Assembly: GCF_019844075.1 (NCBI RefSeq)
Contig: NZ_CP081964.1
Coordinates: 620,001 to 684,000, forward strand
Reading direction: 5' to 3'
DNA from: Curtobacterium sp. TC1
GTDB taxonomy: Bacteria > Actinomycetota > Actinomycetes > Actinomycetales > Microbacteriaceae
DNA: 64,000 bases
Position 1 is the first letter of the stretch. Each line of letters opens with the position of its first letter. The notes beneath the pieces were generated by a model, which was not told the DNA's origin, did not search any database, and worked only from the letters and a program-made list of their open reading frames with translations. The position numbers and the translations under genes are program-made. This document shows, piece after piece, positions 1 to 64,000 of the stretch.

Positions 1-374
1 TCGCCGGAGCCGGGATCGGGCCGACGCTGATCCAGGTCGTGTTCGCGGCGTCGTTCGGCTCCACGCTGTACGTCGCCCGACGGGTCACCGGTTCGTTGCT
101 CGTCCCGGTGCTGCTCCACGCGTTCTGGGACTTCGGGTCGATCGGGTACTCCGCAACCGCCGATCCGTCGGACACCGGTCGCGTCGTCGTCCTCGGTCTG
201 ATCGGACTGTTCTCGTTCGCCGTGCTGGGCTTCGGGATCGTCGCGGGCGGCATGGTCGCGTGGCGCGACGACCGTCCGCGTCGCCTGGCGAAGCGGTGGC
301 GTTCGGTGCCTCCGATGGCGGCCTTCGCCCTGGAGGCCCGTGGCGACTTGGCAGCGCCGGCCACGGCCCGGTAG
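1..374 (+). CDS. CPBP-family intramembrane metalloprotease, C-terminal part
   Basis: The reading frame is open from base 3 at the left edge, so the 5' part of the gene lies outside the window. The visible 123 residues include a segment reading TGSLLVPVLLHAFWDF, which matches the C-terminal H(A)xxD motif of CPBP (Abi) proteases. Two hydrophobic stretches follow, one ending near WDFGSIG and one around VVVLGLIGLFSFAVLGFGIV, then a basic tail. CPBP proteins are multi-pass membrane proteases that cut substrates within the bilayer; the substrate here is unknown. The glutamate motif must lie upstream of the window. Confidence 0.75.
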   Translation, partial: AGAGIGPTLIQVVFAASFGSTLYVARRVTGSLLVPVLLHAFWDFGSIGYSATADPSDTGRVVVLGLIGLFSFAVLGFGIVAGGMVAWRDDRPRRLAKRWRSVPPMAAFALEARGDLAAPATAR

Positions 375-410
375 CCGCGCCCGGCTCCAGAGCCCGGCGC
401 GCTTCCGTGC

Positions 411-472
411 CGCACAACCAAAGTGCGTCCGAGCCGCGCGAAAACGCGGCGCGGATGCACTTTGGTTGTGCG
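411..472. terminator. Long imperfect hairpin, probable terminator
   Basis: A 16-base arm (CGCACAACCAAAGTGC, 411-426) is perfectly complementary to 457-472, and the inner bases can extend the stem imperfectly around an AAAA loop. It lies between a plus-strand gene ending at 374 and a minus-strand gene ending at 524, so it could terminate both. There is no clear T-run. It may belong to a REP-like palindrome class. Confidence 0.55.
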
Positions 473-523
473 CAGCGCCCGGCCCGCCCCGCCAGCGCGG
501 CAGAGCCCGGTGGGAGCCGTCCG

Positions 524-1333
524 TCAGGGCTTGCGGCCGACGGCGAAGACCCGGCGGAACGGGTACACGGTGCCGTGGGCGCTCGCCGGGTACGCCTCGC
601 GCAGCGCCGCCCGGTACCGGTCGACGTACTCCGCCGTCAGCGCACCGGAGGGGTCGGCGGTGTCGAGGGCAGCCAGAGCGGGTCGCAACCCGGTGCCGCG
701 CACCCAGTCGAGCACCGGGTCCTCGCCCGGCAGCAGCTGCGCGTAGGTGGTCTCCCAGGCGCGGGCCACGAACCCGGCGTCGAGCATGATGCCGAGGTAG
801 CCGGCGGGATCGAGCACCGGGTCCGACCGCAGCACACCGTCGAGCGCCGGGGCCCACGGGCCGGAGGCCCCGATCGACCGCATCAGCGCGTGCGACGGGG
901 ACCCGAAGTTGCCCGGTACCTGCATCGCGAACCACGACCCGGACGGCATCGCGTCGAGCCACCGCGGCAGCAGCGCCACGTGCGACGGTACCCACTGCAG
1001 CGCCGCGTTCGTCACGACGACGTCGTCGGTCGGCCCGGGCGTCCAGTCCTCGATCGCCCCGAGCTCGAACGACAGGTTCGGCAGGTCCGCCAGGGCGGGG
1101 TCGGTCCCAGCTGACGCGAGCATCTCCGCCGAGCTGTCGATCCCGACCACCTGCGACGAACGCCACCGCGCTGCCAACGTGGCGGTGAGGGCCCCGGGAC
1201 CGCAGCCCAGATCGACGACGCGACTCGGGGCCTCCCGAGTGTCCGCCGACCACGCGACCTGCGCGACCAGGTCGTGGAAGGGACGCCCGCGGTCGTCCGC
1301 GAACGCGGCGTACCGCGACGGGTCCCAGCGCAC
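524..1333 (-). CDS. Class I SAM-dependent methyltransferase, trans-aconitate methyltransferase-like
   Basis: The 269-residue protein has the class I Rossmann methyltransferase motif VVDLGCGPGALTATLA near residue 40 (SAM binding) and VVGIDSSAEML (acidic ribose-binding strand). NAALQWVPSHVALLPRWLDAM and the preceding DDVVVTNA are typical of the trans-aconitate 2-methyltransferase (Tam) group, whose members methylate small carboxylic acids. The start is a GTG (residues MRWDPSRYAAF) only 2 bases after the upstream HAD gene stops, so the two are probably cotranscribed. The family is clear, but the substrate is inferred only from resemblance to Tam. Confidence 0.85.
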   Translation of the reverse strand: MRWDPSRYAAFADDRGRPFHDLVAQVAWSADTREAPSRVVDLGCGPGALTATLAARWRSSQVVGIDSSAEMLASAGTDPALADLPNLSFELGAIEDWTPGPTDDVVVTNAALQWVPSHVALLPRWLDAMPSGSWFAMQVPGNFGSPSHALMRSIGASGPWAPALDGVLRSDPVLDPAGYLGIMLDAGFVARAWETTYAQLLPGEDPVLDWVRGTGLRPALAALDTADPSGALTAEYVDRYRAALREAYPASAHGTVYPFRRVFAVGRKP

Positions 1334-1335
1334 CG

Positions 1336-2133
1336 CTACAGCTCGACCTCGAAGGGGGCGGTGCGGACGAGCTCGTGCACGCCGGAGATGACCTCGCTCG
1401 GACGGAACGGGTAGCGGTCGATCTCGGCCTGGTCGCTGATGCCCGTCATCACGAGGACGGTGTGCAGCCCGGCCTCGATGCCGGCCTGCACGTCGGTGTC
1501 CATCCGGTCGCCGATCATGCCGGTGTTCTCGGAGTGCGCGCCGATGCGGTTCATCGCCGAGCGGAACATCATCGGGTTCGGCTTGCCGACCACGTAGGGC
1601 TGCTTGCCGGTGGCCTTCTCGATCATCGCGGCGATCGCACCCGTCGCGGGCAGGACGCCCTCGGCTGACGGGCCGGTGGCGTCGGGGTTGGTGACGATGA
1701 AGCGGGCGCCGTCGCGGATCAGGCGGACGGCCTTGGTGATCGCCTCGAACGAGTAGTTGCGGGTCTCGCCGACGACGACGTAGTCGGGGGCGGTCTCGGT
1801 CATGATGAACCCGGCCTCGTGCAGGGCGGTGGTCATGCCGGCCTCGCCGATGACGAACGCCGAGCCACCGGGCATCTGCGACTTGCAGAAGTCGGCCGTG
1901 GCGAGGGCGCTCGTCCAGATTCGCTCCTCGGGGACGTGGATGCCGGACCAGCGGAGCCGCGCGCTGAGGTCGCGCGGCGTGAAGATCGAGTTGTTGGTCA
2001 GGACGAGGAACTCGGTGCCCTCGTCGAGCCACTGCTGGATGAGCTCGGGGGCACCGGGGAGCGCCTGGTTCTCGTGGACGAGCACGCCGTCCATGTCGGT
2101 CAGCCAGCACTCGACGTCGTCGCGGGTCGCCAT
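1336..2133 (-). CDS. HAD-IIA family sugar-phosphatase (NagD-like)
   Basis: This 265-residue hydrolase has the HAD nucleophile motif DMDGVLVHENQALPG near the N-terminus and the threonine/asparagine motif FLVLTNNS. A lysine lies in VVGKPNPMMF, and the acidic motif MIGDRMDTDVQAG precedes GLHTVLVMTG. The order and spacing fit subfamily IIA (NagD, 4-nitrophenylphosphatase, ribonucleotide or sugar phosphatases). It probably dephosphorylates a small phosphorylated metabolite in the cytosol. On the coding strand a TAGGGT box ends six bases before the ATG, suggesting a leaderless transcript that continues into the methyltransferase. Confidence 0.88.
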   Translation of the reverse strand: MATRDDVECWLTDMDGVLVHENQALPGAPELIQQWLDEGTEFLVLTNNSIFTPRDLSARLRWSGIHVPEERIWTSALATADFCKSQMPGGSAFVIGEAGMTTALHEAGFIMTETAPDYVVVGETRNYSFEAITKAVRLIRDGARFIVTNPDATGPSAEGVLPATGAIAAMIEKATGKQPYVVGKPNPMMFRSAMNRIGAHSENTGMIGDRMDTDVQAGIEAGLHTVLVMTGISDQAEIDRYPFRPSEVISGVHELVRTAPFEVEL

Positions 2134-2139
2134 GGCCTC

Positions 2140-2145
2140 ACCCTA
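2140..2145 (-). promoter_or_regulatory. Leaderless -10 box of the HAD/methyltransferase pair
   Basis: TAGGGT on the minus strand is followed by six bases and then the ATG at 2133. This spacing is the usual signature of actinobacterial leaderless transcripts. No clear -35 was seen. Confidence 0.4.
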
Positions 2146-2310
2146 CTGCGCACCCGTGACGGCCCGGCTCGGTGTCGGCTCGGAGAAGGCCGGGAGGCAC
2201 GGATCGGCTCTTGCGCGTCGGCTCCGGACCCGAGATGGTCGAGTCACCGAACGCCACTCGGCTTTGCCCTAGGCTTTTCGGGACACGTACCGAATCAAGG
2301 AGAACCCGCC

Positions 2311-2997
2311 GTGCTCGTCGAACCCGGATCCCCGACCGCCACGCCCCGCCCCACCGCGGTGCCGGACCTGGTCGAGGAGGCGCCGCGACGACGCCGGGGC
2401 CGGCCCAACGTCCTGAGCCGCGAGCAGGTGATCGACGCCGCGACCGCGATCGCGAACGAGGACGGTCTGGACCGGTTGTCCTTCCGGGCGCTCGGGGTGC
2501 GGCTCGGCGTCGCGCCGATGACCGTGCACCGGACCATCGGCGGCCTCGACGACCTGCACGCCGAACTCGTGCGCCGCACGGTCGACGAGTTCACCGCCAC
2601 CTTCGTCTGGCCGGACGAGTGGCACGCGGTCGTCCGGGTGTTCGCCAGGACCTTCCGCGACCTGATGCGCACCCACCCCCTGGTGCTCGAGTCGCACAGT
2701 CGGCGCGGCGCCCTGGTGTCCACCGAGTCCGACGCCGTCGTGGCGAAGGTCGTCGGGGCGCTGTGCGACGCCGGGCTGCCCGAGGTCGAGGCGATGTACA
2801 CGTTCTTCGTCGTGTACGACTTCGTGGTCGGGCACACCTCCGTGCAGATCGGGCGAGGCGACGACGACACCGGGCGGCCGGAGCGGCACACGCTCGTCGG
2901 GCAGATCCTGGGGGAGCACTCGTACGACAAACGCTTCGACCTGGGGCTCGACGTGCTCATCGCGGGCATCGAGTCCCGCGTCGCCCGGACCGCCTGA
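2311..2997 (+). CDS. TetR/AcrR family transcriptional regulator
   Basis: The 228-residue protein has an N-terminal TetR helix-turn-helix (VIDAATAIANEDGLDRLSFR ... LGVAPMTVHRTIGGLDDLHAE), preceded by a basic RRRRGRPN patch. The C-terminal ligand or dimer domain is variable, as usual. The GTG start was chosen because AAGGAG (2297-2302) lies eight bases upstream; the open frame continues further upstream but has no site. Its target is not obvious: the flanking genes are a divergent HAD gene and a codirectional RNA methylase gene. No clear palindrome was seen next to the start. Confidence 0.82.
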   Translation: MLVEPGSPTATPRPTAVPDLVEEAPRRRRGRPNVLSREQVIDAATAIANEDGLDRLSFRALGVRLGVAPMTVHRTIGGLDDLHAELVRRTVDEFTATFVWPDEWHAVVRVFARTFRDLMRTHPLVLESHSRRGALVSTESDAVVAKVVGALCDAGLPEVEAMYTFFVVYDFVVGHTSVQIGRGDDDTGRPERHTLVGQILGEHSYDKRFDLGLDVLIAGIESRVARTA

Positions 2998-3035
2998 GCC
3001 CCGGCGGCGGGACCCTGGTTCCCCGCGCCCGGCCG

Positions 3036-3041
3036 TACGCT
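3036..3041 (+). promoter_or_regulatory. Leaderless -10 box of the SpoU methylase gene
   Basis: TACGCT followed by GGTGCG and the GTG start codon at 3048 fits the TANNNT plus six-base pattern of leaderless actinobacterial genes. It also supports that GTG as the start. Confidence 0.4.
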
Positions 3042-3047
3042 GGTGCG

Positions 3048-3692
3048 GTGACCACTGCGCCCGAACCGTCGCACGAACTGACGACGAACGGCGTCGGCCC
3101 GCACCCGGACCCCTGGCCGGACGATCCGCGCCTCGACCCGGAGCTGCTGGCGGCGGGGGACTCCCGGAACGTGCTCGACCACTTCCGGTACTGGTCGATG
3201 GACGCCATCGTCGCCGAGCTCGACACCCGCCGGCACGCCTTCGACGTCGCGATCGAGAACTGGCAGCACGACCTGAACATCGGGTCGATCGTGCGGAGCG
3301 CCAACGCCTTCCTGGCCGGCACGGTCCACATCATCGGGCGGCGGCGCTGGAACAAGCGCGGCGCGATGGTCACCGACCGGTACCAGCACGTCCGCTACCA
3401 CCCCGACGTCGAGGCGTTCCTCGCCGCGATGGCCGACGAGCAACGCCCGGTGATCGCGATCGACAACACCCCGGGCGCCGAGCGCATCGAGACCGCGGCG
3501 ATCCCGGAGCGGTGCGTGTTCCTGTTCGGTCAGGAAGGTCCAGGGCTCACCGACGAAGCGGTGGCCGGTGCGTCCGGACACCTGGAGATCACGCAGTTCG
3601 GGTCGACGCGGAGCATCAACGCCTCGGCGGCGGCCGCGATCGTCATGCACTCGTGGATCGTGCAGCACGCCGCGTTGCCGGACGCTTCCTGA
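3048..3692 (+). CDS. TrmH/SpoU-family RNA 2'-O-methyltransferase
   Basis: The 214-residue protein shows the three SPOUT motifs in order. NIGSIVRSANAFLAG is motif 1 with the catalytic arginine, FLFGQEGPGLTDEAV is motif 2, and ITQFGSTRSINASAAAAIV is motif 3, which builds the knotted SAM site. Members methylate the 2'-hydroxyl of ribose in tRNA or rRNA. The absence of a long N-terminal substrate domain makes it TrmH/TrmL-like, but the target nucleotide cannot be read from sequence. The stop codon TGA forms the first bases of a strong hairpin (3690-3738). Confidence 0.88.
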   Translation: MTTAPEPSHELTTNGVGPHPDPWPDDPRLDPELLAAGDSRNVLDHFRYWSMDAIVAELDTRRHAFDVAIENWQHDLNIGSIVRSANAFLAGTVHIIGRRRWNKRGAMVTDRYQHVRYHPDVEAFLAAMADEQRPVIAIDNTPGAERIETAAIPERCVFLFGQEGPGLTDEAVAGASGHLEITQFGSTRSINASAAAAIVMHSWIVQHAALPDAS

Positions 3693-3738
3693 GCAGGAAT
3701 GGTCGGGTACGGGCCCTGGACCCGACCTTTCCTGCTCA
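3690..3738. terminator. Hairpin terminator of the GAGCAG..GGTCGGGT repeat family
   Basis: A 19-base arm (3690-3708) pairs with 3720-3738 with one mismatch around an 11-base loop. The arm begins exactly at the TGA stop of the RNA methylase gene. A sister palindrome with nearly the same arms lies at 5730-5780. It can serve the plus-strand gene and the convergent LacI gene. Confidence 0.7.
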
Positions 3739-3801
3739 CGAAGCGGGCGTGGCGGGCGTGAGGCGGGCCTCCCGGTCGAGGTGTCGGCGGGATCCGCCGC
3801 G

Positions 3802-4809
3802 TCAGCGCGGGGCGGTCGTGCGGCGCGCGACGAGGCGGGGTTCGACGAGCGACTCGGTGGCCGCGAGACCCGGGTCCGCGATGCGCGCGAGCAGGCGTTC
3901 GCCAGCGCCGCGGCCGATCTCGACACTGCGGTCGTCGATGCTCGTCAGGCCGACGTAGCGCGTCGCGGCGACGGGGGTGTCGTCGTAGCCGATGACGGAG
4001 ACGTCCTCGGGCACGCGGAGTCCGCGCTCGGCGAGTTCGGACAGCGCTCCGAGGGCCATCACGTCGTTGGCGGCGAACACCGCGGTGACGTCCGGGTGCT
4101 CGTCGAGCAGGGCGCCGAGGGCGCGGGACCCGGCCTCTTCCGTGGGCTCGCCGGGCAGGACCGCGACGGCGACGGTCACCGGTCCGGCTGCTGCGGGCGC
4201 TGTGGCTGCCGCGCCCTCGAAGCCCGCGCGGCGCTCCTGCGACGCCGCCGAACCCGCACCGAGGAATCCCAGCCGCGTGTGCCCCAGGTCGAGCAGGTGG
4301 GCGGCAGCCATCCCGCCACCGGCACGGTCGTCGTTCGCGACGGTGTCCGCGCGGGGGATCGACACGCGCCCGCCCGCGATCACGACCGGCATCGACGCGG
4401 GGATCGCGAGGTCCGTGGTCGGCTCGCCGGCGATGACGATGCCCTCGACGCGCATGGACAGGAAGCCCTCGACCGGCGAGGCGTCGAGCCCCGTGTTCAG
4501 GAAGCGGTCCGCGACGACGAGCCGGTGGCCCTGGTCCTGCAGCGCCTCGCGCAGGCCGGTGAGCAGGTCGACGAACCACTGGTTCCGGAAGTCGTCGAGG
4601 ACTACGCCGATGGTGCGGCTGCGGGTGCCGGCGAGCGACACCGCCGCGGTGGAAGGACGGTAGTCGAGCTCCTGGATGGCCGTCAGCACGGCGGCCCGGC
4701 GCTGGTCGCTCACCCGAGGGGAACGCTGCAGGACCAAGGAGACGAGGGACTTGGAGACCCCGGCGCGTGCGGCGACGTCGTAGATGGTCGCGGGCTTGCC
4801 GTCTCCCAT
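3802..4809 (-). CDS. LacI-family transcriptional regulator
   Basis: The 335-residue protein begins with the LacI helix-turn-helix (ATIYDVAARAGVSKSLVSLV) and hinge helix (RPSTAAVSLAGTRSRTIGVV). A periplasmic-binding-protein-like sugar-sensing core follows, with GIVIAG, RRAGFEGA, AVFAANDVMALGALSELAE and VIGYDDTPVA. Family members repress sugar catabolic genes until a sugar binds. The divergent neighbour is a uronate-dehydrogenase-like gene starting 120 bases away. The gap holds a perfect palindrome with a central CG (4878-4889), so this regulator probably controls the dehydrogenase. ATG at 4809 is the first codon before the helix-turn-helix. Confidence 0.9.
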   Translation of the reverse strand: MGDGKPATIYDVAARAGVSKSLVSLVLQRSPRVSDQRRAAVLTAIQELDYRPSTAAVSLAGTRSRTIGVVLDDFRNQWFVDLLTGLREALQDQGHRLVVADRFLNTGLDASPVEGFLSMRVEGIVIAGEPTTDLAIPASMPVVIAGGRVSIPRADTVANDDRAGGGMAAAHLLDLGHTRLGFLGAGSAASQERRAGFEGAAATAPAAAGPVTVAVAVLPGEPTEEAGSRALGALLDEHPDVTAVFAANDVMALGALSELAERGLRVPEDVSVIGYDDTPVAATRYVGLTSIDDRSVEIGRGAGERLLARIADPGLAATESLVEPRLVARRTTAPR

Positions 4810-4877
4810 GATGCGCTTCGACCTCCGTTGGCTCGTGCGTCGATCGTAGCGGGCGGCGTGGGGCGGGCGGTCACGCT

Positions 4878-4889
4878 GTGGTCGACCAC
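4878..4889. promoter_or_regulatory. Candidate LacI operator
   Basis: GTGGTCGACCAC is a perfect 12-base palindrome centred on CG, as is typical for LacI-family operators. It lies between the divergent LacI and dehydrogenase genes, about 28 bases upstream of the dehydrogenase -10 box. Function is inferred from position and symmetry. Confidence 0.4.
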
Positions 4890-4916
4890 CTGAGGGAACT
4901 GCTCGCACGCCGCGGG

Positions 4917-4922
4917 TAGCGT
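4917..4922 (+). promoter_or_regulatory. Leaderless -10 box of the dehydrogenase gene
   Basis: TAGCGT precedes the ATG at 4930 by seven bases, the leaderless pattern seen at several genes here. Confidence 0.38.
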
Positions 4923-4929
4923 CCGCGGC

Positions 4930-5733
4930 ATGGCGACGCTGCTCATCACCGGAGCCGCAGGACGCATCGGGGCTGCCCTCCGCCCCAGGCTCCTGGCGGC
5001 CGGACACGACCTCGTGCTGCTCGACGAACGGACGCCCGACGACCCGGTGGTCGCCGGTGAACGGTTCGTCGCCGGGTCGGTGAACGACCCGGCTGCGCTG
5101 GACGACGCGCTCGCCGGGGTCGACACCGTGGTGCACCTGGCCGGCATCCCGACCGAGGCCGCGTGGGACGACCTGCTCGCGGCGAACCTGACCGGCACCA
5201 AGAACGTGCTCGAGCGGGCGGCGGCAGCTGGGGTGCTCCGGGTGGTGCAGGCGAGCTCGATCCACGCGGTCGGGCGGGTCCCCGAACCGCTCGACGAACC
5301 GGGGAGCGTCCCGGGCGACCGGTTGCCGCGACCGGACACCTACTACGGCGTGACGAAGGCGGGGATGGAACTGCTCGGCAGCCTGTTCGCCGACCGGTAC
5401 GACATGTCGATCGTCTCGGCGCGCATCGGGGCGTTCGGCGAGCAGCCGTCGTCGTCGCGAGCACTCCTGATGTGGAGCTCGCCCGACGACCTGGCTCGGC
5501 TGGTGCTCGCCACCGTCGACCTGCGGGAACCGGGCCACCACGTGGTGTGGGCGCTGTCGCGGAACACCGGGTCGCCCGCCGACCTGACCGCCGGGGAGAG
5601 GATCGGCTTCGTCCCCCGCGACGACGCGTCCCACGCGATCGACCCCGATGCCCGTGCGGAGCTGCCGCCAGAGGACCTGCGGTTCCTCGGCGGCGAGATG
5701 GTGTCGCTGCCCCTCGGGCGCAGCACTTCGTGA
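4930..5733 (+). CDS. NAD-dependent epimerase/dehydratase, uronate dehydrogenase-like
   Basis: This 267-residue short-chain (extended SDR) enzyme has the dinucleotide site TGAAGRIGAAL at residues 7-17 and the active-site serine region VVQASSIHAVG. The catalytic pair is in YYGVTKAGMELLG (YxxxK). Its length and the TGAAGxIG start resemble bacterial uronate dehydrogenases (about 265 residues), which oxidise galacturonate or glucuronate to lactones. A generic NAD-sugar epimerase is the alternative. The adjacent LacI regulator fits a sugar-acid role. The stop codon lies in the stem of the terminator at 5730-5780. Confidence 0.78.
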   Translation: MATLLITGAAGRIGAALRPRLLAAGHDLVLLDERTPDDPVVAGERFVAGSVNDPAALDDALAGVDTVVHLAGIPTEAAWDDLLAANLTGTKNVLERAAAAGVLRVVQASSIHAVGRVPEPLDEPGSVPGDRLPRPDTYYGVTKAGMELLGSLFADRYDMSIVSARIGAFGEQPSSSRALLMWSSPDDLARLVLATVDLREPGHHVVWALSRNTGSPADLTAGERIGFVPRDDASHAIDPDARAELPPEDLRFLGGEMVSLPLGRSTS

Positions 5734-5780
5734 GCAGAAACGGTCGGGTGGCCTGATGCCACCCGACCATTTCTGCTCAC
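5730..5780. terminator. Hairpin terminator, second copy of the GAGCAG..GGTCGGGT repeat
   Basis: A 23-base arm (5730-5752) pairs with 5758-5780 with a single mismatch and a five-base loop. The TGA stop of the dehydrogenase lies inside the arm. The arm shares its core with the hairpin at 3690-3738, and the two copies bracket the lacI-dehydrogenase pair. It can also serve the convergent YhgE/Pip gene. Confidence 0.72.
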
Positions 5781-5790
5781 GATGCGCGCG

Positions 5791-5820
5791 GGCGAGCGCG
5801 GGCGAGCGCGGGCGAGCGCG
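5791..5820. repeat. Short tandem repeat, 10-base unit x3
   Basis: GGCGAGCGCG is repeated three times without change, with partial copies on both sides, in the gap between convergent genes. It is probably a slippage-prone simple repeat with no function seen. Confidence 0.7.
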
Positions 5821-5837
5821 GGCCCCCGCGCCCCGCG

Positions 5838-8072
5838 CTACCCGATCAGGCTCGGGCGCAGGTCGCGCAGCGTGCGGGAGCGGGTCTGCCGCGCCGTGAC
5901 CACGAAGGACACCAGCAGCGCCCCGAGCAGCCAGCAGAGCAGCACGCCCGCGTCGGACCACGCGGCGCCGAGGTCCCCGCCGTACATCGTCTGCCGGATC
6001 GCGTCGACCGAGTAGGTCATCGGCAGCGCGAAGTGCAGCGCCGCCAACGGCCCGGGCAGCGTCTGCCAGGGGAAGGTGCCGCCGGCGGTGACGAGCTGGA
6101 CGAGCATGAGCACCAGTCCGAGGAACTGCCCCACCGACCCGAGCAGCACGTTGAGCGCCATGATGATCGCCGCGAAGGTCGCCGACGCCAGCACCATGAT
6201 GCCGATCGTGCCGCCGACGTGCACCACGTTCAGGTCGAGGGCGAACCGCACGATGAAGAACAGCGCCACCATCTGCACCAGGCCGAGCAGGGCCGGGGTC
6301 AGCCAGCCGCCGAACACCACGGCCAGGGGCTTCCGCACCGCGGTGATCGCCCGCTTCGAGATCGGCTTGAGGATGAGGAACAGCGCGTACATGCCGATCC
6401 AGGCCGCGAGCGAGATGAAGAACGGCGCGAGGCCGGCGCCGTAGTTCGACGCAGCGGCGACGTTGTCGTCCCCGACCTTGACCGGGTCGGAGATCACCGA
6501 GGCCTGCGACTCGCGCTCGGAGGCGTTCGACGCCGGGATCTTCGTGCGGCCCTCGTCGAGCGACGACGCGAGCTTCGACGAGCCGGTCTTGAGCTCGTCG
6601 AGGCCCGATGCGAGCGACGAAGCACCCTTGTCGGCGGACGCTGCGCCCGTGGCGAGCGACGATGCGCCCGACGACAGGGTCGGAGCGGCCGAAGCCAGCG
6701 TCGACGTGCCGTCTGCGACCTTCGCGGCACCCGCGGAGAGCGTGGACGCGCCGGTCGCCGCCGACGAGATGCCCGAGGTCAACGTCGGTGCCGCGGCAGC
6801 CAGCTTCGACGTCCCGGCGGCGAGCGTGTCGGAGCCGTCCGAGAGCTGCTGGATGCCACTCGTCAGCGCCGGAGCCTGCTGGGCGAGCTGCGATGCGCCC
6901 GCGGACACCTGGGCGCTGCCCGTCTTGAGCTTCTGCAGGTTGCCGGACAGGTCACCGGCACCGGCACCGAGCTTGGTGCTGCCGGTCTGCAGGTCGTCGA
7001 GCCCGGCGAGCAGCTGGGTCTTCTGCTCCGCGGTGAGCACCGTGGACGCCTGCACGACGGGCTTCAGCGACGCGACGAGTTCCGGCGACTGCGCCGAGAG
7101 CTGCTGGACGCCCGCGATGAACGGTGCGGCCTTTTCGGCGAGCTCGGCGTTGCCGCTGGCGACCTGCGACGCACCGCTGGACAAGCGCGCAGAGTCCGCC
7201 GGCAGCGAGGACGTCTGGTCGCGGAGCTGGTGCAGGCCGGTCTGCAGCTGCTGCGCCCCGTCGTCCAACTGCTGCGTCTGCGAGGGCAGCGCCGCCGTCT
7301 GCTGCTGCGCGCTCGCCAGGCCCGAGGCGAGCGTCGACGCCCCCGATGCCACCTGCTGCGCCCCGCTGTCCAGTTGCTTCGTCTGCGACGGCAGGTCCGC
7401 CGTGCCGGACGCGAGCTCCGCCGCACCGGACGACAGCTTGCCGGTGCCGTCGGCGAGGGTGTGAGCCCCCGAGTCCGCCTTCGCGGTGCCGGACGCCAGC
7501 TGGTCGGCCCCGTCGACCGCGTCGCCGAGGCTGTCGCGGACGTCGGCGAGCCCCACGAGCAGGGTCTTCGCCGCCTGCTTGCCGACGCGTTCGGCGACGG
7601 CCGTGCGCATGGTCTTGCCGGCCTGCTCCGCGATGGTCGACGCCAGGTACGAGTTCGTGTCGGCCGTGGTCATGACGAGCTTCGCCTGCGTCGGGTCGTC
7701 GGACTGCGCGGACACCAGGTGCTCGGAGAAGTCGTGCGGGATGGTGACGACGAAGTCGTAGGTGCCGTTCCGCACGCCGGAGCGCGCGTCCGCAGCACCG
7801 GTCTTCGTCCACTTGAAGTCGGCGCCGTCGATCGCTTCCTTCGTGACGTCGGTGCCGTAGTCGACGTGCTCGCCGTCGAGGGTGGCGCCGGCGTCGAGGT
7901 TCACGATCGCCGCGGGGATCTGGTCGAGCTTGGCGTAGGGGTCGCGGTTCGCCCACAGGTAGGCGCCGCCGTACAGCAGCGGCACGATCATCAGGGCGAT
8001 GAACGCCAGTCGTGCGAGCGGGGTCGCGGTGAGTCGCGCCAGTTCGGCGCGGACGAGCGAGGTGGTGGTCAC
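5838..8072 (-). CDS. YhgE/Pip family membrane protein
   Basis: The 744-residue protein starts with one membrane helix (LARLAFIALMIVPLLYGGAYLW) followed by a YhgE/Pip domain (NRDPYAKLDQIPAAIVNLD). A long extracellular helical stalk follows (about residues 165-510), made of 11-residue-type repeats such as LASGTAKADSGA and LSSGAAELASG. About six C-terminal membrane helices carry the ABC-2-like domain. Relatives include phage infection protein Pip and type VII secretion accessory EsaA-like proteins. Its GTG start overlaps the upstream ATPase-like gene by four bases, so they are translationally coupled. It probably forms a membrane complex with that protein; the exported substrate is unknown. Confidence 0.88.
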   Translation of the reverse strand: MTTTSLVRAELARLTATPLARLAFIALMIVPLLYGGAYLWANRDPYAKLDQIPAAIVNLDAGATLDGEHVDYGTDVTKEAIDGADFKWTKTGAADARSGVRNGTYDFVVTIPHDFSEHLVSAQSDDPTQAKLVMTTADTNSYLASTIAEQAGKTMRTAVAERVGKQAAKTLLVGLADVRDSLGDAVDGADQLASGTAKADSGAHTLADGTGKLSSGAAELASGTADLPSQTKQLDSGAQQVASGASTLASGLASAQQQTAALPSQTQQLDDGAQQLQTGLHQLRDQTSSLPADSARLSSGASQVASGNAELAEKAAPFIAGVQQLSAQSPELVASLKPVVQASTVLTAEQKTQLLAGLDDLQTGSTKLGAGAGDLSGNLQKLKTGSAQVSAGASQLAQQAPALTSGIQQLSDGSDTLAAGTSKLAAAAPTLTSGISSAATGASTLSAGAAKVADGTSTLASAAPTLSSGASSLATGAASADKGASSLASGLDELKTGSSKLASSLDEGRTKIPASNASERESQASVISDPVKVGDDNVAAASNYGAGLAPFFISLAAWIGMYALFLILKPISKRAITAVRKPLAVVFGGWLTPALLGLVQMVALFFIVRFALDLNVVHVGGTIGIMVLASATFAAIIMALNVLLGSVGQFLGLVLMLVQLVTAGGTFPWQTLPGPLAALHFALPMTYSVDAIRQTMYGGDLGAAWSDAGVLLCWLLGALLVSFVVTARQTRSRTLRDLRPSLIG

Positions 8073-8803
8073 GGGGTTGCCTCCGTCGGGACGGTTGCGG
8101 ATTCTGCGGTGACGGACGGGACGGACGGGAGGCCCGGCTCGGTTCCGTCGGACAGGGCCGCGTCGTCGGGACCCTCGGGCTGGGACGCGTCGGTCGCGTC
8201 GATCGTGTCGAGCAGCGTCTCGACGGTCGCGGCTGCGGCCTTCGAGGTGACGAGCACGACGGTCGTACCGCGTCGGGCGACGTCGCGGAGGACGGCGAAC
8301 CACTCCTCGACGGCACCGCCGTGCCGCTCGGGCGAGGTGACGACGACGCCGGTCACCCCGTCGCGGAGCAGGGCGAGCTCGACGAGCAGTCGGACGCGCA
8401 CGGCCGTCGGCACCCGCTGGACCGGGGTGTCGGCGTAGTGCCGCAGGTCGAGCTCCTCGAGCACGGTGTCGACGTGGCCGCGCGAGGGCCGCTGGGCGGC
8501 GAACGCCAGTTCCTCGCGCACGATCTGCTGCACGGTCATGACGGGGAACGGCTCGGCGACGCCCGGGGTGTCGACGAGGGCGAAGGCGCGGCGCACGGCC
8601 GCGGCGTCCTCGTGCCCGTCGAGCAGGAGCCGCCCGGTGTCGGGCTGCATCCGGCCACCGGCGACGAGCGAGGCGAGCACGGGGGCCTGCTCCGTCTCGA
8701 CGGCGACGACCCCGGGGCGTCCGGGGGCGGCGACGGCGGAGACGACGGGCAGTGCCGCGCCGGGCTCCTCGCCGATGCCGACGTGGGCGAGTTCGAGCGT
8801 CAT
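8069..8803 (-). CDS. ABC-ATPase-like protein lacking a Walker A motif
   Basis: The 244-residue protein reads like an ABC transporter nucleotide-binding domain: LLDGHEDAAAVRRAFALVDTPGV, MTVQQIVREELAFAA, and an LLVELALLRDGVTGVVVTSPE segment in the Walker B position. However, the P-loop position reads APGRPGVVAVE, with no GKS/T, and the signature motif is eroded. ATP hydrolysis is therefore doubtful. The ATG overlaps the upstream TetR stop, and its stop overlaps the YhgE/Pip start (four bases each), so the three genes form a coupled operon. It probably acts as the partner of the YhgE/Pip membrane protein. The acidic tail is disordered. Confidence 0.65.
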   Translation of the reverse strand: MTLELAHVGIGEEPGAALPVVSAVAAPGRPGVVAVETEQAPVLASLVAGGRMQPDTGRLLLDGHEDAAAVRRAFALVDTPGVAEPFPVMTVQQIVREELAFAAQRPSRGHVDTVLEELDLRHYADTPVQRVPTAVRVRLLVELALLRDGVTGVVVTSPERHGGAVEEWFAVLRDVARRGTTVVLVTSKAAAATVETLLDTIDATDASQPEGPDDAALSDGTEPGLPSVPSVTAESATVPTEATP

Positions 8804-9444
8804 GCGGGGTCCTTCACAGCGGGAGCAGCGGGTTCGGAGAGCAGTGCGGTGCGCCAGTCGATGCCGGCCATGCCGAGGGCCGACACCACCACCATGCGCC
8901 GTCCGGCCTCGTCCGGGGTGCCGGACCGGGTCGCCTCGTCGAGGACGGCGATGCAGGCCCCCTCGACCAGGCGGCCCAGGGTGGCGGGGTCGACGTCGTC
9001 GCGCATGGTGCCCTCGGCGATCCCGAGCGCACACGCCCGGCGGACCTGGGCCCGGAGCGGCGCGAACACCTCGGCGACGGGTTCGGCGAACGGGCTGCGC
9101 ACGGCGACCCGGGCCATCGAGCGGACGTGCGAGACCTCGGTCCAGAGCGTGACCGCGATCGCGGCGAGCCGAGCGGCCGGCGGCAGCTCCTGCAGGTCCG
9201 AGGTGGTCGGCATGGACGCGGCGATCCGAGCCGCACCGGAGGTCACGACCTCGCGCACGAGGTCGTCGCGCGACGGGAAGTGTCCGTACACCGCACGGCG
9301 CGAGAGTCCGGCGGCCGCGGCGATCGTCTCGATGGAGGCGTCCGGATCGCGCTGCAGGCAGGCTCGTGCGGCGTCGAGGAGGGCTGCCCGGTTCTCGGTC
9401 GCGTCGCGGCGTGGTGCGCGTGCGGAGTGGGAAGCAGTGGTCAC
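8800..9444 (-). CDS. TetR/AcrR family regulator of the YhgE/Pip operon
   Basis: The protein has a TetR-type DNA-binding domain (ALLDAARACLQRDPDASIETIAAAAGLSRRAVYGHFPSRDDLVRE) and a divergent C-terminal domain. The GTG at 9444 is preferred because TACGAT sits seven bases upstream (leaderless pattern). An ATG at 9453 is also possible, whereas the ATG at 9480 lies inside an operator-like palindrome. It is first in a coupled operon with the ATPase-like and YhgE/Pip genes. The palindrome at 9464-9479 just upstream suggests autoregulation, which is usual for this family next to Pip-like exporters. Confidence 0.85.
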   Translation of the reverse strand: MTTASHSARAPRRDATENRAALLDAARACLQRDPDASIETIAAAAGLSRRAVYGHFPSRDDLVREVVTSGAARIAASMPTTSDLQELPPAARLAAIAVTLWTEVSHVRSMARVAVRSPFAEPVAEVFAPLRAQVRRACALGIAEGTMRDDVDPATLGRLVEGACIAVLDEATRSGTPDEAGRRMVVVSALGMAGIDWRTALLSEPAAPAVKDPA

Positions 9445-9463
9445 GGACCCCATCGTAATAACG

Positions 9464-9479
9464 TGCACACGGGTGTGCA
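9464..9479. promoter_or_regulatory. TetR-type operator palindrome
   Basis: TGCACAC-GG-GTGTGCA is a perfect inverted repeat of 7-base arms around two bases, immediately upstream of the -10 box of the TetR gene. It also lies about 120 bases upstream of the divergent subtilase gene. It is probably the binding site of the TetR protein encoded at 8800-9444. Confidence 0.6.
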
Positions 9480-9596
9480 ACTTAACAGGAAGACCGGCCC
9501 TCGAACAGGGGTGTCCCCCAAAGTGCGGACTGCCCTTTCTGAATGTAAGCGCATAACTTCACAGCAATCTCATGCGAACCACGGACTGAGCCTGGA

Positions 9597-12500
9597 GTGC
9601 CCTCTTTGAACCGTGCAACACCGAACCACGACCCGAACCCGACCCCGAACTCCCATCGCATCGCACGCGTCCTGACCGCCGGCATCGCCGCCGTGGCCCT
9701 GACGTGCGGCGGCCTCGCAGTCGGGGGCGCGGCCTCCGCAGCTCCGGCCGGGGTGTCGGTGGCCGACCTGAAGCTCTCCGCGCCGCTGCGCGACGCCAAG
9801 CCCACCAAGACCGTCGCCGCCTTCGTGCGCACGACCGGTCAGGGTGCCCTCGAGGTCGACGCGAACGCGAAGGGCGGTGACCTCACCAAGTCGCGGACCC
9901 AGTCCTCGGCAGCGAAGAGCCGCGTCAAGGCGATCGAGTCGACGACCGCGGCCGTCCGCGCCGCCGTCAAGCGCGCCGACGCCGACTCCACCGAGCTCTA
10001 CTCGACCGAGTACACCGTCCCCGGTGTCGCGGTCGTCGCCGACGTCTCCGCGCTGCAGGACATCGCGAAGCGCTCCGACGTCGAGAGCATCATCCCGCTC
10101 ACGCCGAAGAAGATCGTCCAGCCGACGGTCCTGCCGGACGCGAGCGTCGCCCCCTCCGGCGTGGACCCGAGTCTCGTGAAGCCGGGCGCCGACGGGGTCG
10201 CCCCGAAGAACGCCGCGAGCGACGTCTACACGCGCTCGCTCAACGCCTGGCAGCAGACCGGGCACACCGGCAAGGGCGTCAACGTCGCCGTCCTCGACAC
10301 CGGCCTCGACTACACGCAGGCGGACTTCGGCGGACCCGGCACCACCGCGGCCTACCAGCAGGCCCTGGCGAACGCGAGCTCCGGCGCCCCGGACCCCAGC
10401 CTGTACGACGCGTCGAAGTTCCTCGGCGGGTACGACTTCGCCGGTGCGACCTACAACGCCGACCCGACCGACCCGGCCTACGACCCGGTGCCGGCTCCGG
10501 ACGACAACCCGATCGACGGCAAGGGCGGCGACCACGGCACGCACGTGTCCGGCTCGATCGCGGGCTACGGTCTGACCGCCGACAAGCAGCAGTTCGACGG
10601 CGACTACACCAAGCTCACCACGCAGCAGGTGCAGGACATGTGGATCGGCCCGGGCACCGCGCCCGAGGCCGGCCTCTACGCCCTCAAGGTGTTCGGTGAC
10701 GGCGGCGGTTCGACCGACGTCACGGGTGCCGCGCTCGACTGGGTGGGCCAGGCGCTCACCGAGGGCAAGGACATCAACGTCCTGAACCTGTCGCTCGGCT
10801 CCGACTACGGCGCACCGGACGACCCCGACAACGCCAAGATCGACGCACTGACCGCACGCGGGGTCCTGCCCGTGATCGCCTCGGGCAACGCCGACGACTT
10901 CACCGACATCGGTGGCTCGCCGGGCAACGCCGAGGGTGCACTCACCGTCGCCGCGAGCGCCACCGGCCAGTCGCTGTACGACGGCGTGCAGGCCACCGCC
11001 CCCGCGAACGTCGCGAAGACCTACCGGTCGCAGTACTCGCAGAACTTCACGGGCACGCTGCCGGTCGAGGGTGACGTCGTCGTCCCGACCAGCAACATCG
11101 ACGGCTGCGCCGCGTTCAGCGCCGCCGACGCCGCGAAGATCGCGGGCAAGGTCGTCTGGCTGAAGTGGACGGACGGCGCGCTCGAGTGCGGCTCCGGTGT
11201 GCGCTTCAACAACGTGCAGGCCGCCGGCGGCGTCGGCGTGCTCCTCGCGGGCACGATCAACACCTTCGACTCGGGCATCGCCGGAAACGCGACCATCCCG
11301 GGTGCCGAGCTGACGCTGGACGCCGCCACGAGCCTCCAGGCCGCAGCCAAGGCGGGGACCCTGCACGTGCGCTTCGCGGACGACCTCAAGGGCTTCGAAC
11401 TCGCCACCGACCCGGAGGCCGTGAACACGCTCGCCGCGTTCACCAGCCGGGGCGTGCACGGGTCGTTCAACGACATCGTCAAGCCGGACATCGCCGGCCC
11501 CGGGGTCAACGTGATCTCGGCGGCCAACGGCACCGGCGACGGCCGCATGTCGATGAGCGGGACCTCGATGGCCACACCGGACGTCGCGGGCATCGCGGCG
11601 CTGACCTTCCAGTCGCACCCGGAGTGGAGCGCACCGCAGGTCAAGGCGGCGCTCATGAACACGGCGACGCACGACGTCAAGGACGGCTCACGCTCGGCGA
11701 CCCTGCTCCGGCAGGGCACCGGCCGCGTCGACGCCCTGCAGGCCGTGACCGCCGGCACCACCGTGCGGAGCGTCGAGAACGACCTGCTCGTCACCGCCTC
11801 GTTCGGTGTCGTCGAGGTCTCGAGCGCGACGAGCGAGAGCCGCACCCTGCAGATCGCGAACACCGACGGCGTCGCGCACACCTACGACGTGGCCTACCAG
11901 CCGCAGGTGTCGCAGCCCGGTGTGACGTTCGCGCTCGACACGAAGCGGGTCACCGTCCCGGCGAACCGCACCGCGACGGTGAAGCTCACGTTCACCATCG
12001 CCGACCCGACGAAGCTCCGCCGCGTCATCGACCCCACCCAGGAGTCGGTGCAGCAGGGCTACCAGCGTGAGTTCGTCACCGCCGCCTCGGGCATCGTGGC
12101 GTTCACGCCGACCGACACGACCGCGGTGCCGTTGCGCGTCGGTGCGTACCTCGCGCCGAAGCCCGTCAGCTCCGTGCAGGGTCGCTCCACCGTCGCCTTC
12201 ACCGGCCCGGGCAAGTCGGCCGACCTGACGCTCAAGGGCCGCACCGTCGACCAGGGCGGGCTGACGACCGGCTACCACGCCGCCGTCGCTCCGTTCGTGC
12301 TCGGCGGGACCGACCCGGCCGAGGCGTTCCCCGACGGTTCGGCGAAGCGCTCGCTGCAGGCGGCGGACATCCGCTCCTACGGCGCCAGCTACGACAAGGC
12401 ATCGGACACGATCGCGTTCGGCATCCAGACGGCCGGTCCCGACGCCAACCCCGGCGCCGTGACCAACGTCGAGGTGCTCATCGACACGAACCGTGACGGC

Positions 12501-13280
12501 GAGCCCGACTACCTGGTCTACAACGCGAAGTCCGCTGCGGTGGACGCGACGTTCGCGACGACGATCGACCTGGCCAAGGCCGCGTCGGACGACCCGGACG
12601 TCGACCCGGTCGTCGACGTCCAGCCGCTGAACGGCGGGGCACCCGGCCAGGACGTGAACACCTTCGACAGCTCGGTGAAGGTGCTCACGACCACGGGTGC
12701 GCTGATCGGTGCGAAGGGCAAGTTCACCTACTCGGTGCTCACCGAGTCGGCGTACGCCCCCGGCGCCGCGACCACCGGTTCGTCCGTGGTGGACGAGACG
12801 AAGAGCGCGTCGTTCGACCCGTCGAAGCCGGCACTGTCCTTCGCGCAGGGCCGCAGCACCGGCGTCCTGTTCGCCGACTCCGGCGTCCTCCGGGTCACCC
12901 GTGCCTCGGGCGTCACGAAGGCCACCGTGCTGCTCCTGCACCTCGGCAATGCGTCGGGCAAGCAGGCCGGCACGTCGACGATCTCGGTGGTCCCGCCGAA
13001 GCTCGCGCTCGCCGCGGGCAGCAAGGTGACGATCAGCGGGACGGCGAAGGTCGGCTCGAAGCTGTCGGCGAACCACGGTAAGTGGAGCACGACGAAGGCG
13101 ACGTACAAGTACCAGTGGCTCCGCGACGGCAAGGTCGTGAAGAAGGCCACCGGTGCGACGTACAAGCTCGGCACGTCCGCCGCGGGACACAAGTTCTCCG
13201 TGAAGGTCACCGCGCACGCCTCGGGCTACAAGGACGGCACCGCGACGTCCAAGTCGACCGCGAAGGTGTCGCGCAAGTAG
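9597..13280 (+). CDS. Secreted S8-family subtilisin-like serine peptidase
   Basis: The 1227-residue precursor has a signal peptide (hydrophobic VLTAGIAAVALTCGGLAVGG, likely cleaved after ASA) and an I9-like propeptide. The S8 catalytic domain has Asp234 (VLDTGLD), His313 (GDHGTHVSG) and Ser657 (SGTSMATP), with a PA-type insert between His and Ser (about residues 470-600). Fn3-like domains follow, then a C-terminal Ig-like domain (SKVTISGTAKVGSKLSA) of the type seen in Microbacteriaceae surface proteins. It likely degrades extracellular protein. GTG 9597 is used here, but TTG 9606 is eight bases after GGAG and may be the true start. Confidence 0.93.
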   Translation: MPSLNRATPNHDPNPTPNSHRIARVLTAGIAAVALTCGGLAVGGAASAAPAGVSVADLKLSAPLRDAKPTKTVAAFVRTTGQGALEVDANAKGGDLTKSRTQSSAAKSRVKAIESTTAAVRAAVKRADADSTELYSTEYTVPGVAVVADVSALQDIAKRSDVESIIPLTPKKIVQPTVLPDASVAPSGVDPSLVKPGADGVAPKNAASDVYTRSLNAWQQTGHTGKGVNVAVLDTGLDYTQADFGGPGTTAAYQQALANASSGAPDPSLYDASKFLGGYDFAGATYNADPTDPAYDPVPAPDDNPIDGKGGDHGTHVSGSIAGYGLTADKQQFDGDYTKLTTQQVQDMWIGPGTAPEAGLYALKVFGDGGGSTDVTGAALDWVGQALTEGKDINVLNLSLGSDYGAPDDPDNAKIDALTARGVLPVIASGNADDFTDIGGSPGNAEGALTVAASATGQSLYDGVQATAPANVAKTYRSQYSQNFTGTLPVEGDVVVPTSNIDGCAAFSAADAAKIAGKVVWLKWTDGALECGSGVRFNNVQAAGGVGVLLAGTINTFDSGIAGNATIPGAELTLDAATSLQAAAKAGTLHVRFADDLKGFELATDPEAVNTLAAFTSRGVHGSFNDIVKPDIAGPGVNVISAANGTGDGRMSMSGTSMATPDVAGIAALTFQSHPEWSAPQVKAALMNTATHDVKDGSRSATLLRQGTGRVDALQAVTAGTTVRSVENDLLVTASFGVVEVSSATSESRTLQIANTDGVAHTYDVAYQPQVSQPGVTFALDTKRVTVPANRTATVKLTFTIADPTKLRRVIDPTQESVQQGYQREFVTAASGIVAFTPTDTTAVPLRVGAYLAPKPVSSVQGRSTVAFTGPGKSADLTLKGRTVDQGGLTTGYHAAVAPFVLGGTDPAEAFPDGSAKRSLQAADIRSYGASYDKASDTIAFGIQTAGPDANPGAVTNVEVLIDTNRDGEPDYLVYNAKSAAVDATFATTIDLAKAASDDPDVDPVVDVQPLNGGAPGQDVNTFDSSVKVLTTTGALIGAKGKFTYSVLTESAYAPGAATTGSSVVDETKSASFDPSKPALSFAQGRSTGVLFADSGVLRVTRASGVTKATVLLLHLGNASGKQAGTSTISVVPPKLALAAGSKVTISGTAKVGSKLSANHGKWSTTKATYKYQWLRDGKVVKKATGATYKLGTSAAGHKFSVKVTAHASGYKDGTATSKSTAKVSRK

Positions 13281-13310
13281 TGCGGCGTCCGCGCCGCTGA
13301 ACGAACAGGA

Positions 13311-13345
13311 GACGCCGGGTCCGCAGTGCGGATCCGGCGTCTTCT
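13311..13345 (+). terminator. Terminator of the subtilase gene
   Basis: GACGCCGGGTCCGC and GCGGATCCGGCGTC form a 14-base stem with a single bulge or mismatch and a three-base loop, followed by TTCT. It starts 31 bases after the subtilase stop. Confidence 0.7.
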
Positions 13346-13384
13346 GTGCTCTCAGCAGTCGGGGGAACGCGGAATCAGGACAGG

Positions 13385-13399
13385 TAGTTAGACAAACTA
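13385..13399. promoter_or_regulatory. AT-rich near-palindrome, candidate operator
   Basis: TAGTTAGACAAACTA has TAGTT/AACTA arms and stands out from its GC-rich surroundings, 25 bases upstream of a small ORF. TetR and MarR operators often look like this. No cognate regulator gene lies next to it. Confidence 0.35.
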
Positions 13400-13423
13400 G
13401 TTACACGGTGCCAGGGTTGCAGC

Positions 13424-13588
13424 ATGCAGAACACGCTGAGCCAGCTCCGGGCCAACCCGACCGAGTGGCGCCGCCGGGGGCTCACCCCGCCCGACGTCGT
13501 CCAGGCGATGATCGAGCAGCGTCTCGCCGAGCCCGGCTACTCGCAGCCCGTCGGCGACCCGTCGTACCAGGACTTCTTCCGCGCCTGA
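13424..13588 (+). CDS. Small hypothetical protein, 54 residues
   Basis: An ATG opens a 54-residue frame (MQNTLSQLRANPTEWRRRGL ... SYQDFFRA). I do not recognise it. Support comes from context: the subtilase terminator ends upstream, an AT-rich operator-like element precedes it, and a perfect hairpin (13608-13646) follows. Together these look like an independent transcription unit. Composition is protein-like, with TPPDVVQAMIEQRLAEPGY likely helical, and there is no signal or membrane segment. No strong ribosome site is seen, so translation is uncertain. Confidence 0.45.
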   Translation: MQNTLSQLRANPTEWRRRGLTPPDVVQAMIEQRLAEPGYSQPVGDPSYQDFFRA

Positions 13589-13607
13589 TCGCGGAACGCA
13601 CGGACAC

Positions 13608-13646
13608 GAGGGACGGGAGGCCCGGTGCCAGCTGGCACCCCTCCCT
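13608..13646 (+). terminator. Hairpin terminator after the small ORF
   Basis: The perfect palindrome GGTGCCAGCTGGCACC (13624-13639) is flanked by GAGGGA/TCCCTC-type outer arms. It lies 20 bases after the small ORF stop and upstream of the purA promoter. No T-run is present. Confidence 0.55.
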
Positions 13647-13765
13647 CGCAGGCTCGGTCGGCGCGACCCGCGCAACGCTTCGCGTTGCCGCTGAGCGGGG
13701 CGCGCCCGTCCGTCCGTCGTCACCACCTCGAGCACGGGCAAGGTGGCGCGCAGGTGACCGTCCGA

Positions 13766-15130
<1,365 letters not shown>

Positions 15131-15132
15131 CG

Positions 15133-15693
15133 ATGCGGATCCTGTTCGTCTGCAGTGGCAACATCTGCCGGTCGCCGCTCGGCGCGCAGGTCCTGACGGC
15201 GCGACTCGGCCCGGACGCTGCGACGTTCGTGGTCGAGTCCGCCGGCACCATCGCCGACGACGGTGCCGCGATGGACGGCGCCGCCGCGGCGCAGTCGGTC
15301 CGGCTCGGCGGTGACCCGTCGCGGCACGGCTCGCGGTACCTGACGTCGGCGATCGTCGAGGACGCCGACCTGGTGCTGACGGCCGAACGGTCGCACCGGG
15401 CGGCCGTGGTGTCGCTCGCGCCCCGGGCCACCAAGCGGGCGTTCACGATCAAGCAGTTCGCGCGGGTGCTCGACGGACTCGAACCCGGTGACCTGCAGGA
15501 CGTCCACACGCCCGAGGCCCTGGTCGAGCGGGTCGCACGCCTGCGCGGCACCGTCCCGCCGCCGGCCGACCCCGCCGCCGACGACGTCGACGACCCGTAC
15601 CGCCGGTCCGAGGCGACCCACGCGCGGGTCGCCGACGAGATCGACGCCGCGCTCGCACCCATCGCCGACGCGCTCCGGACCGCGCTGCGCTGA
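15133..15693 (+). CDS. Low-molecular-weight protein tyrosine phosphatase (Wzb/Etp-like)
   Basis: The 186-residue protein carries the P-loop CSGNICRS (C-x5-R-S) at residues 7-14, with Cys7 the nucleophile, and the general-acid Asp in DDPYRRS near residue 155. These are the hallmarks of LMW-PTPs, which dephosphorylate tyrosine residues, often those of Wzc-type kinases. It sits directly behind purA and is probably cotranscribed. The Wzc-like kinase at 39045-40487 is the obvious candidate partner, although it lies 24 kb away; that link is inference. The protein is somewhat longer than the typical 150 residues because of an insert before the acid loop. Confidence 0.9.
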   Translation: MRILFVCSGNICRSPLGAQVLTARLGPDAATFVVESAGTIADDGAAMDGAAAAQSVRLGGDPSRHGSRYLTSAIVEDADLVLTAERSHRAAVVSLAPRATKRAFTIKQFARVLDGLEPGDLQDVHTPEALVERVARLRGTVPPPADPAADDVDDPYRRSEATHARVADEIDAALAPIADALRTALR

Positions 15694-15731
15694 CGCCGCG
15701 CTGCCGGTGGGCTGACGCCGCGCGGGCCGAA

Positions 15732-15765
15732 CTCGCACGGTGCGCGGTTGTTCGTCCGGTGCGAG
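15732..15765. terminator. Hairpin after the phosphatase gene
   Basis: CTCGCAC (15732-15738) pairs with GTGCGAG (15759-15765) with further partial pairing inside. It is the first structure after the phosphatase stop and shares its arm words with the 44-base tandem repeats that follow. It may be a terminator. Confidence 0.4.
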
Positions 15766-15804
15766 GTCGGCGGCCTCGTGCAGGGCTGGAGCGGCGCACG
15801 GAGC

Positions 15805-15930
15805 GAGCAACCTCGCACGGGCCGGCGGACGTCGCACGGTGCGGGGTCGAGCAACCTCGCACGGGCCGGCGGACGTCGCACGGTGCGGGGTCGAGCAACC
15901 TCGCACGGGCCGGCGGACGTCGCACCGTGC
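15805..15930. repeat. Tandem repeat, 44-base unit, almost three copies
   Basis: The unit begins GAGCAACCTCGCACGGGCCG and occurs at 15805-15848, 15849-15892 and 15893-15930. The first two are identical and the third diverges after about 33 bases. Each unit contains the near-palindrome CGCACGGTGCG. The array lies in the gap before the SRPBCC gene and ends about 24 bases before its ATG. Confidence 0.85.
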
Positions 15931-15953
15931 ACGGTGCTGTGCGAGGATGACGC

Positions 15954-16445
15954 ATGCCCGTCGTCGAGTCCCGCTGCATCGTGCCGGTCGAGCCGCAGGT
16001 GGCGTTCGCCGTGTCGCAGACGCAGGGGGCGATCCGGAAGCGCTGGGACCCCTTCATCCGACACCAGCACCTGGTCGGTGGTGCGACGGTCCCCGGCAAG
16101 GGCGTCCGGACCTACACGGTGCAGCGGTTCGGCTTCGCGATGGAGAGCGAGTACGTCTCGTACCATCCACCGTCGAACGTCGGGATGAAGATGACGAAGG
16201 GGTCGTGGTTCTTCGAGCGCATGGGCGGGGGCTGGCGCTTCACCGCGGCGGAGGGGCAGCCCGGGCACACCCTGGCCGTCTGGCGCTACAACTTCACCTG
16301 CCGGCCGAAGTGGTTGGCGCCGCTCGCCGAACGGATCGGCGTGCTGGTGCTGCAGCGGGACATCGACCGGCGCATCCGCGGCTTCGCCCGGGGTTGCGAG
16401 GACCCGGTCGTCCTGGCCCACGTGGCCGCCCAGCGCACCGCCTGA
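15954..16445 (+). CDS. SRPBCC (START-like) superfamily protein
   Basis: The 163-residue protein has the pattern of polyketide-cyclase/SRPBCC folds: an N-terminal strand ending in a VEPQVAFAVSQTQ helix, a tryptophan-rich RKRWDPFIRHQHLVGG segment, curved strands (MKMTKGSWFFERMGGGWRF, HTLAVWRYNFTC) and a long C-terminal helix (LQRDIDRRIRGFARGCED). Such proteins bind hydrophobic ligands in a helix-grip cavity. There are no catalytic residues to assign. GAGG sits about eight bases before the ATG. The 44-base repeats lie directly upstream and may influence expression. Confidence 0.7.
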   Translation: MPVVESRCIVPVEPQVAFAVSQTQGAIRKRWDPFIRHQHLVGGATVPGKGVRTYTVQRFGFAMESEYVSYHPPSNVGMKMTKGSWFFERMGGGWRFTAAEGQPGHTLAVWRYNFTCRPKWLAPLAERIGVLVLQRDIDRRIRGFARGCEDPVVLAHVAAQRTA

Positions 16446-16527
16446 ACGGCCCGGGAGCACTTGCATCCTTCGATGGAACTCCCGCAGGTGCGTCCCGAAG
16501 CCGGTCGTCCCCGAGCGCGCTGGTTCC

Positions 16528-16533
16528 TAGCGT
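16528..16533 (+). promoter_or_regulatory. Leaderless -10 box of the CPBP gene
   Basis: TAGCGT followed by seven bases and the ATG at 16541. It has the same sequence and spacing as the box at 4917-4922. Confidence 0.38.
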
Positions 16534-16540
16534 CGTGTGC

Positions 16541-17514
16541 ATGACGTACACCACCGGAGTCCGGCCCGTCGCCGGCACATCCCCGCAGGACCGTGGGGGT
16601 GTCCGCGGCCTCATCGCCCGGCACCCGCTCGTGTCCTTCTTCACCCTGGCACTCGGCCTGAGCTGGCTCGCGTGGGTGCCCTACATCCTGTCCCCGCACG
16701 GCATGGGCGTGTGGGACGTCCACTTCCCCGAGGTCCTGGGCAGCGGACAGTTCACGGGTGTCCTGCCCGGTGCGCTCCTCGGCCCGTTGGGCGGTGCGTT
16801 CATCGTCACCGCGGTCGCCGACGGCCGTCCGGGCCTGCGCCGCTGGGTCGGGCGCCTGTTCCGCTGGCGGGTCGCCTGGTACTGGTACGCCCTGGCGCTC
16901 GTCGTCGTGCCGGCCATGATCGTCGCGTCCGCGCTGCCCTTCGCCGGCGGGGACGTCCGTGCCCCCTCGGCCCTGGCCGTCGCCATGCTCGTGCCCGGCC
17001 TGGTCATCCAGCTGTTCTCCACCGGTCTCAGCGAGGAGCCCGGCTGGCGCGACTTCGCCCTGCCCCGCCTGCAGCACCGCTTCGGTGGGCTCGGTGCGGC
17101 TGCGATCCTCGGCCCGATCTGGGCGCTCTGGCACATGCCGCTCTACCTGAGCGACTGGGGCGGGTGGCCGAACGCGCACTGGAGCGAGCCCGTCGTGTTC
17201 GCCCTGTTCACGATCACGTTCAACGTCGTGATGATCCAGGTGTTCAACAAGACCGGCGAGAGCCTGCCCCTGGCCTGCTGCTGCACGTCGGCGTGAACAA
17301 CACGATCTCGACGCTGTTCCCGGAGGTGTACCCGAGCATGACCGCCGGCACGCTGATGTTCGGCCTGACCATCACCTCGACCGTCGCCGCCGCCGTGCTG
17401 CTCGTCGTGACCCGTGGCCGCCTGGGCTACGACCCGGCGCGACGTGCGCTGCCGATCGACGCCCCGGTCCCCGCTCGCACCCGCCTCGTAGGATCCAACG
17501 ATGGCCTCCGCTGA
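16541..17514 (+). pseudogene. CPBP-family intramembrane protease, interrupted by a frameshift
   Basis: The first frame encodes a multi-pass protein with the CPBP glutamate motif (LSEEPGWRDFALP) and the histidine motif (ILGPIWALWHMPLY). It then ends at 17296 in a nonsense tail (ACCCTSA). Adding one C in GCCTGCTGCTGC near 17269 restores LPLALLLHVGVNNTIS and another 70 residues, including a last membrane helix, to a stop at 17514. The third family motif (H..xN) therefore lies across the break. It could be a real mutation or a sequence error in a C/TGC run. In the restored form it overlaps the next gene by 14 bases. Confidence 0.8.
17489..17494 (+). promoter_or_regulatory. Leaderless -10 box of the histidine kinase gene
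   Basis: TAGGAT, six bases, then the ATG at 17501. The same box and spacing occur before the DUF4012 gene (56255-56260). Confidence 0.42.
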
Positions 17515-18826
17515 CCCGCGCACCCGTGACCGCCGCGTCGACGTGTTCGTCGCGCTCGGCACGGCCGTCGTGGCCCTCGGCCTGCTGCTCGGTCTGCCGC
17601 CGCTCGACGGCCTCGAGCCGGACGGCGCCGCCCTGGCCATGCGGGTCCCGGCACCGTTCACCGCTGCGTGGACCGTCCTGGCGCTCGGCCTGCTGGCCCA
17701 GTCCGCCGCCCTGCTCGCCGCCCGTCGGGCACCACGCTCCGTGCTGGTCGCGGTGTCCGCACTGCCGGTGTTGGTCGCCGCGCTCGCCCCGCAGTCGCTC
17801 GACCTGTTCGGCCTCACCGCGCTGCCGGTGGTCGTCGCCGTGGTCCTCGCGGCGCTGCGCGTTCCGCTCGCTCGCCTGTGGCCGACGCTGTTGGTCGCCG
17901 CCGCGCTCGTGGCAGCTGGCAGCACGGTCCTGTCCGCGGTCGCCGGCGGAGCGCTCCGGGGCGACGTCACGCAGGGACTGACCGGCGCACTCGGCCAGGG
18001 GGTGCTGCAGGCGGTCGGTGCCGTCGGGCTCCCGCTCCTGGTCACACTGCTGGTGCGGTCCCGCCGCGAGGTGCGCGCCGCCCGCACCGCCGAGGCGAGC
18101 GCGGTCTTCCGTGAGCAGGACGCCCTGGTCGACGCCGCGGTCTCCCGCGAACGCGCCGCCATGGCCCGCGAGCTCCACGACATCGCAGCGCACCACCTGT
18201 CCGGCATCGCGCTGATGGCCGCCGTGATCGACCGGCAGATCGACAGCGACCCGGAGCGCGCACACGAGGGCGCCCGCCAGGTGCGGGAGCAGAGCACCGC
18301 CGTCCTCGACGACCTGCGCCGCCTGGTCGGGCTCCTGCGCGAGGACGTCCCCGCAGAACGCGCGGTCGAGACGGTCGCCGGCATCGTCGACCTGGTCGAA
18401 CGTGCCCGGTTCCGCAGCGACGTGCGCCTCGACGTCCTGCCCGGCGAGCGTCCGACCGACGACCGCCCCGTGGCCGACGGCGTCGGCCCGCTCGCGCAGC
18501 TCGCCGCGTACCGCACCGTCCAGGAGGCGCTGGCCAACGCCGCCCTGCACGCCCCGTCCGCCCCGTGCACGGTCACCGTCGACGACCGCGACCCGACCCG
18601 GGTGGTGATCCGGGTGGAGAACGCACCGGCCGCCGCTCCGGCAGCGCCGACCTCACCGTCGGGCGGCAACGGCCTGCGGGGGATGCGCGAGCGGGCGGAC
18701 CTGGTCGGGGCGCGCCTCCAGACCGGCCCCACCGCGACCGGCGGATGGCTGGTGGAGCTGGCGCTCGGCCGGGAGGCACCTGCCGCACCCGCGCAGGCCG
18801 CCGACGGCGGCGAGGTGGTCGCGTGA
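17501..18826 (+). CDS. Two-component sensor histidine kinase (HisKA_3/NarX type)
   Basis: The 441-residue protein has about five hydrophobic helices in its first 190 residues, forming a membrane sensor with little extracellular loop. A HisKA_3 dimerisation domain follows, with phospho-acceptor His226 in ARELHDIAAHHLSGI. The ATPase domain has the N box (TVQEALANAALHA) and G box (NGLRGMRERADLVGARL). It probably phosphorylates the response regulator whose GTG start overlaps its stop by four bases. The signal is unknown. A CPBP protease gene and then a kinase/regulator pair is an order often seen where a peptide or envelope stress is sensed, but that is inference. Confidence 0.93.
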   Translation: MASADPRTRDRRVDVFVALGTAVVALGLLLGLPPLDGLEPDGAALAMRVPAPFTAAWTVLALGLLAQSAALLAARRAPRSVLVAVSALPVLVAALAPQSLDLFGLTALPVVVAVVLAALRVPLARLWPTLLVAAALVAAGSTVLSAVAGGALRGDVTQGLTGALGQGVLQAVGAVGLPLLVTLLVRSRREVRAARTAEASAVFREQDALVDAAVSRERAAMARELHDIAAHHLSGIALMAAVIDRQIDSDPERAHEGARQVREQSTAVLDDLRRLVGLLREDVPAERAVETVAGIVDLVERARFRSDVRLDVLPGERPTDDRPVADGVGPLAQLAAYRTVQEALANAALHAPSAPCTVTVDDRDPTRVVIRVENAPAAAPAAPTSPSGGNGLRGMRERADLVGARLQTGPTATGGWLVELALGREAPAAPAQAADGGEVVA

Positions 18827-19491
18827 TCCGCGTGCTGGTGGCGGACGACCAGCCGCTGGTCCGTGCCGGGGTGTCCGCGCTCCTCGGCGCGGAGGCCGAC
18901 ATCGAGGTGGTCGGCGTGGCCGCCGACGGCGGCGAGGCGCTCGCGCTGGCGCGCTCGTTGCGGCCCGACGTCGCCTGCCTGGACATCCGGATGCCGGTGG
19001 TGAACGGCATCGAGCTCGCCCGGCTGTTCTGCGCCCCCGACGCCGATCCGGCCATCCCGGTGCTGATGCTGACGACGTTCGACCTGGACGACTACGTGTT
19101 CGGGGCCCTCGAGGCCGGTGCCTCCGGGTTCCTGCTGAAGGACGCCGAGCCGGACACCATCGTCGACGCCGTGCGCCAGGTCGCGGCGGGGAACGGGACG
19201 CTCGACCAGGCGCTGACCCGGCGGGTGCTGCGCGAGTTCGTGTCGCGACGGAGCCTGCAGCCGGTGTCGGGGGACCGGGCCGACGGGGTGCTCACCGCCC
19301 GCGAACGCGAGGTCCTGCTCCTGCTCGCGCAGGGGATGTCGAACGAGGAGATCGCGGTCGCGCTCGTGCTCGAGGTCTCGACCGTGAAGTCGCACCTGGC
19401 GCGGATGCTGCCGAAGCTCGGGGTCCGGTCACGGCTGCAGGCCGTGGTGTGGGCGTACCAGAACCGGATTGTGGCGGTCCCCGAGTCGTAG
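18823..19491 (+). CDS. NarL/FixJ-family response regulator
   Basis: The 222-residue protein has a receiver domain with acidic pocket Asp8/Asp9, phospho-acceptor Asp54 (ACLDIRMP), a Thr in LMLTTFD and a Lys in FLLKDAEP. A LuxR-type helix-turn-helix follows (LTAREREVLLLLAQGMSNEE ... VKSHLARMLPKLGV). It is translated in a four-base overlap (GTGA) with the kinase gene and is its obvious partner. Target genes cannot be read from the sequence. The CCCC/GGGG dyads in this window are the size expected for a NarL-type dimer, but no link is shown. Confidence 0.94.
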   Translation: MIRVLVADDQPLVRAGVSALLGAEADIEVVGVAADGGEALALARSLRPDVACLDIRMPVVNGIELARLFCAPDADPAIPVLMLTTFDLDDYVFGALEAGASGFLLKDAEPDTIVDAVRQVAAGNGTLDQALTRRVLREFVSRRSLQPVSGDRADGVLTAREREVLLLLAQGMSNEEIAVALVLEVSTVKSHLARMLPKLGVRSRLQAVVWAYQNRIVAVPES

Positions 19492-19515
19492 GGCTCGCAT
19501 GGTGCGTGCCGGGCG

Positions 19516-19989
19516 TCAGCCGGTGGTGAGCGGCTCGGCGGCGCCGGGGACGACGAGGCGCCAGACGCTGTCGTCGTCCTCGGGGTCGGCCTTCGTCAGG
19601 TAGAGGCGGAACGTTCCTTCCGCTGCGAGCACGTCGCCGTCGAGGTACTCGACGGGCTCGCCGCTCGTCGTGCACTGGTCCGACGTGCTGACGACCTCGA
19701 TGGTGGTGCCCGGGGCCTCCCCCTTCGAGGTCGTCGTGACCTCGGCGTCGTAGACGTCGTAGACGCCGCCGATCTCGACGGTGCGATCGGTCTTGGTGAC
19801 CTGGCCCTCGACCACGAGATCGGCGGATTCGCGGCGCTCGGCCGCGGTCATGGGCACGTAGTCGGTGCAGGAGCTCACGGAGGTCCTCGGCCCGATGCTC
19901 TGGATCCGGCCCTCCGCATCGCACCCCGCGAGCCCGCCAGCGACCACCACGGCCAGCACCACGACCGGTACGATCCGTCCCCACTGCAT
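19516..19989 (-). CDS. Putative lipoprotein
   Basis: The 157-residue protein starts with a lipoprotein signal (IVPVVVLAVVVAGGLAGC, Cys22 as the lipidation site). The acidic exported domain has two further cysteines (SSCTDYVPM and TSDQCTTSG) that could pair. I do not recognise the domain. The strand pattern VVEGQVTKTDRTVEIGGVY and RLYLTKADPEDDDSVWRLV suggests a small beta fold. A GATACT box six bases before the ATG could be a leaderless promoter. It converges with the response regulator gene and diverges from a TetR-type gene. Confidence 0.72.
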   Translation of the reverse strand: MQWGRIVPVVVLAVVVAGGLAGCDAEGRIQSIGPRTSVSSCTDYVPMTAAERRESADLVVEGQVTKTDRTVEIGGVYDVYDAEVTTTSKGEAPGTTIEVVSTSDQCTTSGEPVEYLDGDVLAAEGTFRLYLTKADPEDDDSVWRLVVPGAAEPLTTG

Positions 19990-20113
19990 GGGATGAGTAT
20001 CGCTCGCAGGTCGATCGGTGGGAAGTGTCGTGGCCGGATCGTGCTGGTCCGTTTTGCGCGCGATCCCCGTTCGGGGGCTTGGGTGGGACCGGTGTGCCTG
20101 GTGGGGTGTATGC

Positions 20114-20749
20114 ATGCACATCGAATCATCGCGCCGGACCTCGGACGATGCTGCCCTCCGATCGGCCGTCGTCGACGGGATGATCACGGCACTACGGACG
20201 CGTCCGCTCCACGAGGTCACCCCGGCCGTCGTCGCGGACCACGCCGGTCAGGACGTCGACGTCGTCGGCCGGACGTTCCCCAGCTGGGACGGTCTGCTCC
20301 TGGCCACCATCGACCACTGGAACGAGCAGCGCACCGCACCGCTCATGCCACTCGCCGAACGGTTCGGGACGGTGCCGTTCCTGCGTGCGATCGTGACCGC
20401 GAACATCGCCGACCCGTCACTGATGCGCTTCCTCACCGCCACCCTGAACATCGCGGCGTCACCGGAGCACCCGCTCGCGCCGATGCTGCACGCGCGGTGG
20501 CGCCGGTTCCACGCCTTCGTGCAGGACTCCCTGCAGCGCGACAGCCTGCTCGGTCGCGAACCGAGCACCATGGAGCCGTCGCGCGGCGCCGAGCAGCTGC
20601 TCGCGACCTACGAGGGACTGCAGCTGCAGTCCATGGTGCGCCCCGAGATGGACCTGCTCGAAGCGTTCGACCGGGCAGTCACCCGGTTGCGCGAGGGATG
20701 GTCCCGCGAGTACGTCGCCCCCGTGTGGGACCTCGACCTGGTGAGCTGA
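20114..20749 (+). CDS. TetR-type regulator related to the two BLUF-TetR proteins
   Basis: The 211-residue protein is homologous along its length to the C-terminal halves of the BLUF proteins at 21366-22463 and 29576-30628. They share GREPSTMEPSRGAEQLLATY versus GREPATMDPARATEQLLALY, and a common FDRAVTRLREGWSREY-like end. The helix-turn-helix region (HEVTPAVVADHAGQDVDVVGRTFPSWDGLLLATIDHW) is more diverged. There is no BLUF domain. It looks like a stand-alone paralogue of the same regulator family, possibly a heterodimer partner or competitor. A palindromic TGTATGCATGCACA overlaps the start region, which would fit autoregulation. Confidence 0.75.
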   Translation: MHIESSRRTSDDAALRSAVVDGMITALRTRPLHEVTPAVVADHAGQDVDVVGRTFPSWDGLLLATIDHWNEQRTAPLMPLAERFGTVPFLRAIVTANIADPSLMRFLTATLNIAASPEHPLAPMLHARWRRFHAFVQDSLQRDSLLGREPSTMEPSRGAEQLLATYEGLQLQSMVRPEMDLLEAFDRAVTRLREGWSREYVAPVWDLDLVS

Positions 20750-20817
20750 CCCGGACCCACCACAGACCACGGACGCTAGGGCGTCCGAGGGCAGACGCCA
20801 GCCGTCTGCACGCGCCA

Positions 20818-20888
20818 CCGCTCGATTCGGGTTCGAGCGGAAGCGCGCACACCGTGCCGCCGCTCGATTCGGGTTCGAGCGGCGGCAC
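20818..20888. repeat. Two copies of a CCGCTCGA..TCGAGCGG hairpin
   Basis: CCGCTCGA-TTCGGGT-TCGAGCGG occurs at 20818-20840 and again at 20860-20882, 42 bases apart with an identical loop. The second copy extends to a perfect 14-base stem (20854-20867 with 20875-20888). They lie between the TetR-type gene and the GNAT gene and may terminate the former. Confidence 0.8.
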
Positions 20889-20949
20889 GCACACTGAACA
20901 CCCACGGGGCACCCGCGACGACGCGGCGCCGGGCGAGGAACACACCACG

Positions 20950-21411
20950 ATGCAGCACCTGACGTTCTCGGTCGCGGCCGAGCCCTTCGACCACGAGGAC
21001 GCCGTCCGGCTGCGCGCCGCGGCCCGGATCGAGGTCGACCGGATCTACGGCCGTCCGGCCGACCGTGGCCGTCCGCTGACCGAGGCGACCGCCGCCGTGC
21101 ACGTCGTCGCCCGAGACCGCTCGGGCTTGGCGCTCGGCACCGCGTCGCTGAGTGCGGCCGGCGACGGCGTGTTCGAGGTCCGGCGGCTGTTCGTCCGACC
21201 GGACTCCCGCGGGCAGGGCGTCGGCGACCTGCTGGTGCTCGAACTGCTCGCGCAGGCCGAAGAGCTGCAGGCACCGGCGGTCGTCGCCGAGTTCGGCGTG
21301 CTGCAGCCGCATGCCGCCGCGCTGTTCACCCGGAACGGGTTCGTGCGGATCCAGCCGTTCGGGCCCTACCGCGACGACCCCGAGTCGGTCTGCTTCTCGC
21401 GGGCGTTGTGA
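20950..21411 (+). CDS. GNAT-family N-acetyltransferase
   Basis: The 153-residue protein has the GNAT acetyl-CoA site VRRLFVRPDSRGQGVGDLLV (R-x-x-G-x-G) after a beta strand, and the terminal helix/strand pair LFTRNGFVRIQPFGPYRDD. It probably transfers an acetyl group from acetyl-CoA to a small molecule or protein amine. GAGGAA lies nine bases before the ATG. It converges with, and overlaps by 46 bases, the BLUF-TetR gene on the other strand. The substrate is unknown. Confidence 0.85.
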   Translation: MQHLTFSVAAEPFDHEDAVRLRAAARIEVDRIYGRPADRGRPLTEATAAVHVVARDRSGLALGTASLSAAGDGVFEVRRLFVRPDSRGQGVGDLLVLELLAQAEELQAPAVVAEFGVLQPHAAALFTRNGFVRIQPFGPYRDDPESVCFSRAL

Positions 21412-22463
21412 TCGCCCGTGCCCTCGACCGGGATCTCGAAGAGGTCCGTGTGCCGGTAGTCCTCGGCCCACCCCCGCCGCAGCCGTGACACGGCGCGGTC
21501 GAAGGACGCGATGATGTCGAACCCCTCGATGAGGAGCGACTGGATCCGCAGACCGTCGTAGAGCGCGAGGAGCTGCTCGGTGGCACGCGCGGGATCCATG
21601 GTGGCCGGTTCGCGACCGACCCGGATGTCCCGCTCGAGTGCTTCCCGGACGGTCCGACGGAACCGGAGGTACAGGGTGCGGTAGTACTCCGCGCCCTCGT
21701 GTCCGGGGTGGGTGCTCGAGGCGAGCGTCGAGGCGAGCAGCCGCATCAGCGCTGGTTCCTCCGAGTACGCCACGACCAGCGCGTGCAGGTAGGCGACTGC
21801 GCCGTGCGTGTCGGCGATCGGCCGCAGGGGTCGTGACACCGAGCTCGACCACCGGTCGACCGTGGCGGTCAGCAGGCTCTCGCGGGTGGGGAAGTGGGTG
21901 CGCAGCTCGTCGACGGTCATCTCGGCCCGGTCGGCGACGGTGTCGACGTCGACCTGCTCGACCCCGGTCTCGTGCAGCGCCGTGATCGTCGCGTTGACGA
22001 TCCGGGTGCGCAGCTCGATGCCGTCGTCGCCGTGCTGGTTCGTCAGCGGCGCCAGGGGGTGCTTCCGGAACCACTCCAGCAGGGCCGTCGCGCGGGACGT
22101 CCCGGCGGCGGGGTCGGGCGCGTGCCCGTCGGCGAAGAGGTCGAGGAACCCCGGGATCTCCTTGATCAACGGGTCCGCCGGTTGGAACGCCATCGACCAC
22201 TCCGGGAAGGACCGCGTCGCGACGGTGTCCGCAGCGACCTGGCGCACGTTGGTGTGACGGGGGTCCTGGCGGATGCCCTCGAACCGTTCCCGCACGACCT
22301 CGTCGTCGCCCTCGATGATGCCGATGCAGTTGCTCCCCTGGTGGGCGAGGATCCCCGTGATGCCCAGCTGCAGGTTCTTCTCGCGACCGACCACCAGGAT
22401 CTCGGCGAGTTCCTCGTCCGTGACCGGTCGGCTCATCGTGCTCACGTACACCAACGACAGCAT
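21366..22463 (-). CDS. BLUF domain-TetR fusion transcription factor (copy 1)
   Basis: This 365-residue protein joins an N-terminal BLUF domain (residues 1-95) to a TetR helix-turn-helix and ligand domain (about 150-345). BLUF domains bind FAD and sense blue light. Tyr6 (LVYVS), Asn30 (REKN), the ITG turn, DPRHTNV, Trp89 and Met91 (FPEWSM) are all present. The switch glutamine, normally in F-x-Q-x-L-E-G, is Gly48 here (CIGIIEG). TetR motifs include VADRAEMTVDELRTHFPTRESLL. AGGGG precedes the ATG, and a GTGTG-TTC-CACAC palindrome lies 26 bases upstream. Light-driven gene control is inferred, and the missing Gln makes classical photochemistry unlikely. Confidence 0.88.
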   Translation of the reverse strand: MLSLVYVSTMSRPVTDEELAEILVVGREKNLQLGITGILAHQGSNCIGIIEGDDEVVRERFEGIRQDPRHTNVRQVAADTVATRSFPEWSMAFQPADPLIKEIPGFLDLFADGHAPDPAAGTSRATALLEWFRKHPLAPLTNQHGDDGIELRTRIVNATITALHETGVEQVDVDTVADRAEMTVDELRTHFPTRESLLTATVDRWSSSVSRPLRPIADTHGAVAYLHALVVAYSEEPALMRLLASTLASSTHPGHEGAEYYRTLYLRFRRTVREALERDIRVGREPATMDPARATEQLLALYDGLRIQSLLIEGFDIIASFDRAVSRLRRGWAEDYRHTDLFEIPVEGTGDHNAREKQTDSGSSR

Positions 22464-22488
22464 GTGGCCCCTGTTCCTCGAAGCGAGC

Positions 22489-22501
22489 GTGTGTTCCACA
22501 C
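22489..22501. promoter_or_regulatory. Candidate operator upstream of the BLUF-TetR gene
   Basis: GTGTG-TTC-CACAC is an inverted repeat located 26 bases upstream of the BLUF-TetR ATG. It could be the autoregulatory site of that protein. Confidence 0.35.
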
Positions 22502-22687
22502 AGTGGCGCACACCGGCTCCGATGGCAAGGCGTGCCGATCGCGTCGCGCTCCGCCTGTCGTCTGCGGCTCGTGGCCGGCGCGCAAGGTGGATGGCGCGGT
22601 GTCCTGGCGGTGGGCCGCTGCCTACGCTGGAGGAACCGGACACCGACCGGGTCCCGGTCGGTGAAGGTGCTCGGAAGAGGTGGGGCA

Positions 22688-23413
22688 GTGTCACGGACGA
22701 AGTCGTTGCGCCGCGCTGCGTTCAGCCTCCCGTCGCGCAGTGCGCGCGTCGTCGAGTTCGTGTTCCGTCGCCTCGACGCGACCGGGGACTTCTACCCGGA
22801 CGACGCGATGGAGGGCACGGTGCCCGGCCCGGACCCGGATCGCGTGGTGTTCGTGGGTGAGCGGGGCGAACTGTCGCTCGGCGTCCGCACCCACGAGCTC
22901 TCGCTCCCCGCGTTCTTCGCTCGGCACCGGGCAGCACGGACGGCGCGCGGCGTCTCCTGGAAGATGATCCCCGCACCGTCGGCGAGTGTCCGGGAACTCC
23001 CGTCCGTCATCGCCGCCCACCGCGAGGACCTGGGGCGGTGCGACCTCGTGGTCGTGTTGGTCGGCATCACGGATGCGCTCCGGGTCCTGCCGACGAGGGT
23101 GTGGGAACAACGCGTCCGTGACACGATCGCTGCCCTGCGCGAGGTGGTGCCCGTGGATGCCGAGGTCGTCATCGGTGAGATCCCACCCCTCGACAACGCC
23201 GGGAGTCTGTCCCGGCCGGCTCGGCTCGCAGCCGGGGTGCACGGTCGGCGCCTCAACGCGCGGACTCGAGTCGTCGCCGAAGCCTGTCCACGGGTGCGCG
23301 CAGTCGGGTTCCCGGACGAGCTGACGCGGTCGGTGTGGCGGCCCGAGTCGGACGAGCACCGGTACCGCGACACGTACAAGGTGTGGGGCGGGCACCTCGA
23401 CGCCCACGTCTGA
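22688..23413 (+). CDS. SGNH-hydrolase-like protein with altered catalytic motifs
   Basis: The 241-residue protein resembles SGNH/GDSL esterases in order: a VVFVGERGELSLGV block I, CDLVVVLVGITDALRV as block III, and AEVVIGEIPPLDN. A typical SGNH 'R.LN' helix (GRRLNARTRVVAEACPRVRAVGF) follows. The block I Gly-Asp-Ser is Gly-Glu-Arg here, the block III Asn is Thr, and no clear Ser/His-Asp end motif is seen. It may not hydrolyse esters. The GTG start is set by GAAGAGG about eight bases upstream. It is divergent from the BLUF-TetR gene and is a candidate target of it. Confidence 0.62.
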   Translation: MSRTKSLRRAAFSLPSRSARVVEFVFRRLDATGDFYPDDAMEGTVPGPDPDRVVFVGERGELSLGVRTHELSLPAFFARHRAARTARGVSWKMIPAPSASVRELPSVIAAHREDLGRCDLVVVLVGITDALRVLPTRVWEQRVRDTIAALREVVPVDAEVVIGEIPPLDNAGSLSRPARLAAGVHGRRLNARTRVVAEACPRVRAVGFPDELTRSVWRPESDEHRYRDTYKVWGGHLDAHV

Positions 23414-23442
23414 CGGCCGCGTCGCCGGACCGCGATCGCGGG

Positions 23443-24159
23443 TCACTGCGACAGTTCGCGGTCCAGTCGGTCGAGGAGTGCCTCGAGGGAGACCTCGAAC
23501 TCCTCGTCGCTGCGGTCCTCGCTCAACAACGTGCGGAGTCGGCGGACCTCCGGTGCGACGTCGAGGGACGTGTTGCCGTCGCCCTCGGGGATGGCGGCGC
23601 CTCCTTCGTCGAGCGGTTCCTCGGCTGGGCCTGCTTCGGCGCCGCTGACCACTGACTGCAGGAGGAGCTGGCCGAGCAGGAAGCTGCTGAACGCTCGGTA
23701 CGCGTTGACCGCCTGGGCGTCCGTGAAGCCGTTCCCCGTCAGCGCGGTCAGGAACGTGTTGACGACCTCGACGCTCCGCAGCGGCGGGCGGAGCCAAGGG
23801 GCTGCTGGGTGGCGGGTCGCCACCAGCGGGAACGCCTTCGGGTGGTCCGTGGCGATCTGCCGGACGGCATGGGCGACCGTTTGCAGGAACCCTTGCCAGT
23901 GTTCTTCCTCGGCCTCGGTGAGCTGCGAGGTGAGATCCCGCATCAGTGAGGCGACGACGCCTTCGAGCAGGTCTTCCTTGCCGTGCACGTAGCGGTACAG
24001 GGACATCGCCTCCACGCTGAGCTCCTGCGCGAGTGACCGCATGGACAGTCCCTGGGGACCTGACCGATCGATCTGCTGCAACGCGGTCTCGACGATGAGG
24101 TCACGGCTGAGCCTCGGTGCGTTCGTCTCGGAACGGTTCGCCCTCGCTCGTGATGCCAC
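23443..24159 (-). CDS. TetR-family regulator with TetR_C-type C-terminal domain
   Basis: The 238-residue protein has a helix-turn-helix (LIVETALQQIDRSGPQGLSM ... LSVEAMSLYRYVHGKEDLL) and a TetR_C-like ligand domain (WQGFLQTVAHAVRQIATDHPKAFPLVATRHP, then FLTALTGNGFTDAQAV). The YRYVHGKEDLL signature is typical of the group that includes tetracycline repressors. The GTG start is set by GGGAG seven bases upstream, although the frame stays open to 24234. Two identical-type palindromes (24245-24257 and 24269-24281) lie between this gene and the divergent PRC/DUF2382 gene, so it probably regulates itself and that cluster. Confidence 0.85.
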   Translation of the reverse strand: MASRARANRSETNAPRLSRDLIVETALQQIDRSGPQGLSMRSLAQELSVEAMSLYRYVHGKEDLLEGVVASLMRDLTSQLTEAEEEHWQGFLQTVAHAVRQIATDHPKAFPLVATRHPAAPWLRPPLRSVEVVNTFLTALTGNGFTDAQAVNAYRAFSSFLLGQLLLQSVVSGAEAGPAEEPLDEGGAAIPEGDGNTSLDVAPEVRRLRTLLSEDRSDEEFEVSLEALLDRLDRELSQ

Positions 24160-24244
24160 GGCTGATCTCCCTGCCGATCCGCGGTTCGTGGCTGACAACG
24201 GGCGCTGCGCCGAGTTCGCGGCCGACAAACCCACGCTATCGCGA

Positions 24245-24281
24245 CTTACGATGTAAGCTCCCGCTGGGCTTACGCCGTAAG
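24245..24281. promoter_or_regulatory. Pair of CTTACG..GTAAG operators
   Basis: CTTACGATGTAAG (24245-24257) and CTTACGCCGTAAG (24269-24281) are inverted repeats with the same CTTAC/GTAAG arms, 24 bases centre to centre. They lie in the gap between the divergent TetR and PRC/DUF2382 genes. The pair looks like a cooperative TetR-type operator. Confidence 0.65.
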
Positions 24282-24389
24282 TCCACGAGGTGGTGGTCTC
24301 CGCCGATCGAGCGGGCCGTGCGCCGCCGTCACCTCGGATCCACTCCGCATCGAACCCCAGGCGACCTGCCGGGGAAGAGGAGTACCACC

Positions 24390-25199
24390 ATGATCGACAG
24401 CAGCAGCATCAACGACCTCACGGGCGCCGACGTCTACGGGAGCGACGACGCCAAGATCGGCACGGTCGGCCAGGTCTACGTCGACAACGACACCCAGGCT
24501 CCGACCTGGGTGACGGTGCGGACCGGGCTCTTCGGCACCTCGGAGTCGTTCGCACCCCTGAACGACGCGACGTTCGAAGCCGGCGCCGTCCACGTCGCCT
24601 ACGAGAAGTCCTTCGTGAAGGACGCCCCGCGGGTCGACGCCGACGGGGCGCTCAGCGCGGACGAGGAGCAGTCGCTCTACTCCTTCTACGGCAACCCGTC
24701 GAGCGCGTCGGCGGATGCGGGTCTGTACGACCAGGACGCCGACCGGAGCACGGACTCCGCCGACGTCCAGGGACACGACACGTCCGGTCCGACGACGGAC
24801 GACGCCATGACCCGCTCCGAGGAGCGGCTGCACGTGGGTACCGAGCGGATCGAGTCCGGCCGTGCCCGTCTGCGCAAGCACATCGTCACCGAGCGGGTCA
24901 CCAAGACCGTGCCCGTCAGCCACGAGGAGGTCACCCTCAGCCGTGAGCCGATCACCGACGCGACCGCCGACGATGCCTTGTCGGGGCCCGCACTGAGCGA
25001 AGAAGAACACGAGGTCGTGCTCACCGAGGAGCGCGTCGTCACCGCCAAGGAGACGGTCCCGGTCGAGCGCGTCCGGCTCGGCACCGAGACCATCGCCGGC
25101 GAGCAGGAGGTCACCGAGGACGTCGCGCACGAGGAGATCGTCCTCGACGACACCGCCGCGACCGACGAGACCATCGCGGACCGCGACGCCCGTTCCTGA
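24390..25199 (+). CDS. PRC-barrel and DUF2382 domain protein
   Basis: The 269-residue soluble protein begins with a PRC-barrel (LTGADVYGSDDAKIGTVGQV, residues 9-80). A disordered acidic linker follows, then a DUF2382 (YsnF-like) domain built of repeated strand pairs such as HIVTERVTKTVPVSHEEV and ETVPVERVRLGTETI. Such proteins are associated with general stress responses in actinobacteria and firmicutes; the molecular role is unknown. GGGGAAGAGG lies shortly before the ATG. It is divergent from the TetR gene, with paired operators in between, and the next genes are a membrane protein and a second DUF2382 protein. Confidence 0.88.
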   Translation: MIDSSSINDLTGADVYGSDDAKIGTVGQVYVDNDTQAPTWVTVRTGLFGTSESFAPLNDATFEAGAVHVAYEKSFVKDAPRVDADGALSADEEQSLYSFYGNPSSASADAGLYDQDADRSTDSADVQGHDTSGPTTDDAMTRSEERLHVGTERIESGRARLRKHIVTERVTKTVPVSHEEVTLSREPITDATADDALSGPALSEEEHEVVLTEERVVTAKETVPVERVRLGTETIAGEQEVTEDVAHEEIVLDDTAATDETIADRDARS

Positions 25200-25201
25200 T
25201 C

Positions 25202-25250
25202 GTGCTGGGCGACGGTCGCTCGGCGACAGCCGGACGTCCGTCGCCAGCAC
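25202..25250 (+). terminator. Hairpin after the PRC/DUF2382 gene
   Basis: GTGCTGGGCGACGG (25202-25215) pairs with CCGTCGCCAGCAC (25238-25250) with one bulge. It starts 2 bases after the stop codon, so transcription may stop or attenuate before the membrane protein gene. Confidence 0.55.
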
Positions 25251-25304
25251 AGGACGCCTCCTCTGCGCCCTGTCCACCCGACCCTCACCCGAAAGGCTCA
25301 CCCC

Positions 25305-26072
25305 ATGGACTTCCCCGCCGCTCTGCAGAACGGACTGGCCGCAGTCATCGCGTTCGTCCCGCTCGCGTTGCTCTTCCTGCTCATCCTCGTCGTCGGCCTG
25401 ATCGTCGCGAAGCTCATCGAGAAGGGGCTCTCGCGTCTCCTCACCAAGGTCGGCTTCGACCGTGCCGTCGAACGCGGGGGCATCAAGAAGGCCCTCGCGA
25501 ACTCGAAACTCGACGCCTCCGACATCGTGTCGAAGATCATCTACTACACGCTGGTGCTGTTCGTGCTCCAGTTCGCGTTCGGCGTCTTCGGGTCCAACCC
25601 GGTGAGTGATCTCCTCGCCGGCATCATCGGGTTCCTGCCGAAGATCATCGTCGCGATCATCATCATCGTGGTCGCCGCGGCGATCGCGGCCGGAGCGAAG
25701 GGCCTGATCCAGAACACGCTCGGTGGTCTCTCCTACGGCAAGCTGCTGGGCAACATCGTCGCGGTCTTCATCGTCTTCATCGGAGCGACCGCGGCGTTGA
25801 ACCAGATCGACGTGGCCACCTCGGTCACCACCCCGATCCTGATCGCGGTCCTCGCGATCATCGCCGGCGTCGTCATCGTCGGAGCCGGCGGCGGACTCAT
25901 CAAGCCGATGCAGCACCGCTGGGAGGCGATCCTCGAGAAGGCCGAGGCCGAAGCCCCGAAGATCCAGCAGCACGCCCAGCGTGCGCCGTCCGTCGTCGAG
26001 CAGGCAGAAGAGGCTGCCGGGAAGGCCAAGCGAGCTGCCTCGACGACGACCAGTTCCCATCGCTCGAACTGA
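25305..26072 (+). CDS. Small-conductance mechanosensitive channel-like membrane protein (TM_helix repeats)
   Basis: The 255-residue protein has about five hydrophobic helices: residues 12-35, 75-95, 103-130, 145-165 and 170-195. Conserved TM_helix motifs follow the MscS-like pattern: VGLIVAKLIEKGLSRLLTKVGFDRAV, VAAAIAAGAKGLIQNTLGGL. A charged C-terminal coiled or disordered tail ends in TSSHRSN. Homologues are annotated as conserved TM-helix proteins or MscS-like channels. The beta domain of true MscS is missing, so channel activity is uncertain. GAAAGG lies ahead of the ATG. It is sandwiched between two DUF2382 genes, suggesting a role in envelope or osmotic stress. Confidence 0.8.
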   Translation: MDFPAALQNGLAAVIAFVPLALLFLLILVVGLIVAKLIEKGLSRLLTKVGFDRAVERGGIKKALANSKLDASDIVSKIIYYTLVLFVLQFAFGVFGSNPVSDLLAGIIGFLPKIIVAIIIIVVAAAIAAGAKGLIQNTLGGLSYGKLLGNIVAVFIVFIGATAALNQIDVATSVTTPILIAVLAIIAGVVIVGAGGGLIKPMQHRWEAILEKAEAEAPKIQQHAQRAPSVVEQAEEAAGKAKRAASTTTSSHRSN

Positions 26073-26086
26073 GCGAGCCCTGTGTG

Positions 26087-26115
26087 TCGGCCCCGCTCAC
26101 CATGGGCGGGGCCGA
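26087..26115 (+). terminator. Terminator after the membrane protein gene
   Basis: TCGGCCCCGC (26087-26096) pairs perfectly with GCGGGGCCGA (26106-26115) around a nine-base loop, 15 bases after the stop. Confidence 0.65.
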
Positions 26116-26174
26116 GGGCCATCCCCGCGCTCCCGTGTTCGCTCGGGACCGTGCCCCCAGCATCGGAGAAGACC

Positions 26175-26615
26175 ATGACCTCCCGCCACGCACCGCGCGA
26201 CGCTCCGGGTGGTGACGACCGGACGGACCAGTTCGACGTGGTCCGACGCGAAGAGCGACTCGTCATCGGCACCGAACGCCACGCCATCGAACGGGTCCGG
26301 CTCGAGCGGGTCATCGTCACCGAGCAGCGGACCATCACGGTGGACGTCAGTCACGAGGAGATCCGACTCGTCCGTGAGCCGATCGGCGGCGCGGTACCGG
26401 TGTCGGCCGGCACCACGGACACCGTCCACGAACCGATCGTCGTGGTCCTCCGCGAGGAACAGATCACGGTCTCGACAGCGGTCGTCCCGGTCGAACGCGT
26501 CACCCTGACGACCCACACCGTCACGGAGGAGCACCGCGTCGAGGCGGGGCTGCGGAGGGAGGAGCTCGACGTCATCACGTCGCGCCGCCGGGCCGGTGGG
26601 GCGCCACTTCCGTGA
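26175..26615 (+). CDS. DUF2382 domain protein
   Basis: The 146-residue protein consists almost entirely of one DUF2382 domain. Its repeats (ERHAIERVRLERVIVTEQRT, VDVSHEEIRLVREPIGG, VVVLREEQITVSTAVVPVERVTLTT) parallel the C-terminal half of the protein at 24390-25199, so the two are paralogues. There is no PRC-barrel, signal peptide or membrane helix. A GGAGAA site precedes the ATG. The function is unknown; context suggests stress response. It converges with the MarR gene. Confidence 0.83.
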   Translation: MTSRHAPRDAPGGDDRTDQFDVVRREERLVIGTERHAIERVRLERVIVTEQRTITVDVSHEEIRLVREPIGGAVPVSAGTTDTVHEPIVVVLREEQITVSTAVVPVERVTLTTHTVTEEHRVEAGLRREELDVITSRRRAGGAPLP

Positions 26616-26650
26616 GTCACGCGGAGGACCCGTGAGGGAGTCGGTCGTCC

Positions 26651-27118
26651 TCAGTCGACGCTGGCTTCGCGGAAGGCGTGCGACACGCGTTCGGTGAAGT
26701 GGATGAACACCTCCGTGCTCTCCGGCGGCAAGGACTGCCGGAGTGCCCGGCGGTAGGCGGCCCGGAGCGTCCCGACCACCGCGAACCCGTCGGCGCTCAG
26801 CTCGATCCGCACGCTCCGGCGGTCGTCCGGGTTGCGGACACGATCGAGCAGGCCTCGCTTGGTCAGGCGGTCGAGCAGGGCGGTGACGGCTCCCGTCCCC
26901 ATCTCCAGGTACCCGCCGAGTTCCTTCGGCGTGCGGTCGTCGTCGACTGCGCCGAGGAACTTCAGCGCGCGGAGGTCGACCGGGTTCAGGTCGTGCGTGA
27001 CAGCGAGGTGCTGCATCAGGTGCGCGTGCTCGACCTGAGCGCTGTAGAACGCGGCGACCGCCTCGTCCAGCAGACGATCCTGGTCGGCGTCACTCATCGG
27101 AGGAGGGCTCGCGCTCAT
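26651..27118 (-). CDS. MarR-family transcriptional regulator
   Basis: The 155-residue protein has the MarR winged helix: LNPVDLRALKFLGAVDDDRT, the recognition helix KELGGYLEMGTGAVTALLDRLTKRGLL, and the wing RVRNPDDRRSVRIELSADG. The ATG at 27118 is supported by TAAGAT six bases upstream (leaderless). The intergenic region to the divergent SipW-substrate gene contains a good promoter and a CTCGAA-A-TTCGAG palindrome (27193-27205). The protein therefore probably represses that exported protein and its peptidase. Confidence 0.9.
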   Translation of the reverse strand: MSASPPPMSDADQDRLLDEAVAAFYSAQVEHAHLMQHLAVTHDLNPVDLRALKFLGAVDDDRTPKELGGYLEMGTGAVTALLDRLTKRGLLDRVRNPDDRRSVRIELSADGFAVVGTLRAAYRRALRQSLPPESTEVFIHFTERVSHAFREASVD

Positions 27119-27124
27119 GCTCCC

Positions 27125-27130
27125 ATCTTA
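27125..27130 (-). promoter_or_regulatory. Leaderless -10 box of the MarR gene
   Basis: TAAGAT on the minus strand, six bases before the ATG at 27118. Confidence 0.42.
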
Positions 27131-27154
27131 GACGAGATCCGTTTGGGACAAAAA

Positions 27155-27184
27155 TTGACTTGAACGAATTTGTAGGCGTATGGT
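27155..27184 (+). promoter_or_regulatory. Sigma-A-type promoter of the SipW-substrate gene
   Basis: TTGACT (27155-27160), an 18-base spacer and TATGGT (27179-27184) form the best consensus-like promoter in the window. The local sequence is unusually AT-rich. It drives the gene starting at 27236. Confidence 0.6.
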
Positions 27185-27192
27185 TCACCTAG

Positions 27193-27205
27193 CTCGAAAT
27201 TCGAG
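27193..27205. promoter_or_regulatory. Candidate MarR operator
   Basis: CTCGAA-A-TTCGAG is a perfect 6-base-arm palindrome just after the -10 box of the promoter at 27155-27184, where a bound repressor would cover the transcription start. Confidence 0.5.
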
Positions 27206-27235
27206 TCAAGTCTCAACCTGAACGGATCTCCTCTC

Positions 27236-27838
27236 ATGCGTCGCCCGAACCGCACCATCGCCCGTGTCGCCACCCTCGCCGTCATCCCGGCTGCCCTGCT
27301 CGCTGCCGGTGTCGCCGTGTCCACCGCGTCGTACTCGGCGTTCTCGGCCACCTCGTCGGACGACGCCAACAACTGGTCGATGGGATCGGTGGCGCTGAGC
27401 AACGACGCATCGAACGGTGCGCTCTTCGCTGCGTCGAACCTCAAGCCCGGTTCCACCGGGACGAACTGCATCGCCGTCACCTCGACTGGCTCGCTCCCCA
27501 GTGCAGTGAAGCTCTACGCCACGAACGTGCAGCAGACCAAGGCGCTGGCCTCGTACGTCACCCTGCAGGTCAAGCAGGGCAGCGGTGGAGGCTACGGCAC
27601 GTGCAACGGCTTCACCGCGGCGGCCGGGTCCGACGGTCTCCTCTACAACGACTCCCTCGCGTCGTTCGCGTCCACCCGAACGAGCTACGCCACCGGCGTC
27701 GGGACGTGGAAGCCGACCGGCGACAAGTCGGAGACCAAGACCTACCAGATCACCTACACCGTCTCGTCGGATGCCCCGGCCTCCCTGATGGGTGCCACCG
27801 CGAGCCTCGGGTTCACCTGGGAAGCACAGAACTCCTGA
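27236..27838 (+). CDS. SipW-dependent-type exported protein (camelysin/TasA-like)
   Basis: The 200-residue protein has a signal peptide (ATLAVIPAALLAAGVAVSTAS) followed directly by YSAFSATSSDDANNWSMGSV. That arrangement is typical of SipW substrates such as TasA, camelysin and their actinobacterial relatives. The mature part is a beta-rich domain with Cys in NCIAVTSTGS and GTCNGF that may pair. The relatives form extracellular fibres or surface layers. The next gene is an ER-type signal peptidase, which fits processing of this protein. A good promoter and a MarR-type palindrome lie upstream. I infer a surface fibre or matrix role; this is not shown. Confidence 0.8.
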   Translation: MRRPNRTIARVATLAVIPAALLAAGVAVSTASYSAFSATSSDDANNWSMGSVALSNDASNGALFAASNLKPGSTGTNCIAVTSTGSLPSAVKLYATNVQQTKALASYVTLQVKQGSGGGYGTCNGFTAAAGSDGLLYNDSLASFASTRTSYATGVGTWKPTGDKSETKTYQITYTVSSDAPASLMGATASLGFTWEAQNS

Positions 27839-27869
27839 GCGGCCGGGAGGACACGAGAGGAGGTCGGTC

Positions 27870-28856
27870 GTGCGTCCGTCCGTGTGGGGTCGGTTCGCCG
27901 TGGTGCTCGGCGCCCGGGGGGTCCTGGCTGCCGTCCTCGGTCTCGTGTTCTGGGCTGTCGCTCCGATGGTCCTCGGCTGGCACACCACCACGGTGATGAC
28001 CGGCTCCATGGAGCCGTCCCTGCACCCGGGTGACGTCGTGGTGAGCAAGACGGTCGCCGCGGGAGAGCTCCGGAAGGGACAGGTGTTGCTCTTCGCCGAC
28101 CCCGACCACGTCGGCACCCTCCGGCTGCACCGGTTCGACTCCCTCAACAGCGACGGAACCCTCACCACGAAGGGCGACGCGAACCCCTCCGCCGACTCCA
28201 CGCACATCTCCCGGTCCGCGGTCACGGGAGTCGGGTACCTCCGTGTCCCGCTCATCGGCACACCCGTCCTCTGGGCTGCGGACCATCGAACGGGCCCGCT
28301 CGTCGCCCTCGGTTCGGCCCTCGTCCTCGTCGCTGGACTCGCCGTCCTGCCCGCCGTCGCAGATCCGAGCAGGACGACGGGGGCGTCCCGACGTGGGCCC
28401 CGGCATCGTCAGCAGGACCACCGGCCGTGGGCGGTGGGGGCACTCCTCGTCACTTCTGTCTGCACCGTCGCGGCGCTGGCGGTACCTGCTCCGGCGGCCG
28501 CCGCGGCCTTCGCCGCCACCGCCACCGCACCCAGCACGATGGCGACCGTGGCCGCGACCCCGGCCACTGCGCTGACGTGCACGTCGAACACGAACGGGTC
28601 GGTCACCATCGGGTGGAGCTACGACGGGGTGGCACCCGAGCGGTTCACCACGGTGATCGACGGCGTCGCGAGCAGCGACACCAGCGCCGGCACCGCCCGA
28701 TCCACCACGATCAGCTCCTGGGACCTCTTCTCGTTCCGCACCTCCAGTGTCACCGTCCGCGCCGACGTCACCTCGACGTGGACGACGACCTCCGCCAGCA
28801 GCGTCCGCATCAGCACCGTCCGCTTCCTCGGACTCGGCCGCACCAGTTGCGCCTGA
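27870..28856 (+). CDS. SipW-type signal peptidase I fused to an exported C-terminal domain
   Basis: The 328-residue protein has an N-terminal membrane helix, then the peptidase core with Ser46 (VMTGSMEPSLHPGD) and His87 (LRLHRFDSL) replacing the usual bacterial lysine. TTKGDANPSAD completes the ER/SipW type. After a second helix (VALGSALVLVAGLAVLP) there is a third hydrophobic segment that looks like an internal signal (LLVTSVCTVAALAVPAPAAAA). A domain of about 100 residues follows, with one cysteine near each end (ALTCTS, GRTSCA). The GTG start follows AGGAGG. It probably cleaves the upstream camelysin-like protein; the extra domain is unusual. Confidence 0.82.
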   Translation: MRPSVWGRFAVVLGARGVLAAVLGLVFWAVAPMVLGWHTTTVMTGSMEPSLHPGDVVVSKTVAAGELRKGQVLLFADPDHVGTLRLHRFDSLNSDGTLTTKGDANPSADSTHISRSAVTGVGYLRVPLIGTPVLWAADHRTGPLVALGSALVLVAGLAVLPAVADPSRTTGASRRGPRHRQQDHRPWAVGALLVTSVCTVAALAVPAPAAAAAFAATATAPSTMATVAATPATALTCTSNTNGSVTIGWSYDGVAPERFTTVIDGVASSDTSAGTARSTTISSWDLFSFRTSSVTVRADVTSTWTTTSASSVRISTVRFLGLGRTSCA

Positions 28857-28884
28857 CCCGATCCCGCCCTCGTGGGCCGGGAGG

Positions 28885-29496
28885 TCACGACGTCCGCGAA
28901 GGCGCCACGCGGAGCCCGGTGGAGCGCCGCTCGAGATCGGCCAGCTCGCGGATGACCTCCGGATCCCGGTGCCGCCACCGGTCGACGACGTCGACGCCGA
29001 GCCGGCCGGCGGCGTTCCGGGTCGTCAACGCGCGGACAGCGAGCAACTCGGCTCCGTCCGGCTGCTGACCGAGGCGCTGTGTGAGCGTGGCGAGCCGGAT
29101 GAAGCCGCCGCGGTACCGGATCCAGACCACCACCAGGACGATGATCAGCACCGCGGTCGACGAGGTACCCAGGAGGTGCGCCACGTGCAGCGTCTCCTGC
29201 TGCTGTTCTGCTCCGGCAGCCGCGATCCGCTGCGCGCTCTGGCTCGCGTCCTGCAGCGGTGCGCTGACCGACTTGCCGATGAACGGCACCTTCTCGAGTG
29301 CCGTTGCGGTGCTGCTCAACTGCTCCTGGAACGCGGTGCCCTGGTCGTGGACACGAGTTCCGATGTCGGCGAGGGCGCTGATCGATGCGGAGACCGCTCG
29401 CCCGAGCAGAACCGCGGCGACCATCCCGGCCACCACGACGACATCGAGCAGCACCTGCCCTGCGGTGCGGATCGGACGTGCGTCGTAGAACACCAT
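28885..29496 (-). CDS. Hypothetical membrane protein with two membrane helices
   Basis: The 203-residue protein has one hydrophobic helix at about residues 14-34 (VLLDVVVVAGMVAAVLLG) and another at about 108-127 (TSSTAVLIIVLVVVWIRYRGG). A helical loop of about 70 residues separates them (VHDQGTAFQEQLSSTATALEKVPFIGKSV). The cytoplasmic tail is basic and acidic. The layout, with a loop that includes VPFIGKSVSAPLQDA, recalls actinobacterial sensor-like or envelope proteins. I do not recognise the family. TAGGAC lies six bases before the ATG, possibly leaderless. It converges with the SipW peptidase gene. Confidence 0.65.
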   Translation of the reverse strand: MVFYDARPIRTAGQVLLDVVVVAGMVAAVLLGRAVSASISALADIGTRVHDQGTAFQEQLSSTATALEKVPFIGKSVSAPLQDASQSAQRIAAAGAEQQQETLHVAHLLGTSSTAVLIIVLVVVWIRYRGGFIRLATLTQRLGQQPDGAELLAVRALTTRNAAGRLGVDVVDRWRHRDPEVIRELADLERRSTGLRVAPSRTS

Positions 29497-29575
29497 GGAC
29501 AGGTCCTACCACTCGCACGATGCTGTGCCTCTCGGCGATCGGCCCATGTGGAGTCGGCGGAACCGGCTCCCGTCG

Positions 29576-30628
29576 TCAGGCGCTGGGGATCGTGGGCAGG
29601 TCCCAGTAGGCGGGTCGTTCGTAGTGTTCGGTCCAGCCCCGTCGCATGCGCGACGCGGCGCGGTCGAAGGCGTCGACGACGTCGGTGTCCGGTGTGAGGA
29701 GCGCCTGCAGGCGGATGCCGTCGTAGAGGGCGAGGAGCTGCTGTGCACCGCGGATCGGATCCATCGTGGCGGGTTCCCGCCCGGCACGGACGTCTTCGGC
29801 GAGGGCGGTGCGCACGGTCTCACGGAACTGGAGGTAGGCGGACCGGTAGTAGTCCGCTCCGTCGGTCGACGGATCGGTCGACGTGGCGAGTGTGGACGCG
29901 ATCAGGCGCATCAGGGCTGGTTCCTCGGCGTGGGCGGCGAGGAGCGCGTGCAGGAACGCGATCGTGCCCTTCTCGGCGGCGAGGGGGAGCAGGGGAGCAG
30001 AGACTGCTCGGGTCCACCGCATCACGGTCGCGGCGAGCACGGCGTGCTGCGACGGGAAGAGCCCCAGGACCTCGGGGACCGTCATCCCCGCGCGTTCTGC
30101 GACGTCCTCGAGGGTGAACCGGGACGCGCCGCCGGCGTGGACAGCGGTGATCGCGGCGTTCAGGATCCGGGTTCGGGGGATCTCCTCGTCGGCCGCGTCC
30201 TGGTTCGTCAAGGGAGCGAGCGGGTGCTTCCGGAACCAGTCGAGCAGGGCACGCGCGCGGGACGCACCGAAGGTGGAGTCATTGGGGCGGTTGGCGGTGA
30301 AGAGGCCGCTGAACCCCGGCACGTCGTGCAGCAACGGGTCGAGCGGCTGGAACGCCATCGACCAGTCCGGGAAGGACCGGTGTCGGATCGGCTCGTTGAG
30401 GAGCACTCGGACGTTGGTGTGGCGGGGATCGGCTCGGACCTGATCGAAGCGTTCAGCAACGACGTCGTCGTCGCCCTCGATGATGCCGATGCAGTTGTCG
30501 TCGCGGTGTGCGAGCATCCCGGTGACACCGAGGCGTGTGTTCTTCTCCCGGCCGACGGCGAGGATCTGCGCGAGTTCCGAGTCCGTGATCAGTCGGGTCT
30601 GCGTGCTGGTGTAGACGAGCGATCGCAT
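29576..30628 (-). CDS. BLUF domain-TetR fusion transcription factor (copy 2)
   Basis: This 350-residue paralogue of the protein at 21366-22463 has the same domain order and the same key residues: Tyr6 (LVYTS), Asn30 (REKN), Trp89 and Met91 (FPDWSM). It also has the same glycine (Gly48, CIGIIEG) in place of the BLUF switch glutamine. The linker RALLDWFRKHPLAPLTNQ is nearly identical in both. The TetR part (LEDVAERAGMTVPEVLGLFPSQHAVLAATV) is followed by a ligand domain ending FDRAASRMRRGWTEHYERP. GAGGGG precedes the ATG. It probably binds DNA as a dimer; flavin binding and any light response remain to be shown. Confidence 0.88.
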   Translation of the reverse strand: MRSLVYTSTQTRLITDSELAQILAVGREKNTRLGVTGMLAHRDDNCIGIIEGDDDVVAERFDQVRADPRHTNVRVLLNEPIRHRSFPDWSMAFQPLDPLLHDVPGFSGLFTANRPNDSTFGASRARALLDWFRKHPLAPLTNQDAADEEIPRTRILNAAITAVHAGGASRFTLEDVAERAGMTVPEVLGLFPSQHAVLAATVMRWTRAVSAPLLPLAAEKGTIAFLHALLAAHAEEPALMRLIASTLATSTDPSTDGADYYRSAYLQFRETVRTALAEDVRAGREPATMDPIRGAQQLLALYDGIRLQALLTPDTDVVDAFDRAASRMRRGWTEHYERPAYWDLPTIPSA

Positions 30629-30734
30629 GGCGGTTTCCCCTCAGGTTCTGACATGACCGGACCGACCACAGCGTGCTCCACCTCGACCGCCGCGGCAACC
30701 CCCTGAACGGGAGACGCCGCGGCGACCGCGGTAC

Positions 30735-32459
30735 TCACCCGGATGACGTCTTGGTGAGACCGTGCTCCGTCTTCTCCCAGTAGTGGGGGCGGGTGATGAG
30801 CTGCCACAGGCCCTTGTAGGCGGCGACCGAGTGCAGCACCCAGTACACGGGGTTCAGCAACGCCCAGAGCATCAGGTCGAACCGCGCGCGTTTGTACGGT
30901 CCCATCATGGTCAAGTAGATCATCGTGGCGTTGCCGAGCAGGAAGTCGAGCACGCACAGCCAGAGCACCGGGGCGGGGAACACCGGGGCCGTCCACGCCG
31001 TTGGCAGCACGAGCGTGGCGATCGTCACCGCGATGCCGGGCAGCATGCCGAGGAACGTCAACGGCGTCCCGGCGATGAGCAGCGCGAACGCGGCAGCCCG
31101 GCGCACCCCGATCTCCCGCACGAGCGCACGGGGGCGCCGGGCGTGGACGAGGGCGGTCTGCATGTACCCCTTGATCCACCGCGACCGCTGCCGGACGAAG
31201 TTCGGGATCGAGGTGTTCGCCTCCTCCATCGTGGTCGAGTTGACGACGGAGACGCGGTACCCGACCGCGGACGCACGGATCCCCAGGTCGGCGTCCTCGG
31301 TGACGTTGTAGGGGTCCCAACCACCGAGCTCACGCAGGAGCTCGGTGCGGAAGTGGTTCGAGGTCCCGCCCAGCGGGATCGGCAGGTTCCGGGCGTCGAG
31401 GCCGGCGAGCATGTAGTCGAACCAGTACGAGTACTCCAGCGTGAACATGCGCGTCAGGGCGTTCTCATCGGCGTTGAAGTAGCTCAGGGCGGCCTGGACG
31501 CACACCGTGTCGGTGCCGGCCCGCTCGAACGTGGTGAACACCTTCTTGAGCTGGTCGGGGTCGGGCCGGTCCTCGGCGTCGTAGATGACCACGTACTCGC
31601 CGCGGGCGATCGCGAGGCCGACGTTGCAGGCGCGCGGCTTGGTCTGCGGCGCACCGGGAGGGACGATGACGATCCGCATCCAGGCCGGTGGTTCAGCGTC
31701 GAGGACGGCCTGGCGTGTCTCGTGGTCCTCGGCCTCGACGAGGACCAGGACCTCGAGGCGGTCCTTCGGCCAGTCGAGGACCTCGAGGTTGCGGACGAGG
31801 TCGCCGACGATGTTCGCCTCGCGGAACACCGGGACCAGGACGGTGTACGTCGGCAGCGTGGTGTCGTCGAGCGCGGCGACGTCGGCCGCTGAGACCTGCT
31901 CGACGAGGTCGAAGCGGGCGCCGACCATGGAGACCCAGAACTTGAAGACGATGCCGGCCAGGAACCCGAGCGAGAGCACCGCGGTGACGATGGCAGCCGT
32001 CGTGCCGGGAGCGATCACCAGGCAGCCGGCGAACGCGAGCAGGGCGATGCCGCCGCCGACCTGTTGACCGCGGGACAGCACCGTGCGGGCGGACATGGCC
32101 GGGATCGTCCGGGCGAGGTCGTGTGCCGCGAGGTCGGCGACCTCGTCGTCCAGCTCCCACATGATGCGCTGGCGGACCTCTGCCTCGTCGACCGCCCGGA
32201 GCACGACCGGCTCGCCGAACTCCTCGGTCAAGGCGGCCCGGAGCACATCCGGGTCCGACCGGCCGCTGGTCAGGACGAGGACCCCCTCGCGGATCCGTGC
32301 GGAGGCGACCCAGCCCTCGTCGACGTGCCGGCGGACCGAGCACCGGTGCGGCGGGCGCCAGTCGGACTCGCCGCCGCGGTGCCGGGCGGTCGTCTCGTCG
32401 ATCGACGGGGTGTCGGTCGCGCTGGTGACGGCGGACGCACCGGGCACGACGGCGGTCAT
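30735..32459 (-). CDS. Processive-type family-2 glycosyltransferase (membrane)
   Basis: The 574-residue protein has an N-terminal soluble region of about 125 residues that resembles a GspE/MshEN-type domain. Two membrane helices (GGIALLAFAGCLVIA, IVTAVLSLGFLAGIVF) and a GT-A catalytic domain follow, with VLVPVFREANI, the metal motif YDAEDRPDP, TEDADLG as catalytic acid and QRSRWIKG (Q-x-x-R-W). Three or four C-terminal membrane helices complete it. The layout matches cellulose/hyaluronan-synthase-like enzymes that polymerise and extrude a beta-linked polysaccharide. The ATG overlaps the upstream membrane gene by four bases. The sugar is unknown. Confidence 0.9.
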   Translation of the reverse strand: MTAVVPGASAVTSATDTPSIDETTARHRGGESDWRPPHRCSVRRHVDEGWVASARIREGVLVLTSGRSDPDVLRAALTEEFGEPVVLRAVDEAEVRQRIMWELDDEVADLAAHDLARTIPAMSARTVLSRGQQVGGGIALLAFAGCLVIAPGTTAAIVTAVLSLGFLAGIVFKFWVSMVGARFDLVEQVSAADVAALDDTTLPTYTVLVPVFREANIVGDLVRNLEVLDWPKDRLEVLVLVEAEDHETRQAVLDAEPPAWMRIVIVPPGAPQTKPRACNVGLAIARGEYVVIYDAEDRPDPDQLKKVFTTFERAGTDTVCVQAALSYFNADENALTRMFTLEYSYWFDYMLAGLDARNLPIPLGGTSNHFRTELLRELGGWDPYNVTEDADLGIRASAVGYRVSVVNSTTMEEANTSIPNFVRQRSRWIKGYMQTALVHARRPRALVREIGVRRAAAFALLIAGTPLTFLGMLPGIAVTIATLVLPTAWTAPVFPAPVLWLCVLDFLLGNATMIYLTMMGPYKRARFDLMLWALLNPVYWVLHSVAAYKGLWQLITRPHYWEKTEHGLTKTSSG

Positions 32460-33625
32460 GCGCCCACCGCCGAGACCAGGGCGTGCATCCACTCGGCGAC
32501 GACCTCGCGTTCGAACGCCGCGGTCCACGCGAGCGGGATCTGGAGGGCGGCGAGCACCATGACGAGAGCGCTCGTGACCCGGCTGCTGACCCGCGGGAGG
32601 ATCGCGATCGCGACGGCGAGCATCGTGACGAACGTGTTGCCGGCGGTGGCGACCGGGATGAGCCCGATCGCGTAGCCGGCGAGGATCCCGGCGAACAGCG
32701 CGACCACGATGACGATCGCACCGGGTCGGTGCACGAGCAGGGCCAGGAGGCACCCCGCGACGACCATCGCGAGGAGCAACAGCCCGTCGAACGAACCCAC
32801 CAGGTACTCGAGGCCGCTCAGCCGGGTGCTGTCGGTGTGCACGGTGTTCCGCAGTGCCGCGAACGGGTCGCGGAGGACGAGCAGGTCGAGCACGGACATC
32901 GAGCCGATGACGGCGATGCTCGGGAACACGAGGACGAGCGTGTTCGCTCGGCGGATGCCCGGCTGTCCGTGCCGGGCGAGCTCCAGCAGCGGGGCGGTCA
33001 GAGCTGCGATGACGACGTAGACGAGGCCCATCGGGTCGACGAGCGTCGACACCATCAACGACAGGCCGGCACGGAACCCCGCCTGGGTGTCGCCGTACGA
33101 GAAGAACCGCACCATGTCGGCGATCGCGAGCGCGAACAGCGCGATGCCGAGGAAGGCCTGCAGGTCGTTGAGGGCGACGAAGGCGTAGAGCGGGTTCGCG
33201 CCGAGCGCGATCGTGAAGACGACCACCTTCCGCATCCGGAGACCGCGCCGGAGCATCGCCTGCGCCAGGAGCTGCAGCAGCACGCCGGCTGCGAGGCCAC
33301 CGAGGACCGCTGCGCCGTGCACGCCGAACGGCAGGAACCGGAGCAGGACGCCGGAGAGCAGCGGGTAGAGCTGACCGACGGCCTGCACGACGCCGCCGTC
33401 GATGGCTGCCGTCGCCCGATCGAGGGTCGCCTGGTTGCCGGTGAGCTCCAGGAGCGGTGTGGTCGGGATCTTCATCGAGAGCACGGCGACCACGACGTAG
33501 GGCACGGCGAACGCGAGCCGGAGGAGCCACCGCGTCCACGCGCGGGGGAGCGGCCGGAGCGCCGATCGGTGCGGCGGCTCGGCCGACGACAGGACGGCGC
33601 TCAGACGCGGGACGGTGACGGTCAT
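32456..33625 (-). CDS. Polytopic membrane protein, partner of the family-2 glycosyltransferase
   Basis: The 389-residue protein has about nine hydrophobic helices (for example LLRLAFAVPYVVVAVLSM, VLGGLAAGVLLQLLAQAML, IVIVVALFAGILAGYAIGL) with short loops. ALGANPLYAFVALNDLQAFLG suggests a GT-C or transporter-like fold, but I cannot name the family. AAGGAG sits six bases before the ATG. Its stop overlaps the start of the glycosyltransferase gene, so the pair is coupled and probably works together in building or exporting a polysaccharide. CCCC/GGGG-type dyads lie 70-115 bases upstream. Confidence 0.78.
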   Translation of the reverse strand: MTVTVPRLSAVLSSAEPPHRSALRPLPRAWTRWLLRLAFAVPYVVVAVLSMKIPTTPLLELTGNQATLDRATAAIDGGVVQAVGQLYPLLSGVLLRFLPFGVHGAAVLGGLAAGVLLQLLAQAMLRRGLRMRKVVVFTIALGANPLYAFVALNDLQAFLGIALFALAIADMVRFFSYGDTQAGFRAGLSLMVSTLVDPMGLVYVVIAALTAPLLELARHGQPGIRRANTLVLVFPSIAVIGSMSVLDLLVLRDPFAALRNTVHTDSTRLSGLEYLVGSFDGLLLLAMVVAGCLLALLVHRPGAIVIVVALFAGILAGYAIGLIPVATAGNTFVTMLAVAIAILPRVSSRVTSALVMVLAALQIPLAWTAAFEREVVAEWMHALVSAVGA

Positions 33626-33694
33626 GCGCGCTCCTTCGGGTGGATGCGGACAGTGGAGCCCAGGCACCCATCACAGTCGGAGGACAGACGAATC

Positions 33695-33740
33695 GGTACA
33701 CCCAGAACGGGGTACAGGCGAGTCCCCCAGAGTGAGGACA
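33695..33740. promoter_or_regulatory. Two CCC..GGGG dyads upstream of the glycosyltransferase operon
   Basis: GGTACACCCAGAACGGGGTA begins at 33695, and AGTCCCCCAGAGTGAGGACA spans 33721-33740. They share CCCAGA 25 bases apart, a spacing that would put two bound dimers on roughly the same DNA face. Similar dyads occur upstream of other envelope genes in the window. Confidence 0.45.
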
Positions 33741-33916
33741 TCTACGCATCTCGTGAATGGGGGTGCCGCCGCGTCGAACCCGAATCGACACGCCGGCACC
33801 CACCGTGACCGCCCCACCCGAGGGAGGTCACCTTCGCTTGGTGCCAAAGCTCCGCGCGGATCTCGTCCGCAACGGAGTTGCTGACTCGACGACCCAATCA
33901 GGCGACTCGCCTCGTT

Positions 33917-33937
33917 GGTATCCCCCAAACGGGGAAC
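33917..33937. promoter_or_regulatory. CCCC..GGGG dyad
   Basis: GGTATCCCCCAAACGGGGAA begins at 33917 and has the same layout as the dyads at 33695-33740, near the middle of the divergent region. Confidence 0.42.
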
Positions 33938-34120
33938 GCGCGTTCTCCGGATGGCGGCAGGGCCGCTCCCGTCGATTTCCGCGTACCTGTGCGCCCGGAG
34001 AGCGGCACGTCCGTACCGTCTCGTGAGCTACCCCGCGCCGCCCAGCTGCGGGGGCCCGATCCCTGTTCCGGGCTGGCATCGTCGCGGACCGCCCCGCCGA
34101 ACCCGACGTCGTCGTAGCGC

Positions 34121-34163
34121 GAGGGCGCCTGCTCCTCGACCCGAACGAGGAGCAGACGCCCTC
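34121..34163. terminator. Strong orphan hairpin in the glgX leader
   Basis: GAGGGCG-C-CTGCTCCTCG (34121-34138) pairs with CGAGGAGCAG-A-CGCCCTC (34146-34163), leaving only one mismatch. It lies 113 bases before the glgX start with no gene ending ahead of it on either strand. It may be an attenuator or the terminator of a small RNA. Confidence 0.55.
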
Positions 34164-34276
34164 GGTCACCGTCCGGTGTCCGTCGAGGCGGACGCAGTTG
34201 TCCGGTCTGCGCATCCATGCCTGCCGGGGTACGTGCGCGAGCCGGGACCACAGCGGCCGCCCGGTACAACGACACC

Positions 34277-36295
<2,019 letters not shown>

Positions 36296-36301
36296 CACGG
36301 T

Positions 36302-36349
36302 TCCGGTCGCCGGACACCGACCCGGTGGGGTCGACGGTCGGCGACCGGA
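36302..36349 (+). terminator. Hairpin after glgX
   Basis: TCCGGTCGCCG (36302-36312) pairs perfectly with CGGCGACCGGA (36339-36349) across a 26-base loop that can fold further. It starts 7 bases after the glgX stop. Confidence 0.5.
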
Positions 36350-36368
36350 GCTGGTCTCCGTTCGACTC

Positions 36369-37730
36369 ATGGGGACTGACGACGTGGCCGGGCATCAGCG
36401 GCGGGAGCGGAACCGGTGGTGGCTCTGGTGCGCCGGCGGGTTCGTCCTGTCGCTCGGGCTGCTGCTCGTGCTGGGACGGTGGTTCGCGGTGAGCGCCGGG
36501 GTCCTGGGCGGCTGGTTCGTGCTCGCGACGTCGGCATGGTCACTTCCCGGTGGCCGTCCGCGCCTGGGCCGCCCCGTCGCCACGTTCGCGCTGTCGACGA
36601 TCACGCTCATCGGAGCGAGCTTGCTGGTCGGTGCCATCGTGCCGAACCGGGGCGACGGTGACCTGCGCGTCGAGGGCATCGTCCTCGGGGCAGGGCTCAC
36701 CGCGATCGGTGCGACGTGGGGGATCGTCGTCACGAAGCGGTCCTCGCGGCGGCAGGTCGATGCCGAGGTGGAGCGGTTCCGACGTGAGCAGGAGGCAGCG
36801 GTCGCGGACCGACCTCGTCAGGCTCGGTCCCGGCGCACCGGACGGACCGGCACCGCGGAGGCGTCAGCCGGGACCGGCGCTCGCCGGATCGCGATCACCG
36901 TCACGTCGTCGTCGTGCGCAATGTCCTCGGCCCGCGCGGACAGCGCCGCCACGAGCGCAGTGGGCTCGGACCCGCAGGCCCGCGCAAGGTCGGCCACCGC
37001 GTCGACGGTGTCCTCGCGCCCGCCGAACAGGTCGAGCACGCCGTCACTGAACGAGATGAGCAGGTCGCCGGCGTCGAGGAACCCCTCGGTCGTCGCCCAC
37101 TCGTCGCGGAGCCCCATCCCGAGCGGGAGGTCGCTCGACCGGAGCCGGTCCACGGTGCCGTCCGACCGGAGCACCAGGCTCAATCCGTGGCCCGCGTCCG
37201 CCCACCGGAAGGTGCCGTCGGTCGAGATGCGCGCGTGGAACAGCGTGGTGAACGTCACGTCGGTCACGCTGGCCTCGGCGGCCAGCCCGTCGGCTGCGCG
37301 GAGGAGGGCCTCGGACGGGTCGTCCACGGTGCGGGCACTGCGGACCGTGGCGCGCACGGCCGCCGCGATGAGCCCGGCCCCGACACCCTTGCCCATCACG
37401 TCCCCGAGGGTGACGGCGATCCCGGTGTTCGTCTCGTACCAGTCGAAGAAGTCACCACCGACCGACTTCGCCGGCAGACAGGCGCCCGCCACCGCGACGT
37501 CGGCGCCCAGGTGGCCGGTCGACGTCGGGAGCAGGGACCGCTGGACGGTGGCAGCCCGCTCGATCTCCGCGCGGACGCGCTCCTCACCCAGCCGGGCAGC
37601 GCGGACGTTGCGCCGCGCTCGCCGCGAGAGCTCCTGCACGACCGCCGCGACCGTTCCGAACACGATGACGGTGACACCGAGGCGGACGAGCTCGCTCGCA
37701 CCGGGGACGTTCGTCGGCGTCAGGAAGTAG
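36369..37730 (+). CDS. Four-helix membrane protein; frame stays open far into the next gene's antisense strand
   Basis: From the ATG at 36369 the first 150 residues look real: four membrane helices (WLWCAGGFVLSLGLLLVLG, VLGGWFVLATSAW, TFALSTITLIGASLLVGAIV, IVLGAGLTAIGATWGIVV) and a charged tail (SSRRQVDAEVERFRREQEAA). The family is not recognised. The frame then has no stop until 37730, running opposite the phosphatase gene (36818-38116), where it turns Ser/Arg-rich and unlike a protein. The true end is probably near 36820. Either the stop was lost or the two genes overlap greatly. Only the first part is supported. Confidence 0.45.
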   Translation: MGTDDVAGHQRRERNRWWLWCAGGFVLSLGLLLVLGRWFAVSAGVLGGWFVLATSAWSLPGGRPRLGRPVATFALSTITLIGASLLVGAIVPNRGDGDLRVEGIVLGAGLTAIGATWGIVVTKRSSRRQVDAEVERFRREQEAAVADRPRQARSRRTGRTGTAEASAGTGARRIAITVTSSSCAMSSARADSAATSAVGSDPQARARSATASTVSSRPPNRSSTPSLNEMSRSPASRNPSVVAHSSRSPIPSGRSLDRSRSTVPSDRSTRLNPWPASAHRKVPSVEMRAWNSVVNVTSVTLASAASPSAARRRASDGSSTVRALRTVARTAAAMSPAPTPLPITSPRVTAIPVFVSYQSKKSPPTDFAGRQAPATATSAPRWPVDVGSRDRWTVAARSISARTRSSPSRAARTLRRARRESSCTTAATVPNTMTVTPRRTSSLAPGTFVGVRK

Positions 37731-38116
37731 GGCGCCATGATCACGAGCGTCACTCCCAGCGCCGCGTACACGACGGTCAGGCGCCCACGGAGGGACCCGC
37801 ACCAGACGACCGGCAGGACGGCGAGCGAGGTGAAGACCGAGGCACCTGCGCCTGTGCTCGTCCGGAACAGCGCGATCGCCACGAAGTCGAGCACCAGCAA
37901 CGCCGGCACGAGTCCGACGGCGTGGGGGAGCGCGAGTGCCAGGGCAGCAACGATCGTCGCGACCCCGGTGACCGCCAGGCTCCCGACGAACAGGCTGCCG
38001 TCCGTCACCTCGAGCGACGGCACCGTGATCGAGAGGACCGCACTGAGCGCCAGCAGCCCGCTGAGCGGAGCCTGCCGCGCGAGGGGGCTCTCGAAGACGC
38101 TGGTTGTGCGAGACAT
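36818..38116 (-). CDS. Membrane-anchored PP2C-type (SpoIIE/RsbU) serine phosphatase
   Basis: The 432-residue protein has about six membrane helices in residues 18-165, then a coiled linker (RRNVRAARLGEERVRAEIERAATVQRSLLP). The SpoIIE phosphatase domain has metal-binding motifs VGGDFFDWYE, LGDVMGKGVGAGLIAA, WADAGHGLSLVL, FSDGVLDLFGG and DDDVTVIAIRR. Such proteins dephosphorylate anti-anti-sigma factors, or otherwise signal through partner-switching modules. No anti-sigma or STAS gene lies nearby. It converges with the membrane protein gene upstream and is codirectional with the CPBP gene behind it. Confidence 0.92.
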   Translation of the reverse strand: MSRTTSVFESPLARQAPLSGLLALSAVLSITVPSLEVTDGSLFVGSLAVTGVATIVAALALALPHAVGLVPALLVLDFVAIALFRTSTGAGASVFTSLAVLPVVWCGSLRGRLTVVYAALGVTLVIMAPYFLTPTNVPGASELVRLGVTVIVFGTVAAVVQELSRRARRNVRAARLGEERVRAEIERAATVQRSLLPTSTGHLGADVAVAGACLPAKSVGGDFFDWYETNTGIAVTLGDVMGKGVGAGLIAAAVRATVRSARTVDDPSEALLRAADGLAAEASVTDVTFTTLFHARISTDGTFRWADAGHGLSLVLRSDGTVDRLRSSDLPLGMGLRDEWATTEGFLDAGDLLISFSDGVLDLFGGREDTVDAVADLARACGSEPTALVAALSARAEDIAHDDDVTVIAIRRAPVPADASAVPVRPVRRDRA

Positions 38117-38162
38117 TCGAGGAGGACGTTACCGGTCGATGCGTCTGCCGGTGCGATCGATG

Positions 38163-38885
38163 TCAGCGCGGCCAGGTGAGCACGACGGCCACGGTGTTGA
38201 ACAGGACGTGCGCCAGGACCGCCCCGCCGATGCGTCCGGTCATCGCGACGAGCGTCCCCGTCAGCAGACCGAGCACGAACGTCGTCACGAAGACCTCGAA
38301 GCCCGCGACCGACGACGCGGGCGTGCTGATCGCCAGGTGCATCAGCGCGAACGCGAACGCGGTCACCAGCACCGCCAGGAACCGCGTGCGCGGCGTCAGC
38401 TCGGCCGACAACCGGCGCTGCATGACACCGCGGAACACGATCTCCTCGAGCACCGGACTGACCAGGCACACCCCGATCGCCGAGACCACGAGCAGCAGCA
38501 CGTCCGGCGTGCCGAGGGTCGGCTGCGGCGTCAGCCCGGTCACACCGAAGAACGCGACGGACAGCACGGCGTCGAGCCCGCGGCAGACGATGACGATGCC
38601 GATGGCCGCGACGGCATCGGCCCACCCGAGCCCGAGCCGCCGCACGAGGGCAGCCGGAGCGGACTTCCGGAGCACCCACCCGACACCGAGCGCGAGCGGG
38701 ACCCACACGGCCAGGTCGGCGACCAGCACCTGCGCGACCGGGGAGGGCAGACCCCCAGTCCGGGCGACGCCCCCGACGATCCGGGACAGCAGCACGGCGA
38801 CCAGGAGGGCGACCACGATGACCTGCAGGTCCCGCACCGCCGAGGGAGGGCGGGCGGCGGTCGGCGCGTCCGGTTCGGGCTGCAT
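38163..38885 (-). CDS. CPBP-family intramembrane metalloprotease
   Basis: The 240-residue protein has seven or eight hydrophobic helices and the CPBP motifs VLEEIVFRGVMQRRL (EExxxR), AFALMHLAI (FxxxH) and GAVLAHVLFNTVAV (HxxxN). All three metal-binding motifs are intact, unlike the broken gene at 16541-17514. It is an intramembrane protease or processing enzyme with unknown substrate. A TACGGT box lies six bases before the ATG, the leaderless pattern. It is divergent from the exopolysaccharide locus, sharing a gap of about 160 bases. Confidence 0.9.
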   Translation of the reverse strand: MQPEPDAPTAARPPSAVRDLQVIVVALLVAVLLSRIVGGVARTGGLPSPVAQVLVADLAVWVPLALGVGWVLRKSAPAALVRRLGLGWADAVAAIGIVIVCRGLDAVLSVAFFGVTGLTPQPTLGTPDVLLLVVSAIGVCLVSPVLEEIVFRGVMQRRLSAELTPRTRFLAVLVTAFAFALMHLAISTPASSVAGFEVFVTTFVLGLLTGTLVAMTGRIGGAVLAHVLFNTVAVVLTWPR

Positions 38886-38891
38886 GTCGCC

Positions 38892-38897
38892 ACCGTA
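38892..38897 (-). promoter_or_regulatory. Leaderless -10 box of the CPBP gene
   Basis: TACGGT on the minus strand, six bases before the ATG at 38885. Confidence 0.4.
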
Positions 38898-39044
38898 CGG
38901 GACGCAGAACGAGACTCGACGTCGCGCGACCCCGAGCGCGTCTCATCGGTGTGGCAGTATTTCCCTGCCGAACGCTGGGACGATCCCGGTCGACCTGCGA
39001 CAGGGACTCTGCAGGGCGCGGCGACTTCCGGGGAAGGGTGCCGC

Positions 39045-40487
39045 GTGGAGCTACGCGACTACATAGCGGTCTTGCGCAAGGGATGGGTCTTCATCCTGGT
39101 GCTGGCACTGGTCGGGGTCGCGGCCGCGGCCGGCTTCTCCCTGGTGAAGAAGCCGGTCTACGCAGCATCTGCGCAGGTCTTCGTCTCCACGGAGACGTCC
39201 GGCAGCGCGAGCGACCTGGCGCAGGGCAACACGTTCACCCAGCAGCGCGTGCTGACGTACTCGAACCTGGTGTCGACGCCCATCGTCCTGTTGCCGGTCA
39301 TCTCGTCGCTCAAGCTCGACATGAACGCCGACCAGCTCGCGACCATGGTGTCGGCGACGGCGCCGACGAGCACCACCCTCATCTCCATCTCGGTGGAGGG
39401 CACCGATCCGGTGCAGGCCGCGAACATCGCGAACGCGACCTCGCAGAGCCTGACCAACGTCGTTCAGGACATCGAGGCCACCGACGCGAGCGGCAAGAGC
39501 ACGGTCAAGCTCACCCGCGTCAAGCAGGCGGACGTCCCGAGCACCCCGGTCAGTCCGAACGTGCCCGTCAACGTCGCACTCGGCCTGCTCGTCGGGCTCG
39601 CACTCGGCATCGGGATCGCCGTGCTGCGCGAGACCCTGGACAACCGTGTCCGCACCGAGCTCGACGTCGAGAAGATCAGCGACAAGCCGGTCATCGGCGG
39701 GATCGCCTACGACGCCAAGGCCGCCGAGCGTCCGCTCATCGTGCAGGTCGACCCCCGCAGCCCCCGTGCCGAGTCCTTCCGGACGCTCCGCACGAACCTC
39801 CAGTTCCTCGACATCGGCACGGGCGCTCGGACCTTCGTCATGACGTCGTCGATGCAGTCCGAAGGCAAGAGCACGACCGTGGCGAACCTCGCGATCGCCC
39901 TGGACAGCGCCGGCTTCCGGGTCATCCTGATCGACGCCGATCTGCGCCGCCCCCGCGTCGCCGAGTACATGGACGTCGAGGGCAACGCCGGCCTCACCGA
40001 CGTGCTCATCGGTCGTGCCGACCTCGAGGACGTCGCACACCCGTGGGGGCGCGGCAAGCTCGTGGTCCTGCCCGCCGGACCGATCCCGCCGAACCCGTCG
40101 GAACTCCTCGGCTCGCGCGCCATGCAGGACCTGATCGAACGCCTCGAGCAGCAGTTCGACTACGTGCTGTTCGACGCGCCGCCGCTGCTCCCGGTGACCG
40201 ACGCGGCGATCCTGGCGAAGAAGGCATCGGGCGCGATCATCGCGGTCGCCTCGGGCCACACCCACAAGGGGCAACTGGCGGCAGCCATCGCATCGCTCGA
40301 GAACGTCGGCGCCCCGATCTCCGGCTTCGTCATCACCAAGATGCCCGTCAAGGGTCCCGGCGCCTACGGGTACGGCCGGTACGGGTACGGCTACGGCTAC
40401 GGCCAGGACGACGGCGCCACCGCATCGGTGACGCCGCCGAAGCAACCCGGCAAGAAGCTCGGCGTGCTCCGTCGCGCCGGACGCTGA
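39045..40487 (+). CDS. Polysaccharide chain-length / tyrosine autokinase (Wzc-like)
   Basis: The 480-residue protein fuses a Wzz domain (helices at about 16-36 and 175-195, extracellular part between) to a BY-kinase. Walker A is SSMQSEGKST (about 268-277), Walker A' VILIDADLRRP (about 293-303) and Walker B YVLFDAPPLLPVTDA (about 373). The tyrosine-rich tail (GYGRYGYGYGYGQ, about 443-455) is the autophosphorylation cluster. It controls polymer length and export at the membrane. The GTG follows GGGAAGGG. It heads the exopolysaccharide locus; an AGTATT-like -10 at about 38956-38962 could serve it. Confidence 0.93.
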   Translation: MELRDYIAVLRKGWVFILVLALVGVAAAAGFSLVKKPVYAASAQVFVSTETSGSASDLAQGNTFTQQRVLTYSNLVSTPIVLLPVISSLKLDMNADQLATMVSATAPTSTTLISISVEGTDPVQAANIANATSQSLTNVVQDIEATDASGKSTVKLTRVKQADVPSTPVSPNVPVNVALGLLVGLALGIGIAVLRETLDNRVRTELDVEKISDKPVIGGIAYDAKAAERPLIVQVDPRSPRAESFRTLRTNLQFLDIGTGARTFVMTSSMQSEGKSTTVANLAIALDSAGFRVILIDADLRRPRVAEYMDVEGNAGLTDVLIGRADLEDVAHPWGRGKLVVLPAGPIPPNPSELLGSRAMQDLIERLEQQFDYVLFDAPPLLPVTDAAILAKKASGAIIAVASGHTHKGQLAAAIASLENVGAPISGFVITKMPVKGPGAYGYGRYGYGYGYGQDDGATASVTPPKQPGKKLGVLRRAGR

Positions 40488-40501
40488 ACGGAGCCGCGAC
40501 C

Positions 40502-41449
40502 ATGAAGACCCGCCGGGGGACCCGAAGCCTCGGCCGCGCGCTGCCCCGAACCACACTCATCGTGGTGGCGGCAGTCGTGGTGGTGCTGGTCGCGATCGAC
40601 GTCGTGCTCGTCTCCCTCGCCCTGGGGCGCACCGCGCCGGAGCAGAACGGGCCAGCGGGCCCGATCCCCACGTTCACGAGCACACCCGACACGACCGAGA
40701 CGCCGCGCGCGAGCGCGTCTTCTGACGCAGACTCCGCAGCCACCGCTCAGCGGGGGCGGCGTCTGTTGGCAGCCGTGGACGACCGGGAGGCATGGCGTGC
40801 GTCCGGCGGGTCGTGCGGCGGCCCCCGGCCGGTGCTGGAACACACCGTGGACGGCGGGTCGACGTGGGTCCCGGTGGGACTCGGGACGGATGTCGGATCG
40901 CTCATGGCGATCCGGGCCTCCAGTGCGGAGCTCTCGATCCTGGCGGGCGTCGGTGATGACTGCACCACGACGGCGCGGACCAGCACCGATGCGGGCGTGA
41001 CGTGGAACGCTGGGACACCCGGCGCCGCAGGCGCCGGGATCAGCACCGACGGTGTGGTGCTCGCGAGCGGGACGATCCAGGCCCCGTGCGCGGACCCGAT
41101 CGAGGCGTTCCAGGGGGAGCGGACGTCGGTCGTGATCTGCGACGGACAGCTCGAGTGGCGGGCCGGCACGGACGCCTGGGTGGACGTACCGATGGGCGGC
41201 GTGCGCTCGATCGCGGTCGACGGTGGCGAGTACACCCTGGCCCGCGTGGACGTGGCGTCCTGCTCCGGCGTGCAACTCGTGACCATGCCCGCGGCGGACG
41301 TGACCCCCAGCACCGCGGTTTCGCCGGTGGGCTGCGCCGAGGGTGCCGACTCCGACGGCACCGTCACGATCGACCGCGCCGGACAGGACGTGTGGCTGTG
41401 GGACGGCGAGACGGTCAGGGTCTCGAGTGACGGCGGTGCGTCGTGGTGA
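40502..41449 (+). CDS. Membrane-anchored extracytoplasmic protein with Asp-box-like repeats
   Basis: The 315-residue protein has one N-terminal membrane helix (TLIVVAAVVVVLVAIDVVLVS), a Pro/Thr/Ser-rich linker and an exported domain. That domain contains sialidase/BNR-like turns (TVDGGSTWVPV, STDAGVTWNAG, SSDGGASW) and several cysteines. Such repeats form beta-propellers that bind glycans. I infer a polymer-binding or assembly role from its place between the autokinase (15 bases upstream) and the initiating sugar transferase (8 bases downstream). No catalytic residues can be assigned. Confidence 0.7.
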   Translation: MKTRRGTRSLGRALPRTTLIVVAAVVVVLVAIDVVLVSLALGRTAPEQNGPAGPIPTFTSTPDTTETPRASASSDADSAATAQRGRRLLAAVDDREAWRASGGSCGGPRPVLEHTVDGGSTWVPVGLGTDVGSLMAIRASSAELSILAGVGDDCTTTARTSTDAGVTWNAGTPGAAGAGISTDGVVLASGTIQAPCADPIEAFQGERTSVVICDGQLEWRAGTDAWVDVPMGGVRSIAVDGGEYTLARVDVASCSGVQLVTMPAADVTPSTAVSPVGCAEGADSDGTVTIDRAGQDVWLWDGETVRVSSDGGASW

Positions 41450-41456
41450 TGCGACC

Positions 41457-42923
41457 ATGACGGCGGACGCGCTCCGCGCACCGAGCGTGGTCGGGGCCGG
41501 TGACGAGTGGAGCCGCTCGTACTCGCGCCGGGTGCTCATCACGGATCTGCTGGCGCTGATCTGGGTGGTCTTCGGCGTGCAGATCGCCTGGCTGGGGATC
41601 GAGTCGAACCTCGCCACCAACACCGCGGACCTCCGGCTCAGCTACTCGGCCATCTCGATCGTCGTGATCGTGGTGTGGATGAGCGCGCTCGCCCTGTACG
41701 ACACCCGCGGTGCGCGAGTCATCGGCGTCGGGAGCACGGAGTACCGCCTGGTCGCGGACTCCAGCGTGCGGGTGTTCGGACTGCTCGCGATCGCGGCGTT
41801 CCTGCTGCACGTCGATCTCGCCCGCGGGTACGTGCTCATCGCCTTCCCGATCGGGATCCTGGTGCTGCTGTTGTCCCGGTGGATGTGGCGGCAGTGGTTG
41901 GTCGCCCAGCGTCAGCAGGGTGGGTTCTCGGCGACGGTGCTGCTGGTCGGGTCACCGGCGAGTGTGCTGCACATCGGCCGAGAACTCGCTCGTTCACCCG
42001 AAGCCGGGTACCGCGTGGTGGGTGCCGTCGTGTCGACCAACCAACGCGGGCCGTTGTCGGGCTCGACGATCCGGAGCCACGGCGGGTTCAATGACGTCGG
42101 CTCGGCACTGCGCGAGACCGGTGCCGACACCGTCGTGATCACGAGCTCCGACGACCTGCCGCCGGAGCGGGTCCGCGAACTCAGCTGGTCGCTCGAGCCC
42201 GGCCGGCAGCACCTGGTCGTCGCACCGAGCCTGACCGACATCGGAGGTCCGCGCATCCACACGCGGCCCGTGCAGGGGCTCCCGCTCATCCACGTCGAGA
42301 CGCCGACGTACTCTGGGCGCAAGCTCTACACGAAGCGTGCCTTCGACCTGGTCGGTGCAGCGCTGCTCGTCATCGTCCTGTCGCCGCTGCTGCTCGTGCT
42401 GACCGCGCTGGTGAAGACCACCACTCCGGGTCCGGTCTTCTTCCGCCAGGAGCGAGTCGGCCTGAACGGCGGTACCTTCCGGATGATCAAGTTCCGATCG
42501 ATGGTCGTCGATGCCGAAGATCGCCTGCAGGAGCTCAGCGCCCTGGACCGGGCGGAGGGGAACGACGTCCTGTTCAAGATGCGGAACGACCCACGCGTCA
42601 CCCGGGTCGGTGGATTCATGCGGCGGTACAGCCTCGACGAGGTGCCGCAGCTGTTCAACGTCCTCGCCGGCAGCATGTCGCTCGTCGGTCCACGTCCTCC
42701 GCTCGCCCGCGAGGTCCTGCGCTACGACACGCACGTCCACCGTCGGTTCCTGGTGAAGCCGGGCATGACCGGTCTGTGGCAGGTCAGCGGTCGGTCCGAC
42801 CTGTCGTGGGAGGATTCGGTGCGGTTGGACCTGTACTACGTGGAAAACTGGTCGATCCTCGGGGACCTCGTGGTGCTGTGGCGGACGCTCAAGGCGATCT
42901 CGGCGAGCCGAGGTGCGTACTAG
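41457..42923 (+). CDS. Undecaprenyl-phosphate sugar phosphotransferase (WbaP/CpsE-like)
   Basis: The 488-residue protein has five N-terminal membrane helices, a central CoA-binding-like domain (ATVLLVGSPASVLHIGREL) and the C-terminal bacterial sugar transferase domain. That domain has KRAFDLVGAALLVIVLSPLL, PGPVFFRQERVGLNGGTFRMIKFRSMVVDAE, DEVPQLFNVLAGSMSLVGPRPP, and KPGMTGLWQVSGRSDLSWE. It transfers the first sugar-1-phosphate onto undecaprenyl phosphate and so starts the repeat unit. It lies behind the autokinase and directly abuts the next gene. Confidence 0.94.
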   Translation: MTADALRAPSVVGAGDEWSRSYSRRVLITDLLALIWVVFGVQIAWLGIESNLATNTADLRLSYSAISIVVIVVWMSALALYDTRGARVIGVGSTEYRLVADSSVRVFGLLAIAAFLLHVDLARGYVLIAFPIGILVLLLSRWMWRQWLVAQRQQGGFSATVLLVGSPASVLHIGRELARSPEAGYRVVGAVVSTNQRGPLSGSTIRSHGGFNDVGSALRETGADTVVITSSDDLPPERVRELSWSLEPGRQHLVVAPSLTDIGGPRIHTRPVQGLPLIHVETPTYSGRKLYTKRAFDLVGAALLVIVLSPLLLVLTALVKTTTPGPVFFRQERVGLNGGTFRMIKFRSMVVDAEDRLQELSALDRAEGNDVLFKMRNDPRVTRVGGFMRRYSLDEVPQLFNVLAGSMSLVGPRPPLAREVLRYDTHVHRRFLVKPGMTGLWQVSGRSDLSWEDSVRLDLYYVENWSILGDLVVLWRTLKAISASRGAY

Positions 42924-43730
42924 ATGGGCTCCGGAGGACGACTAGGCGCGGACGATGCGTCTAACCGAAGCCGCCGCGACGCCATCCTCGCCGTTCCCCG
43001 GGTCCGCACTGCCGGCGTGCCGTTGGTGGCGCGACCTGCACCGGAGGTCATCGATGGTCTCCGTCGGTGTGCTTCCGGTTTGCGGGGCCCCGGAATCCCG
43101 GTCCACTTCGTCAACGCTTACACGGTGTCGCTGACCTCCGACGCCCGCTACCTCGCGCTTTTCCAGTCGGGGGGACTGAACATCGCCGACGGGACCCCAC
43201 TCGCTTGGATCGCCCGTCGCAGAGCGCCTGACGTCGCACACCTGCGTGGGCCGGACGCGTTCCGCGAGTTGCTCGCGTCCGATCCGAGGCACGGTCTGCG
43301 GCACTTCCTCCTGGGCGGAACCGAGGAATCTCTCGAACGGCTCAGACTCGCCGTGGCACGCGACTACCCCGACACGACGGTCGTCGGATCATTCAGTCCG
43401 CCGTTCCGGCCCCTGAGGCAGGCGGATCACGACGAGATCGACGTCCTGATCAAGGACGCTGGCGCGAACGTGGTCTGGGTCGGCATCGGGACCCCGAAGC
43501 AGGACTACGAGACGGTCCGCCTCGCGAAGGTGCACCCCGCGGTCGTTCTCGCCGTCGGCGCGGCGTTCAACTTCGTTTCCGGCGAGGTCGTCGAGGCACC
43601 GCTCCTGTGGCGTCGGACCGGACTCGAGTGGCTCTACCGGCTGGCTCGCGAGCCCCGGCGTCTCTGGGGACGGTACGTCTTCGGCAACATCACCTTCCTG
43701 TTCCTCGTGGGGAGGCGACTGCGTGGTTGA
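42924..43730 (+). CDS. WecB/TagA/CpsF-family glycosyltransferase
   Basis: The 268-residue protein has the family hallmarks VHFVNAYTVSLTSDARYLA, GLNIADGTPLAWIARR, RGPDAF, FLLGGTEESLERL, VWVGIGTPKQD and AVGAAFNFVSGEVVEAP. It probably adds the second sugar (often ManNAc or related) to the polyprenyl-linked first sugar. Its ATG immediately follows the previous stop, and the next gene overlaps it by eight bases. The family's catalytic Thr and Asp are in NAYT and IADG here. Confidence 0.92.
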   Translation: MGSGGRLGADDASNRSRRDAILAVPRVRTAGVPLVARPAPEVIDGLRRCASGLRGPGIPVHFVNAYTVSLTSDARYLALFQSGGLNIADGTPLAWIARRRAPDVAHLRGPDAFRELLASDPRHGLRHFLLGGTEESLERLRLAVARDYPDTTVVGSFSPPFRPLRQADHDEIDVLIKDAGANVVWVGIGTPKQDYETVRLAKVHPAVVLAVGAAFNFVSGEVVEAPLLWRRTGLEWLYRLAREPRRLWGRYVFGNITFLFLVGRRLRG

Positions 43731-44820
43731 GCACACCGTGGTCGACGTGATCGTGATCAGCCAGGTGCCGCCGCCCGTGCACGGTTCGACGGTCATGACC
43801 AGGACCTTCCTGGAGATGCTGCGCACGACCGGACGACGGAGCCAACTCGTGGACCGGCGCTTCAGCAAGTCCGTCGACGAGATCGGCACGGCCAGTTTTC
43901 GGAAGGTACTCGGCGCGTTCTCGCTCCTGGGTCGACTGTGGCTGGCCCTTCGCCGCAGCCCGAGCGCTGACGTCGTGTTCTTCACCACGAACCGGCCACC
44001 GTCGTTCTGGGTCGACGTCGCCATGAGCGTCGTGCTCCGAGCGTTGCGCCGTCGCTACATCGCCTACGTCCACACATCTGGGTACGCGGACCTAGCCGGT
44101 GCGGGCACGGCACAGCGCCGCGGCGTGAGGCTGCTGCTCGGGGGAGCCGCATCGGTCGTCGTGCTCGGCACTTCGATGCGTGCGGACGTCCAGCGGTTCA
44201 GCAGCACGGTCCGCACCATCCCGAACACCGTGGCCGAGTCGATGCCGCCTGAGGTTCCAGCGGCGGCCGCTCCGTCGATCGTGTTCGTCTCGAACCTGAT
44301 CCCGGGCAAGGGCGCGGACGAATTCATGCGCATCGCCAACCGGTGTCTCCGGGACGTACCCGCTGCACGTGCGGTCGTCGTGGGCCGTGCGCCGACCACC
44401 GAGTACGAGGACGAGTTGCGGGCCATTTTGGATTCCGACGTCCGAACTCGCGTCTTGTTCGCCGGCCCTCTGTTCGACGCTGATCGCGATGCCGTCGTCG
44501 CGTCGGCGTCCGTGCTCGTGTTCCCGAGCAGCTACCGGTACGAGGCCCAACCGCTGACCGTGTTGGAAGCGCTCCGGCTGGGTGTCCCCGTCGTGGCCTA
44601 CGCAGTGGGGGGACTGGGAGATGTCATCGACGACGACGTCAACGGTTACCTCGTGGAGACGCGAGATCGGGAGGCTGCGGCCGATCGATGCCGCTCGATC
44701 ATGACGTCGCCGGACCTCCGGACGCGACTGGGAGCCGGTGCTCGGGCAGTGTCCGAGGAACGTTTCGCTCCCGCTCGGTACGCCGCTGCTTGGTCCGACC
44801 TCCTCGAAGGACGTGACTGA
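43723..44820 (+). CDS. Family-4-type glycosyltransferase
   Basis: The 365-residue GT-B protein has the nucleotide-sugar half in its C-terminus: IVFVSNLIPGKGADEFMRIA, RAVVVGRAPTTEYEDEL, VLFAGPLFDADRDAVVASAS, and the GT4 signature VFPSSYRYEAQPLTVLEALRLGVPVVAYAVGG with the E-x7-E motif. It adds a sugar to the growing repeat unit in the cytoplasm. The N-terminus (VIVISQVPPPVHGSTVM) is the acceptor-side Rossmann fold. The GTG start overlaps the previous gene by eight bases, showing translational coupling. Confidence 0.9.
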   Translation: MVEHTVVDVIVISQVPPPVHGSTVMTRTFLEMLRTTGRRSQLVDRRFSKSVDEIGTASFRKVLGAFSLLGRLWLALRRSPSADVVFFTTNRPPSFWVDVAMSVVLRALRRRYIAYVHTSGYADLAGAGTAQRRGVRLLLGGAASVVVLGTSMRADVQRFSSTVRTIPNTVAESMPPEVPAAAAPSIVFVSNLIPGKGADEFMRIANRCLRDVPAARAVVVGRAPTTEYEDELRAILDSDVRTRVLFAGPLFDADRDAVVASASVLVFPSSYRYEAQPLTVLEALRLGVPVVAYAVGGLGDVIDDDVNGYLVETRDREAAADRCRSIMTSPDLRTRLGAGARAVSEERFAPARYAAAWSDLLEGRD

Positions 44821-44821
44821 C

Positions 44822-45931
44822 GTGGCGGGTCGGCGCTTCGCGATCGTGCAGGAGTACGTGCCCGCGTACCGGGTGCCCCTGTTCACCCAGCTGGCTGCGG
44901 CGGTGGCGGCCGACGGCGACGAGCTGCTGGTCTATGCAGGCGACCCTGCCGGTGCGTTGGCGGAACGGCGGGACGGCGTCCAGAGCAGCCCCTGGCTCCG
45001 GACCATCCGGCAGCGTGAGTTCACGATTTTCGGCCGACGACTGGTACTGCGAGCGTTGCCCCGAGCTGTCTGGAGCGCCGATCTGATCGTGGTGGAGCAA
45101 GCACGTCGCAACACGGACGTCCCGTTCCTCCTGGCCTGGCCCCGAACCGCGCGGAAGACAGCGTTGTGGGGACACGGCGCTGATGTCGTCAAGATCCCTT
45201 CGCATCTCGAGCGGCGCTACAGCCGCCTGCTGCTCCGGCGCGCCGCGTGGCTCTTCGCCTACACGCAGGCAGGAGCGGACCGGGCTGTGGACGCCGGGAT
45301 CAACCGTCAGCGGACAACCGTCCTCTGGAACAGCATCGATACCCGAAGACTCCGCCAGGATCTCGATGCGGTGGGACCAGGTCGAGCAGGCGTGTCACCG
45401 CGGGCTGCCTTCATCGGAGGCCTCGATTCCAGCAAACGGATCGAGGATCTCATATCCATCGGAGAGGCTGCACACGGACTCGATCCTGGATTCCGCCTCG
45501 TCATCGGCGGGGACGGGGAACTCCGCGGCATCGTCGAGGCGGCTGCGGAACGGTTCTCCTGGATCGACCACCGTGGCTCCGTGGCCGGGACTGACAAGGC
45601 CGCACTGTTGCAGGAGAGCGATCTGCTCCTGATACCCGGTCGTGTCGGTCTCGCTGCCATCGACAGCCTGGCGGCGGGACGGCCGATCGTGACGCTCTCG
45701 ACGTCCCTCCACGGGCCCGAGTTCGAGTACCTTGAGCCGGGAGTCACGTGCGTCGTCACCGACGGTGTCCACGATGCAGCGCGGGCCCTGGTCGGGCTCT
45801 TCCACGATCGGCCCGCACTCGACGCGATGCAAGCACGGTGCCGGGAAGCTTCCCAGAACTACTCCATCGAGAACACGGTGCGCCGGTTCCGCGATGGATT
45901 GAACGCAGCGATCGAGGATGACCATGAATGA
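44822..45931 (+). CDS. Glycosyltransferase, GT4-like
   Basis: The 369-residue GT-B protein opens with FAIVQEYVPAYRVPLFTQLAAAV, a pattern typical of EPS GT4 enzymes. It continues with TALWGHGADVVK, AYTQAGADRAVDAGI, TVLWNSIDTRRL, AAFIGGLDSSKRIEDLI, LVIGGDGELRGIVE and DLLLIPGRVGLAAIDSLAAG. The C-terminal acceptor-specific part is of lower GC than the window average. GTG 44822 starts 1 base after the previous stop. It is likely the third or fourth transferase of the repeat unit; the sugar is unknown. Confidence 0.87.
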   Translation: MAGRRFAIVQEYVPAYRVPLFTQLAAAVAADGDELLVYAGDPAGALAERRDGVQSSPWLRTIRQREFTIFGRRLVLRALPRAVWSADLIVVEQARRNTDVPFLLAWPRTARKTALWGHGADVVKIPSHLERRYSRLLLRRAAWLFAYTQAGADRAVDAGINRQRTTVLWNSIDTRRLRQDLDAVGPGRAGVSPRAAFIGGLDSSKRIEDLISIGEAAHGLDPGFRLVIGGDGELRGIVEAAAERFSWIDHRGSVAGTDKAALLQESDLLLIPGRVGLAAIDSLAAGRPIVTLSTSLHGPEFEYLEPGVTCVVTDGVHDAARALVGLFHDRPALDAMQARCREASQNYSIENTVRRFRDGLNAAIEDDHE

Positions 45932-46790
45932 GTTGCACGTGATCGTGGCGAGCCACAACCGCGCCGCCACCACGCGTCGCGCCCTGTCATCGCTCGACGT
46001 CGCGGCTGCGGAAGCGGACCTGTCCTACGACGTGACCTTGTTCGACGACGGCTCGACCGATGAGACCGTCGCCGAGGCCACTGCCGCTGTCAAGAACCTC
46101 ACGGTCCTCCGCGGAGACGGGTCAGCGTTCTGGGCACGTTCGATGGCCGCGGCCGAAGATGAGGTCCTCTCCCGTGATGACGTGCAGGACGGCGATTGGT
46201 TGCTGTGGTTCAACGACGACGTCGTCCTTACACCGTCCGGACTCAGGAACATGGTCGCGGCAGCATCCGCCTTGCCTGCCGGCGTCCTCGTGGGCAGCAC
46301 CGTCGATGGTGTCTCGGGTCTGCTGACCTACGGCGGCCTGCGTAGGAGCGGGGTCCACCCGCTCGCCTTCGACCTCGTCGAACCACCGGCTGCTCCCGAT
46401 GAGGGAGCGAAGGTGGACGCCTTCAACGGGAACGTGGTGCTGATGCCGGTGCACGTTGCTCGAACGGTCGGCGCGATCGACGGTGCCTTCAGTCATGCGT
46501 TCGCAGATGTCGACTACGGATCACGAGCGGTTGCGAAGGGTGTTCCGATCATCGTTGCCGGGGGCGTGGTCGGCTTCTGCAGCAGGAACCCGACCGTCTT
46601 GCACAGCTCCGCGGTCACTGCCTGGCGTGCGTACACCGGGCGCAAGGGGGCCGGTAATCCACGCGCCCTCCGCCGGTACCTCCGTCGACACAGCCCTCGC
46701 TCCTGGTGGTTCTTCTTCGCGTCGTCGTACGGTCTGTGGTGGATGCGCACCATCAGGCGCTCCCTGCGACCGAGGAGGGTGAGACCTTGA
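45924..46790 (+). CDS. Family-2 glycosyltransferase
   Basis: The 288-residue GT-A enzyme has HVIVASHNRAATTRRALSSL, the DxD-region DDGSTDETV and LLWFNDDVVLTPSGL, and an acceptor loop with GNVVLMPVHVARTVGAIDGAF, AFADVDYGSRAVAKG. This resembles rhamnosyl- or galactofuranosyl-type GT2 enzymes. ATG 45924 is preferred because GAGGA lies at the right distance; ATG 45918 is two codons earlier. It overlaps the preceding gene by eight bases and the following gene starts on a TTG that overlaps its stop. Confidence 0.9.
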   Translation: MNELHVIVASHNRAATTRRALSSLDVAAAEADLSYDVTLFDDGSTDETVAEATAAVKNLTVLRGDGSAFWARSMAAAEDEVLSRDDVQDGDWLLWFNDDVVLTPSGLRNMVAAASALPAGVLVGSTVDGVSGLLTYGGLRRSGVHPLAFDLVEPPAAPDEGAKVDAFNGNVVLMPVHVARTVGAIDGAFSHAFADVDYGSRAVAKGVPIIVAGGVVGFCSRNPTVLHSSAVTAWRAYTGRKGAGNPRALRRYLRRHSPRSWWFFFASSYGLWWMRTIRRSLRPRRVRP

Positions 46791-48088
46791 CCACGCTGCT
46801 CTTCCTGGTCGTTGCGGTCATCCTCCTTTCCATCGCTGTCGGCCTCGTCCGGATGCACCCGCGGATCGTCTACTGGGTGGTCTCCCTCTACGCGGTCACC
46901 GCCTGGGAATACCCCAACTTCGGGACCATCGGGACGTTCGGGGGAACGACCATCACGCTCGGGGACGGACTGGCTGTCGCCCTGGTGGTCGCAGGGGTCC
47001 TCGACGCGCGCACGGCGCTCCGGCGTTTCCGGCCCCCTGCGCTCATCGCGGGAGCGCTGGTCATCGTGCTCCTCGCAGCTGCTCTCGCCCGGGGGATCGA
47101 GGAGTATGGTCTCGGCGCAGCAGTGAACGAATCCCGTGCCTTCCTCTACGTCCTCGGGATCCTCCTCTGGGCCGTCACCCGCCCATGGCCAACCGGCGAG
47201 ATCGCGTACGCGCAGAAGTTCTTCGTGGTCGTACAAGGCGTCGGGTTGTGTGTCGTGGCCACCTACCACGTCATCCGCTACGGACTCGGGGGGACTGCCG
47301 ACTTCGTCCTGGTCAACGGCGAACTCAACCAGACCGGTCGTCCGCTGGTCTCCGGACAGGCGCTGCTCCTCACGCTCTGCGCGATCCTGGCGTTGCGCGT
47401 ATGGCATCAGGGAGGGCAGACCCGTTACCTGACACTCTCGGGTCTCTTCGTCGTGTTCGTGCTCATCAGCCAGCAGCGCACGGTCTGGGCGACCGCGATC
47501 GTGCTCGCGTTGCTGCTCCTGGCGCGTGGGCCCCGGAGCCTCCGGACCAAGCTGGTCGCGCTCGTCGGCGTGTGCCTCGTCGGAGGGGTCCTCGTCGTGG
47601 CCGCGCACTCGTCGATGAGCAGCGTCATCGACGAGTTCGCCGGTTCGGCGTCGAACACGGGGACGTACTCCGCGCGCCTGACGAGCTGGCTGGGGTTGAT
47701 CGCCGAATCGGTCCAGGAAGGCCCGTTGACCGTGCTGTTCGGAGCCCCGTTCGGTCACGGGTATGCGAGGTTCGAAGGCGTCGGGAGGTGGGTCGTCTTC
47801 GCGCCGCACAACTGGTACGTGACGGTGTACCTCAGGGAAGGTCTGGTCGGGCTCGGCGCCATGTTGGTCATCTTCCTGCCCCGGGTGGTTGCGGGCCTCC
47901 GTTCGCAACGCGATGTGTTCCTCGAGTGCATCCTGGTGTGCTTCCTCCTGTACGGGTGGACCTACTCGTGGCAGTGGTGGACCTGTCTGCCCCTGGCACT
48001 CGCCTTCCTCGACCGCGCCTTCCCCGCACTGGCCGAGCCGGTCTCCGTTCCGGCGACCGCTTCCCGCCGGTTGCAGGAGATTCGTTAG
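46787..48088 (+). CDS. Wzy-like polysaccharide polymerase / O-antigen ligase family
   Basis: The 433-residue polytopic protein has about ten or eleven membrane helices and a large extracytoplasmic loop (AHSSMSSVIDEFAGSASNTG ... GVGRWVVFAPHNWYVTVYLREG). It carries the H-N-W segment and arginine-rich loops found in the Wzy/WaaL superfamily. It polymerises lipid-linked repeat units after flipping. The TTG start was chosen because GAGGAGGG lies about eight bases upstream and the codon overlaps the previous stop; a longer frame upstream has no site. Confidence 0.85.
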   Translation: MTTLLFLVVAVILLSIAVGLVRMHPRIVYWVVSLYAVTAWEYPNFGTIGTFGGTTITLGDGLAVALVVAGVLDARTALRRFRPPALIAGALVIVLLAAALARGIEEYGLGAAVNESRAFLYVLGILLWAVTRPWPTGEIAYAQKFFVVVQGVGLCVVATYHVIRYGLGGTADFVLVNGELNQTGRPLVSGQALLLTLCAILALRVWHQGGQTRYLTLSGLFVVFVLISQQRTVWATAIVLALLLLARGPRSLRTKLVALVGVCLVGGVLVVAAHSSMSSVIDEFAGSASNTGTYSARLTSWLGLIAESVQEGPLTVLFGAPFGHGYARFEGVGRWVVFAPHNWYVTVYLREGLVGLGAMLVIFLPRVVAGLRSQRDVFLECILVCFLLYGWTYSWQWWTCLPLALAFLDRAFPALAEPVSVPATASRRLQEIR

Positions 48089-49134
48089 TGGACGGGCTAC
48101 GGGTACTGCACCTGCTCGGTGAGCTCAGACCGAGTGGCATGGAGCGGATGCTCGTGTCCGGGGCCCCCGGCTTCGCTGCCCTGGCCGTGCAGGGCCACGT
48201 CCTCGGCGTGGGGACCGACCACCCGTTCGCCGAGGAGATCAGGCGCGCCGGGTACTCCGTCACGACCACCGATCACCCCGCACACACCTCACCCGGGCGC
48301 CGGGTCCTGCGTCAGGTCGTCTCGGCATTCCGTCCCGATGTCATCCACATCCACACGGAACGGCGGTACTTGCAAACGGTCTTCTCCGTTCGCAAGGTCG
48401 ACCGACGCGTGCCCGTCGTACGCACCATCCACAACGTGTTCGACGCGCACGGCCGATGGTTCGCGAGTCGGCTCCTGCAGGCGCTGATCGGCGACCGCGC
48501 ACTGAGCGCGTTGATCGTCCCGAGCCCGGACGTCGCGCGCAATGAGAAGCGGTTCGGCCGGGATCCGCAGGTGATCTTCAACTGGGTGGAGGACCGCTTC
48601 TTCGAACTCGCCGGGAGCCGTTCCGGAGCCGGTCCGGACACGACGGGGCCGGTCGTGCTGGTCGGGAACTGCTCGCGCATCAAGAGCCATGGAGTCGCCC
48701 TCGAAGCGGCTCTGCTCGGGAATCTGCGCGTCGCCCACATCGGTTCCGAGGAGCATGCCGAACCCGCGGAGCGAGCGATCCTGGACCGACTCCAGCGCAA
48801 CGGCCTCCTGGTCGCCCGTGGAGTTGCCGATCCGGCGGATGCGCTCCTTGCTGGAAGGGTGTTCGCCATGCCGAGTCGCCACGAAGGGATGCCCGTCGCC
48901 CTGGCCGAGGCGCTCGTCGTCGGGATGCCGGCGGTGGTGGCGGATGTTCCTGGGCTGCGCTGGGCGACCGGTGAGCCAGGTGTTGTGGCCCTTGCGAGCC
49001 GGGACCCGGCTGTATGGCTCGATGCGTTGCGTGGCGTCGCTGTCAGCGTGAGCGCTCCGACCATCGACTTCCGGGCGCGCAGAGGCACCGCCGAGTACGC
49101 AGCGGTGTACCGCGCTGCGGTGGAACGACGATGA
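48088..49134 (+). CDS. Family-4-type glycosyltransferase
   Basis: The 348-residue GT-B protein opens with [20 protein letters not shown], the GT4 N-terminal glycine loop. It continues with [52 protein letters not shown] and [33 protein letters not shown], which carries the E-x7-E motif. GTG 48088 shares its first base with the previous TAG stop, and the next gene overlaps its stop by four bases. It is part of the repeat-unit assembly line. Confidence 0.9.
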
Positions 49135-49715
49135 GGGGCCAGCGCGTGATCCGACGAGTTCTGGGAATGATCCGGCGGCGTCGCTGGCTTCGAACGCTGC
49201 CGCCGACGGTCACGTGGAGCGAGACCGCGACGCTCGGCGAGCGGGTCAGGATCTGGGCGCCCAGATCACTCACGATCGGTGATGACGTCCACATCGGCTC
49301 CGATGTCCGGATCGAAGTGGACGGCTCCATCGGAGACCACGTCCTCATCGCGAACCGGGCTGCGATCGTGGGGCGACGCGACCATGACATGACCGTCGCG
49401 GGGGTGCCGATCACCGAGAGCCCGTGGGTGGGCAATGACAGTTCGCTCAGCCAACCCACGACGATCGGGAGCGACGTCTGGGTGGGGTTCGGCGCCATCA
49501 TCCTGTCCGGCGTTTCCGTCGGCGACACCGCTGTGATCGCGGCCGGTTCCGTGGTGACCCGAGATGTGCCGCCGAACGCCATCGTCGCTGGAAACCCGGC
49601 GAAGAGGATCGGACAGCGCTTCGATGAAGCGGTCTTGGCGGAGCACTGGGCGGCGCTGCGCCGCGCGGGCATCCGACTGAGCGGCCCCACGAGGGGCGAG
49701 GCCGAGGATGGTTGA
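49131..49715 (+). CDS. Hexapeptide-repeat acyltransferase (LbH fold)
   Basis: The 194-residue protein has a left-handed beta helix built from hexapeptide turns ([36 protein letters not shown]). The catalytic-type His of xAT enzymes may lie in the RRDHDM segment, and a [31 protein letters not shown] end motif is typical of CysE/NodL/LacA acetyltransferases. It probably O-acetylates a sugar of the repeat unit. The ATG overlaps the previous stop by four bases, and the following gene starts eight bases before its stop. Confidence 0.92.
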
Positions 49716-50796
49716 GCGTGCTCCGCGGGTCTTCTACGTCCCGAACGAGTTCGGTGGATTCCTGCAGCTCGGCTTCCGCGATCCGCTCCAGGCGCTCGCG
49801 AAGACCGGTGCGATCGCAGCCCTCGAGGCGTTCAGTGTCCTGAACGCCATCCGGAGCGGAGAAGATCCAGAGCGCTCTCGCGACGAGCTCGTCCGTCGCG
49901 TGCGGGAGTTCCGTCCGGACATCCTCTTGATGCAGCACCTTGGCCACACTGGTCTGCGTCGGCATCACTTCGCGGCGCTCCGAGAAGCGTGCGTGTCGGA
50001 CTTCATCTACCACGAAGCCGACCCGTACTCGCGGTTCCTGCATCCTCTTCCGCCCGAGGCCCGGAACGCGGGGCGCGCAGCCGATGTCGTCTTCACCGTG
50101 GGCAAGGGCGTCTTCAGGGACAACTTCCGACGAGCCGGGAGCCGCGACGTCCGCTGGGTTCCGTCTGCGTACGAACCGGGGCGATCCGAGAACTTCGATC
50201 GCGCGATCCGGACGGACCGCCCGTACGACGTGGTCATCGTGGCGAACAAGAACCGTCCCCGACTGCGTGGGCTGCCGAACTGGCGCGATCGCATCCGGTT
50301 CGTCGAGCTCATGCAGGAGCACTTCGGAGGCCGCCTCGCCGTCTTCGGACGGGGATGGGATGGTCCCACTGCGAAGGGGCCTGTGCCCTTCGAGGAGCAG
50401 GACAGCGCCATCACATCGGGATGGATCAGTGCGAACTGGGACCACTTCGCGGACGAAGACTCCTACTTCTCGAATCGCCTGCCGATCTCGCTGGCCGCCG
50501 GATCGATCCACGCAACGACCGAACACGTCGGCTACGACGGGGTGTTCGGGCCCGCGACCGGGAAGTTCCTGCTCCGCGGTTCGGGTCCGGAGGCGCTCGT
50601 AGAGGAGATCGACCGTGTGCTCGCGAACACGTCCGTCGACGAGCGGCTCGCTGCCATCACGGCTGGACGCCGGTTCGCGGCCGAGCACTTCCGTCAGGAT
50701 GACCTCATGGTGCACATGGTGAACTGGCGCACGCAGTGGATCGATCCGGTGGCCGCGCGGTCCGTGTGGCCACCGCACGGGGGCGGGCACCGATGA
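49708..50796 (+). CDS. Glycosyltransferase, CgeB-like
   Basis: The 362-residue protein has the domain order of the CgeB/glycosyl-transferase-1-type family: an N-terminal [94 protein letters not shown]-terminal half follows with [29 protein letters not shown] and a terminal helix ([17 protein letters not shown]). It probably glycosylates the repeat unit, but donor and acceptor are unknown. It overlaps both neighbours by 4-8 bases. Confidence 0.75.
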
Positions 50797-51764
50797 CCCT
50801 GGCGCCGCTCCGGACCCTCCCGCTCCGCGCTTCCCTCCGGCTCGAGCGGGAGCAGAACGCCCGTGACCTCCGGCGCGGGCCACAACAGCAGGCATCGGAC
50901 ACGTGGCTTCCGCCGGAGACGCTCGCGGGCCTGCGGGTGCGGATCGACCCGTACCCAGACCTCGGCCATCAGCTGTCCACCTGGATCGCGGGGTACCTGT
51001 GGGCCCGGGACCTCGGCGTCCCGTTCTTCGGTGGCGACGTGTCGAAGGACACGAAGGGACTCCTCGACCTCTCGGTGCTGACCTCGGAACCGCCCGCCGG
51101 ACCCACAACGGAGCGGCGCCTCGCAGCGACGGGGTTTGAGAACGAGACGTGGTCGCTTCCGGCGCTGCAGCAGTCGGTGACCCGTGCGTCGACCAGATCT
51201 GCGCGGCCCTGGACCGGGCGGATGGCGCTCGACCAGCGGCGATGGGATCAGACCCCGATCGCGGAACCGCTGCGCCGGGCGGTACTCGCCGGCTACCTCG
51301 GAGCAGACCTGCTGCAGGCCGAAGCCGACGCGCAATACGTCGCCATCCATGCGCGGCGTGGAGACATCGGTCCGATGACGCACCCGGACCGTTGGATCGA
51401 CGTGGCCTTCTACGAGCGCCTGATCGCGGAGATCCGGACCGTGCCGCAGTTCCGGATCGCGCCCATCAGGCTCTACACGTCCGGAGACGCAGCTGATCTC
51501 CGTGGCTTGGAGCAGCTCGGAGTGGTCATCAAGGACACCGGCGGCCGCGATCGCGACTTCGTCGAGATCGCGGCCGCGCGACTCGTCGTGGCCGCGCCGA
51601 GCTCCTTCGGGTTCCTGGCCGCCCTCGTCTCGCGATCTCCGGTCGTCGCGAGAGTCCCTTGGTGGCACCACGTTCCCGACACTGGTCGGTGGCTTGCCTA
51701 CCAGGCGAGTCGTGGACTCGACACCGGGCGGCTGGAGCAGCTCGCCGCCGGAAGTCCTTCGTGA
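50793..51764 (+). CDS. Putative fucosyltransferase
   Basis: The 323-residue protein carries YVAIHARRGDIGPMTHPDRWI near residue 185. H-x-R-R-G-D is the GDP-fucose-binding motif of GT11 alpha-1,2-fucosyltransferases, NodZ and protein O-fucosyltransferases. LGHQLSTWIAGYLWARDLGV upstream and LVVAAPSSFGFLAALVS near the C-terminus match other conserved blocks of that superfamily. The locus makes GDP-L-fucose (gmd and fcl), which supports the call; linkage and acceptor are unknown. The ATG overlaps the previous stop by four bases. Confidence 0.68.
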   Translation: MTLAPLRTLPLRASLRLEREQNARDLRRGPQQQASDTWLPPETLAGLRVRIDPYPDLGHQLSTWIAGYLWARDLGVPFFGGDVSKDTKGLLDLSVLTSEPPAGPTTERRLAATGFENETWSLPALQQSVTRASTRSARPWTGRMALDQRRWDQTPIAEPLRRAVLAGYLGADLLQAEADAQYVAIHARRGDIGPMTHPDRWIDVAFYERLIAEIRTVPQFRIAPIRLYTSGDAADLRGLEQLGVVIKDTGGRDRDFVEIAAARLVVAAPSSFGFLAALVSRSPVVARVPWWHHVPDTGRWLAYQASRGLDTGRLEQLAAGSPS

Positions 51765-53209
51765 CCTCGAACGGCCGTCGGCTCGTCGCAGGCGCATCGT
51801 GGGTCTACGGGCTCCAGCTCCTGACCATCGTCGTCCAACTCGGGTACGCGGCTCTGACCTCTCGGCTCGCTGACCCTGCGGTCTTCGGCGCCTACAGCGT
51901 CGCGCTCTCGATCGCAGCCCTCGTCAACTTGCTGGGTTCCGGCGGGTTGTCCCAAACTGCCGCGCGAGCTCCGAACGCGGATCGAGCGTCGACGCGCCCC
52001 CTGGCCACGTACGCCCTGCTCCTCGGCGGGGGAGCCGCGGTGTTCACCCTGCTCACAGCAGGACTGTGGAGTGCCGTCTGGGCCGCCCCTCAGGCCGCCG
52101 GTGCCGTCCGTCTGCTCGCGCTGAGCGCAGCCGTCATGCCGTTCCTCAGTTTGAGCACCGGCCTCCTGCGTCGCCAGGGCATGTTCCGGGAGATGGCGAT
52201 CGCGACGTTCGGGGCGAACGTGGCTGGCATGGTCCTCGGTCTCGTCGCCGTGTTGATCTTCCGCAGCCCGGAGTCGCTTGCCGTCTCCGCGATCGTCGGG
52301 CAGTGGGGGACCCTAGCGTGGGCCGCGAGTCGCCTGCGTGGGGGACTCGTTCCGGGACGCTTGGCGCTCCGCTCTGACAACGTCCGCTTCAGCACGAAGC
52401 TGGTGGCCGTCTCGGTGTTCCAGTACATCTCGGGGAACGCACCGCGATGGAGTGTCAGCCACTTCATCGGTGCGGGGGTGCTCGGGGCCTGGAACCGCGC
52501 CGATGTCCTCTCCACCGTTCCGTTCGCCCAACTGCAGAACGCGCTGCTGCAGGTGATCTACCCGGAGTTCCGCCGTTACCCGGTCGGGACAAGCGAGGCA
52601 CGATCGGCTTGGCTTGACATGCTCAGCCTCATCGCCTGGTTGACGCTCCCGCTCGGAGCGGTGATCGCCGGCGTCGGCCCGCAACTCGTGCACATTGCGC
52701 TGGGGCCGGGGTGGGGACTCGCCGCTCAGATACTCCCGCTCCTCGCGCTGCTCGGAGCTGTCCAGCCGTTGATGGTGCTCTTGGCGGGGGCGCTCGAGTC
52801 GGCGTCGCTCTTCCGTGCGATCTGGGCCGCCGAGGCCGTGGCGTTTCTCGTGAGCGCGATCGGAGTCGTCATGGTCGCCACTCGGCATGACTACGTGTTC
52901 GCTCTGCTGGCCCTCATCGGCGCGACGGTCGGTCGGCACTTCGTGCACATCGCACAAGCCCGGCGGGTGGGAGCGGTCCGCCTGTCCGAACTCGTCAGGG
53001 GCTACGCGCAACCAGTCGTCTTCGCGGTCGTGCTCTACGGCTCGCTGCTGGCGCTCGCCGCCGGGGGGGCGTCGGTCGCGAGCCTCCCAGCAGGGATCAT
53101 CGGCCTGGTAGCCCTCGTCACGTGGGTCCTCGTCGCACGAAGCGCGTTGCCACCGCTCAAGATCCTCCGTCGTCGTGGGATCCTCGGACAGCGAGCTGGC
53201 GAAGCGTGA
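51761..53209 (+). CDS. Wzx-like oligosaccharide flippase
   Basis: The 482-residue polytopic protein has the 12-to-14 membrane-helix pattern of the polysaccharide transporter (MATE/MVF-related) family. Its N-terminus is typical (GASWVYGLQLLTIVVQLGYA, LADPAVFGAYSVALSIAALV), with LSLSTGLLRRQGMFREMAIA and QLQNALLQVIYPEFRRYP in the middle. It moves lipid-linked repeat units across the membrane to the Wzy-like polymerase. GTG 51761 overlaps the fucosyltransferase-like gene's stop by four bases. Confidence 0.9.
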   Translation: MTSNGRRLVAGASWVYGLQLLTIVVQLGYAALTSRLADPAVFGAYSVALSIAALVNLLGSGGLSQTAARAPNADRASTRPLATYALLLGGGAAVFTLLTAGLWSAVWAAPQAAGAVRLLALSAAVMPFLSLSTGLLRRQGMFREMAIATFGANVAGMVLGLVAVLIFRSPESLAVSAIVGQWGTLAWAASRLRGGLVPGRLALRSDNVRFSTKLVAVSVFQYISGNAPRWSVSHFIGAGVLGAWNRADVLSTVPFAQLQNALLQVIYPEFRRYPVGTSEARSAWLDMLSLIAWLTLPLGAVIAGVGPQLVHIALGPGWGLAAQILPLLALLGAVQPLMVLLAGALESASLFRAIWAAEAVAFLVSAIGVVMVATRHDYVFALLALIGATVGRHFVHIAQARRVGAVRLSELVRGYAQPVVFAVVLYGSLLALAAGGASVASLPAGIIGLVALVTWVLVARSALPPLKILRRRGILGQRAGEA

Positions 53210-53285
53210 CCACCTACACCGTCGCAGGCCTGCTATCCGGCAGCAGAGACGCCTATGCTCGTCACATCACGACGGAAGGTCGGCG

Positions 53286-54209
53286 GTGAAACCGGTATTC
53301 CTCGTCTACACGTTCCAAGACGCCGAACACTTGGGCGAACTCGTGAACGCGCTCGGCCCACACCGAGTCTTCGTCCATGTGGATGCCAAGGTGGACATCG
53401 GAGATTTCGAGGCGGCCCTGGAACGCACTGGAAACGCTGTCCTCCTCGATGACCGTGTGCAGGTCAACTGGGGCGGCTACTCGCAAGTCCGCGCGATCCG
53501 GGCGCTCGTGCAGAAGGCACTCGAGTTCGCTGACGATGACGACTACCTCGTGCTGCTCTCCGGGTCGGACTACCCGCTGCGGCCGGTCGATGAGTTGCTC
53601 AAGCACCTCCGGTCCCATCCCGGGCGGCAGTACCTGCGTGCGTTCGAGATATCGAGCAGCGAGCAGAAGTACCGTCGCCAGGTCGACCGCCGACACCATC
53701 GGGACTTGTCGTTCCTGTCCAAACGGACTGGGAACAGGATGCTCCGAAGAGTCCGCAACGGCGTGATCAAGGTGCTCGACGGGCCGCTGAGCCTGCGGCA
53801 CGCACCGGTGCCTCCTGGTGGGATGAAGATCGGACACGGTGGGACGCACTTCGCGGTGACCGCGGCGTGCATGCGTGCCATGGAAGCGATCGTGACTCCC
53901 GAGGTCGAGCGCTACTTCGAGGCGGTCTTCTGTCCGGAGGAGAAGTTCTACCACTCGTTGATCATGCGCACGCGGTTCTCCACCGCAACCCCCGCCGGAG
54001 GATTCGAGCCGTACGTCGGACCTGGCAACTGGCGGTACGCCAACCTCCACCTGATCGATCCGACGCTCGTCAGGGTGTTCACGATCGATGATTGGCCGGA
54101 GATCGTTGCCAGCCCGCAGTTCTTCATCCGGAAGGTCGTCTCCGGCCCGAGTACGAGTCTCCGGACGCAACTGAACGTCGAGCGGCTTCGCCCGGCACCA
54201 CTGAAGTAG
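53286..54209 (+). CDS. GT14-type (core-2/I-branching) beta-1,6-N-acetylglucosaminyltransferase-like
   Basis: The 307-residue protein has the family pattern [52 protein letters not shown] and the catalytic-region [38 protein letters not shown] and the [16 protein letters not shown] segment follow. Bacterial members transfer GlcNAc or xylose onto surface glycans. The GTG was chosen because GGAAGG lies close upstream. A 76-base gap separates it from the flippase gene, the first real gap in the block, so it may have its own promoter. Confidence 0.86.
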
Positions 54210-54231
54210 AGCAGACGAGAAAAGGGAAACG

Positions 54232-55260
54232 TTGCAGAAGAAGGCCCTGATCACCGGCATCACCGGGCAGGACGGCTCGTACCTCGCAGAGCTGCTGCTC
54301 CGCAAGGGGTACGAGGTCCACGGCCTGATCCGTCGCGCCTCGACGTTCAACACGTCGCGGATCGACCACCTCTACGTCGACCCGCACGAGTCGGGCGCGA
54401 AGCTGTTCCTGCACTACGGGGACCTCGGCGACGGTGCACGACTCGTCAGCCTCCTCAGCGAGCTGAAGCCGGACGAGGTCTACAACCTCGCGGCGCAATC
54501 ACACGTGCGGGTGTCGTTCGACGAGCCGGAACACACCGGTGACGTGACGGGTGTGGGCACGATGCGCATGCTCGAAGCGGTCCGGGTCTCCGGCATCCAC
54601 ACGCGCTTCTACCAGGCGTCCTCCTCCGAGATGTTCGGGGCGACCCCGCCGCCGCAGAACGAGGAGACGCCGTTCTGGCCGCGTTCTCCGTACGGTGCAG
54701 CGAAGGTCTACAGCTACTGGGTGACCAGGAACTACCGCGAGGCGTACGGCATGTTCGCGGTGAACGGCATCCTGTTCAACCACGAGTCGCCGCGACGTGG
54801 TGAGACGTTCGTCACCCGGAAGATCACCCGTGCGGTCGCGCGGATCAAGGCCGGCCTCGAGGACCACGTGTACCTCGGCAACCTCGACTCCGTCCGCGAC
54901 TGGGGGTACGCCGCCGAGTACGTCGAGGGCATGTGGCGGATGCTGCAGGTCGACGAGCCGGACGACTTCGTCCTGGCGACCGGCGGTGACTTCACGGTCA
55001 AGGACTTCCTGACGACCGCGTTCTCCCACGCAGGCCTGAACTGGGAAGACCACGTGCGCTTCGACGAGCGGTACCTGCGACCGAGCGAGGTGGATGCGCT
55101 GGTCGGTGACGCGTCGAAGGCCAAGGAGAAGCTCGGCTGGGAGGCGACGGTCGACACCGCCGAACTGGCGAGGATCATGGTGGACGCGGACATCGCCGCC
55201 CTCGAGCACGAGGGCAGCCCGTGGATCGACACCGTCCGACTCGAGAGCTGGGGATCCTGA
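54232..55260 (+). CDS. gmd: GDP-mannose 4,6-dehydratase
   Basis: This enzyme converts GDP-mannose to GDP-4-keto-6-deoxy-mannose, the first step to GDP-L-fucose. The 342-residue extended SDR has [19 protein letters not shown] (NAD(P) site), [27 protein letters not shown], the active-site serine/threonine stretch [25 protein letters not shown] (Tyr and Lys) and [16 protein letters not shown]. All match GMD family signatures. TTG is the start, six bases after AAGGGA. The next gene (fcl) begins at its last base. Confidence 0.96.
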
Positions 55261-56231
55261 TGACCACGACCGACTTCACTCCCGGTCCGATCGACCGGGC
55301 GGACCGCGTCTACGTCGCGGGACACCGCGGTTTGGTGGGCTCGGCGGTCTGGCGCAAGCTCGAGTCGGAGGGCTTCACCGACATGGTCGGGCGGAGCTCC
55401 TCCGAGCTGGACCTGAAGGACCGCGGCGCCGTGTTCGCCTTCTTCGCCGAGCAGCAGCCGAAGCACGTCGTGCTGGCGGCAGCCAAGGTCGGCGGGATCA
55501 TGGCGAACAACACCTACCCGCACGACTTCCTGAGCGAGAACCTGCAGATCCAGGTCAACGTGATGGACGCGGCTGTGGAGCACGGCGTCGAGCGGCTCGT
55601 CTTCCTCGGGTCGTCGTGCATCTACCCGAAGATGGCCGAACAGCCGATCCACGAGGACGCGCTCCTCACCGGGCACCTCGAGCCCACCAACGACGCGTAC
55701 GCGATCGCCAAGATCGCTGGCATCCTGCAGGTGCAGGCCGTCCGGCGGCAATTCGGGCGCCCGTGGATCTCGGCCATGCCGACGAACCTCTACGGCCCGG
55801 GCGACAACTTCTCGCCCACCGGTTCGCACGTCCTGCCGGCTCTCATCCGCCGGTACGACGAAGCGGCACGAACGGGTGCGGCGCGCGTCGAGAACTGGGG
55901 GACGGGCTCGCCCCGTCGGGAGTTCCTGCACGTCGACGACATGGCGGCGGCGGTCTTCCACCTGATGGAGCACTACGACGGTCCGGACCAGGTCAACGTC
56001 GGGACCGGGTCCGACGTCACCATCAAGGAGATCGCCGAGACGATCGGCAGGATCGTCGGCTTCGAAGGCGAGACGGTCTGGGACACCACCAAACCGGACG
56101 GCACGCCGCAGAAGCTGCTCGACGTGTCGAAGCTCGCCGACGCCGGCTGGACGGCGCAGATCGGGCTCGAGGACGGTCTGCGGAGCACCATCGACTGGTA
56201 CCGCGAACACGTGGACACCGTGCGTCAGTGA
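55260..56231 (+). CDS. fcl: GDP-L-fucose synthase (epimerase/reductase)
   Basis: This enzyme performs the 3,5-epimerisation and 4-reduction of GDP-4-keto-6-deoxy-mannose to GDP-L-fucose. The 323-residue SDR has the NADP site VAGHRGLVGSAVWRKL, the catalytic Ser in GSSCIYPKMAEQPI, and YAIAKIAGILQ with Tyr and Lys. A Cys-His pair typical of the family lies in SCIYPK and EFLHVDDMA. Its ATG overlaps the gmd stop (TGATG). Together they supply GDP-fucose for the transferase at 50793-51764. Confidence 0.95.
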   Translation: MTTTDFTPGPIDRADRVYVAGHRGLVGSAVWRKLESEGFTDMVGRSSSELDLKDRGAVFAFFAEQQPKHVVLAAAKVGGIMANNTYPHDFLSENLQIQVNVMDAAVEHGVERLVFLGSSCIYPKMAEQPIHEDALLTGHLEPTNDAYAIAKIAGILQVQAVRRQFGRPWISAMPTNLYGPGDNFSPTGSHVLPALIRRYDEAARTGAARVENWGTGSPRREFLHVDDMAAAVFHLMEHYDGPDQVNVGTGSDVTIKEIAETIGRIVGFEGETVWDTTKPDGTPQKLLDVSKLADAGWTAQIGLEDGLRSTIDWYREHVDTVRQ

Positions 56232-56254
56232 CGTGGGCTGGACACGGGGAACCG

Positions 56255-56260
56255 TAGGAT
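56255..56260 (+). promoter_or_regulatory. Leaderless -10 box of the DUF4012 gene
   Basis: TAGGAT, six bases, then the ATG at 56267. Box and spacing are identical to those at 17489-17494, so this gene probably has its own promoter behind fcl. Confidence 0.42.
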
Positions 56261-56266
56261 CGCGTC

Positions 56267-58087
56267 ATGTCCGACCTGCCCGAGTCGGGACGCACTGCAG
56301 CACACCGGGGATCCAGGGCCCGGATCGTCTTGTGGATCGTCCTCGCCCTCGTCCTGCTGCTCATCCTCGCCGTCGCCTGGGTGGGAGTGCGTGGTGCGCT
56401 CGCGAAGGGACACCTCGAACGAGCGGTCGGTGACGTCGACACACTGCGCTCCCAACTCACCGGTGGCGACACCGCCGCCGCGCAGAAGACCGCGAAGCAC
56501 CTGGAGCGTGAAGCGGGGGCAGCTCGTTCGTTGACGGGTGATCCGATCTGGGGGGCCTCGCAGAACGTCCCGTTCTTCGGGGCCAACCTGCGTGCAGTCC
56601 GCCAGGTCTCCGTCGTCGTGGACGATGTTGCCCGGAACGCGGTGACCCCGGTCGCCGACGTCATCGGCGGTCTCGGAACCGACTCGTTCGCGCCGAAGAA
56701 CGGCAAGGTCGACCTGCAGCCGATCGTGGACGCGCAGCCGGCCGTCGCGAAGGCGACGACGACCCTGGCACGGGCGGACCGCGATGCGGACGCGATCGAC
56801 ACGAGTGACACGTTGTCCCCGGTGACGACCGCGGTTGCCGAGCTACGGAACGCGTTGTCGTCCGCTTCTGCGCAGGTGACCACCGCGAACCGGGTCGTGC
56901 AGCTCGCGCCGGCGATGCTGGGCAACGACGGTGAACGGAACTACCTGCTGTTGTTCCAGAACAACGCCGAGTTGCGCGCGGGTGGCGGGATCCCGGGAGC
57001 CGTGGCGCTCCTCCAGACCGATGACGGTGCCATTCACCTGCAGAACCAGACGTCCGGTGGCTCGTTCGGTCCGTACGCGCAGCCGATCCTGCCGCTGACC
57101 CCGGACACGACTGGTCTGTACGGCAGCATCACCGGGAAGTACATGCAGGACGTCACCCTGACCCCGCGTTTCGACGTCTCGGCGAAGCTCGCTCGGGCCA
57201 TGTGGAAGCAGAAGTTCGGCGAACAGGTCGACGGCGTGCTGGCGATGGACCCGGTGACGCTGAGCTACATCCTCGAGGCCACCGGCCCGGTGAAACTGCC
57301 GACCGGAGACACCTTGACGTCGGACAACGCGGTCAAGCTCCTACTGAGCGACGTGTACGCGAGGTACCCGGACCCGGTCGTGCAGGACGCCTTCTTCGCC
57401 TCCGCCGCCAGCGCGGTGTTCGACAAGGTCGCGAGTGGTGACTTCGACCCCCAGCAGTTCGTCTCCGCCCTGAGTCAGAGCACCGGCGAGGACCGACTGC
57501 GCCTGTGGAGCGCGGACCGGGCCGAGCAGCGCCGCATCAGCGGCACCGCTGTGGCCGGCGAACTCCCGACCGAGTCGGCGTCGTCACGAGAGTTCGCGGT
57601 GTACCTGAACGACGGCACCGGCTCGAAGATGGACTACTACCTCGAGAAGACCGTGTCAGTCGGCAGCTCAGTGTGCCGGAAAGACGGTCGTCCCACGTCG
57701 GTCGTCGAGGTCACCATCAAGAACACTGCACCCGCCGACGCCGCGACGAGCTTGCCCGAGTACGTCACGGGTGGCGGCGACTTCGGTGTGGAGCCGGGCA
57801 AGATCAAGACCCTGATCGCGACCTACGCGCCCGAGGGCGCGATCTTCCTCGGCGCAACCAAGGACGGCACGACGACCGCGGTGCAGACGGCGACGGATGG
57901 CGGACACCCCGTGGCGCAGTTGCAGACGCTGCTCGCACCGGGCCAGAGCCTGACCTACCGCGTTGCCTTCCTCGGCAAGAGCAAGTACGCGAAAGCCCCC
58001 GTGCAGGCGAGCTCCACCCCGGGTGTCCGCCAGTCCGAGGCCAAGCCGATCGCGTTCGAGTGTGACCAGCCTCTCGCCGCCGGGTGA
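56267..58087 (+). CDS. DUF4012 domain membrane-anchored exported protein
   Basis: The 606-residue protein has one N-terminal membrane helix (IVLWIVLALVLLLILAVAWVGV), a helical stalk, and a DUF4012 domain. Typical motifs are NYLLLFQNNAELRAGGGIPG, FDVSAKLARAMWKQKFGEQVDG, DPVTLSYILEATGPV and NAVKLLLSDVYARYPD. A beta-sandwich end domain carries Cys in SVCRKDG and FECDQP. DUF4012 proteins are found in actinobacterial surface-polysaccharide loci, where their function is unsettled. Its place after gmd-fcl with its own leaderless promoter fits that. Confidence 0.88.
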   Translation: MSDLPESGRTAAHRGSRARIVLWIVLALVLLLILAVAWVGVRGALAKGHLERAVGDVDTLRSQLTGGDTAAAQKTAKHLEREAGAARSLTGDPIWGASQNVPFFGANLRAVRQVSVVVDDVARNAVTPVADVIGGLGTDSFAPKNGKVDLQPIVDAQPAVAKATTTLARADRDADAIDTSDTLSPVTTAVAELRNALSSASAQVTTANRVVQLAPAMLGNDGERNYLLLFQNNAELRAGGGIPGAVALLQTDDGAIHLQNQTSGGSFGPYAQPILPLTPDTTGLYGSITGKYMQDVTLTPRFDVSAKLARAMWKQKFGEQVDGVLAMDPVTLSYILEATGPVKLPTGDTLTSDNAVKLLLSDVYARYPDPVVQDAFFASAASAVFDKVASGDFDPQQFVSALSQSTGEDRLRLWSADRAEQRRISGTAVAGELPTESASSREFAVYLNDGTGSKMDYYLEKTVSVGSSVCRKDGRPTSVVEVTIKNTAPADAATSLPEYVTGGGDFGVEPGKIKTLIATYAPEGAIFLGATKDGTTTAVQTATDGGHPVAQLQTLLAPGQSLTYRVAFLGKSKYAKAPVQASSTPGVRQSEAKPIAFECDQPLAAG

Positions 58088-58462
58088 GCCCGCCGTCCCG
58101 TTAACGCGGATCGGGCGCCCCCACTCCGGGGGTGATCGATCGCGGCTGTCCGACGTCACAGGCTGGTGATGCGGTGGCCAGGATTCGTGGGGGTGCGGCT
58201 GAATATTCGCCTGACCTGGGATTTCCTCGTCGGATTCAGCCCGATGGCATCATGACGGCGACTCGGTCGCGTGCTCGTCCGGAATGAACACATGACGACC
58301 AATGACCGAAATTCACGCCATCTGGTACCGAGCTGTGAAACTCCGGTAGATTGAGACAACTTCGCCATCACAACCGCCAGTTTCTTGGCCGGGGACAACC
58401 ACGGGCGGATCAGCGGGCTCTGGGTGTCAGGGTCTGGATTTTCAGATCTTTAGGGGAACCAC
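58088..58462. other. Gene-free region between the DUF4012 and LAFTG protein genes
   Basis: About 375 bases without a plausible coding frame. It contains a CCCCC..GGGGG dyad (58118-58132) soon after the DUF4012 stop and a possible -10 (TAGATT, 58347-58352). That -10 would give the next gene a leader of about 100 bases. AGGGGAAC near 58453 is the ribosome site. No known riboswitch was recognised. Confidence 0.5.
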
Positions 58463-59023
58463 ATGAAGAAGCTCATCGCTGCGGTGGTGCTGGCTGGGGC
58501 CGCACTGCTCGCCACGCCGACCGTCGCCAACGCCGCCGGTTACACGCCTGACTCCGACGTCTCCGTCTCCGGCACCGCCGTTGCCGGTGGTACCGCCTCC
58601 GTGAACTTCACCGAGGGTGCGTTCCAGGACAACGAGACCGTCAACGTCCAGGTCACCGGTGCCGGTGCGGTCACGCTCGGCGCGCTGCCGACCACGACCG
58701 TCTCGAAGACCTACACCGCTGCCTCCGACGGTTCACTCGCCGTCAAGGTCACCTTCCCGAAGGGCGCTTCGGGTACCTACAACCTGACCGCCACCGGCGC
58801 GACCTCGGGTGTCGTCGGCTTCGCCGCCTTCACCGTCGCCCCGGCTGACGCTGCTGCTGCTGTCCCCGCTGCGGGTGCTGGCTCCGGCACCGACGGCACC
58901 CTCGCCTTCACCGGTTCGACCGTGTCCGCCCTGGCCCTCTGGGTCGCCGGTGGCGCAGTCGTCCTCGGTGGTGGACTGCTGCTGGTCCGCGGCTCGGTCC
59001 GTCGCCAGCGCGAGTCCGTCTGA
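58463..59023 (+). CDS. Sortase-anchored surface protein (LAFTG)
   Basis: The 186-residue precursor has a signal peptide (KKLIAAVVLAGAALLATPTVANA), a small Ig-like or beta-sandwich domain (VSVSGTAVAGGTASVNFTEG ... SGTYNLTATGA), and an Ala-rich linker. The cell-wall sorting region is LAFTG at about residue 152, followed by a hydrophobic helix and the basic tail RGSVRRQRESV. LAxTG is the motif used by class E sortases of high-GC actinobacteria. No sortase gene is in the window. A strong terminator follows. Confidence 0.85.
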   Translation: MKKLIAAVVLAGAALLATPTVANAAGYTPDSDVSVSGTAVAGGTASVNFTEGAFQDNETVNVQVTGAGAVTLGALPTTTVSKTYTAASDGSLAVKVTFPKGASGTYNLTATGATSGVVGFAAFTVAPADAAAAVPAAGAGSGTDGTLAFTGSTVSALALWVAGGAVVLGGGLLLVRGSVRRQRESV

Positions 59024-59040
59024 GTCTCGAGCTACTGAAC

Positions 59041-59074
59041 GAAGCCCTCGGAGCGCATTGCTCCGGGGGCTTCG
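59041..59074. terminator. Terminator of the LAFTG protein gene
   Basis: GAAGCCCTCGGAGC and GCTCCGGGGGCTTC form a 14-base stem with one mismatch around a short loop, 18 bases after the stop. It can also serve the convergent VanZ-like gene. Confidence 0.75.
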
Positions 59075-59087
59075 TCGTGTCCGCGCG

Positions 59088-59558
59088 TCAGTGACGCCGG
59101 CGGTGTGCCGCCCACGCGAGCGCCAGGACGCCCAGGACGGCTCCAAGGACCGCGCCCAGGCCGTTCGCCAGCACGTCGGCCACTGATGCGGTGCGAGCGG
59201 GCAGGAAGAGCGCCTGGCCGGTCTCGATGCCGACGCTGACGACCAGGCCCGCAGCCGCACCGGCCCACCACCACCGAGCGCCCGCGACCAGGACCACGAG
59301 CAGGCCCAACGGGACGAAGAAGACCACGTTCGACAACGACTCGACCGTGCCGTAGCCGAACCCGTCGGGGGCCCCGTGGCGATGAGCGATCGCGATCACC
59401 CGGTCGAGCGTCGGACCCGCTGCCGCGTCGACGGGTGAACCCCAGAACCCGACGAGCACCACCGCGACGCCGTAGGCGGCGGCGAGCCACGTCGCGACCC
59501 GGCGGCTGCGTCCGGTGGCCGGGGCGCGCCCTGGATCGCGGGGACTGTCGGAGGTCAC
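59088..59558 (-). CDS. VanZ-like family membrane protein
   Basis: The 156-residue protein has four or five hydrophobic helices (WLAAAYGVAVVLVGFWGSPVD, NVVFFVPLGLLVVLVAG, WWAGAAAGLVVSVGIETGQALFLP, VLANGLGAVLGAVLGVLALAW) with the VanZ motif E-T-x-Q-x-x-x-x-x-R and D-V-x-x-N. VanZ-like proteins are small membrane proteins linked to glycopeptide resistance or envelope stress; the role here is unknown. The GTG at 59558 is preferred because TACCGT lies seven bases upstream (leaderless). The frame also has an ATG at 59618. Confidence 0.78.
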   Translation of the reverse strand: MTSDSPRDPGRAPATGRSRRVATWLAAAYGVAVVLVGFWGSPVDAAAGPTLDRVIAIAHRHGAPDGFGYGTVESLSNVVFFVPLGLLVVLVAGARWWWAGAAAGLVVSVGIETGQALFLPARTASVADVLANGLGAVLGAVLGVLALAWAAHRRRH

Positions 59559-59565
59559 CCGACCG

Positions 59566-59571
59566 ACGGTA
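59566..59571 (-). promoter_or_regulatory. Leaderless -10 box of the VanZ-like gene
   Basis: TACCGT on the minus strand, seven bases before the GTG at 59558. Confidence 0.38.
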
Positions 59572-59636
59572 GTGAGTCGGGCCTCCCGGATGGGTGTCTC
59601 CGTCATTCCGTGACGCATCTCGGAGGTCCGGAAAAC

Positions 59637-59698
59637 GAGTACCCCGATTCGACGCGTGTACCCCGGAAAGACGTCACACCACCCCGGAAATCCGGGGG
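59637..59698. promoter_or_regulatory. Cluster of TACCCC half-sites and a CCCC..GGGG dyad
   Basis: GAGTACCCCGATTCG (from 59637), GTGTACCCCGGAAAG (from 59657) and the palindrome CCCCGGAAATCCGGGG (59682-59697) lie 120-180 bases before the first 109-aa gene. A further TGTACCCCGG lies about 30 bases before that gene. They resemble the dyads at 33695-33740 and 60671-60727. Confidence 0.45.
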
Positions 59699-59818
59699 AC
59701 CTCGATCAGTCGCATTGACGGAACCCGTGAATCGGCGGGCCTCGCTGGCGGTTCGGGTCGTGGTTCTCGTAGCGTTCTGGTGTCAGCAGATGTACCCCGG
59801 ATCGTGAAGGAGAGCGAC

Positions 59819-60148
59819 ATGACCACCATCGTCAACAACCAGACGCAGGCCGAGGTCACCCTCGACACCGACACGGTCGACACCATCGCGATCCTCGAAG
59901 CCGCCGCAGCGACGTCGACCCGTCCGACCCGCGCCAAGGTCACCTGGGTGCAGGAAGACCAGGGCGAGTGGATCGCCGGCTACGGCGGGTACTTCGGCGG
60001 CAGCGTCGACAAGCGTGACGGCCGGTTCGTCGCCTCGGACACCTTCGGCCTCGTCGTCGGTGAGTTCGCCACGCTCGAAGAAGCGCAGACCAAGCTCGAG
60101 GACCAGCTCCACGTGATGCTCCCGTCGGTCATCCGACCGGTCGAGTAG
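59819..60148 (+). CDS. Conserved small protein, 109 residues, first of a tandem pair
   Basis: I do not recognise the family. The protein has an N-terminal QAEVTLDTDTVDTIAILEAAAA helix, a strand KVTWVQEDQGEWIAGYGGYFGG, a second strand GRFVASDTFGLVVGEFATLEE and a C-terminal helix ending LHVMLPSVIRPVE. It is about 50% identical to the 109-residue protein at 60254-60583, with the glycine/tyrosine-rich GYGGYFGG turn the best-conserved part. There is no signal peptide or membrane helix. AAGGAGAG lies just before the ATG. TACCCC elements upstream are shared with neighbouring surface genes. Confidence 0.72.
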   Translation: MTTIVNNQTQAEVTLDTDTVDTIAILEAAAATSTRPTRAKVTWVQEDQGEWIAGYGGYFGGSVDKRDGRFVASDTFGLVVGEFATLEEAQTKLEDQLHVMLPSVIRPVE

Positions 60149-60253
60149 GCGCCACCGCACCGCCGGCGCCGTCAGCGCCCGCACCACCCAGCACCATCGG
60201 CGTCCGCGACGCCCGCAGCACCAGTACGCAGCACAGCCCGAAGGAGCACCACC

Positions 60254-60583
60254 ATGAGCATGACCACCGATCACCCCCAGCAGGCCGAAGTGACGCTGGA
60301 CACCCGGACGATCGAGGTCATCGCCGAGATCGAGGCGCAGGTCGTCGCCGACACGGCGCCCGAGCGCGTCCGCATCAGCTGGGCGCAGCCCGACACCGGC
60401 CTCTGGGTCGCCAACTACGGCGGGTACTACGGCGGCACCGTCGACCGCCAGGGCACGCACTTCTTCGTCGCCGACACGTTCGGCGAGTACGTGGGGGACT
60501 TCCGGTCCCTCGACGAGGCGAAGACGCGCCTCGCCGAGCGGCTGCACGTGCTGCTGCCGGACGTGATCCGGCAGGCTGTCTGA
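60254..60583 (+). CDS. Conserved small protein, 109 residues, second of a tandem pair
   Basis: This paralogue of the preceding gene has the same length and layout: QAEVTLDTRTIEVIAEIEAQ, RISWAQPDTGLWVANYGGYYGGTVDR, FFVADTFGEYVGDFRSLDEA, and the end LHVLLPDVIRQAV. The duplicated pair is separated by 105 bases, with GAAGGAG ahead of the ATG. The conserved Trp-x-x-x-Tyr-Gly-Gly-Tyr turn and DTFG strand look like a compact alpha/beta domain, perhaps a small binding or antitoxin-like module. No function can be assigned. A textbook terminator follows. Confidence 0.72.
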   Translation: MSMTTDHPQQAEVTLDTRTIEVIAEIEAQVVADTAPERVRISWAQPDTGLWVANYGGYYGGTVDRQGTHFFVADTFGEYVGDFRSLDEAKTRLAERLHVLLPDVIRQAV

Positions 60584-60607
60584 CGCGCTGAGCCCCGCGA
60601 ACCCCGA

Positions 60608-60633
60608 AACCCCACCGGATCCGGTGGGGTTTT
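60608..60633 (+). terminator. Rho-independent terminator after the 109-aa pair
   Basis: AACCCCACCGGATCCGGTGG... is a perfect inverted repeat of 12-base arms followed by TTTTCG. It lies 25 bases after the second 109-aa gene. Confidence 0.85.
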
Positions 60634-60670
60634 CGTGTGCCCCGAGCGGGTGACGCGGGTCTGAGGGGCT

Positions 60671-60727
60671 GCTACCCCCACAACGAGTGGTCCCCCCTAT
60701 TGGGGACCCGTCCCGTCCCCATTTCGG
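60671..60727. promoter_or_regulatory. Cluster of CCCC..GGGG dyads upstream of the adhesin gene
   Basis: CTACCCCCACAACGAGTGG (from 60672), the near-perfect dyad GGTCCCC-CCTATT-GGGGACC (60689-60708) and CGTCCCCATTTCGGTATCG (from 60710) follow one another 18-20 bases apart. They end about 100 bases before the adhesin start, so they could bind a regulator of that gene. Confidence 0.5.
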
Positions 60728-60826
60728 TATCGAGACCTGCCAGTATCGACCCGGCGCCACCGCCCGTCCTCCCTGAACCGACGGCCGTGGATCAGGCGCT
60801 CGCATCGTCTCGACCCGAAAGTGATC

Positions 60827-63800
60827 ATGCTGCCTGCTTCCCAGGGCACCGCTGTGCCTCGACGCCGCTTCGGCGTCCGAACCGTCGCCATGTTCGGCGC
60901 CGCGCTGCTCGTCGGCGCCGGGCTCTCGACCACCACTGCGGTCATCGCGGCTGAGCCGGCCTCGGCCGTCACCGCGATCTCGAACGGTGCACTGGTGTGC
61001 GACCAGAACACGCTCTACGCCATCGACAGCACGGGCAAGGTCGTCGCGGTGGACATCACCACGGGGGACTCCAAGGGCACGACCGCCGACGTCACGAACC
61101 TCGGTACCGGCGCGAACAACGGTCTCGGTATCTCGCGTGAGGGCCTGTCGATGTTCGCCGCGTCGAACAACGTCAGCGCCACGCTCCGGCAGTTCAACCC
61201 GAAGGACGGGACCGCGTCGGACCCGATCACGACGGACCAGAAGCGCGTCGTGATCCGCGGTGCGGTGAACCCGAAGAACGGCATCTACTACTACGGCGAC
61301 AACGCCGGGTGGCTCGGCGCCTACGACCCGGCCACGAGCACGTACCTCGGCCAGGTCGGTCAGATCAACGGCCTGAAGTCCGGCAACGGTGACTTCGCGT
61401 TCAGCTCGCGCGGCCTGTTCTTCGTCGTCGCGGCCGACACGGTCTACCGCGTCAACACCGACGAGGTCCCGAGCGCCCCGGGCAACACCGCCATGTCGAC
61501 CTCCGCGATCGCGACCCTGCCGGCGGGCACCAGCAGCCCGGGCATCGCGTTCTCGTCCGACGGCTACCTGTACGTGTCGAACACCGTGACGGCGAACAAC
61601 GTGTCCACGACCACGATCTACCAGCTCGACCCCACCTCGGGTGCGCAGGTCCGCAGCTTCCCGATCGTCGGCAACTACGCCGCCACCGACCTGGCCAGCT
61701 GCAACTACGCCGACACCGTCACCGGTGAGGCCAGCGTCGACAAGCGCTGGAACGCGGTCGACCAGTTCGGCCTCGCCATCTCCGGCGGCGGCATCGACCC
61801 CACGAAGCCCGGCACCTCGGCGACGACGACCGGCAAGGACACCGGCACCCAGTCGCAGCGCGCCGGCGCCGTCCTGAGCACGCCGAACAAGGACTACACG
61901 GTCACGCAGACCGCCTCGGGCACCACCGACCTGGCGAACTACAGCACGTCGTGGGTGGCACGGAACCAGACGACCGGCGCGCTGGTCGCCGACGGCAAGG
62001 GGAACACCGGCACCTTCACGTTCCCCGCCGCCACGACCGCCGACGGCACCGACGTCATGGTCACCTTCACCAACACGCTCAAGGCCACCCACGTGACCAC
62101 GACCTCGGACACCGGCAACACGCCGAACGGCACGAAGCTCACCGTGCCCGCGAAGGGCGTCTTGGCGAACGACAGCGGCACCGGACTGTCCGTCGTGTCG
62201 AACACGACACCGGCCCACGGCGCGGCGACGGTGAACCCCGACGGCTCGTACACGTACACCCCGGCCGACGGCTTCTCCGGCACGGACACCTTCCAGTACA
62301 CGGCGAAGGACTCGTCCGGCCAGACGTCGACCAGCACCGTGACGATCACCGTCGCCCCGGCGGGCACCGACGACGCGTTCAGCGTGCACGCCGGCCAGAC
62401 CGCGACTGCGGACGCCAAGACGGGTCTGCTCGCGAACGACCACGGCACCGGCCTGACGGTCACGGACAACACGAAGCCCGCCCATGGCGACCTGACCGTC
62501 GAGCAGGACGGTTCGTACTCGTACACCCCGACTGCCGGGTACTCCGGCCCGGACTCCTTCACCTACACGGCGAAGGACGGCGACGGCGCGACGATCACCG
62601 GCACGGTCACCATCACGGTGCTGCCGACGGCGGTCGCCGACACCGTCACCGCGACGGCAGGCTCGCCGATCAGCGGAAGCGGCAGCGGCAGCGGAAGCGG
62701 CACCGGCACCCCCGGCACCGGCACCCCCGGCACCGCCCCCGGCCTGCTCGCCAACGACCTCGGCTCGGACCTGACCGTGACGGGCAGCACCAAGCCCGCC
62801 CACGGTGACGTCGTCGTCGCGAAGGACGGCAGCTACACGTACACCCCGACCACCGGGTACTCCGGCCCGGACTCCTTCACGTACACGGTCACCGACGGCA
62901 ACGGGGGGACCGACACCGTCACCGTGACCGTGCAGGTCGCCCCGCTGGCGAAGGACGACACCGTCCGCGTCGCCGCCGGCACCACCTACACCGCCGGCAC
63001 CCGCGCCACCGGCGTCCTGGGCAACGACCTCGGCACCGGCCTGACCGTCTCGTCGAACACGAAGCCCGCCCACGGCGAGCTCACCCTCGACACGGCGACC
63101 GGGGCCATCACCTACACGCCGACCGACGGCTTCTCGGGCACGGACTCGTTCCGGTACACCGCGACGGACACCGCCGGTGCGCCGACGTCCGCGACGGTGT
63201 CCATCACGGTCAACCCGACGATCGCGAACGACGCCACGACGACCGACGCCGGCACCCCGGTGAACGTCGACGTGCAGCACAACGACCGCGGCTCGGACCT
63301 GGTCACCACGATCGTCACCGGCCCCTCGAACGGCACCGGCGTGGTGGCCGAGGACGGCACCGTCGACTACACGCCGACGGCTGGCTTCTCGGGCACCGAC
63401 TCGTTCACCTACACGGTGACCGACGGCGCGGAGGTCACCACCGGCCCGGCGACGGTCACCGTCACGGTCAAGCCGGTCGCGAACGGCGACACCGTGTCGA
63501 CGAAGTCCGGCGAGGCGACGACCATCGCACCCGCGACGCTGACGGGGAACGACGCGGGCACCGGCCTGACCGTCACCGACGCGGCCGCCGTGCCGGACGC
63601 CGACGGCACCACGCACGGCGACGTCACGATCGACCCGGCCACGGGCACGATCACGTACACGCCGAAGCCCGGGTTCTCCGGCACCGACACCGTCACCTAC
63701 ACGGTGCGGGACGACTCCGGCCAGACCACGACCGGCACGATCACCGTCGTCGTCGGCCCGATGGCCACCCCGGACACCGCGACCGCCACCGCCGGCACCA

Positions 63801-64000
63801 CGCTGACCGTGGGCGGGGACGGCGACGACCGCAAGGGCGTGCTCGCCAACGACGCGGGCACGAAGCTCACCGCCACGGTCGACCTCGAGCCCGGGCACGG
63901 TGACCTCGAGCTTGCGGCGGACGGGTCGTACACGTACACCCCGAAGGACGGCTTCTCGGGCACGGACACCTTCACCTACACGGCGAAGGACCCCTCCGGC
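60827..64000 (+). CDS. Large secreted cadherin-like repeat protein (adhesin), 5' part
   Basis: The frame runs open from 60827 to the end of the window (1058 residues, incomplete). It starts with a signal peptide (FGVRTVAMFGAALLVGAGLS ... AEPASA, cleavage before VTAIS). A domain of about 350 residues with strand repeats follows (LYAIDSTGKVVAVD, AYDPATSTYLGQVGQI, IAFSSDGYLYVSNTV), beta-propeller-like. After it come at least seven cadherin-like/Ig repeats with LLANDxGTGLTV, PAHGxxTV, GSYTYTPxxGFSGTDSFTYT signatures. A GTG six bases earlier is an alternative start. It probably forms a long surface stalk for adhesion. Confidence 0.88.
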   Translation, partial: MLPASQGTAVPRRRFGVRTVAMFGAALLVGAGLSTTTAVIAAEPASAVTAISNGALVCDQNTLYAIDSTGKVVAVDITTGDSKGTTADVTNLGTGANNGLGISREGLSMFAASNNVSATLRQFNPKDGTASDPITTDQKRVVIRGAVNPKNGIYYYGDNAGWLGAYDPATSTYLGQVGQINGLKSGNGDFAFSSRGLFFVVAADTVYRVNTDEVPSAPGNTAMSTSAIATLPAGTSSPGIAFSSDGYLYVSNTVTANNVSTTTIYQLDPTSGAQVRSFPIVGNYAATDLASCNYADTVTGEASVDKRWNAVDQFGLAISGGGIDPTKPGTSATTTGKDTGTQSQRAGAVLSTPNKDYTVTQTASGTTDLANYSTSWVARNQTTGALVADGKGNTGTFTFPAATTADGTDVMVTFTNTLKATHVTTTSDTGNTPNGTKLTVPAKGVLANDSGTGLSVVSNTTPAHGAATVNPDGSYTYTPADGFSGTDTFQYTAKDSSGQTSTSTVTITVAPAGTDDAFSVHAGQTATADAKTGLLANDHGTGLTVTDNTKPAHGDLTVEQDGSYSYTPTAGYSGPDSFTYTAKDGDGATITGTVTITVLPTAVADTVTATAGSPISGSGSGSGSGTGTPGTGTPGTAPGLLANDLGSDLTVTGSTKPAHGDVVVAKDGSYTYTPTTGYSGPDSFTYTVTDGNGGTDTVTVTVQVAPLAKDDTVRVAAGTTYTAGTRATGVLGNDLGTGLTVSSNTKPAHGELTLDTATGAITYTPTDGFSGTDSFRYTATDTAGAPTSATVSITVNPTIANDATTTDAGTPVNVDVQHNDRGSDLVTTIVTGPSNGTGVVAEDGTVDYTPTAGFSGTDSFTYTVTDGAEVTTGPATVTVTVKPVANGDTVSTKSGEATTIAPATLTGNDAGTGLTVTDAAAVPDADGTTHGDVTIDPATGTITYTPKPGFSGTDTVTYTVRDDSGQTTTGTITVVVGPMATPDTATATAGTTLTVGGDGDDRKGVLANDAGTKLTATVDLEPGHGDLELAADGSYTYTPKDGFSGTDTFTYTAKDPSG
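62090..64000 (+). repeat. Tandem cadherin-like domain repeats
   Basis: Seven units of roughly 260-320 bases begin near 62090, 62356, 62623, 62939, 63213, 63472 and 63754, the last one cut by the window end. Each encodes about 90 residues with LxxNDxGTxLxV and YTYTPxxGFSGTDxFTYT. DNA identity between copies is high enough to allow recombination. Confidence 0.8.
62672..62743 (+). repeat. Low-complexity Ser-Gly/Thr-Pro-Gly linker within the adhesin
   Basis: A 24-codon run of alternating Ser-Gly then Thr-Gly/Thr-Pro-Gly (SGSGSGSGSG, TGTPGTGTPG) interrupts the third cadherin-like unit just before its LLAND motif. It is encoded by short DNA repeats that could vary in length by slippage. Confidence 0.75.

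What the first reader, a model, noticed from the sequence alone, without database searches (positions are those of the whole stretch)
21366..22463. BLUF-TetR fusion whose BLUF domain lacks the switch glutamine
Residues 1-95 form a BLUF domain with Tyr6, Asn30, Trp89 and Met91 in place, but the invariant Gln of F-x-Q-x-L-E-G is Gly48. In studied BLUF proteins the Gln is essential for the hydrogen-bond rearrangement after blue-light excitation. Here the domain sits on a TetR repressor, an arrangement that would directly couple flavin state to DNA binding. It may sense redox or flavin binding, or use a different photocycle.
Basis: partly seen in the sequence, partly recalled or inferred. Interest (0 to 1): 0.85.

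Follow-up and report, generated by a model that had tools for sequence, protein, structure and literature searches.

The report
BLUF repressor family lacking switch glutamine
This gene encodes a DNA-binding repressor fused to a blue-light sensor domain whose normally unchanging switch residue has been replaced, in a whole bacterial gene family, by a new fixed pair of residues (a cysteine and a glycine), so it probably binds flavin but cannot signal light in the textbook way.

Summary
The gene (minus strand, 21366-22463, 365 aa) is a BLUF domain plus a TetR repressor (model). Tyr6, Asn30, Trp89 and Met91 are present; the switch Gln is Gly48. In the loci read from DNA, 75 of 75 BLUF-TetR frames have Gly; of 109 other BLUFs 108 have Gln, 1 Ser. 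A fused gene occurs in 45 of 66 genomes of the window's genus and on plasmids. The fused BLUF domains form one clade whose nearest relative is a Gln-bearing short BLUF. On that branch F-x-Q became C-x-G: Cys46 is in 92 of 92 distinct Tyr-bearing family domains and 0 of 103 Gln BLUFs; it is this protein's only cysteine. Two or more lineages later lost Tyr6. I read it as a flavin-retaining one-component repressor that cannot use Gln tautomerisation and, if light- or redox-driven, works through flavin radical/redox chemistry. That mechanism is inferred. BLUF+AcrR in C. luteum is already tabulated (PMC8508746); my searches found no report of a natural Gln-less BLUF family.

The parts
21366..22463 (-). 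BLUF-TetR gene A, 365 aa, the finding
   Evidence: model
22179..22463 (-). BLUF domain, residues 1-95
   Evidence: PF04940 86.3 bits; Foldseek to Slr1694 2hfo chain C, rmsd 1.3 over 93 columns
22320..22331 (-). Asn45-Cys46-Ile47-Gly48, replacing the canonical x-F-x-Q on strand b3
   Evidence: N45, C46, G48 in 92 of 92 distinct Tyr-bearing family domains; F/I/V46 and Q48 in 103 of 103 Gln-type; b3 = residues 45-52
22029..22178 (-). linker, residues 96-145, containing a stretch (TSRATALLEWFRKHP) like the C-terminal tail of short Gln BLUFs L001 and L139
21456..22028 (-). TetR repressor part, residues 146-336
22474..22479 (-). ribosome-binding-site-like GAGGAA
   Evidence: sequence
29576..30628 (-). 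second BLUF-TetR gene B of the window, 350 aa, also Tyr6/Cys46/Gly48
20114..20749 (+). TetR-only relative of the TetR part (no BLUF)
   Evidence: 192.6 bits over profile 141-337; TetR_C_6 under cut-off; tree
20950..21411 (+). GNAT acetyltransferase gene, convergent, overlapping the 3' end of gene A by 46 bases; also beside the orthologue in L065

Best explanation
It is a one-component transcriptional repressor: a BLUF flavin domain whose C-terminal tail runs into a TetR repressor. The fused BLUF domains form one clade in Microbacteriaceae, its nearest relative in my sample being a short Gln-bearing BLUF. On the branch to it Phe-x-Gln became Cys-x-Gly, so the Gln tautomerisation/rotation switch of ordinary BLUFs cannot operate. 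In the Tyr-bearing members, which include this one, the rest of the flavin site is kept and a cysteine has been fixed two residues from the Gly. I infer that the domain still binds flavin and signals by the flavin's radical or redox state: blue-light (or chemical) reduction using Tyr6, Trp89 and possibly Cys46 as donors, with the change passed through the Trp89/Met91 strand and linker to the TetR dimer. Shown: architecture, Gly, conservation, single clade, co-fixed Cys46, dN/dS well under 1. Inferred: flavin binding, photochemistry, redox output, DNA release.
For: Gly48, Cys46, Asn45, His41, Tyr6, Asn30, His70, Trp89 and Met91 are each in 92 of 92 distinct Tyr-bearing family domains (one of them, P0070, without a recognised TetR part) at mean pairwise identity 0.79. 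Cys46 is in 69 of 69 Tyr-bearing rows of A1 and the only Cys of the whole protein in 40 of 69; it is in 0 of 103 Gln-type domains. BLUF dN/dS 0.32 is close to the TetR core's 0.29 (526 non-independent pairs of 55 proteins). One fused clade at 100/98 support; its nearest relative L139 keeps F-x-Q. Tyr6 loss on at least two branches goes with loss of His41 (9 of 10 distinct domains), Cys46 (9 of 10) and His70 (9 of 10), as if they were one working unit. Precedents: Slr1694 Gln50Ala gives no red shift but a prolonged flavin-tyrosyl radical pair (PMC4555020, passages); natural Cys-less LOV-like proteins respond to chemical or photoreduction (PMC4682037, abstract and passages).
Against: No evidence of flavin binding, light effect or operator. 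Gln50Ala radical pairs live only nanoseconds (PMC4555020), so a stable signal needs a further step that is not shown. Tyr6 was later lost in two or more lineages whose genes stay open, so photochemistry is dispensable for at least some members; the co-loss is not clean (P0072 keeps His41 and His70, P0069 keeps Cys46). Of the 92 Tyr-bearing domains 4 lack Asp67 and 4 lack Arg69. The neighbourhoods compared are not conserved beyond L065 and show no obvious light gene (window neighbours against 41 loci; 20 loci drawn and 10 neighbour genes scanned). The upstream palindrome search found no shared operator. That Cys46 faces the flavin is inferred from strand alternation; no coordinates were available.
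Confidence: 0.45

Rival explanations
1. Blind BLUF: the domain is a retained structural or dimerisation module, perhaps with bound flavin as a static cofactor or frozen in a lit-like state, and the TetR part answers to an ordinary small ligand.
For: Gly removes the switch; two or more lineages also lost Tyr6 and mostly His70 yet keep an open, full-length frame; Slr1694 Q50A and AppA Q63E are described as locked in pseudo-lit states (PMC6695109, passages); the degenerate EAL domain of E. coli BluF was re-used for protein contact (PMC3509220, abstract and passages).
Against: The Tyr-bearing majority keeps Tyr6, Trp89, Met91, Asn30 and His70 without exception in 92 distinct domains and gained an invariant Cys46; a mere scaffold would not need them. 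The Tyr-less lineages sit on long branches (0.85, 1.13, 1.23), suggesting that the constraint is lifted only there.
Confidence: 0.3
2. Heteromer: the Gln-less BLUF pairs with the short Gln-bearing BLUF proteins of the same cell, which provide the light input.
For: The own genome has two short Gln BLUFs (L001, L003) beside three Gly BLUF-TetRs; the linker resembles the tail of short BLUFs.
Against: No contact evidence; 19 of the 21 genus genomes without a fused gene also have BLUF matches, and in the own genome the short BLUF genes lie far from the fused ones.
Confidence: 0.12
3. Near-canonical photocycle rescued by another residue or a water molecule in the cavity left by Gly48, with His41 or Asn45 as partner.
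For: His41 and Asn45 are invariant in the 92 Tyr-bearing domains.
Against: His41 also occurs in 16 of 103 Gln BLUFs and Asn45 in 13 of 103, so neither is special; removing the Gln abolishes the signalling state in studied proteins (PMC5899715, PMC3915823, passages).
Confidence: 0.08

Closest known systems
BLUF photoreceptors (PF04940; Slr1694/PixD, AppA, BlrB, BlsA, OaPAC)
   Same: fold, Tyr, Asn, Trp, Met and Arg/His signature
   Different: switch Gln replaced by Gly; Phe two residues earlier replaced by an invariant Cys; TetR effector
Curtobacterium luteum BLUF+AcrR (WP_058726129.1, 335 aa) in a table of PMC8508746 (passage seen)
   Same: same genus and architecture; its length fits the Tyr-less subgroup (L072 lies in C. 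luteum NS184; whether the two are the same protein was not checked)
   Different: the table names the architecture only; the passages I saw say nothing of the missing Gln or Tyr
Natural Cys-less LOV-like proteins (PMC4682037, abstract and passages)
   Same: a flavin photoreceptor domain that naturally lacks its signature photochemical residue; response there by flavin reduction
   Different: another fold and another lost residue; here the function is untested
Engineered Gln-less BLUFs, e.g. Slr1694 Gln50Ala (Fudim 2015, seen only as described in PMC4555020)
   Same: same residue removed; Tyr kept
   Different: laboratory mutant with Phe kept two residues earlier (Slr1694 sequence recalled); here a natural Cys-x-Gly family
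E. coli BluF (YcgF) and its repressor BluR (PMC3509220)
   Same: a BLUF protein controlling a DNA-binding repressor
   Different: two separate proteins, MerR-like repressor, EAL domain in between

Membership tests
BLUF domain (sequence family and fold) | PF04940 match over the cut-off along the whole profile | tested here: met
   86.3 bits against 25, positions 1-92 of 92
BLUF domain (sequence family and fold) | BLUF fold | tested here: met
   1yrx, 1x0p, 2hfo among the Foldseek matches, E 2.7e-08 to 8.3e-07 for the best chain of each; model pLDDT 79
Functional BLUF photoreceptor | flavin-adjacent Tyr | tested here: met
   Tyr6
Functional BLUF photoreceptor | switch Gln of F-x-Q | tested here: not met
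   Gly48; so it is not filed as a canonical BLUF photoreceptor
Functional BLUF photoreceptor | Asn, Trp and Met of the pocket | tested here: met
   Asn30, Trp89, Met91
Functional BLUF photoreceptor | binds FAD/FMN | not testable with these tools
   only conserved residues were checked: Asn30, Asp67, Arg69, His70 present; that the last three bind the flavin is recalled
Functional BLUF photoreceptor | about 10 nm red shift on blue light | not testable with these tools
   needs spectroscopy
TetR family repressor | TetR fold with N-terminal HTH | tested here: met
TetR family repressor | binds a palindromic operator | tested here: inconclusive
   inverted repeats exist upstream of some members, none shared across them

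The most novel reading that the evidence does not exclude
Evolution turned a hydrogen-bond-switch BLUF into a cysteine-flavin sensor: on the branch to the TetR fusion F-x-Q became C-x-G, and the invariant Cys46 now acts on the flavin (electron or hydrogen donor, or a LOV-like adduct), so that a new photo- or redox-chemistry in the BLUF fold directly gates a repressor.
Probability: 0.22. Interest if true: 0.88.

Novelty: new variant of a known kind. Interest (0 to 1): 0.66.

Why it matters
The Gln is treated as the defining switch of BLUF photoreceptors. A natural family that dropped it once, kept the rest of the flavin site and fixed a new cysteine gives a ready-made natural experiment on which parts of BLUF signalling truly need Gln, parallel to the Cys-less LOV proteins. 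It also provides a close Gln-bearing relative in the same genus for comparison, and a single-chain flavin-TetR fusion of interest for light- or redox-controlled gene expression.

Tried and rejected
Rejected: sequencing error (orthologues and two paralogues in the same genome agree). Rejected: another Gln takes the role (position 10 is Gln in 65 of 73 rows with a letter but Met here and lies at the end of strand 1; Gln42 of this protein is Lys or Arg in most relatives). Rejected: decay of the window gene (BLUF dN/dS like that of the TetR core). Not searched: the viral structure library, Rfam, the viral contigs, PHROGs, NCBIfam, PADLOC.

Limits. Searches list only part of their matches, so the genus count rests on profile score (45 genomes with best E 1e-99 or less, one of them, G327, a partial match 1-235), and Gly was read from DNA in 75 frames only (duplicates such as L004 = L142 included) plus three plasmid copies. 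In one search only 5 candidates per genome were scored. Of the BLUFs of 98 family genomes only 30 loci were read. One search found 5699 short BLUFs, of which only the best 120 were readable: 119 Gln, 1 His at position 48, plus one partial domain without that position. The first count of distinct Tyr-bearing domains (96) was swollen by rows differing only at their ends; recounted over residues 3-91 it is 92, which I use. The tree left out Tyr-bearing rows from loci above L076.

Results against my reading: Tyr6 was lost in two or more lineages while Gly stayed in 9 of 10 distinct Tyr-less domains (one has Ala); one Gln-less BLUF outside the family has Ser (L084) and one His (P0190), so Gln loss alone is not unique to it. 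In the mixed tree the short BLUF L139, with 39% of the columns filled, fell inside the BLUF-TetR clade; I trust its place in the BLUF-only tree more. Trees were drawn with midpoint roots, and many forks are open. The TetR-only relatives form a group of their own (100/99), so the donor of the TetR part is not identified.

Full report

2. The missing Gln. Residues 44-52 read S-N-C-I-G-I-I-E-G. HMMER aligns Gly48 with the Gln of BlrB. In A1, 72 of 73 rows with a letter at this position have Gly and one Ala. I then read BLUF domains from DNA: in 190 loci, 75 of 75 BLUF domains fused to the TetR part have Gly; of 109 not so fused, 108 have Gln and 1 has Ser (duplicates not removed; 45 Tyr-bearing plus 7 Tyr-less distinct fused domains against 103 distinct Gln domains). 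Three plasmid copies also have Gly. In the protein database 5699 short BLUFs matched a broad profile; the best 120 were readable, giving 119 Gln and 1 His at this position and one partial domain. Nine other genomes with a BLUF in a phylum sample of 396 all show Gln. So the Gln is near-invariant elsewhere in what I read and absent from this whole family.

3. Who has it. Of 66 genomes of the window's genus, 45 have a match to the fused profile reaching into the BLUF part (best E 1e-99 or less; one partial), while the other 21 have only weaker matches which, where listed, cover the TetR part (profile position 91 or later). In an order-wide sample of 396 genomes, with 5 candidates scored per genome, only the own genome has a full-length match. 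Fused copies also lie on plasmids: 8 records with at least 80% of the query covered, 7 Curtobacterium and 1 Frigoribacterium. The own genome has three fused genes (two in the window) and two short BLUFs with Gln.

4. A new invariant cysteine. Comparing Tyr-bearing fused domains with Gln BLUFs, positions 48 (Gly against Gln) and 46 (Cys against Phe/Ile/Val) separate the groups completely; position 10 (mostly Gln against mostly Ala) nearly so, but it varies within the family. Adding the database proteins, 92 of 92 distinct Tyr-bearing domains (one, P0070, without a recognised TetR part) have Tyr6, Asn30, Ala40, His41, Asn45, Cys46, Gly48, His70, Trp89 and Met91, although 63 of the 89 positions compared vary and mean pairwise identity is 0.79 (an earlier count of 96 included near-duplicates). 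Cys46 is the only cysteine of the whole protein in 40 of 69 Tyr-bearing A1 rows, this one included; no Gln-type domain of 103 has Cys there. Both residues lie on strand 3 (45-52), two apart, so their side chains should face the same side, the flavin side in solved BLUFs. That last step is inference and recall; I had no coordinates.

5. History. In a tree of 151 BLUF domains with tails the fused ones form one clade (100/98); its nearest neighbour is a Gln-bearing short BLUF of another genome of the genus, L139, which reads L-A-H-R-D-G-R-F-I-Q-V-L-E-G. So Ala40 and His41 are already present in the nearest relative, whereas Asn45, Cys46 and Gly48 are not. The BLUF part has dN/dS 0.32 and the linker 0.33, near that of the TetR core (0.29), with the HTH at 0.53 (526 pairs of 55 proteins, not independent). 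Tyr6 became Phe on two or three branches (starred branches force at least two), all long ones. Of the 10 distinct Tyr-less domains, 9 lost His41, 9 lost Cys46, 9 lost His70 and 6 lost Met91, but 10 keep Asn30 and 9 keep Gly48. These 10 are only two or three lineages, and the co-loss is not clean: P0072 keeps His41 and His70, P0069 keeps Cys46. I take it as loss of one working unit, probably the flavin site.

6. How it may work. Published work says that without the Gln the signalling state does not form (PMC5899715, PMC3915823, passages), yet Slr1694 Gln50Ala still makes a flavin semiquinone-tyrosyl radical pair living several nanoseconds instead of under 100 ps (PMC4555020, passages), and some variants lacking the Gln or Tyr keep weak light signalling, from which the authors suggest that radicals may suffice (PMC4630285, passages). 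Cys-less LOV-like proteins respond to flavin reduction (PMC4682037, abstract and passages). My best reading is that the Tyr-bearing fused proteins bind flavin and signal by its radical or redox state, with Cys46 as a plausible extra donor, and that the Tyr-less ones are blind. Every functional step is inferred.

7. Novelty. The BLUF+AcrR architecture of C. luteum is tabulated in a review (PMC8508746, table row seen). I found no report of a natural Gln-less BLUF family in my ten paper searches (those aimed at this point were 7, 11, 15, 22, 23 and 67), which cover open-licence PMC papers only; most subscription papers are not held. I rate it a new variant of a known kind, with interest resting on the family-wide swap of Phe-x-Gln for Cys-x-Gly.

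Noticed in passing
window 21366-33956: Two BLUF-TetR genes flank a stretch of about 7 kb that is missing at the syntenic place in VKM Ac-1393 (L065), where the glycosyltransferase operon abuts a single BLUF-TetR; part of that stretch (26651-30781) lies on another contig of that strain (L056), which holds two BLUF-TetR genes. This looks like recombination at the repeated genes.
   Followed up: partly
window 20114-20749 and 20950-21411: A TetR-only relative of the fused protein's TetR part and a GNAT gene lie next to gene A; both are kept in L065 (84% and 88% identity).
   Followed up: partly
L084:5001-6005: Nocardioides ferulae has two BLUF genes in a row; the second has Ser for the Gln and Thr for the Met.
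   Followed up: no
P0190: A short BLUF from the protein database with His at the Gln position.
   Followed up: no
L073:4210-6011 and L200:3099-6092: A SpoIIE/PP2C-type phosphatase gene lies beside BLUF-TetR in two contexts: overlapping its start in a Tyr-less member, and divergent from it, next to a sigma-70-family gene, on plasmid P20.
   Followed up: no
L200, L201, L202, window 26651-27118: MarR-family genes recur within a few kilobases of BLUF-TetR genes; MarR genes are common, and no base rate was computed.
   Followed up: no
P0087: A 250-aa database protein with a partial and a complete BLUF domain in one chain.
   Followed up: no
BLUF-TetR alignment, residues 146-200: The DNA-binding part evolves faster (dN/dS 0.53) than the BLUF (0.32) and TetR core (0.29), as if paralogues had different operators.
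   Followed up: no
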